Shown here one piece after another: positions 1 through 34,785 of a stretch of 34,785 nucleotides of DNA. The DNA is from Acidobacteriota bacterium (GTDB lineage Bacteria; Acidobacteriota; Terriglobia; UBA7540), in NCBI GenBank assembly GCA_003224695.1, contig QHZO01000151.1, positions 20,882-55,666 of the forward strand, read 5' to 3'. Under the pieces are notes generated by a model. The model was not told the DNA's origin. It worked only from the letters and a program-made list of their open reading frames with translations, and did no database searches. Positions within the stretch are counted from its first letter, which is position 1. Each line of letters starts with the position of its first letter. The translations under genes and the position numbers were made by a program.

Positions 1-351
1 CACCAGCCCGACTATCAATCCGAACCCGGGGAGGATCCAAACCACTAAGTCGAATCCTTTCGCCGGCGGCGAGGCCAGCACCTGAGCGCCGTAGCGCAGC
101 ACGAAGTCGCCCAGAATCAGGTTTTCGGTCTTGCCCTCGGCCAGGTCTTTCTTGATGAGCTTGTGCATGTCCGCCTGCACAGAGCACTCCGCCTCCGGGT
201 GCGGACAGTGGTTGAGCGTGGTGACACAACCGCACAGGCAATAGACCTTATCGCCCACCGATTTTGCCACCGTGTCCGGATCCGCGGGCAACGCACCGCG
301 GGGGGCCAGCAGTGCGACGAGGGCCGAGGTTAGAATCCACTTAGAAAGCAT
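1..351 (-). CDS. ccmH: CcmH/CycL/NrfF-family cytochrome c biogenesis protein (C-terminus runs off window)
   Basis: Reverse translation gives MLSKWILTSALVALLAPRG...VGDKVYCLCGCVTTLNHCPHPEAECSVQADMHKLIKKDLAEGKTENLILGDFVLRYGAQVLASPPAKGFDLVVWILPGFGLIVGLV; signal peptide, Cys motif and C-terminal TM as in CcmH; start overlaps the ccmF stop by 11 nt. Confidence 0.82.
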   Translation of the reverse strand, partial: MLSKWILTSALVALLAPRGALPADPDTVAKSVGDKVYCLCGCVTTLNHCPHPEAECSVQADMHKLIKKDLAEGKTENLILGDFVLRYGAQVLASPPAKGFDLVVWILPGFGLIVGLV

Positions 352-2257
352 GTTTTTCTTCGATGGCTTCTTCCACGGGTCGGCGAAGCCCCTCGAGCTC
401 CCGCTCAATGCGGCTGGGCACCATGGCGAGGAGCGTTCCCAGGAAGACCACCAAGCCTCCCATCCAAACCCACGCCACCAGCGGATTGATGAAAACCTGG
501 ATAAGCACTTTGCCCGTATCCTCATCGTTGCCGGCAAGAACGACGTAGAGGTCCTGCGCGAGCGAGGGGCGGAGAGCCACGTGGCTGATGGATTCCTGGC
601 TGGCCTTGAAGAGCCGTTTTTCGGGAAGGACCGTCCCGAGCGCCCGGCCGTCTTTCACTATGCTCAGCTCCGCGCGCTCGTAAAGGTAATTGGGCGTTTC
701 GCCCTTGCTGATGCCCTCGCAACGCAAGACGTAATCCTTCACGCGCAGCAAGTCGCCTTTGTCCATCGTCGCCTTCGCCTCGGTCTTAAAGGCCAAGCCC
801 GCGAAGCCGACGAATAAGAGAACGATTCCCAGGTGGATGACGTAGCCGCCGTAGCGGCGCGTGTTGCGCATGGTGAGGTTGTAGAGCGCGTGCGCGAAAT
901 TTTCTCCGACGATTTTTTGCCTTGTCCGCGCGCCCTTGTAGAATTCTTGGAGCACGCAGGCGGCGACGAAGATTGCAAGCGTCAGCGCCATCCAGGGATA
1001 AAGGTCGCGAATGCCCGCGAAGAATAGTCCTGCCCCCGCCACCACTGCCACCGCCAACGGCAAAGTGAAATTTCTCCTCAGGCTTTGGAACGACGTCTTA
1101 CGCCAGGCCAGCAGCGGCCCCGCGCCGGTCAGAAACAGCAGCAGCAGGCCGATGGGCAGCGCCGTCTTGTTGTAATAGGGTGGCCCGACCGTGACGGTCT
1201 TATCTTCCACCGCCTTCGAGATAATCGGGAAGATCGTTCCCCAGAGCACCGCGAAGACCGCTGCCAGCAAAATCCAGTTGTTGAAGAGGAATCCGCTCTC
1301 GCGCGAAACCACCGAATCCAGCCGGTTTTCGCTCTTCAGGAAATCCAGCCGCAAGAAAAGCAGCGTCAGCGAGAAGAAGATAATGATGCCGAGAAATACG
1401 GCGAAGAAGATGCCGATGTTCGATTGGGCGAAGGCGTGCACCGAGGAGACGATGCCGCTGCGCGTCAGGAACGTTCCGAAGATGCAAAGGAAAAAGGTGG
1501 CCATCACCAGGACCATGTTCCAAACTTTCAGCATCCCGCGCTTTTCCTGAATCATCACCGAATGGAGGAACGCCGTCGCGGCAAGCCACGGCAGCAGCGA
1601 GGCGTTTTCAACCGGGTCCCATCGAATGCCAACACCAAGAAACATCCAGGGGACCATCGCCCAGCGGCGCGTCACGCGAATCCAGTTGTCGGCGAGTTGT
1701 TTGGTGATGAGCGCCGAAATAGCGAAGGCGTACGGCACGACGAAGCCCACATAGCCGAGATAGAGCATCGGCGGGTGAATGACCATCGGGTGATATTGCA
1801 GCGACGGATTCAGCCCGTTGCCTTCCGGCGGGTGGAGCGGCAGAAGCCCGCCCGCCCTCTCGACGCTCAGCACGGAAAAAGGGTTGGCGACAAAAAAGGT
1901 GACGGAGGTGAAAAACACGCCCGTCGCGAGGATGATGGCGACGACGTAGGGCATCAACTGCCGGTTCTTACGGTGATTGAGCAGGACAGCCAGGCCGCCG
2001 TAGATGGAAAGCAGCCAGGTCCAAAACAGCAGCGACCCTTCCTGCCCCGCCCAGAGCACGGCGATTTTGTAATAAACGGGCAGGTCCTTGTTCGAGTGCG
2101 CGGCGACGTACGCGGTGTGGAAGTCGTTCGAGAGGATGGAGGTCTCAAGCGCCACCACGGCCACCGTGATCATCAGGAAAAAGGCGAGCGTCGCGCGCTC
2201 GGCGCTGCGCGCGAAGGCGAGTGCGGCTACCAGCCCTGCGCTTCCCACTTGGTTCAT
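341..2257 (-). CDS. ccmF: Cytochrome c heme lyase CcmF; lacks the WGGxWxW part of the WWD motif
   Basis: 638 aa multi-TM protein with [42 protein letters not shown] and [16 protein letters not shown], all characteristic of CcmF. Confidence 0.93.
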   Translation of the reverse strand: [638 protein letters not shown]

Positions 2258-2271
2258 AGATTCCCCTGCTA

Positions 2272-2442
2272 TTGAAGGATTAAGCGATTGAGTGATTGAG
2301 TGATTGCAAGGCCTGTCGTTGAACGACTGCGAGGGTCAAAAGCTACTTCCTCCCCGAGGGAAAATTCTCTCAATCACCCGATCACTCAATCACCCGATGG
2401 CCCGATGACTCATTCTCCCGATGGCTCACTCGCTCAATCACC
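2272..2442. repeat. Intergenic tandem-word palindrome (gattgagtgattgagtgattg ... caatcacccgatcactcaatcacccg)
   Basis: Direct read: 7-9 nt words repeated in tandem on the left, with reverse-complement words on the right. Confidence 0.75.
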
Positions 2443-2832
2443 TTTGGGGGGCGTCGCCTGATATTTCGAGGCGCACTTGGCCTGGATCTTTTCGGCGCGG
2501 AATTCTCCATTGGCGGCGTATTCACCCTCGAGGATGGCCTGCGCGCCGCCTTTAAAGGTGTCCGGCAAAGGGTCCGTGCCCACGTAAGTCACCGGAAGCA
2601 AGCTCGCATCCTGCGCCAGGCGGAACCTCACCTGGCTTCCGTGACGCTCGATGGAATCTGTGGCGACAATGCCGCCCACACGCACCCGCTCACGCGCCGT
2701 CTTCCCGCTGATCAGCTCGTTGACGGTGAAATAGTAGGTTTTCGATTGCTGGAATCCGGCGACCGCTTCCCAGATCACCACCGCCAAAATAATGCCAATC
2801 CCGACCGCGAACTTCAATTTCTTCCCACCCAT
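2434..2832 (-). CDS. ccmE: Cytochrome c maturation heme chaperone CcmE, Cys-type (CxxxY) variant
   Basis: 132 aa; N-terminal TM, OB-fold like VRVGGIVATDSIERHGSQVRFRL, C-terminal AKCASKY in place of the usual HDExY; upstream of ccmF. Confidence 0.88.
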   Translation of the reverse strand: MGGKKLKFAVGIGIILAVVIWEAVAGFQQSKTYYFTVNELISGKTARERVRVGGIVATDSIERHGSQVRFRLAQDASLLPVTYVGTDPLPDTFKGGAQAILEGEYAANGEFRAEKIQAKCASKYQATPPKGD

Positions 2833-3030
2833 GCAGCCCCTTTGAACGATACTCCTCGAACACTGAAATTCTGCACCCGGAGCGGACGTGAGTCAATGGC
2901 TTTCACATCGCGACAGTTTAGACGCAGAGATGCGCTCGCCGCGATCTTCCCCAGCCCAAAAAGGACTTTTCGACCCTCCGCACCGAACTTGGCGGCTCGG
3001 AAGGTAGGGCACGTATGATAAAGGAGCCCA

Positions 3031-4311
3031 ATGTGGTATCGAATGAAGAGAGGACCAATTATGCTATCCTCAAAGGTTACTTTATCCATGATCATCATGC
3101 TTGGGGCCAGAACCCTGGCACCGCAAATTCCTCCACAGGCACCTCTGCGGAGCAAACGCATCGTGCTTGCCGCGAGCGCGGTCCTTGATGGCAAGGGCCG
3201 CGTGATGCAAGACATCCGAATCGTGATTGAGGGGTCCAGGATCGTCGCGATTGATCCCAAGGCCGGGCCAGTGGACTACGACCTCCGCGGCCTTACTGTG
3301 CTGCCAGGCTGGATTGACGCCCACGTGCACATTGCGTGGAGCTTCGGCAAGGATGGGAAGAATGGGGGTCCGGGAGGAACACCAGAAGAGGTCGCGTATC
3401 AGGTGGCGTCGAACGCCTGGGTGACGCTCATGGCAGGTTTCACCACCGTTCAAAGCGTGGGCTCGCCTGCCGACTTTCCCCTGCGCGAAGCTATCGCCAA
3501 CGGCCTGCTTCCCGGCCCGCGTATCCTCACTTCCGGCGAACCGCTGATGGGGCAAGGCGAGAAGACCGGCACGCCGGAACAAATTCGAGCGTACGTGAGA
3601 AAGCAGAGAGAATCGGGGGCGGACTTGATCAAAATTTTCGCAAACTACAGCGTCCGCCGGCCTGAGTTGATGCTTTCACAAGCGCAACTGAACGCGGCCT
3701 GCGACGAAGCGAGAAAACTGAGCTTGCGCACGCTCGTCCACGCCTATAAAGATGCTGTCCGTGCCGCAATCGTAGCGGGCTGCACCGAGATCGAGCACGG
3801 CGTACTGGCATCGGACGACGACCTTAAGTTGATGGCCGAAAGAGGCATTTACTTGGATCCGCAAGCCGGACTCGTGTGGGAGAATTATTTGCTGAACAAG
3901 GAAAGGTTCGTCGGCACGCCCGGCTACCCCGATACCCTGGAGGGTTTCGCGGGAATGGAGAAATTGATCCCGATGTATCGCGAGTTCATGAAACGTGCAT
4001 TGAAAATTCCAGGGCTGAAAATTGTTTTTGGCACAGATGCTTTGGCGGGCTCTCACAGCCGCAACGCTGAGGAGTTCATCGATCGCGTGCGCGATGTCGG
4101 AGTTGACCCCATGGCGGCGATGGTCTCCGCCAACTTCCTTGGGGCGGAAGCACTCGGGATGGCCAATGAGATCGGCTCGATCGCTCCCGGCCTCGAGGCG
4201 GACGTCATTGCCCTCGATGGGGATCCACTGAAAGACATCACGGCTGTTCGGCGCGTCGTATTTGTGATGAAAGGCGGAGTTGTTTACAAGAATGTCGCGA
4301 GAGGGCTTTGA
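3031..4311 (+). CDS. Metal-dependent amidohydrolase (imidazolonepropionase/prolidase-like)
   Basis: 426 aa; LPGWIDAHVHIAW, LIKIFANYS, LVHAYKD, EIEHGVL, IVFGTDALAG and GSIAPGLEADVIALDGDPL motifs; aaaggag RBS just upstream. Confidence 0.9.
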   Translation: MWYRMKRGPIMLSSKVTLSMIIMLGARTLAPQIPPQAPLRSKRIVLAASAVLDGKGRVMQDIRIVIEGSRIVAIDPKAGPVDYDLRGLTVLPGWIDAHVHIAWSFGKDGKNGGPGGTPEEVAYQVASNAWVTLMAGFTTVQSVGSPADFPLREAIANGLLPGPRILTSGEPLMGQGEKTGTPEQIRAYVRKQRESGADLIKIFANYSVRRPELMLSQAQLNAACDEARKLSLRTLVHAYKDAVRAAIVAGCTEIEHGVLASDDDLKLMAERGIYLDPQAGLVWENYLLNKERFVGTPGYPDTLEGFAGMEKLIPMYREFMKRALKIPGLKIVFGTDALAGSHSRNAEEFIDRVRDVGVDPMAAMVSANFLGAEALGMANEIGSIAPGLEADVIALDGDPLKDITAVRRVVFVMKGGVVYKNVARGL

Positions 4312-4347
4312 TGGCATCCCCCGAGAAGGCGAAAGCCACTCGGCAAC

Positions 4348-4377
4348 AAAAAAAAGGGCACGGAGAGGCCGTGCCCC
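4348..4377 (-). terminator. Rho-independent terminator of the FecR-like gene
   Basis: Minus strand: 8-bp stem gggcacgg/ccgtgccc with a 5-nt loop, followed by T8, shortly downstream of the stop at 4396. Confidence 0.85.
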
Positions 4378-4395
4378 AAGGCTCAATGGAGGGAA

Positions 4396-6858
4396 TTACC
4401 GATGAGGACTCGAACTGTGAGATGACCCGCCGGAACTGTGGCCGCCACCACCTCCGGAACTGTGCCCGCCACCAAAGCCGCCGCCGCCGGAGCTGCGCCC
4501 GCCGCCGCCACCAAATCCGCCGCTGCTGCGCCCGCCGCCAAAGCTACCACCACTCGTCCGCCCGCCGCCTCCCCATCCGCCGCCCGAGCGAACCTGCCCG
4601 CCTCCTCCGCCTGAGCGAGGCGAACTCACGATGGGTCTGCCGATCTGAAGCGGAGGCCTGGAGTAACCCGAAGAGGGTGCTGAACGCTCCCATCGGCCCC
4701 CGTCACTGCGCGGCTGGGGAGCTGCTTCGGAGCGCGGAGAGAAGGGGCTCCATCCACCCCGTTCAGTGGGCGCGGGGCGCGGTTGGACCGTCCGCTGCTC
4801 ACCGCCTTGGATGCGAGCCGGCGAAGGCGCGGTTCGCGGCGAGAACTTCTGCCAGCCGCCTTCCCTTCGACTTGGCTCAGGGACAGTGAGCGAAGTCGAA
4901 CTGTGCCCTTGGCTCTGGGGCGGTTCGGCGCCTGGAGACGTGCGCGGCTGGAAGGTTCTGCCGCCGCCTTGCGGCGTGCCGCGCGTGGTTGATGCAGGAG
5001 CCGGGGAAGTTCGCGGCGTGAACGGCCGCCAGTTGGTGCTGGGAGATGCCGCGCGTGGCGCCGTCGTCGGAGGGCTCTTAACGCCGCCCGTTGCCGGACT
5101 CCCCTTAGCGAACCGCTGCCAACCGGAGGCTGCGGGCACGCCCCGCTCGGTCCCCTGTCCCGTGCGAGGGTTCTCGGGTCTTGTTTGCCCCGGGTCTGTA
5201 AAGCCTCGGCCAGGATTTCCAGCCGTCACGGGCCTTTGCGGACTGGCCGCGCGGCCGGCAGGCATGGGCCGAAGCGTATTCTGGGTCCGCATCATTTGCT
5301 GGACTTCGCCCGCGCGCGCCGTGAACGACACGGGCCGAACCGGCGCGGCGTGCGTCGAGAAGAAGCGAGTCTGGCCTGCCCCGCGCGGAATGGCGCCGCG
5401 GCTGACAGTCTTGCCCGTGGGCGAGAGGCTGGCACGCGTCGGAACGACCGGCAGCCGGCCGTTGACCACGTGCCCGCCCTCGAAAGCCGACACGCTAATC
5501 GGGCGCTGATTGCGCGGGACGCGTCCTGCCCCGAAGCCTTCTGCAGAGACCCTGCTGATCGAGCCGCGGATGTGCGGGTCGGTGGTTATCCGTCCCACGT
5601 TCGAGCCAATCACCCGGTGGCCGCCCTGGAATCTTCCATTCGTTTGGTTCGTGACGTTATTGATGTTCGTGATGTTGGTGATATTCGTCACGTTCACCAC
5701 CGAAAAGCTGTTCCCGCCTCCCCACCAAGGGAAGAAGGGATCAATGGGACCAAGCGGGCACCAGCCGAACGAACCGAAGCCCCAGCCGAACCCCCAGCCG
5801 AAATGATGGAAGCCCCAGCCGAAACCGAAGAACGAAACGTAAGCCGGACCCCAGGTCGGGTAGTAGTACGGCGTCACATAACCCGGCCACCAGTACCATT
5901 GGTCGTCCCAATCTATCCAGCGGCCGTAGTGATAGGGCGCCCAGCCCCAAGACTCGTACGAGACCCATGTCCAGCCGTAATTGGGGTCCCAAACCCACCG
6001 ACCGTCTCGGTATGGGGCCCAGTCGTGGCCCTCATCGGGCTGCCATACGTCACCGTAGTCGGGCACTTGAGTCCAGCGGCCATGGTGGTCCAGGGCCTCG
6101 GTGCCGGTGTAATAGTGATTGGTGTGCCGCCAGCTCGCAGCGCTGAGTATTTCGCGGTTGCGGTCTTTGTTCCACCGGTCCCAATCGTCTTTCGGACCGG
6201 CGCTCGCAATCTGATATTGGGGATTGTCGGTGCCTTGGACTGTAATGAGCTGCCCCTTCTCGACGGTCGTGCTGCCCTGCGGCACAGTTACTTCTGCCTG
6301 GCCGCTGATCACCGTCACCTGCGTCTGGTCGGCGGAATCCACCTGGATGCGGTAGGTGCCTTCTTGGGTCGGATGCACGGCCATGTTGGGCGTGTCAATT
6401 TCCGCGTCCGCTTCGCTGCCTTTGAATACCGTGTAGTCCATCGTCCCTTGCGCAAGCTGGATTTGAATGCGCGTGCGCGTCAAATCGGCGATGGTCACTA
6501 CGCTATTTTGATTGAGCCGGAGAACGTTGGCGAAGTCGAGTTGCACTTCCGCGCGGGAATGTTCGGCGGTCGAAACTTTGTCGCCGCGGTCCACGGGCGC
6601 GTTCACCGTGGTCGCCACCCACTCGCCCGCGTCGCCGCGCTGGGTTGCTACGTTCCCATCCACAATGCTGATGCGCGCCACGCCTTCGGCGGGCTGCGCC
6701 TGCGTTTGCCCCTCGGCTGGCTCCTTCGTAGGCGGCTGTGTCTCGACCTGGGCAGGGTCCTGCGCAGGCGCCGGCTCCTGTTCCTGCGAACGAATGGCGG
6801 GAACGATCAGCCCGCAGCTTAGAATTGCCGTCGCTATGAATCGCCACGTCCATTTCAT
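4396..6858 (-). CDS. FecR-domain / DUF6600-like secreted protein with Gly/Ser-rich C-terminus
   Basis: 820 aa; signal peptide, FecR-like RISIVDGNVATQRGDAGEWVATTVNAPVDRGDKVSTAEHSRAEVQLD, WAPYRDGRWVWDPNYGWTWVSYESWGWAPYHYGRW repeats, GGGRSSGG-rich tail. Confidence 0.87.
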   Translation of the reverse strand: MKWTWRFIATAILSCGLIVPAIRSQEQEPAPAQDPAQVETQPPTKEPAEGQTQAQPAEGVARISIVDGNVATQRGDAGEWVATTVNAPVDRGDKVSTAEHSRAEVQLDFANVLRLNQNSVVTIADLTRTRIQIQLAQGTMDYTVFKGSEADAEIDTPNMAVHPTQEGTYRIQVDSADQTQVTVISGQAEVTVPQGSTTVEKGQLITVQGTDNPQYQIASAGPKDDWDRWNKDRNREILSAASWRHTNHYYTGTEALDHHGRWTQVPDYGDVWQPDEGHDWAPYRDGRWVWDPNYGWTWVSYESWGWAPYHYGRWIDWDDQWYWWPGYVTPYYYPTWGPAYVSFFGFGWGFHHFGWGFGWGFGSFGWCPLGPIDPFFPWWGGGNSFSVVNVTNITNITNINNVTNQTNGRFQGGHRVIGSNVGRITTDPHIRGSISRVSAEGFGAGRVPRNQRPISVSAFEGGHVVNGRLPVVPTRASLSPTGKTVSRGAIPRGAGQTRFFSTHAAPVRPVSFTARAGEVQQMMRTQNTLRPMPAGRAASPQRPVTAGNPGRGFTDPGQTRPENPRTGQGTERGVPAASGWQRFAKGSPATGGVKSPPTTAPRAASPSTNWRPFTPRTSPAPASTTRGTPQGGGRTFQPRTSPGAEPPQSQGHSSTSLTVPEPSRREGGWQKFSPRTAPSPARIQGGEQRTVQPRPAPTERGGWSPFSPRSEAAPQPRSDGGRWERSAPSSGYSRPPLQIGRPIVSSPRSGGGGGQVRSGGGWGGGGRTSGGSFGGGRSSGGFGGGGGRSSGGGGFGGGHSSGGGGGHSSGGSSHSSSPHR
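4863..4901. repeat. Palindromic repeat (ccttcgacttggctcagggacagtgagcgaagtcgaa) inside the FecR-like CDS
   Basis: Inverted arms ttcgacttggctca / tgagcgaagtcgaa with one mismatch; same core as the copy at 13074-13109. Confidence 0.85.
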
Positions 6859-7191
6859 GGCTCACCTCCGAACCAGCCTGAACTCCCGGCCGGCTCCGTC
6901 GTAGGGGCGGGGCTCGTCCCTGCCCTCGACCTCGGAACCAGCCTAGAACAAAGGCCAGCCCCGCAAAGTTAAGGGGCAAGGTGAATGCCAAACTGGCAGC
7001 CACTGGTTTTAATAAGTGCTGTTATTTGAGTGGGTTGCGGCTACACGAAATCGTGCAAACGAAGGCTGCGTCCGCGGGTGGTGGTTTTCGGCCAGTTTTG
7101 GCTTATCTGAATCAGAGAGATCGAAAAAAAGATTTGCTTGGCTTTCGCGGCTCTCGCAAATATTGAGGGAAGTCGGGCTCCGAATCCGGTC

Positions 7192-7362
7192 CTGGTGTCA
7201 TTTGGGATGGGATCCCTTTCGAAACGCCGGTCATTCCCGCCCCCTGGTCATTCCCGCGAAAGCGGGAATCCACCTCGCAAGCCTTTTGGAAATGTGCTGT
7301 GGGCGGACTGGATTCCCGCCTTCGCGGGAATGACTGCGCCCATGTCTGGCAAATGACACCAG
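7192..7362. repeat. MITE/REP-like element with perfect 13-bp terminal inverted repeats and internal CATTCCCGCGAAAGCGGGAATCC-type hairpins
   Basis: ctggtgtcatttg (7192-7204) versus caaatgacaccag (7350-7362); internal gtcattcccgcgaaagcgggaatcc (7247-7271) and inverted ggattcccgccttcgcgggaatgac (7310-7334). Confidence 0.82.
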
Positions 7363-7448
7363 TGCCCTGAGTGGTGCGGGTTTGGCCGAACTTTCGCCCA
7401 GTGTTAACATTTGAGGCGCGCTCGCAGGCCAGATTTCAGGAGCACTCG

Positions 7449-8654
7449 ATGCCCGTTTATTCTCACTCGCGACTCGAAACTTTTGAGACTTGCGCGCTGA
7501 AGTACAAGTTCCGATACATCGAGAAGGCGGAGACGCCCATCGAGCAGAGCGTCGAAGCCTTCACGGGCAGCCGCGTCCACGACGCCCTCGAGAAGCTTTA
7601 CAGGGACCTGCAGATTACCAAGCTCATTTCGCTCGACGAGCTGCTGGCTTATTACGCCGACCGATGGAAGAAGGAATGGGGCACGGGAATCCTGATCGCC
7701 AATAAGACGCGGCGGGCGGAGGACTACTTTGCTTACGGCGAAAAATGTATCCGCAACTACTACGAGCGCTTCAAGCCTTTTGACCAGAGCCGGACGCTCG
7801 GGCTTGAAACGCAGTTGAATTTTTCGCTTGACTCGAATGGCCGGTACAAAATGCGAGGCTTCGTGGATCGTGTGGCGCGGCGCACGGACGGGACTTACGA
7901 AATCCACGACTACAAGACTTCGGGCACCTTGCCCGCGCAAAAGGACGCCGATTCGGATCGTCAACTCACCCTATACCAGCTCGGGCTCGGCCAGCGCTGG
8001 CGCGACGTCGAGCGCGTGGAGTTGGTCTGGCACTATGTCGGCTTCGACCAGGACCTGGTCTCGACGCGCACAACCGAAGAGCTTGGCCGAGTCCGCGAGG
8101 AGACCATCGGCCAGATTCAAGCCGTCGAGCGGGAGAAAGAGTTTCGCCCGAATCAGGGCCGATGGTGCGACTGGTGCGAGTACCGGCCCGTCTGCCCCGT
8201 CTGGAAACACGTGGACGCGGTCGCCGCGCTCCCGCCCGAGCAGTTTACGGCGGACGCAGGAGTGCAACTGGTCAATCAGTTTGCGGAAAAAAAGCTTGAA
8301 AAAGAAAAACTTGACAAGGAACTGGACGACCTTCGCGAAAAAATCCTCGCATTCGCCGAGCAGATGGGCACCCCGCTGATTCAGGGCAATGGCGTTCGCG
8401 CTTCGGTCTCGACCCAAGAGCGAACCAAGTTCCCGGGCAAGCATGGCGCCTTGCACGAAGAACTCGCCGCCTTCCTGAGAAGTGTCGGCCGATGGGATGA
8501 AGTGAGCGACTTTGATGCCGCGCGCCTCGCCAAAATTCTCGAAAATGAATCGTGGCCGCCCGACCTCGTCGCCGAGCTGCGCAAGTTTGCCTCGCTTGAG
8601 CGAACGAGGACCGTGCGCCTCTCGCGCTCCGAGGAAGAGAAAAGCGAGTCGTAA
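7449..8654 (+). CDS. RecB-family / Cas4-like PD-(D/E)XK nuclease with C-terminal Cys cluster
   Basis: MPVYSHSRLETFETCALKYKFRYIEK, MRGFVDRVARRTDGTYEIHDYKTSG, QLTLYQLGL, CDWCEYRPVCPVW; in-frame ATG at 7449 preferred over the ORF start at 7371. Confidence 0.88.
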   Translation: MPVYSHSRLETFETCALKYKFRYIEKAETPIEQSVEAFTGSRVHDALEKLYRDLQITKLISLDELLAYYADRWKKEWGTGILIANKTRRAEDYFAYGEKCIRNYYERFKPFDQSRTLGLETQLNFSLDSNGRYKMRGFVDRVARRTDGTYEIHDYKTSGTLPAQKDADSDRQLTLYQLGLGQRWRDVERVELVWHYVGFDQDLVSTRTTEELGRVREETIGQIQAVEREKEFRPNQGRWCDWCEYRPVCPVWKHVDAVAALPPEQFTADAGVQLVNQFAEKKLEKEKLDKELDDLREKILAFAEQMGTPLIQGNGVRASVSTQERTKFPGKHGALHEELAAFLRSVGRWDEVSDFDAARLAKILENESWPPDLVAELRKFASLERTRTVRLSRSEEEKSES

Positions 8655-8656
8655 GA

Positions 8657-9583
8657 ATGCCAATGGAAATGACCCATTCCGGGCAGAACAATCTCCTGGT
8701 AGCTCTCCATGGCTACGCCCACCAGCAGGATGAAAATTTCACGACCGAAGCCTTCGCGCACCTCCTGCGCCACCTGCTGAAGCACGACGCAAGGGTTGCA
8801 GCGAACGCGCTCAATTACCTCGCCGGGGACTGCCTCCGTTTGGACGGGGAGACGTGTGCCGAAGTGGGGGTCGTTACTCAGCAAAGGACTCGAGACGGGC
8901 AACCAGATATAGAAATTCTGCTGCGGGGCAAATTGAGGGCCATTGTGGAAGTGAAAGTGGGCGCCCCGGTTACCACCAAACAGATCGCAGCTTATAAGAG
9001 GATTCTGAAGAAGGAGAGCGGTCGGGCTCGGACTTGCCTGGTCCTGCTCACTCGGTTCGCGCCGGACCTTCAAGCGGGTGATGAGAAACCTTATTGCGTT
9101 CGTTGGTTTAAAATGGCGGAGCGGCTGGCCGAAGCCGATAAAGGACTAAAAGAGAAAACCAGCAAATATCTTTGCCAACAGTTCCTGGGATTCATGAGGG
9201 AGAGGGGGTTAACCATGGAGCATGTGGGAAAGGAGCTCGTTCCGGGAATTCAAGCCATTTCCAGCTTCAGGGCGATGTTGGAGCGCGCGCTGGACGAGCT
9301 TGATATAAGGAAACTCAAAAGGTCGAGCTGGGTTGAAGCCGTGGGTTGCCATTTCCATATAGGACGGAGATTCTTCTGGGTCGGAATAGACTACTCCGAG
9401 CTCTCGAAGCTGCAGTTGAGCGAATTCAGAGTGGCGTCCGGCAAGTGGAGATGGGTCCGCGACGGTGGGTCTCGTGACCTGGCCGAAGAAGCATTCTTCG
9501 ACCTCCCAAAACAGGATCAGATTAATTGGCTCAGGTCGTTTATCAAGAAGGAGACCGCGGGCGGGAAACGCCCACGAGCGTGA
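8657..9583 (+). CDS. PD-(D/E)XK nuclease superfamily protein
   Basis: 308 aa; GQPDIEILLRGKLRAIVEVKVGAPVTTKQIAAYKRIL gives D-x(n)-ExK active-site pattern; starts 2 nt after the previous stop. Confidence 0.8.
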   Translation: MPMEMTHSGQNNLLVALHGYAHQQDENFTTEAFAHLLRHLLKHDARVAANALNYLAGDCLRLDGETCAEVGVVTQQRTRDGQPDIEILLRGKLRAIVEVKVGAPVTTKQIAAYKRILKKESGRARTCLVLLTRFAPDLQAGDEKPYCVRWFKMAERLAEADKGLKEKTSKYLCQQFLGFMRERGLTMEHVGKELVPGIQAISSFRAMLERALDELDIRKLKRSSWVEAVGCHFHIGRRFFWVGIDYSELSKLQLSEFRVASGKWRWVRDGGSRDLAEEAFFDLPKQDQINWLRSFIKKETAGGKRPRA

Positions 9584-9623
9584 GAGGTACGAGCTCCCCC
9601 CCTTGAGCCTGTGCAAATCTTCT

Positions 9624-11210
9624 TCATGGCCTTAACGCGCCTTCGAGAAATCCCGCCACGTCGCGGTGAAGTTTCGAGAGCGAATCGTTGTTGATATACA
9701 TCATGTGGCCGGCGTCGTACTCGCCGGTGGAAAGATGGCCGCGCAGCTCCGGCTCTAGCCCCAAGTGGTCGAGCGTGTATTCGGTGGCGAAGAAAGGCGT
9801 GGCGAGGTCGAAGTGGCCCGAGGCGACGAACAGGTGCATGTAAGGGTTCTTAACGAGCGCGCTGCGCAGCGACGGGCTGACGTCGGTGAACCCGGCGGCC
9901 GCCGAGCCCCACTCCCAGCCCTCGACGCCACCGCCAAGAACGTAATAAGGCAAGTCGGCCTTATAGCCGAGCTCGGTGCGGACGTAGTTGTTAAAGGCGC
10001 TGGTGAAGGGCGGGCGGATGCCGGCTTCGCTCGCGTCGTAATCGGGCCGCTGGCTGACGCCGGAAACGTCAATGCCTTTGAAGCGGCTGTCGAGCCGGCC
10101 GACCGTGCGCTTTTCGTTGCGCAGTAATTCCTTGCGAAATTCCCCCGCTTCGACGCGCAAGTTGGCGTTCTCGATATATTGTGCGCTGAGGCCGGTGTAG
10201 CGGGCCAAGTGCTCGACCACGCTTCGGCGCTCTTCAGGCGGGATCGTGTCGCCGAGGGCGAGCGCGGCGGCGTATTGCGTGCCCGCCCAACGGCGCGCTT
10301 CATCGAGCGTCTTCTCGAGATCCTGCTGCTGGAGATCCGCGGCCAGCTTCTTGTGAAACCACGCGGTGGCCGTGTAGCTCGGGAGATACAAAACGTAAGG
10401 CAGGTCGTTGCCGCGCGTGAATTCGAGCGTCTCGAAGTTCAAGACCGATGAGACCAGGACGATGCCGTCGAGCGCGATGCCCTGATTGACAAGATAACCG
10501 GAAAGGCCTGCGGCGCGCGTGGTGCCGTAGCTTTCGCCCACCAGAAACATCGGCGAGTTCCAGCGGTCGTTGCGAGTCAGATACAGGCGGATGAACTCGC
10601 CCACCGACTCGATGTCGCCGTTGACGCTCCAAAACTTTTTCCCCAGCTCCTTCTTTTCCGGACGGCTGTAGCCCGTGCCCACCGGGTCAATGAACACCAG
10701 ATCGGTCTGGTCGAGCCAGGTGAAGGGATTGTCTTCGAGCTCGAACGGCGGCTTGGGCATTCCGCCTTCGGGAAGCAGTTTGACGCGCCGCGGGCCGATG
10801 GCGCCGAGGTGCAGCCAGACGGACGCCGCGCCCGGACCGCCGTTAAAAGAAAACATCAGCGGACGCTTGTTCCCTTCGGGCGGATTATCGAGCGTGTAGG
10901 CGATAAAGAAAATGTGGGCTTCGGTGTCGCCTTCGGCGTTGCGGATGGGCAGCGTGCCGGCGGTGGCCGTGTACTTCAGCGTTTTCCCTTCCACGCTGAT
11001 TTGATGATGCGTGACTAGGGGCCCCTCGGGCGCTTGCAGAATTCTCTCTTCGGGCTTGGCCGGGGGCTTCGCTTCCGTTCCTGCCGCTTCCGGCGCCGTC
11101 GTCGCGGGCGGCGCTTCCCGCCTTCTATGCCTTTCCGGCTCCTGCGCGAAGAGCCCGGCAACGGCAACCATCACGAGCAAGCATAAAATTGGGAATCGAC
11201 TGCGAAGCAT
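9624..11210 (-). CDS. S10-family serine carboxypeptidase-like peptidase
   Basis: Signal peptide MLRSRFPILCLLVMVAVAGLFA; FSFNGGPGAASVWLHLGAIGPRR, VGESYGTTRAAGL, SGHFDLATP, GHMMY. Confidence 0.92.
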   Translation of the reverse strand: MLRSRFPILCLLVMVAVAGLFAQEPERHRRREAPPATTAPEAAGTEAKPPAKPEERILQAPEGPLVTHHQISVEGKTLKYTATAGTLPIRNAEGDTEAHIFFIAYTLDNPPEGNKRPLMFSFNGGPGAASVWLHLGAIGPRRVKLLPEGGMPKPPFELEDNPFTWLDQTDLVFIDPVGTGYSRPEKKELGKKFWSVNGDIESVGEFIRLYLTRNDRWNSPMFLVGESYGTTRAAGLSGYLVNQGIALDGIVLVSSVLNFETLEFTRGNDLPYVLYLPSYTATAWFHKKLAADLQQQDLEKTLDEARRWAGTQYAAALALGDTIPPEERRSVVEHLARYTGLSAQYIENANLRVEAGEFRKELLRNEKRTVGRLDSRFKGIDVSGVSQRPDYDASEAGIRPPFTSAFNNYVRTELGYKADLPYYVLGGGVEGWEWGSAAAGFTDVSPSLRSALVKNPYMHLFVASGHFDLATPFFATEYTLDHLGLEPELRGHLSTGEYDAGHMMYINNDSLSKLHRDVAGFLEGALRP

Positions 11211-11314
11211 GAGGCCCTCCAAAGGAATCAGTGCGGCGGCATCATGCCACTTGCAGGGCGGCTGTGGCAATCAACAATTGCAGACCTCGATAGGCGCGCA
11301 AATAAGGACTTAAC

Positions 11315-11402
11315 ACCGAGCGCACAGAGCAGAACTCACGGAGACCGCAGAGGACTCCGTCAAAGCTCCGTGGCCTCCGTCCAGGCTCCGTGCCCTCCGT
11401 GT
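11315..11402. repeat. Intergenic ctccgtg-word repeat (cacagag/cacggag ... ctccgtggcctccgtccaggctccgtgccctccgtg)
   Basis: Tandem ctccgtN words on the right and inverted cacggag/cacagag words on the left. Confidence 0.7.
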
Positions 11403-11442
11403 TGAAATTTTTTCTTTGGTTCTGTGCCCGCGCCAGGTTGCA

Positions 11443-12831
11443 TTACCCCGCGCTATCCGGCTCGTCGGGGACGCCGATTTTCGAGAGCCGATAGCGCAGG
11501 GCGTTGCGCGACAGGCCCAGGAGGCGCGCCGCCTGCGATTTGTTGCCGCCCCCGCGGCGCAGAGCTTCCTTGATGATTTCGTCTTCGAACTGCTCGAGCG
11601 TCGTGCCGGGCGGCGGAAACGCCGCGCCAGTTGTAGGGCCGGGGCTAGCCCCGGCCCTACGAACGTCCAAGTGGATGTCGGCGACATCCAGCTTCGGCCC
11701 GGCGGCCATCACCACCGCGCGCTCGATAATGTTTTCGAGCTCGCGGACGTTTCCCGGCCAATGGAAATCGCTGAGCAGGCGCTGGGCTGCCGGCGTAATG
11801 CCGGTGATCGCTTTGCCCGAGTCCTTCGCGAAGCGGGTGATAAAAAGATCCGCGAGGTAGGGAATATCCTCCTTGTGCTCGCGCAGCGGCGGGATGGAGA
11901 TGGGCACCACGTTCAGGCGGTAGTAGAGGTCTTCGCGAAACGTGCCCTCTTCGAGCGCGTCGCGCAGATTGCGGTTGGTGGCGGCGATGACGCGCACGTC
12001 CACCTTGTGCGTCTTGGTTCCCCCCAAGCGCTCGAATTCGCGCTCCTGAAGAACTCGCAGGAGCTTCACCTGGGTGGTCCCCGGCACGTCGCCGATTTCG
12101 TCGAGGAAGATGGTGCCCTCGTGCGCCAGCTCAAATTTCCCGGGCTTCGAGGCGACGGCGCCGGTGAACGCCCCTTTTTCATATCCGAAGAGCTCGCTCT
12201 CGAGAAGGTTTTCGGGGATGGCCGTGCAATTGATTTTGACGAACGGCCCGGCGGCGCGGCGGGAATGTTCGTGGATGGCGCGGGCAATCATGTCTTTGCC
12301 GACGCCGCTTTCGCCGCCCAGCAGCACCGTGGCATTGGACGGCGCCACGCGCTCGACTGTCGCCAAAACTTCCTGCATGGCGGGGCTCCGGCCCACGATG
12401 TTTTTGAACTCGTAGCGCTGGCCGAGCGCGTCGCGCAAGCTGCGGTTTTCCTCGCGCAGCCGGCGCGACTCCAATTCCTTTGAGACGATCAGCTTGATTT
12501 CTTCCATCGAAAACGGCTTCAGGACGTAGTCGCTGGCGCCCGCCTTCATCGCCTCGACCGCCGTTTCCACTGATCCGTAAGCCGTCATGAGGATGACGGG
12601 AAGGTGCGTGTCCGCGCGCTTCGCCGCCTGCAGGAACTCGAGGCCGGTCATGCCGGGCAATTTCAAGTCCGTCAGCACCAGGTCAATTTTTTCCTGGCGA
12701 AGGATTTTCAATCCGCTCTCCGCGTCGGCCGCGGAGCGCGTGGCGTAACCCGCCTCGGCAAGGTTCAGCTCGAGCAGCCGCGCCATCTTGGCTTCGTCTT
12801 CGATTACCAGGATCGTGGCCATCTTTTCCAT
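11443..12831 (-). CDS. Sigma-54-dependent response regulator, NtrC family
   Basis: Receiver domain (VIEDEAKMARLLE, LVLTDLKLPGMTG), Walker A GESGVGKDMIARAIH, EKGAFTGAVASKPGKFE, Fis-type HTH GGGNKSQAARLLGLSRNALRYRL. Confidence 0.95.
   Translation of the reverse strand: MEKMATILVIEDEAKMARLLELNLAEAGYATRSAADAESGLKILRQEKIDLVLTDLKLPGMTGLEFLQAAKRADTHLPVILMTAYGSVETAVEAMKAGASDYVLKPFSMEEIKLIVSKELESRRLREENRSLRDALGQRYEFKNIVGRSPAMQEVLATVERVAPSNATVLLGGESGVGKDMIARAIHEHSRRAAGPFVKINCTAIPENLLESELFGYEKGAFTGAVASKPGKFELAHEGTIFLDEIGDVPGTTQVKLLRVLQEREFERLGGTKTHKVDVRVIAATNRNLRDALEEGTFREDLYYRLNVVPISIPPLREHKEDIPYLADLFITRFAKDSGKAITGITPAAQRLLSDFHWPGNVRELENIIERAVVMAAGPKLDVADIHLDVRRAGASPGPTTGAAFPPPGTTLEQFEDEIIKEALRRGGGNKSQAARLLGLSRNALRYRLSKIGVPDEPDSAG
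11633..11660. repeat. Perfect 28-nt palindrome gtagggccggggctagccccggccctac inside the NtrC-type regulator CDS
   Basis: Sequence equals its own reverse complement; encodes RRAGASPGPT in the AAA+/HTH linker. Confidence 0.92.
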
Positions 12832-13021
12832 TTTCGATTGACGATTGAAGAAGCAATCAGCGTTAAGCCATCAGCCGTCCGTAAGGCGCCAAGGGGCAGC
12901 CGCTCTTGCGCGTGTCTTGGCTGAGCGCCGAAAGCAGCTTTTGGCTACCGGCATTCATCAATCGGCAATCTCGATAAATCGTTCCGGCGCCTTCCAGCCA
13001 TGCTAGCCATCGCTGGCCGCG

Positions 13022-13143
13022 CGTAGGGGCGATTCACGGTTCGATCCGTCAGCCGACGGACTCACCGTCCTCCCTTCGACTTCGCTCAGGGACACTGAGC
13101 GAAGTCGAAGCGTGAGCGAAGTCGAAGGATGAATCGCCCCTAC
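13022..13143. repeat. Nested palindromic repeat element between the histidine kinase and its regulator
   Basis: Outer arms gtaggggcgattca / tgaatcgcccctac; inner ccttcgacttcgctcagggacactgagcgaagtcgaag and gatccgtcagccgacggactcaccg. Confidence 0.85.
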
Positions 13144-13171
13144 GTTCCGCCCCCTACGGTGCGGGTGACGG

Positions 13172-14409
13172 CTAACCGGACGGAAAGAATACCTTGAAAC
13201 AAGCTCCGGGTCCCGCTCCGTCCGCCGGACTGGTTACCGTGATGGCGCCGTGGTGGTCGTCCACGATTTTCGCGACGATGGAAAGCCCCAGGCCCACGCC
13301 GGTTTTCTTGGTGGTAAAAAAAGGATTGAAAATCTGCTCCCGCAATTCGGGAGAGATGCCGGGGCCGGAGTCCTCGAAGCGCACCTCCACTCCCTGCCGG
13401 CTGCCGCGCGCGGCGGGCGCGATGCTCACCCGGAGCCGGCCGCCCTTTTCGCCCATAGCCTCGTAGGCGTTGAGCGCCAGGTTCGAGAAAACCTGCTCGC
13501 ACAGGTCCGCGTCCACGGGCACCAGCGGAAGTTCCGAAGCGTAGTGGCGCTCCACCTCGACCGCGGCGCGTGGCCAGCGGGCATTCACGGCCTGAAGCGA
13601 GCGGTCCACAATCGGCCCGAGCGGCTCCGGGCGCGGCTCGAGCGAAAGCGGCCGCGCAAAATCCAGGAAGCGGCTCACCAGGCTGTTCATCCGGTCCACT
13701 TCGCCGGAGATGTAGCCCGCCATCTCCGCCGTCACCGGGTCGGCCGTCTGAACTGGCCGGCGGAAAGCTGTCCGAGCGCCGCGAGGCGCTCCGAACGGCG
13801 GGCTTCCGCTTGCGCCTGCTCGAGCCGGCGGTTCGATTCCTCCAGCGCCAGCCTCTGGCGCCGGTTCTCGGTGACGAACCGGTTCACGACGAGCGCGGTA
13901 ATAAAGAAGAAGAGGCTGCGGATGGCGAGCTCCGTCACGCTTTCTTCCGTCAGATAGAATTCGTATTGCGAGGGAATAAGGAACGAGCAATAGGCCAGCG
14001 AAGTGAGCGTTGCCCAGACGAGTGTCCCCCAAACGTCAAAGTACGTCGCCGCCGTCACCGCCGGCAGGAAATAAATGGGCCAATAGGCGGAATTGATTTC
14101 CGTTCCAGTGGCGGGACGAATGTGAAACGTTTGCCCCAGAAAACCGATGGCTGCATAGCTTGCGTTCATCGCCTCGGAATGCTGAACGAGCCAGGATGCG
14201 AGCAGGATTTTGACAATCACGGAATAGCTTGGCCCGCGAGGTCCGATTGCCGCGATCAGGCGTCGCTCGAAAATTTGAAAGAGGCCGATAGCGGCCAGGA
14301 TGAGTTGTTTGTGAGGCTCGCGGATGGGCTCGAGCACGGCGAGCCCGCCGAGGAACGCCAGCCAAACCAGGTCCATCCAGGCGAACTTCGCGCGCGTTTC
14401 CTCACCCAT
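13172..14409 (-). pseudogene. Sensor histidine kinase with frame disruption and missing H-box
   Basis: N-terminal membrane part (ORF 13732-14448) ends RLAALGQLSAG|QFRRPTR*; dimerisation/CA part continues in another frame (QTADPVTAEMAGYISGEVDRMNSLVSRFLDFARPL ... FEDSGPGISPELREQIFNPFFTTKKTGVGLGLSIV). Confidence 0.85.
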
Positions 14410-14631
14410 GGCTGAGTCTTGGCCGCCCTGCCTGCCGGCAGGCTTCAATTTAGCACGCCCGGTACGCCTGTGCGACGGCTCTCGGGGTTCGCTTTCCGCC
14501 TAGCCGGCCGCGTTCGCGTGCGCCTCAAGGGCACTGACCGCGAGGGAACGAGCTGCGGTTTTCGGTGGTGGGTAAACAGGCCGATTGTGGACCTTGTGCC
14601 GCGTGCGAAGCTCGGACGCGCGAGGGGTGAG

Positions 14632-15379
14632 TTACTTCGTGTCAATCCCGATGATCAGGACGGGTACGTCGATGTCGGCTACTCCACGCTGCTCCAGGTC
14701 CCACGCAATCTGCTCGAAGTAGGAGACGCCGGTTGACATGCGATCGGCAAATTGCTTCATCGGCACAACCTCTATGCCCGAGTCAATAAACCCCACGTTT
14801 CTAAATATGGTCATCTTCGCCGCGACGTTGTAAACCATAAACGCATACTTGCCAAACTGAACTTCGACGCCAAGCTTTTGCTTCACGAAGTCCAATTCCG
14901 GGAAGGTGCCCTTATTCGCTGCCTTCGGTTCGTATCCCTCGGCATAGAAGCCCCGGGAGTATTCTTAGCGGACCTTCACAGCCTTCCAGCCGAGTTCCCC
15001 GAAGAGTTTCTTAAAAGTTTTGTTCACGGCTTTTGGGTTGTAGAGCATCCTTCGCCGCATGGTCTTTTCATTGCTTTTCTTTGTGATGTGCCGCGCGTCG
15101 GAGACCGCTTCGATGGTCACCGTAGTCCTTCAGGCAGCCGCACAAAGATTTCCTGGGCTTGCTACAGGCCCTTCAGGCGGCTCTTCGCTGCCTTTTTGGC
15201 AACAAGACGGTGTCCTCGAACAACTGTACGTCGTCCTTGTCTGGATTTCGCTTTTTGCGAAGGCGTTTGAGGTATGCTTGGGCCAATTTTAGAACGCAAA
15301 AGCTCTTGGTGCCGACGCCCACTCCGCTCATCACGTCGACGACGGTGTAAATCGTCAGAGTCCGTCTAGCCTCGCTCAT
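14632..15379 (-). pseudogene. Decayed BglII-like type II restriction endonuclease
   Basis: Pieces in order: MSEARRTLTIYTVVDVMSGV...LFEDTVLL / KAAKSRLKGL*QAQEIFVRLPEGLR / TIEAVSDARHITKKSNEKTMRRRMLYNPKAVNKTFKKLFGELGWKAVKVR*EYSRGFYAEGYEP...LDFVKQKLGVEVQFGKYAFMVYN...MSTGVSYFEQIAWDLEQRGVADIDVPVLIIGID. EVQF matches the BglII ExQ active site; TAG, TAA and frameshifts interrupt it. Confidence 0.72.
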
Positions 15380-16289
15380 TTTTAGCTCCTTTAATAAGGC
15401 GTGCGTGCCAGTCAACTACGTTGGCGTATTCAAGGAAGCTCACAACCTCAGAGAGGCCGCTCTTTCTGAAGGTAGGTCTGGAGAGTTGGCGGGCAAAAAC
15501 CGCGCGCCTCGTGTCGTTTGAGACGATGGAGAAACGCGTCAGGTTGGGCTCGGCAAGCAACACGTCGTTGAATCGAAGAAGTCCCGAATAAACGGGAGTG
15601 GAGTGCTCTACCTCAAACAGCCCGGTGATGGCTTCGCGTCCGCCGGCAATCCAGACGATGTCGATTTCCGACAAAATGTCTTGGACCGATTTAAATCCGG
15701 CGGGGATGTTTCGACGTAAGGCAAACTGCTCCGTCAAAGACCAATCAAGCTTCCCCACATCATTCGCGGGAACAAACACCTCATATCCCTTGGCGCGGCC
15801 GATACCTCCAAGCAAGGTTTGCACCTGCGAGTGCGTGAGATCAACCGCTTCGCGCAGGCGCGTGGCATTAAGAGTTCGTGCAAGGGTTTCGTATCCGACG
15901 TAACCTTCAACATTAAACCGCCCTTGCCGGGCAATGTACAGTTCTCGCGCGTCGCCCTGCGAGATGAGTTGTAGCTTGTATTGTCCATCCTTCGCGGGTT
16001 CGGTGTGGCGGAATATTTCTTCGAAATCGGCGTATGGGACGAAAAGGGGGGCTGAACCGTCGTCAACTAGAAAGCACAGAAACGCATTGTGACCCTCGAG
16101 CTGCCGAAGGTCAACGTCCCGCAGGCCGAAGAACGTTCGCCCGTGAGCGTGCACCTTGGAATAGCGAATGTAAACGCGCGCGGCATCCGCGCCTAGCACA
16201 AATAGAGATTGACTGCCCCCGATTTTATGCAGTTCCCCGAATCGGCCGCGGAGACCTGCGAGTAGGTTCGCCTTGTGGGTGTTAGGCAT
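15366..16289 (-). CDS. Putative restriction-associated PD-(D/E)XK-like protein
   Basis: 307 aa; SEIDIVWIAGGREAITGLFEVEHSTPVYSGLLRFNDVLLAEPN resembles a D...ExE/ExK-type nuclease core; stop overlaps the next gene start by 14 nt. Confidence 0.6.
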   Translation of the reverse strand: MPNTHKANLLAGLRGRFGELHKIGGSQSLFVLGADAARVYIRYSKVHAHGRTFFGLRDVDLRQLEGHNAFLCFLVDDGSAPLFVPYADFEEIFRHTEPAKDGQYKLQLISQGDARELYIARQGRFNVEGYVGYETLARTLNATRLREAVDLTHSQVQTLLGGIGRAKGYEVFVPANDVGKLDWSLTEQFALRRNIPAGFKSVQDILSEIDIVWIAGGREAITGLFEVEHSTPVYSGLLRFNDVLLAEPNLTRFSIVSNDTRRAVFARQLSRPTFRKSGLSEVVSFLEYANVVDWHARLIKGAKNERG

Positions 16290-16406
16290 GGCCGCCGATG
16301 CTGCGGAAGATAGTCCGTTTGGTCACTCCTGTTCACCGATACCGCGCCTCCAGCATATACTCGCGTCGTTCGTGAGGAGCCGGACAAGTTCCTGGATTAC
16401 CCGGGT

Positions 16407-17374
16407 CTAGTCGTCCAAATAAACCTCATCCTGTTCGTCCGCCTTGGCTTCGGCATGAAGCTCGATCTTAAGCCCGCGTTCAATTTGCCCGAAGAGCCTG
16501 CGCATGTCCTGAGTGAGCGCGTTTGATAATTCGTTTTTTCTCCCCGAATCGCCGTTATACTCTATAAGGAGTGTGCTCGTCGATTCCTCGACAACCTCCT
16601 CTACCGTAGTCGAGATTTGCCCGGTCAACTCCTCAAGCGCAACTCCTTTCAAACCCATCTTTGTTAACCGCCCCCTGACCTCCCTAATCTCCTCGATCCT
16701 TTTCCATGCATCCAGAAATTTGTTCAAGATTTTGGCAAGCGCGAGAACCACACGTGCGCTTGCGGCCAACGCTACCGTCGGGACTGACGACGAAAGCTCT
16801 TTCAGGTCGACGGACTCCACTTTGCCGGTTGTAGCCTCGCTGCAATCACGGATCAACAAATTGATGAAGACGAGTTCCTTGGCAAACGTTCCGACTTGAT
16901 TATTAAATAGGTCCCTCGGAATCAGGAATGCCACATCCGCCGAGCCGGCCTCAATTCTTGTGTCAGTAATTTTCAGTCCCTCGAGACCCTGAAAGGTACT
17001 CGTTACCGTTTCTAGAAATTCTTGTCGACGAGAGGCCAGGTCTTTCACGAAGTCCCGCGCGACCGACGGAGTCATTGCATTCCTGGCTATAGAGTCGTTC
17101 ACCTTGTCAGCGATCGAACGATCGAAGAATTCCGCGCCGCCCATTTCACCAATAAGCTCCGCCTGCGAAGGGGCGATCTCTCCGCCCATCTTGGCGGCGG
17201 AAGACGTAAACCCGTGAATGGCGTTGCGAGTGCGCTTTGGTGCTGTGGTTGTGCGGGCGCCGTCACGAGATTATTTAGTGCTTCGCGGATGGACTCCAGG
17301 CCATTCTGCAAGCCGAGTTTCCGGTCCAGATTATCAAGGAACTTCAAGGTTCCATACAGCCTTTCGACTGTCAT
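16407..17374 (-). pseudogene. Uncharacterised ~322 aa helical protein, split by a one-nucleotide frameshift near 17215-17225
   Basis: ORF 17099-17374 (MTVERLYGTLKFLDNLDRKLGLQ...QHQSALA) continues in another frame as NAIHGFTSSAAKMGGEIAPSQAELIGEMGG... (ORF 16407-17189). Confidence 0.6.
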
Positions 17375-17672
17375 ATTAAGCGTAGGTTATACCACAGCTC
17401 GCGGCTTGGCGGAGACCCTTCCCGAAGTCTAGCCTGACCGAGCCGAATGGGCTCAGCGGAGGCTCTTTGGGTCTAGGTTGGAAGCTGCACGAAATTGCAT
17501 TCCAGCTGGGATTCCCGTGCGCAGGCCGCAACAAAATTTGCGCTTGGGCGGAGGAAGCGTGAAGGTCTGCAATGCACGTCGCTCGGACGGCCACAACTTT
17601 GTTCCGGGCCATGGCTCTCGACTTTTTTGCCGGGGCGTGATATGTAAGGGCAAAATTCCATTGGAGGCATCC

Positions 17673-18179
17673 ATGAAACTTCGACTTTGGGTCTGGATCC
17701 TTGTGGTGGCATCTGTGGCGGCATGGCCGGTGGTCGGCGCGCCGGCGGCGGACACAAACGTGGTCATTCAAGATGCTGCGGGAATGAAATTCGCGAACTA
17801 CCCCAACGTTCCCACGTGTTTCACTGGCGCCGTGGAAAGCGGTGACCCGGCTCACGGGCCGTCCGTATTTCTCCTCAAGGGCGCGGCGGGCTGTAAGGTC
17901 CCATGGCATTGGCACACGCCCAACGAGCAAGTGATGATCGTCAGCGGCATTGCAAAGATGGAAATGAAAGATGCCAAGCCGACCTTGCTCCACAGCGGCG
18001 GCTTCGCCTCCATGCCCTCTCGGCACGTCCACCAATTCTCCTGCGTTGGGGTGTGTAGGGCGTTCGTCTCGTCAGACACGACGTTCGACATCCACTACGT
18101 GGACAAGGAGGGCAAGGAAATCACGCTGGATCAGGCGTTGAGTTCGTCGAAGATGAAGTCTGTCGCAAAAATGAAGTAA
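17673..18179 (+). CDS. Secreted cupin-domain protein
   Basis: Signal peptide MKLRLWVWILVVASVAAWPVVGA; VPWHWHTPNEQVMIVSG and SMPSRHVHQFSC cupin motifs. Confidence 0.82.
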   Translation: MKLRLWVWILVVASVAAWPVVGAPAADTNVVIQDAAGMKFANYPNVPTCFTGAVESGDPAHGPSVFLLKGAAGCKVPWHWHTPNEQVMIVSGIAKMEMKDAKPTLLHSGGFASMPSRHVHQFSCVGVCRAFVSSDTTFDIHYVDKEGKEITLDQALSSSKMKSVAKMK

Positions 18180-18226
18180 TGAGGACCTGTTCCTCACCGG
18201 GACCTCGTGACAGCCGCCGCGCGGCA

Positions 18227-18799
<573 letters not shown>

Positions 18800-18810
18800 C
18801 CAAAAAACCT

Positions 18811-18952
18811 CAAACTGATTCATTGCGCAACTGATTGATTGAAGAACTGCTCGACCGAAACTCAAGGCCCCCGGCTTCGAATCGCACGCCGCGCTCTTGC
18901 CGTCAGATTTCAATGAGTCAATGATTCAATCAAAAGATGATTCAATTTCTTA
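18811..18952. repeat. Intergenic tandem-word inverted repeat (ctgattgattgaag ... caatgagtcaatgattcaatcaaaagatgattcaa)
   Basis: gattgatt-type words on the left and attcaatc-type words on the right, overlapping the AhpD-like upstream region. Confidence 0.55.
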
Positions 18953-20326
18953 GCCCTCGCCGAAATCAATCATCACGGGCCGTTCGCGGAAGCCGCGGGT
19001 CTTGATGGCGACATAAATGATGCCGATCGCAAACCAAATCCCCCCGACAATCTTCGCGATTCGGTGCAGATTCCACCAGATGATTCCGCAGAAGAGAAAT
19101 CCGAAAAGGGGCAGGAAGATATCCGCGAAGAACCGCCGCGGTTTTCCCGTCACGCGGTGGAAGCCGAACTGCCAGAAGGTGGCGAAGTTCACGCCCATGA
19201 ACGCCAGGAACGCGCCGAAGTTGAGCAGCTCTCCGGCGTGCTCGTAGGCGTTGCCGATATAATTCAATCCCACCGCGCCGCCAAAGGCCAGCACGCCGAT
19301 CAGGATGATGTTGTAGGTCGGCGCATTCGACTTCGGGCTCAGATAGCCGAACAGGCGGCGAGGCAGGACGTTGTCGCGGCCCATGCCGAAGAGCAGCCGC
19401 GCCGCGCCAAGGCCCCCCGTCAGCGCGCTGCCGAAAGCCGCGAGCGCGATGATGCCGCCCATCGAGTGATAGAGCACCGCGCCGCCCACTCGCCGGCAGA
19501 TATCCATGAACGCCGTCTCAAGGTTTGGAAACGTGTGCCAGTCCGGCCAGACGCGCGCGCCGAGATACACTTCCAGGCCGCCGAAGACGCCCGTGAAAAG
19601 GCAGACCAGGACCGTGGCCAGCATCACGTTTCGCTTCGGGTTCTCGACGTCCTCGGCGAGCGTCGTCACGCCGTCGAAGCCGATGTAGGTCAGTGCCGCG
19701 AATGAAGTGGCCATCCAGATGGTGTGCGAGTCGAAGGTTTTGGGGTTGTAAAACGGCTCGGTCGAAAAAAGCCCGCTCCAGCCTTCCCCCATCAACAAAA
19801 AACGCACGGCGAACACGATAAACGCCACGATGACCACGCACATGGCGGCGAGCAAAATTTTGTTCGCGCGCGCAGAAGCCTTGATACCGCTCAAGTTCAG
19901 CACCGTGACAATGCCCGCCACAATCGCCGCCCACACGACAAACGGCACGGGCCGGACGTAGCGCTCATGGATATACACGGAAATCCAGACCGTGTTGATG
20001 AGCGGTTGGAGCAGATAGTCGAGGAACATCGCCCAGCCGGCCAAAAACCCCAGATGCGGGTTCAATCCTTTGCCGACGTAGGTGTAGGCCGAGCCCGCCG
20101 CAGGATAGACCGCCGCCATGCGGCCGTAGCTGACCGCCGTAATCATCATCGCAAACATGGCGACGAGAATGATGGTGACGAAATGGCCGCGCGAGAGGTC
20201 CTGCGCCACGCCGAACAACGGCACGGGCGCGATGGGCTGGATCAGGACGATGCCGTAAAAAATCAGGTCCCAAAGCGTCAGCACGCGCTTCAAGTGCGGA
20301 GCTCGGGCGGTGGCGGTCTCTGCCAT
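18950..20326 (-). CDS. APC-family amino acid permease
   Basis: MAETATARAPHLKRVLTLWDLIFYGIVLIQPIAPVPLFGVAQ..., 12 TM-like segments, FAALTYIGFDGVTTLAEDVENPKRN. Start placed at 20326 because the ORF extension runs into a repeat. Confidence 0.92.
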   Translation of the reverse strand: MAETATARAPHLKRVLTLWDLIFYGIVLIQPIAPVPLFGVAQDLSRGHFVTIILVAMFAMMITAVSYGRMAAVYPAAGSAYTYVGKGLNPHLGFLAGWAMFLDYLLQPLINTVWISVYIHERYVRPVPFVVWAAIVAGIVTVLNLSGIKASARANKILLAAMCVVIVAFIVFAVRFLLMGEGWSGLFSTEPFYNPKTFDSHTIWMATSFAALTYIGFDGVTTLAEDVENPKRNVMLATVLVCLFTGVFGGLEVYLGARVWPDWHTFPNLETAFMDICRRVGGAVLYHSMGGIIALAAFGSALTGGLGAARLLFGMGRDNVLPRRLFGYLSPKSNAPTYNIILIGVLAFGGAVGLNYIGNAYEHAGELLNFGAFLAFMGVNFATFWQFGFHRVTGKPRRFFADIFLPLFGFLFCGIIWWNLHRIAKIVGGIWFAIGIIYVAIKTRGFRERPVMIDFGEG

Positions 20327-20342
20327 ATTCGAATTCGAGGCG

Positions 20343-20421
20343 CGCGGGTGGCGCAAACATAGGTTTGCATGTATGCGCCGCGTGGGCGAGGAGATAAAAT
20401 GCGATGTCGTCGCCACCCGCG
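20343..20421. repeat. Copy A of a three-copy ~80 bp repeat (cgggtggcg...cgccacccg)
   Basis: cgcgggtggcgcaaacataggtttgcatgtatgcgccgcgtgggcgaggagataaaatgcgatgtcgtcgccacccgcg. Confidence 0.85.
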
Positions 20422-20583
20422 ATCTAATCTCGGCGAGTATCGCACGAGGACACGAAACTTTTAAGAGGAAATGTTGTGAGGGAGCTGCGATCCCTCGCCC
20501 AAACGCCCGCCTCCCCAGGGGCTGCGACCATCCGATGAAGCGCCGCGGACCTCAGCAACGGAGGTCGTCGCACCTTGCTCATT

Positions 20584-21840
20584 TCACCGGCAGTGGGCTA
20601 CGACCAGGGTGATATCGTCGTGCTGTTCATGAGGGCTAAACTGGCGGACTCCTTCCGCTAGGGAGGCAAGCAGGGCCTCCGGAGGCAGTTCACGATGTCG
20701 GCGAAGGGTCTCGATCAAGCGCCCCTCCCCAAATTCCTCTCCTCCATCATTAAACGATTCGGTCACGCCATCGGTGTAGAGTGCCAGCGTATCCCCAGGG
20801 AAGAGACGCTCGTCCCCGACGCTGCAATCCCAACCGCTCGTAAGTCCCAAGACTGTGCAAGTGGAGTCAAGTCGTTCGACATTGCCGTCGTTTCGGAAAA
20901 CAAGGGCGGCGGGATGGCCGCAATTCGCATAACGAAGCCGCTGGGTGGCGTCGTCATATTCGGCAAAAAAGAGAGTGGCGTATGCGTTCTCGGGGGTGCT
21001 TTTATAAAAAAGGCCATTGACGGCTTGCAAAAGGCGCGCGGGCTGGTCTAAAGCGAACGGCGTGTAGGGGCGGTTCCAATAAGTTGCGCACATACTGTGG
21101 AGGTGGGCTTGTAAATTGGCCATCATCAGGGCCGCGGCGGTTCCCTTTCCTGAAACGTCGCCAATCACCAGGCCAACGCGCTCTCGGCCGAGATCAAGAA
21201 AGTCGTAGTAATCGCCCCCGACCTCGCGAGCCTGGAGGCAAACGCCCTTGTAGGCGAGCGTCTTGAGCGGCGGCGGCAATTGGGGAAAGAGCCTTGCCTG
21301 CGTCTGTCTGGCCGCTTCCTGTTCATGAGCGGCGCGGCGTTCGGAATCCCATCTCTCCGCATGCGCGCGGCGCTCGGACTCGACCTCCCGCGTCATCTCG
21401 TCGAGGGCCAGAAGCGTAAAAGAGTTACCGTCCACATCTTCGAAGGTTGTGGACGTCGCGCCCCCGGGCTGCGTTTGCGGCGGATGCTGGAAGCGTACCC
21501 CGCGCTCGCGCCATTCTTCGAACTTGGCGGAAATATCCTCGGTCAGGAAAGAAATCTGAGTGGCCCTGCCGACAAGCTTCGATTCTTCTGAGCCGGGATG
21601 AGGAGCGACTAGCAAAAGCGTCGCGGTGCCGTCGGGAGGGGTGACGGTCAGCCAGCGATCACCGGACGGATGGCGGAAATCAAAGGCCAGGCGGAACCCG
21701 AGCTTTTCTAAATAGAATCGAAGGCTTCGATCTTGATCGCGAACGAACACGGTGACCGTGCCGAGACGGGTGTAAGGGTCCGTGCGATCGGGGGCAAAAC
21801 TGCACCGGTGCGCTTTGTGCGCTGAGGCCGTGCTCTCCAT
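20584..21840 (-). CDS. VOC/glyoxalase domain fused to SpoIIE-type PP2C serine phosphatase
   Basis: N-terminus RLGTVTVFVRDQDRSLRFYLEKLGFRLAFD...FEDVDGNSFTLL (VOC); C-terminus REVGGDYYDFLDLGRERVGLVIGDVSGKGTAAALMMANLQ...LYTDGVTESFN (SpoIIE). Confidence 0.92.
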   Translation of the reverse strand: MESTASAHKAHRCSFAPDRTDPYTRLGTVTVFVRDQDRSLRFYLEKLGFRLAFDFRHPSGDRWLTVTPPDGTATLLLVAPHPGSEESKLVGRATQISFLTEDISAKFEEWRERGVRFQHPPQTQPGGATSTTFEDVDGNSFTLLALDEMTREVESERRAHAERWDSERRAAHEQEAARQTQARLFPQLPPPLKTLAYKGVCLQAREVGGDYYDFLDLGRERVGLVIGDVSGKGTAAALMMANLQAHLHSMCATYWNRPYTPFALDQPARLLQAVNGLFYKSTPENAYATLFFAEYDDATQRLRYANCGHPAALVFRNDGNVERLDSTCTVLGLTSGWDCSVGDERLFPGDTLALYTDGVTESFNDGGEEFGEGRLIETLRRHRELPPEALLASLAEGVRQFSPHEQHDDITLVVAHCR

Positions 21841-21936
21841 CCGCCTGATTATAAGTGACTGAGTCGTCGGAAAACAGCGTTTCTTGCACCATGAGTTGCG
21901 GTTCGCGGCCGAGTAGCCACGGCACATTTTTCATGC

Positions 21937-22019
21937 CGTGGGTGGCGCATAGGTTGGTTTTCATGTAAGCGCCGCGTGCGTTGATGACGACATGATAAGC
22001 GATATCATCGCCACCCGCG
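21937..22019. repeat. Copy B of the three-copy ~80 bp repeat
   Basis: gtgggtggcgcataggttggttttcatgtaagcgccgcgtgcgttgatgacgacatgataagcgatatcatcgccacccgcg. Confidence 0.85.
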
Positions 22020-22040
22020 TCTGACCCATCGCCGCATACG

Positions 22041-22460
22041 CTATCCCCGGGCCGGCATGGGACGCTCGTGGACAATCATCCAGTTAATGCCGAACCGATC
22101 GCGCACCTGGCCAAAGCGGTAGGCAAAGAATGTCTCTTGTATCGGCATCAAGACCTTGCCGCCTTCGGAAAGGGCGGAGAAAACACGGTCCGCTTCCATG
22201 TCGCTATCCATTCTCAGCGTTAGGTATGCGCTCCGCATCGGCTCGGCGTTTGGGATGTCCGCTGCCATCAGCTCAGTGTCGCCAATGGAAATGCGCGCGT
22301 GCAGCACTGCGTTCTTCCACTCCGGCTTGACGCGGCTTTGGTCGGGCGATTGCGCGTGCGTCATCATCACACCAACCTTTGCTCCGAGATGCGTCTCGTA
22401 GTAGCGGAATGCCTCCGCGCACGTGCCGGAGAAATTCACATAAGTATTCATTTTCATCAT
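22041..22460 (-). CDS. PhnB/YjdN-like VOC-family protein
   Basis: MMKMNTYVNFSGTCAEAFRYYETHLGAKV...LMPIQETFFAYRFGQVRDRFGINWMIVHE is typical of this family. Confidence 0.9.
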   Translation of the reverse strand: MMKMNTYVNFSGTCAEAFRYYETHLGAKVGVMMTHAQSPDQSRVKPEWKNAVLHARISIGDTELMAADIPNAEPMRSAYLTLRMDSDMEADRVFSALSEGGKVLMPIQETFFAYRFGQVRDRFGINWMIVHERPMPARG

Positions 22461-22486
22461 GGGATCCCCCTACCATTCGATTTTCC

Positions 22487-22570
22487 GCGCGGGCGGCGGA
22501 ACCATGGGTTTTGACGTATGCGCCGGGTGTGTTGACGACGGCATAATAAGCGGTGTCGTCGCCACCCGCG
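22487..22570. repeat. Copy C of the three-copy ~80 bp repeat
   Basis: cgcgggcggcggaaccatgggttttgacgtatgcgccgggtgtgttgacgacggcataataagcggtgtcgtcgccacccgcg. Confidence 0.85.
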
Positions 22571-22638
22571 GGGCCGTCAGCAAAGCGGCGCCAAGTATCT
22601 CACAAGCTTAACCAACTGCGGTATGATGGAGCGAGAGG

Positions 22639-22956
22639 ATGCCCATGAATGCCATCATGCAAGAGAAACTCAAAGATGTGGTGGCCATCTGCAACCAGCG
22701 AAGCGTGCGCCGCCTGGCTTTGTTCGGCTCAGCCGCCAGCGGCGCGTTCAACCCTGCGTCCAGCGACCTCGATTTCCTTGTCGAGTTCCAGCCTCACAGC
22801 CCCGCTCAGCATGCCGACAATTACTTTGGGCTGCAAGAGGACTTGGAGCGGCTTTTTGGCCTGCCGGTTGAATTGGTCGAGCCCGGGCCAATTCGCAATC
22901 CCTATTTTCAGCAGGCCATTGAGAAGACCCAGGTACTCGTCTATGCTGCCGCTTGA
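22639..22956 (+). CDS. MNT-type minimal nucleotidyltransferase (MntA antitoxin-like)
   Basis: RRLALFGSAASGAFNPASSDLDFLVEF = GSxxxG...SDxD motif; gagagg RBS. Confidence 0.88.
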   Translation: MPMNAIMQEKLKDVVAICNQRSVRRLALFGSAASGAFNPASSDLDFLVEFQPHSPAQHADNYFGLQEDLERLFGLPVELVEPGPIRNPYFQQAIEKTQVLVYAAA

Positions 22957-22990
22957 GGTCCGCAAGTACGATTTTTACGCAAGAGTATGA
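22943..22990 (+). pseudogene. Truncated N-terminus of a HepT-like (HEPN/DUF86) partner
   Basis: MLPLEVRKYDFYARV* overlaps the mntA stop; MLPLEVRKY resembles the start of DUF86 proteins, then stops. Confidence 0.5.
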
Positions 22991-23077
22991 GAGAATATGC
23001 GTCGCAGTTATGTCCGGGAGAAAGAGCGCCGGAGGGCTTTTGACCCGACCGGCAGCAATTGAGGAGAGGAGACTCAC

Positions 23078-23749
23078 ATGGCCGAAACAAATTCAGGCAA
23101 TTCGGTTGGAATCCTGAAATTGATCTTGGTTCCGAGCTTGATCACCCTCGCGGTAACGATCCTGCGCCTGGTGGGCGAGCTTCAAAACTGGCCTGCCCCA
23201 TTCTTCGTGAAGCAGGGCGGAGGTGGAGGCGCGATCGTCGGAATTTCATGGTTGCCCATCTTCTTCGGAGTTTATTTCGCGCTCAAGCTAACGGGCGCGG
23301 GCGCGGGCCCGGAAAGCCTCGGCAGGACTTTCGCTTTCTGGGGCCTTGGAATGCTTCTCCTGGTGGGGGGAGGGTTCTTGGGATTTTCCGCCTTCCGGTC
23401 CAACTCGGCGGTCGAAGGCCTCGCGGGCGTGGCGCTGATGGCGGGAGCATGTATTGTTCCGTTGTGGGGTTGGTCGAACCTCACGAAGGTGCTCATCGCC
23501 TACGGTTACGCGGCGAGAATACCCGTACTCGTCGTGATGTTTCTCGCGTTCCAAGGAAAATGGGGGACACATTACGACGCCGCCCCGCCGGGTTTTGTCT
23601 CCAAGGGGTTTGCGTCAGACTTTCTTAACCTGGCGGTTTTTCCGCAAATGATTCTTTGGATCGCGTTCACGGTGCTGGTGGGAACCTTGTTCGGTGCCGT
23701 GGCAGCGGCCATCGCCCAACGACGCAAGCCGGCGGTGCAGGCGGCGTAA
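23078..23749 (+). CDS. Hypothetical multi-pass membrane protein
   Basis: 223 aa, several hydrophobic segments; gaggagag RBS upstream. Confidence 0.7.
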   Translation: MAETNSGNSVGILKLILVPSLITLAVTILRLVGELQNWPAPFFVKQGGGGGAIVGISWLPIFFGVYFALKLTGAGAGPESLGRTFAFWGLGMLLLVGGGFLGFSAFRSNSAVEGLAGVALMAGACIVPLWGWSNLTKVLIAYGYAARIPVLVVMFLAFQGKWGTHYDAAPPGFVSKGFASDFLNLAVFPQMILWIAFTVLVGTLFGAVAAAIAQRRKPAVQAA

Positions 23750-23777
23750 CACGCCGGCGTCCATCGGTCGTCCGAGG

Positions 23778-24191
23778 TTACTCGCGGAGGAGCTCGCCCG
23801 GACGCGCAGCGGTGCCAGGGAAAGCTGCCAGCAATTTACGGTCGAAAGTTGCCAGGCGAAGGCGCTCGCGGCGAGCCAACTCCACGAACAAAGTGTCGTA
23901 GACGGCGACGCCCGATTCCACGGAGAGGGCCAGCGCACCAAGCCGCAACGTTTTCGACGGGACGGAGCGGATGCCGAGGCGGGCGGCCAAGTCGAGCCGG
24001 TTCGCTCCTTCGTCGGCTTTCAGGACCCCCGAGCGAACCGCCATCCACACCACGTTCGCGAGTTCCGCCTCCCACAGCGCGGGCGCGACGGTCTCTCCCA
24101 CGGCGCGCCAGAAGCGGCGTGCCTCCCCGGCATAGGGCGGCGTCCCGAGCAAATAATACGCCACGAGGTTCGTGTCAACGACGGCTCTCAC
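23778..24191 (-). CDS. PIN-domain toxin (VapC/FitB-like)
   Basis: VRAVVDTNLVAYYLLGTPPYAGEARRFW...WEAELANVVW...VYDTLFVELARRERLRLATFDRKL; GTG start overlaps the antitoxin TGA. Confidence 0.88.
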   Translation of the reverse strand: MRAVVDTNLVAYYLLGTPPYAGEARRFWRAVGETVAPALWEAELANVVWMAVRSGVLKADEGANRLDLAARLGIRSVPSKTLRLGALALSVESGVAVYDTLFVELARRERLRLATFDRKLLAAFPGTAARPGELLRE

Positions 24192-24415
24192 CGGCGGCCG
24201 GCCCGGATCCAACTCGTGATTTCCCTGGCACTCGGCCGGCGGGATTGCGCCGCCCAACCGTGCTCGATGTGTTCCAGGATGGACCTCCGCTCCGCGACAT
24301 GCTCTTCGAGAAGTTCGCGAACTTCCTGCTCCATCGAGTGCCGCTTCGTTCTCGCCAGCGATTTCAGGGATTTTACGACGCCCGGGCGGAGGTTCCTGAT
24401 GGTCAAAGTTGCCAC
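24188..24415 (-). CDS. FitA/VapB-like antitoxin
   Basis: MATLTIRNLRPGVVKSLKSLARTKRHSMEQEVRELLEEHV (RHH/FitA pattern). Confidence 0.85.
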   Translation of the reverse strand: MATLTIRNLRPGVVKSLKSLARTKRHSMEQEVRELLEEHVAERRSILEHIEHGWAAQSRRPSAREITSWIRAGRR

Positions 24416-24589
24416 TTCCTTCTCCTTGCTAGCAAAATGCTAGCATATGAGAGAGTCCCCTGGCAAGGCGATCTGGCCGTTAGCGTGAAGTTGACGTTCG
24501 ACTCCGCGGCCTGTTGTATCGCCTCGACGAAGAACCGCGGACTTTCGGAACAAGTCCGCACTACCTTGCTTCAAAAAACGGAAGTTGCG

Positions 24590-25504
24590 CTACCTCGGCT
24601 TCTGATCTTTCAGGAACGTTCCTTGCTCGAGTTCGCGAAACGCTTGGCGCAGCTCTTCCTGCGTGTTCATCACGATGGGGCCATACCATGCCACGGGCTC
24701 TTGAAGCGGCTTTCCTGAAATCAAAAGGAACCGGATGCCTTTGTCCTCGGCCTGGACGGTGACTTCGTCGCCGCGGTCAAACAGGATGAGCGAGCGGTTT
24801 TCCGCCTCCACGGGAGGCGCCGTGTCCGCCCATCCCGCGCTTTCGGTCGGCACCGCGAGCGGCCCCGAGGCATTGCAGAATTTTCCCGCCCCGCCGAAAA
24901 CGTAGGCAAAAGCGTGGCGCGTGGTCTCGACCGGCAGGGTCTTGCGCTTCCCGGGCGGGACCGACACATCAATATAGATTGGGTCCGCGGCGACGCCATC
25001 CACCGGGCCTTTCTTGCCCCAAAATTTCCCGCATACCACGCGCACCTCGGTGCCGTCGTCGTCGGTGATCGAAGGGATCTCGGCGGCTTTCACCTCCTGA
25101 TAGCGCGGCGGCGTCATCTTGAGCGACGACGGAAGGTTGCCCCACAACTGGAAGCCGTGCATGCGGCCCTTCGTGTCGCCTTTCGGCATCTCCTGATGGA
25201 TGATGCCGCTGCCCGCCGTCATCCACTGCACGTCGCCCGAGCCGATGGCCCCGCTGTGCCCAAGGCTGTCGCCGTGCTCCACCGTTCCCGCCAGCACATA
25301 GGTGATGGTCTCGATGCCGCGGTGCGGGTGCCAGGGAAAACCGGCCAGGTAGTCCTCCGGCCGCTCGTTGCGAAAGTCGTCGAGAAGAAGGAACGGGTCG
25401 AAGTCGGACGTGTTGCCGAAGCCGAACGCGCGGCGCAGATGTACGCCCGCGCCTTCCAGAGTGGGCTTCGCCTTGATCAGGCGCTTGATCGGTCTGAGCG
25501 ACAT
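24590..25504 (-). CDS. Pirin-family protein
   Basis: DPFLLLDDFRNERPEDYLAGFPWHPHRGIETITYVLAGTVEHGDSLGHSG...GDVQWMTAGSGIIHQEMP. Confidence 0.95.
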   Translation of the reverse strand: MSLRPIKRLIKAKPTLEGAGVHLRRAFGFGNTSDFDPFLLLDDFRNERPEDYLAGFPWHPHRGIETITYVLAGTVEHGDSLGHSGAIGSGDVQWMTAGSGIIHQEMPKGDTKGRMHGFQLWGNLPSSLKMTPPRYQEVKAAEIPSITDDDGTEVRVVCGKFWGKKGPVDGVAADPIYIDVSVPPGKRKTLPVETTRHAFAYVFGGAGKFCNASGPLAVPTESAGWADTAPPVEAENRSLILFDRGDEVTVQAEDKGIRFLLISGKPLQEPVAWYGPIVMNTQEELRQAFRELEQGTFLKDQKPR

Positions 25505-25670
25505 GGCAGCCTCCGTCTCAGATGAATTGAACCGGGCTCAGTATCTACCCCTTGAAACCAAGCTTCAATCGGGATTTTGCTGCGGCCGTCCCTCCGGCTT
25601 GCTGTATAAGCTCGACGACGGCCATCATGAAGTTGTCGCGGCGGAAAACAAAGGTTAAAATCGTTACACC

Positions 25671-26573
25671 ATGGGTGTTGAGCTCGTTCAAATCGCACCT
25701 ACGCCGCCGCGCGTGCCGCGGCCGGATTGGCTGAAGGTGCGCGTGCCCGGCGGGGAAAACTATTTCGAGTTGAAAGGCATCATGCGCGGGCTCGGGCTGC
25801 ACACGGTTTGCGAAAGCGCCCGCTGCCCGAACGTCGCGGAGTGCTGGTCGCATCGCACGGCGACGTTCATGATTCTCGGTGACTTGTGCACGCGGCGCTG
25901 CGGCTTCTGCGCCGTGCCGAAAGGCAAGCCCGCGGGCGAGCTCGATCGTGACGAGCCCGCGCGCGTCGCCGAGGCCGCCGAGCGGATGGGCTTGAACTAC
26001 ATCGTGGTCACCTCCGTTGACCGCGACGACTTGTCGGACGGGGGCGCAGGCATCTTCGCCCGCACGATTCTTGCGCTGCGCGAGCGAATGGCCGGCTGCA
26101 AAGTGGAAGTCCTTATTCCCGACTTCCGCGGCTCCGATGAAGCGCTTGAAATCGTGCTTGAAGCGCGCCCGGATGTTTTGAACCACAATATCGAGACGGT
26201 GCCGCGGCTGTATCCGGTGGCGCGGCGCGGCTCGCGCTACGACCGCTCGCTGCGGCTGCTTCGGCGCTCGCGCGAAATCGCCCCGAATATTGCCACCAAA
26301 TCCGGCCTGATGGTCGGCCTTGGCGAGACCATGGACGAAATCGCCGGCGTGCTCGGCGACCTGGCCGCCGCCGGCGTCGAGATCGTCACCATCGGGCAGT
26401 ACCTGCGGCCATCCGGCGACCAGTTGCCCGTCGCCAGGTTTTACACGCCCGAGGAATTCCTGGCACTCAAGCGCGAAGGCTTAAAGCGCGGGCTCCGGCA
26501 CGTCGAATCAGGTCCGCTGGTCCGCAGCTCCTACCACGCCCACGAACAAGCTTCTTCACTTGGCCGGACTTAA
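25671..26573 (+). CDS. lipA: Lipoyl synthase
   Basis: CESARCPNVAECW, GDLCTRRCGFCAVPKG, VTSVDRDDLSDGGAGIFA, NHNIETVPRLYP, IGQYLRPS. Confidence 0.97.
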   Translation: MGVELVQIAPTPPRVPRPDWLKVRVPGGENYFELKGIMRGLGLHTVCESARCPNVAECWSHRTATFMILGDLCTRRCGFCAVPKGKPAGELDRDEPARVAEAAERMGLNYIVVTSVDRDDLSDGGAGIFARTILALRERMAGCKVEVLIPDFRGSDEALEIVLEARPDVLNHNIETVPRLYPVARRGSRYDRSLRLLRRSREIAPNIATKSGLMVGLGETMDEIAGVLGDLAAAGVEIVTIGQYLRPSGDQLPVARFYTPEEFLALKREGLKRGLRHVESGPLVRSSYHAHEQASSLGRT

Positions 26574-26974
26574 TCGGTCGGGCTCAAGAATAGATAATCC
26601 CGGAGGGTGATGATGCTGGTTCCTTCGAAGGTCCCGAGATCGAGCAGGCCCTTATCGCCGGTCACGATGATTTCCGCTTTGCCGGCGAACGCGCATTCCA
26701 GAATTCGATTATCCGCCTCATCTGTCGCTACGCTGAGACGCTAAGCAGGACGCACCCACTCCGCAAGCTCCCCCAACCAGACAGCGACCCGAGCCAGTTC
26801 TTCACGGTCACGGCTGAATTTGCGAGACAGCACAGTGAGAAGTTCATCGAGAATCGGCTTAGAAAGGATCAGGCGATCACTTCCGTCAACGACGCGAGTC
26901 AGCGCTTGCTCGGCACGGCTGCCGGGGAGGATGAGAGCCGAGACGAAAATATTCGTGTCGAAAACGACTCTCAC
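26570..26974 (-). pseudogene. PIN-domain toxin interrupted by an in-frame amber codon (26741-26743)
   Basis: VRVVFDTNIFVSALILPGSRAEQAL...GELAEWVRPA*RLSVATDEADNRILECAFAGKAEIIVTGDKGLLDLGTFEGTSIITLRDYLFLSPTD; both sides are in the same frame. Confidence 0.82.
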
Positions 26975-27210
26975 TTGCTGAGGTAGCGCTCCAGGTCCCG
27001 CTCGGAGAGGATGCCCTTCTGTTTGGCCCTGCGGCTCCAATAACTCTGGAGTTGATGGAATTGCGTTTTAAGCCGTCTGCGTCTGACTCTCCACAACGCT
27101 TCTTGGATGACGCCGCTTAGAGTCTTGCGCTCGGCGCGGGCTTGTTCTTCCAGCTCGCGCGCGAGGTCCGAGGGTAAGGAGATCGTTTTCTTCACGGCTC
27201 TTGTTGCCAT
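26971..27210 (-). CDS. RHH-type antitoxin
   Basis: MATRAVKKTISLPSDLARELEEQARAERKTLSGVIQEALWR; TGA overlaps the toxin GTG (gtga). Confidence 0.82.
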   Translation of the reverse strand: MATRAVKKTISLPSDLARELEEQARAERKTLSGVIQEALWRVRRRRLKTQFHQLQSYWSRRAKQKGILSERDLERYLSK

Positions 27211-27303
27211 GCCCCTATGGTATGAAAAATTCCTGCTCGGCTCAAGCCTCTTCGTGCGTCTGATATTGCCGCGTCGCTGCCCATCCCTCTCCCACAGGGG
27301 TTG

Positions 27304-28242
27304 TCATGCCGCGCCACCGCCGTTATTCTCCGAATTTTTCGTTGGGGTGTTGCGCGAGCAGGGCGGCGCGCGCGGCGCGGTGGACGCCGCGTTCGGCGTC
27401 GTTGCGCTCGGCGGCCATAAGGGGTTATTCGGGTAGGCGCGCGACAGCTCTTCAAACAAGGCGAGCGACTTTGCGGGAGCATTTTCGCTGGCGCGCGACA
27501 GGTCTTTGGCGAGAAAGAATTTTGCCTCCCCGCCCATCAGCTCCCCTTCCTTCGCGGCGCGGCGAAGTTGTTCGAGCCCGCTCTCCCGGTTGCCTGCGGG
27601 CAAGGCGACCACGAGCTGGAGAATCTTGTCGGCGAACGGCAGCGTCCCCATCAGGTAATTGTAAACTCCCAGGCCCAGGTAGGCATCGGCCAAGGTGGGG
27701 TCCATTGCGATCGAGCGCATCAGCAGGGCGCGCATTTTCTTGCCGGCGCGACAGGTCGGCAAATCCTTCCCCCGCAGGCCTTCCAGGCGCGCTCGCAGCG
27801 CGTAAGCCATGCCCTCATACAACAGACTGCGCGCCGGGTCGTCGTGGGCGCGCATGCCCGCCTCCGAACGCTCGATGGCAACGCCGAGCAGGTCGTTGAA
27901 ATGAGAGTCCTGGGGTGTGACGTTGAGTGAGGCGACGTCAAATACGTCGGGGTCCAGCAGATTGGCGGTGGAATAATAAATCCTCCACCAGAGCGTTTCC
28001 GCCTCCAGAAGATATCCGACGGGGGAATGCGGGTCGCGGATTTGGATCTGATGAAAAACCTCATGGGCGCCGTCGAGGTCGCCGTCCATCATCAAGTCAA
28101 CGCCACGACGGGCGATTTGGCGGTCCTCAGCGTCCGCAGGGTCGTCCGGCGCGGACGCGCTGAGCGGCGAGGGGCGTGACGCCGACACCATAAGCGACAT
28201 CAACAGCACGACGGTTCTGCGCCTCAGTAACACGAGATTCAT
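27304..28242 (-). CDS. Secreted TPR-like protein, probable C-terminal frameshift near 27410-27425
   Basis: Signal peptide MNLVLLRRRTVVLLMSLMVSASR; helical repeats DAHEVFHQIQIRDPHSPVGYLLEAETLWW...; alternative frame gives MAAERNDAERGVHRAARAALLAQHPNEKFGE*. Confidence 0.72.
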   Translation of the reverse strand: MNLVLLRRRTVVLLMSLMVSASRPSPLSASAPDDPADAEDRQIARRGVDLMMDGDLDGAHEVFHQIQIRDPHSPVGYLLEAETLWWRIYYSTANLLDPDVFDVASLNVTPQDSHFNDLLGVAIERSEAGMRAHDDPARSLLYEGMAYALRARLEGLRGKDLPTCRAGKKMRALLMRSIAMDPTLADAYLGLGVYNYLMGTLPFADKILQLVVALPAGNRESGLEQLRRAAKEGELMGGEAKFFLAKDLSRASENAPAKSLALFEELSRAYPNNPLWPPSATTPNAASTAPRAPPCSRNTPTKNSENNGGGAA

Positions 28243-28409
28243 CCGAAGCCAAGGTCTCGGAAGCACACTACCCCTTCTGTGGTTGTATCGGCCCGGAAAG
28301 CAGCACACGGCGCCCCCAGCGACCGCCGGGGCCTGACCATAAGGTTACCACGCAAAGTGTTCGGGCCGCCACTCGACCGGGAAGCCATCGCCGGTCGTGT
28401 CTTAGTTTG

Positions 28410-28500
28410 CTGTAGCGGCGATCCGTCAGCCGACGGACTCGCCGAGTTGACGATGGGAATGGCGGCGAGGCGCAGCTCGCCGCTACAGAGTAATCAAACT
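28410..28500. repeat. Palindromic repeat element (ttagtttgctgtagcggcgatccgtcagccgacggactcgcc...tcgccgctacagagtaatcaaactgagac)
   Basis: Inverted outer arms tgtagcggcga/tcgccgctaca; shares gatccgtcagccgacggactc with 13043 and 32443. Confidence 0.85.
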
Positions 28501-28585
28501 GAGACACCACCCAATCGCGCAGGGGAGCCAAAAGTTCGCAGGGGTTATGGTATAGTCCGCACGACTACCTTGGGTGAGGCGTGCC

Positions 28586-29038
28586 ATGCCCATCGTCGAG
28601 CAGATTGACAAGGACCTCGTGGGGGCCATGAAGGCGAAGGAAGAGCTTCGGCTCTCCGTCCTGCGCATGATGAAGTCGGCCCTGAAGCTGAAGCAGGTGG
28701 AGCTCGGGAAGCCCCCCGCGGACGAGGAGGCCTTCGCCGTTTTGCGGACGCTCGTCAAGCAACGCCACGAGTCGGTGGAGCAGTTTCGCAAGGGCGGGCG
28801 TGAAGACCTGGCGGCGAAGGAAGAGGCGGAAATCAAGATTGTCGAGGCTTACCTCCCCGCGGCGCTCCCGGAGGCAGAAATTGAGGCTGCCGTGGCCGCC
28901 GCCATCGCGGAGGCCGGCGCGGCGGGCGCGAAGGACCTCGGCAAAGTGATGAAGGCGGCGATGGCGAAGCTTGCCGGCAAGAATGCCGACGGCAAACGGG
29001 TCAGCGAAATGGCGCGGAAACGACTCGGCGGAACCTAG
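28586..29038 (+). CDS. GatB/YqeY-domain protein
   Basis: MPIVEQIDKDLVGAMKAKEELRLSVLRMMKSALKLKQVELGKP...KDLGKVMKAAMAKLAGKNADGKRVSEMARKRL. Confidence 0.93.
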   Translation: MPIVEQIDKDLVGAMKAKEELRLSVLRMMKSALKLKQVELGKPPADEEAFAVLRTLVKQRHESVEQFRKGGREDLAAKEEAEIKIVEAYLPAALPEAEIEAAVAAAIAEAGAAGAKDLGKVMKAAMAKLAGKNADGKRVSEMARKRLGGT

Positions 29039-29040
29039 CA

Positions 29041-29135
29041 GTGGTGAATTGTGAATAGTGAATTGTAAATTGCGTGCGGTTCGCCACACTCTTCCTATTC
29101 GCCAATTCACCATCTACTATTCACTATTAACTGCG
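29041..29135. repeat. Intergenic tandem-word palindrome (gaattgtgaatagtgaattg ... caattcaccatctactattcactatta)
   Basis: Left arm words gtgaatt/gtgaata; right arm reverse-complement words. Confidence 0.75.
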
Positions 29136-29167
29136 CTTCTTCGAGGCGCCCGGGACCCAATCGGGAT

Positions 29168-31294
29168 ATGCCTACCGATATAAAATCACCCGCAGAAGCG
29201 TTTCGGCCGTACGTCCCGGCCGAAGCGAGCATGCCGGAGTTCACGCTGCGTGCGGTGATTGTCGGGGCGCTGCTGGGCGTGGTCTTTGGCGCGGTCTCGG
29301 TGTATCTGGCCCTGCGCGCAGGCCTGACGGTCAGCGCCTCCATCCCCATCGCCGTGCTCTCGATCAGCATCTTCAAGTGGCTGGGCAAATCCACGATTCT
29401 TGAAAATAACATTGTGCAAACCACGGGCTCGGCCGGGGAATCCATCGCCGCGGGCGTCGTCTTCACGCTGCCGGCGTTGATCTTTCTCGGCTTCCCACTC
29501 GAGTACACGCGCATTTTCCTGCTCGCGCTCGCCGGCGGCCTGCTCGGCGTGCTATTTGTGATTCCGATTCGCATGGCGCTGGTCGTCAAGGAACACCGGA
29601 ACCTCATCTATCCGGAAGGCAAGGCTTGTGCGGACGTTCTGGTGAGCGGTGAAGAAGGAGGCATTCAAGCGGAGAAGGTGTTCGCCGGCGCGGGCGTCGG
29701 GATGCTCTACAAATTCATGATGGGCGAGCCGGGCGGGCTTTCGCTTTGGAAAGCCGTCCCCGAATGGCACCCGTCCTGGTACCCGGGGGCGACTCTTGCG
29801 GGGGAGATCACGCCGGAATACCTGGGCGTGGGTTACATCATCGGCACCCGTGTGGCGGGGTTGATGTTTGCCGGTGGAGTCGTCTCATGGCTGGTGCTGA
29901 TTCCGATTTTCAAGTTCTTCGGCGCGCACCTGACGGAAACGCTTTATCCCGGCACCGTGCCCATCGCCCAAATGGCCCCGGCGCAGATCTGGTCGAGCTA
30001 CATCCGCTACATCGGCGCAGGCGCGGTGACCATGGCCGGACTGATCACGCTCGGGCGGACGATTCCCACCATCGTCAGCGCGTTTCGCTCGGCCTTCAAG
30101 CAACTGCGCGAGACGGGTGTGGGAAAAGTTGGTTCCACCGAGCGCACGGCGCGCGACCTTCCCTTGACGCTCGTGGCGGGGGGAACGCTGGTGATGCTCG
30201 TCGGCATCTGGGCGCTGCTCAGTTTCCGCGTCAATCCGGGCGCGAGCGGCAATTTCCTTTCCGCAGTCCTCATCGTCATTTTCGGATTTTTCTTCGCCAC
30301 CGTTTCGGCGCGCATCGTCGGCCTGCTCGGCAATTCTTCGAATCCCATTTCCGGAATGACCATCGCCACGCTGGTCGCCACCTGTCTGATATTCGTTCTG
30401 ATCGGCTGGACCGGAAATATATACGCCGCGGTGGCGCTCTCGATCGGCGCGGTGGTCTGCATCAGCGCCGCGAGCGGCGGCGCGACCACGCAGGACCTGA
30501 AGACCGGTTTTCTGGTGGGCGCGACACCCTCCCGGCAGGAGATTGGGCTTGCGGTCGGCGTCCTCACCTCCGTCTTCGTCATCGGCGTCACCTTGATGGG
30601 CTTGAACAAGATTTACACCAAGGTGAAGCCGGCCATGATCGCCCAAGTCGAGCTGGCGCCGGAAATGAAGTCCCAGGGGACGATCAATTACCAGGGGCAT
30701 GAATACGAAGTGTTGAGCGTGATTGGCTCGAAGACCGTTCCGGACGGGCGTTACTATTACGATTCCGCGCGGCACTCGATAGACTTCCAGGAAGTGCCCG
30801 GCATCGGCTCGCCGGATTTTCCCGCGCCGCAGGCCACGTTGATGAGCGTGGTGATCAACGGGATTCTAACCCGGAAGCTCCCCTGGACGCTCTTGCTTTT
30901 TGGCGCCTTCATCGTCATCGCCATGGAATTGTGCGGCGTCCGCTCGCTCGCCTTCGCGGTGGGCTCCTACCTGCCGATTTCGACCACCGCCACAATTTTC
31001 GCCGGTGGGGTGGTGAGATGGCTGGCGCAGAAGGCGAGGCGCGCCAAAGAAGAGGAATCGGAAGCGGGCTCGGGCGCCCTGTTCAGCTCCGGGCTGATTG
31101 CCGGCGGCTCGCTTGGAGGCTTGGCGCTTGCCGCCGTCGTCGGCTTCGACAAGCAAGCGGCTTTCGCCCTCGGCACACGCTGGTTCCCGCGGTTCGCCGA
31201 AAGCGACCTCGCCGCCCTGGTCATTTTCCTCGCGCTTGCCTCGCTGCTCTTCGCCGTTGCCAAGACGAAGAAAACAGTGACCAGTGACCAGTGA
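29168..31294 (+). CDS. OPT-family oligopeptide transporter
   Basis: 708 aa; FGAVSVYLALRAGLTVSASIPIAVLSISIFK, NNIVQTTGSAGESIAAGVVFTLPAL, YPEGKACADVL. Confidence 0.95.
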   Translation: MPTDIKSPAEAFRPYVPAEASMPEFTLRAVIVGALLGVVFGAVSVYLALRAGLTVSASIPIAVLSISIFKWLGKSTILENNIVQTTGSAGESIAAGVVFTLPALIFLGFPLEYTRIFLLALAGGLLGVLFVIPIRMALVVKEHRNLIYPEGKACADVLVSGEEGGIQAEKVFAGAGVGMLYKFMMGEPGGLSLWKAVPEWHPSWYPGATLAGEITPEYLGVGYIIGTRVAGLMFAGGVVSWLVLIPIFKFFGAHLTETLYPGTVPIAQMAPAQIWSSYIRYIGAGAVTMAGLITLGRTIPTIVSAFRSAFKQLRETGVGKVGSTERTARDLPLTLVAGGTLVMLVGIWALLSFRVNPGASGNFLSAVLIVIFGFFFATVSARIVGLLGNSSNPISGMTIATLVATCLIFVLIGWTGNIYAAVALSIGAVVCISAASGGATTQDLKTGFLVGATPSRQEIGLAVGVLTSVFVIGVTLMGLNKIYTKVKPAMIAQVELAPEMKSQGTINYQGHEYEVLSVIGSKTVPDGRYYYDSARHSIDFQEVPGIGSPDFPAPQATLMSVVINGILTRKLPWTLLLFGAFIVIAMELCGVRSLAFAVGSYLPISTTATIFAGGVVRWLAQKARRAKEEESEAGSGALFSSGLIAGGSLGGLALAAVVGFDKQAAFALGTRWFPRFAESDLAALVIFLALASLLFAVAKTKKTVTSDQ

Positions 31295-31472
31295 CAAGTG
31301 CCGAGGAGAAGTCAAAGGTCGAAAGTCGAAGAGTCGAAAGGTCACTGAGTCAACTAGATTCTCCTCCCATCTTTGCTCCTCATCCCCTTTACTTTGGACT
31401 TTCGACCTTCGACAGTGGACTTCCTTCAGCCCTCCACTCGCCACTTGCCGCTCGCCACTAACCACTTTTCTT
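31275..31472. repeat. Intergenic tandem-word palindrome (gtgaccagtgaccagtgac; ggtcgaaagtcgaagagtcgaaagg ... ggactttcgaccttcgac; cactcgccacttgccgctcgccac)
   Basis: Tandem words with inverted counterparts about 100 bp apart. Confidence 0.72.
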
Positions 31473-31485
31473 ATGGTACGCTTGA

Positions 31486-32238
31486 GTGATGGCGCGCTAC
31501 GGGGAAGTGGTGTATTCGTTTTTCCCGCCGCTCACTCGGATGGTGAAGACGCTGGTCATCATCACCGCGGGGGTGTTTGCCGTCACTTACGTCCTCGGCT
31601 CGCTTCCTTCCGCAACCCTTCAGTATTACTGCTGGCTTGCGCCCGTCTCTTATCTTGGCCTCCGGCCTTACATGGTCCTCCATCGGTTCTATATCTGGGA
31701 GCCCGTCACGTATTTGTTCCTTCACGGCGGCTTTTTTCATATCTTCTTCAACCTGTTCGCGCTGTGGATGTTCGGGGCGGATCTCGAGCGGCAGTGGGGC
31801 CCAAGGAAATTCGCCCGGTACTACTTCCTGACCGGCGTTGGCGCGGGGGTCCTGGATGTGCTCCTCCGCCCGTCAAGTCTCGCGCCGGTCATCGGATGCT
31901 CGGGCGCTATTTATGGAATTCTGCTCGCCTACGGCGTGCTCTTTCCCAACCGGCCCATCTATCTGTGGATGATCATCCCCATCAAGGCCAAGTGGTTCGT
32001 GGCCTTAATGGGCGGAATCGAGCTTCTGTCCGAATTAAGCGGGTCCGCGCCGGGCATCAGCCACCTCGCGCACCTCGGGGGGATCCTGATCGGCTTCATA
32101 TACCTGCGCGGCCGCGGGCTCACCTACCGCGCCGAGCTTCGCTATCATGATTGGCGGCGCTCGAAGCTGAAGCGGCAGTTTGATTCCTACATGCGCAGGC
32201 AGGAGAAGAAGGACGACTCCGGCCGATGGATCAATTGA
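31486..32238 (+). CDS. Rhomboid-family intramembrane serine protease
   Basis: HGGFFHIFFNLFALWMFG, VIGCSGAIYGILLAYG, ISHLAHLGGILIGFIYL. Confidence 0.93.
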   Translation: MMARYGEVVYSFFPPLTRMVKTLVIITAGVFAVTYVLGSLPSATLQYYCWLAPVSYLGLRPYMVLHRFYIWEPVTYLFLHGGFFHIFFNLFALWMFGADLERQWGPRKFARYYFLTGVGAGVLDVLLRPSSLAPVIGCSGAIYGILLAYGVLFPNRPIYLWMIIPIKAKWFVALMGGIELLSELSGSAPGISHLAHLGGILIGFIYLRGRGLTYRAELRYHDWRRSKLKRQFDSYMRRQEKKDDSGRWIN

Positions 32239-32289
32239 GCCGGAAGCCAGTCCGTGACCGGCAAGTGCTAGGCGGCTGACCGTGGTGCC

Positions 32290-32517
32290 TCAGCTTGCTG
32301 CAGCGGCGCCCTCCGAGCGCTGGGAATTATTGAGAATTCAAATTCGGCCGCGCCAACCGCAGCATCGCTTCGCCGAATGTGATGACCTCAGCCATCGGTG
32401 GCCCCGGAAGGTTTCTAAAAGAAAGGTCGGCGGTCGCGGTTCGATCCGTCAGCCGACGGACTCACCGCCCTGAGCTTGCCGAAGGGCGGACCGCCGCTGC
32501 AGGATGATCAAACTGAG
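32290..32517. repeat. Composite palindromic repeat element upstream of apt
   Basis: Ends cttgctgcagcggcg / ccgccgctgcaggatgatcaaactgagtcac; contains ggttcgatccgtcagccgacggactcaccg and ccctgagcttgccgaaggg. Confidence 0.75.
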
Positions 32518-32580
32518 TCACTGCCGGCGCAGGATTTCCGTCGGCTTGACGGACGCCCCGACTCTAGATTGGGAGGGCCT

Positions 32581-33096
32581 GTGGAGGAATTGAAACGCCT
32601 GATTCGGGAAGTGCCGGATTTTCCCAAGCCCGGCATCAACTTTTACGACATCACAACCCTGCTAAAGAACCCAGTCGGGCTGCACAAGGCGGTGGACTCG
32701 CTCGCCAACCATTACGTCGGCCGGAGGATTGACCGGGTGGTGGGGATCGAGGCCCGAGGATTCATATTCGCCCCCATCGTCGCCTACCGGCTTAACGCGG
32801 GCTTCGTGCCTGTGCGCAAGGCAAACAAGCTTCCGGCCGAAACTGCCCGCGCCCACTACGAGCTCGAATACGGCAAGGACGCGCTCGAAATCCACCGCGA
32901 CTCGATCGACCCGAAGCACGAAGTGCTCATCATAGACGACTTGCTCGCCACCGGCGGCACAGCGGCGGCGGTCGCCGGCCTGGTCGAATCGCTGGGAGGC
33001 AGGGTGGCGGGAATCGGGTTCCTCATTGAGCTCGAATTCCTCCGTGGCCGCGACAAGCTGGCGAAATATGACCTCCACGCAGTGCTGAAATACTAG
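32581..33096 (+). CDS. apt: Adenine phosphoribosyltransferase
   Basis: GTG start after gggaggg; [58 protein letters not shown]. Confidence 0.95.
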
Positions 33097-33269
33097 CCGA
33101 AGATATTTGAATTTCCTTCCGTGAATCCCGGGCGGGTTGACAGTTGAAAGTCGACAGTTAGCCGTTAAGAGCAAGAAGCCAAAATCAGCAGGCCGCGGCT
33201 CGAATTTTATTGAACAGTCTACGTTCAAACTTGTTGATGTAAGAAACTAATCCAAGCAGGATAAGCGTC

Positions 33270-33947
33270 TTAATCGGCTTCGGCCGCTCGGGCCGGTCCG
33301 GTTTCGGAAGGAAGAGCTTTCAAGACGGCCTCGAGGAAACGGCTTTCGGGCAGCGCGCCCTCGACGAATTCCTGTTCGTTGATGACGGTCTTCGGAACGG
33401 CATAGACGCCGTATTTTTCTGCGACCTCGGGGAATTCCGTCACTTCGATGCAGTCGGCACGGATGTGGGGGTTTTCTATGGCAAAACGCTGGGCGAGGCT
33501 CACGGCCTGCGGACAGTGCGGTCAAGTGGGAGTGACCAGGACTTCCAGATGCACGGGCTGCGCGATTTTGGCAAGTCCTTCTTTGGTTTTGGGGGCGAGC
33601 CCGGAATCGCCCTTCGATACGGCCAGAATCGCGTCGAGCAGCGTGGCGAACTCGTATCCGGCCGGAAGGCCGTAAAATCGGATGCCGTAGTCTTGCGTGT
33701 TCCGGACCACCGTCGCAGGGATCTTATCCACACCGTACTCGGCGGCCTTCTGCTTGTCGAGAATAAAATTGTAAACTTCGAGCGAACGCTTGGGTGAGAG
33801 GGCCGCAAATTCTTCAAGAAGTTGCTTGGCCTCGTGTCCGTACTGGAGGTTGAGCTCCTGCGTGAAATGCACCAGCTTGACCGGATGGACTAGCCCTTCA
33901 AGCCGCTTGCGGATTTCCTGCGCATCGTCTTCGCCAATCAGTCCCAT
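33270..33947 (-). CDS. Thioredoxin/glutaredoxin-like (PDO-type) protein, probable selenoprotein with UxxC (UGA at 33522-33524)
   Basis: Same frame across TGA: HLEVLVTPT[UGA]PHCPQAVSLAQRFAIENPHIRADCIEVTEFPEVAEKYGVYAVPKTVINEQEFVEGALPE. UGA aligns with the first Cys of CPxC. Confidence 0.85.
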
Positions 33948-34140
33948 GCGCTACTTTCCCTTCCCGGAGTGGCGCCCGGCCATACGCGGTTTTACGGCCC
34001 AAGATTCGCGGAAAACAACCTGTGCGGACGGCCTCCGCTTTGGATGCGTCCGAGGAAAAAACGATTCTGGCTCGAAGAGGATTCCCGTTCCATTGTTAAC
34101 GGCAAGGGGAATTTGCGCGTCTGCATTGGAGGAGGCTGAT

Positions 34141-34785
34141 ATGGGATTTCACTGGAACGAGAAAGTTATGGTTTACGCCCTTGTCGTGCCGTCGGTTGCC
34201 GTGACCGCCCTATGGGCGGGCTTAAGTCCCAAACTCCCGCCCAGTGCGGGCGAGCTGGTACCAACAGCACCGATGAAAGTTGCCAGAGCCAGTCATACAT
34301 CCACGCTCCTCCCCTCGGGTAAGGTCGTTATCGCCGGCGGATTCGCAGGCTCGGGCAGCGAGCGGAATCCTTACTCAAGCCTCGAGATTTTCGACCCGGC
34401 GATGGGGGCATTTTCACTGGGGGGAAAGCTGACGATCGGCCGGTCGGGACATTCCGCCACGCTCTTGAAAAACAGGAAAATTTTGTTCGCTGGGGGCTGG
34501 GGCGAATTCGGCCCGCAACGGTCCGCGGAGCTTTACGACCCCGCGACAGGCACGTCCGTCGCCACAGGAGACATGAGCATGCCGCGCGGTGGGCAGACCG
34601 CCACGCTTCTCGCGAATGGGAAAGTGCTCTTGGTCGGGGGCGAAAGATCGGAGGGACACATCCTGGCCGAGGCGGAAGTCTACGACCCTGCTTCCGAAGC
34701 TTTCAGTCCCACGGGCTCGATGAGCGCGCCCCGGGTAGCGCATACCGCGACGCTTCTCGCAGATGGCCGCGTGCTCATTACCGGT
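34141..34785 (+). CDS. Kelch-repeat / galactose-oxidase-like beta-propeller protein (runs off window)
   Basis: Repeats MKVARASHTSTLLPSGKVVIAGGF / LTIGRSGHSATLLKNRKILFAGGW / MSMPRGGQTATLLANGKVLLVGG / MSAPRVAHTATLLADGRVLITG; RBS ggagg upstream. Confidence 0.87.
   Translation, partial: MGFHWNEKVMVYALVVPSVAVTALWAGLSPKLPPSAGELVPTAPMKVARASHTSTLLPSGKVVIAGGFAGSGSERNPYSSLEIFDPAMGAFSLGGKLTIGRSGHSATLLKNRKILFAGGWGEFGPQRSAELYDPATGTSVATGDMSMPRGGQTATLLANGKVLLVGGERSEGHILAEAEVYDPASEAFSPTGSMSAPRVAHTATLLADGRVLITG

Follow-up and report, generated by a model that had tools for sequence, protein, structure and literature searches.

A redox gene of an uncultured soil acidobacterium seems to be disrupted by a stop codon, a TGA, but is almost certainly intact, since this codon would be read as selenocysteine (Sec). 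As judged from sequence comparison, its product is a two-thioredoxin-fold protein disulfide oxidoreductase (PDO) in which the catalytic residue of the C-terminal fold is selenocysteine (U142-P-H-C145), a reading that we hold at a probability of about 0.95. The gene lies in a stretch of 34,785 nt that is called here the window (Table 1). Standard annotation would truncate or miss such a gene, and the same applies to its counterparts in dozens of related genomes.

The interrupted frame and its protein family

The frame comprises 225 codons, ends in TAA and has a single interruption, the TGA at 33524-33522, which is in frame between LEVLVTPT and PHCPQAVSLAQRF. A preliminary description of this DNA had located the codon after LEVLVTPT, at the position of a catalytic Cys of PDOs; it is indeed read there, on the minus strand, which that description did not give. 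When translated through the TGA, the protein matches TIGR02187 (NCBIfam PDO_seleno_TRX, protein disulfide oxidoreductase) with 266.3 bits, from position 2 to 209 of the 209 in the profile, the curated equivalog cut-off being 185 bits. Its Pfam domain is PF13192. The likeness to PDO homologues suggested earlier extends over the full length of Pyrococcus-type PDO structures (1j08, 7.4e-49; 1a8l, 3e-47), where the TGA coincides with the first Cys of the C-terminal CPYC; this homology to solved structures is enough to establish the fold. The resulting UPHC, opposite CPYC of 1j08, occupies the C-terminal CxxC/UxxC site that is expected of TIGR02187. The source assembly holds one copy of the PDO.

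Table 1. Positions in the window of the predicted selenoprotein gene and its elements
Feature	Position	Strand	Remarks
PDO-family selenoprotein gene (predicted)	33270..33947	minus	start codon ATG at 33947, last base of TAA at 33270; one Sec among 225 residues
In-frame TGA, residue 142, U of UPHC	33522..33524	minus	40 distinct homologues have TGA in this column, 4 have TGC
Resolving Cys codon TGT of UPHC, residue 145 (predicted role)	33513..33515	minus	Cys retained in every homologue read
Degenerate N-terminal active site, LQYG versus CQYC of PDO	33834..33845	minus	
Putative bSECIS apical hairpin AGGC-CGUGA-GCCU	33492..33504 (approximate ends)	minus	loop 17 nt after UGA, within a longer imperfect stem

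Conservation of the UGA and the machinery to decode it

In a survey of the class, PDO homologues were found in 43 of 399 genomes, one weak unrelated match being left aside. The numbers of internal stops returned by this search were dropped as direct evidence; because some of the TGAs counted can be gene terminators (G108, for instance, has the Cys form), the site was read individually in each locus that covers it. This gave 44 distinct sequences, two named public relatives included. The site codon is TGA in 40 of them, spread over many genera, and TGC (Cys) in the other four, with no other residue present, while the second Cys of the UxxC/CxxC motif is retained in all 44. Thus, an in-frame UGA stands at a position held by Cys in homologues, as is expected of a bacterial selenoprotein. 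These counts bear out the earlier preference for Sec over chance nonsense, and the kind of close relative that had been named as contrary evidence, one with a residue other than Cys or Sec or with further disabling mutations, was looked for and not found: at this codon the closest relatives have either Sec or Cys. Among relatives with a name, the nearest is 'Acidobacteria bacterium gp13 AA74', which carries the TGA, with 80% protein identity over 176 residues, and its site sequence is identical to that of the same-genus genome G132. In a maximum-likelihood tree, four switches of the Sec/Cys label are forced and the Cys forms sit among Sec forms, a pattern expected of repeated exchange of Sec and Cys. 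Downstream of the TGA, dN is 0.07-0.24 and dS 0.8 to 3 (where computable; one pair is saturated), and this region is under purifying selection.

The same observations bear on the reading of the TGA as a true stop, produced by a nonsense mutation or a sequencing error, in a pseudogene that would yield the N-terminal fold only. A single in-frame stop would indeed be seen in a pseudogene or after such an error. Nevertheless, 40 distinct genes of many genera share the TGA at this very catalytic codon, which speaks against a true stop, as does the purifying selection downstream, and the protein made from the part before the TGA would be devoid of any CxxC motif. The conserved UGA has already refuted this reading in practice, and the probability left to it is negligible.

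Decoding as Sec also calls for dedicated machinery. The source assembly (4.6 Mb in 380 contigs, 87% complete) contains tRNA-Sec with a UCA anticodon (70.8 bits), SelB (311 bits), SelD (368 bits), which is interrupted by a UGA of its own in the motif GUAAKLSP, and a partial SelA (386 bits) that is cut by a contig end. The co-occurrence of the four, SelA as a contig-end fragment, is again what is expected where a bacterial selenoprotein is made, and it indicates that the organism is equipped to read UGA as selenocysteine. The preliminary description had regarded a lack of SelB or selC as fatal to the Sec reading; both were found. Furthermore, a second UGA gene, which it had announced within the window, exists as an AhpD-like gene on the minus strand (18227-18949), whose TGA lies at 18556-18554. 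This gene is AhpD/peroxidase-related (TIGR01926, 170 bits), has the motif CFYU (CxxU) and is related to the NF041238 AhpD-related (seleno)protein group, but scores below the cut-off of NF041238. The SelD gene (C119:10006-10932) lies about 10 kb before the start of the window, on the contig that also holds both UGA genes of the window.

Among the 43 genomes with a PDO, SelB is present in 38; the five in which it was not detected, G132 among them, are all drafts with a completeness of 72-91%. Since SelB is widespread in the class in any case (289/399 genomes), the co-occurrence of PDO and SelB gives only mild support to the Sec reading. It is also conceivable that the UGA is read through with insertion of Trp or Cys instead of Sec, through an altered genetic code or near-cognate decoding, and UGA is in fact read as Trp in some bacteria. 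This is very improbable here, given the near-complete Sec route in the genome and a site that alternates with Cys only, never with Trp. In addition, UGA is also found at catalytic positions in SelD and in the AhpD-like gene, and it terminates ordinary genes of the relatives. Selenocysteine is thus the preferred reading of the codon, and the case for it is built on the conservation of the UGA and on the Sec machinery, not on the hairpin described below.

A candidate SECIS hairpin

According to PMC13188914, a bSECIS has a loop of 3-9 nt, an upper stem of 4-16 bp, a G in the first two loop positions, a distance of 16-37 nt from the UGA and an MFE of at most -7.5. The hairpin AGGC-CGUGA-GCCU, with its 4-bp apical stem and a 5-nt loop that has G at position 2 and U at position 3, falls within the limits given there. 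It had been described previously with a G at loop position 2, which is so, and with its loop about 18 nt after the UGA, where the distance is 17 nt. The 50-nt fold that holds it has an energy of -11.3 kcal/mol. Folding of the 50 nt after the UGA, also proposed at that stage, gives a value within the bSECIS limits, although one that is not unusual for the base composition of the gene (z = 0.36) and no stronger than chance.

Covariation in the hairpin was looked for in 30 relatives; no compensatory changes were seen, and shuffles reach the observed values, so proof of a SECIS by this route was given up. The test has little power because the arms of the hairpin fall on codons that are constrained by the protein. 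Among synonymous recodings of the source gene alone, 54% match the native hairpin. When the 40 Sec genes are taken as a group, by a statistic that ignores relatedness, their hairpins are stronger than those of synonymous recodings (0/300 as high); by the same statistic, with the same disregard of relatedness, the hairpins of the four Cys genes are unremarkable (39/300). Different hairpins are present in divergent Sec genes, for instance CCGGGAGC-GGU-GCUCCUGG in L080 and AGCCA-GGU-UGGCU in both L083 and L087. Overall, it is plausible, not proven, that AGGC-CGUGA-GCCU acts as the SECIS.

Active sites, possible mechanism and known relatives

The N-terminal site of the gene reads LNLQYGHEA, which had been pointed out as the place where a CxxC might be expected; in agreement, LQYG is aligned opposite CQYC of the P. 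furiosus PDO. The N-terminal CxxC that two-site archaeal-type PDOs have besides the C-terminal one is therefore absent, this being a feature of a subset that is not required for TIGR02187. In families f1 and f2, it is lacking from all main-copy genes that were read at the N-terminus, and it is retained in f4, f6, f9 and in the second copies of G035 and G084. These two are genomes of the same family with a second, divergent PDO (L083 and L087) that has a TGA at the site and keeps the N-terminal CxxC. The clade thus seems to have turned single-site, Sec being the attacking residue and C145 the resolving one. A more tentative proposal, to which we give somewhat less than even odds, is that the acidobacterial clade holds a distinct single-site PDO in which one Sec would carry the whole redox activity because the N-terminal CxxC was lost. 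The loss itself would be a modest subfamily feature.

In the proposed mechanism, SelB loaded with Sec-tRNA-Sec would decode the UGA with the help of the stem-loop that closely follows it. The selenol of U142 would then attack a disulfide or an oxidised substrate, C145 would resolve the intermediate and a flavoenzyme of the thioredoxin-reductase type would re-reduce the U142/C145 pair. The N-terminal fold, its CxxC lost, probably serves for docking or structure only, like the first of the two folds in the N-terminal domain of AhpF. In Sulfolobus solfataricus, PDO is reduced by an NADPH thioredoxin reductase and hands the electrons on to targets that include peroxiredoxin (PMC7278568). The same chain, from thioredoxin reductase through PDO to peroxiredoxin, is possible in the source organism because its genome has a strong match to thioredoxin reductase (385 bits; C318:7306-8202) and a match to the peroxiredoxin C-terminal domain.

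A functional partner was also sought among the neighbours, where the conserved genes, adenine phosphoribosyltransferase-like and acylphosphatase-like, say nothing about redox partners. The former, assigned by eye, is a convergent gene that adjoins the PDO at 32476-33096 on the plus strand, with equivalents in L049-L077; the latter, also assigned by eye, adjoins the PDO in many relatives.

The gene had been called a hidden selenoprotein. Its reading as a Sec protein is supported, but TIGR02187 members with UxxC have figured in lists of selenoproteins since the 2000s and, in PMC9312934 and PMC13188914, are catalogued as 'homolog of AhpF N-terminal domain'. PMC1794560 lists this protein for Carboxydothermus and Symbiobacterium, and PMC13188914 mentions Asgard archaeal members. 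As such selenoproteins are already known, the source gene adds one more to a recognised family. With the catalogued protein (Grx-like domain protein, ABB15282.1) it shares both TIGR02187 and the UxxC motif; the known members are reported in other phyla, and no member from Acidobacteriota is named in the passages of these three papers that were covered. The archaeal PDO (P. furiosus 1a8l; 1j08) is a full-length homologue that differs in having Cys at the C-terminal site (CPYC opposite UPHC) and CQYC at the N-terminal one, in contrast to Sec and LQYG here. The AhpF N-terminal domain (TIGR03140; 1hyu, 1zyn) has the same two thioredoxin folds and is a weaker match (78 bits), but in AhpF it is joined to a thioredoxin-reductase-like part and works with Cys, whereas the gene here is free-standing. 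The thioredoxin-like selenoproteins Sec.1 and Sec.2 also contain PF13192, although their motifs are spaced as CxU and UxC instead of UxxC.

The general understanding of selenoprotein biology is not changed by this gene, and its close relatives, with their repeated Sec/Cys switches, are useful for asking what the enzyme gains from selenium. Finally, in two deltaproteobacterial MAGs (L030 and L032), a Cys-form PDO continues in frame into an apparent FAD domain of the thioredoxin-reductase type.
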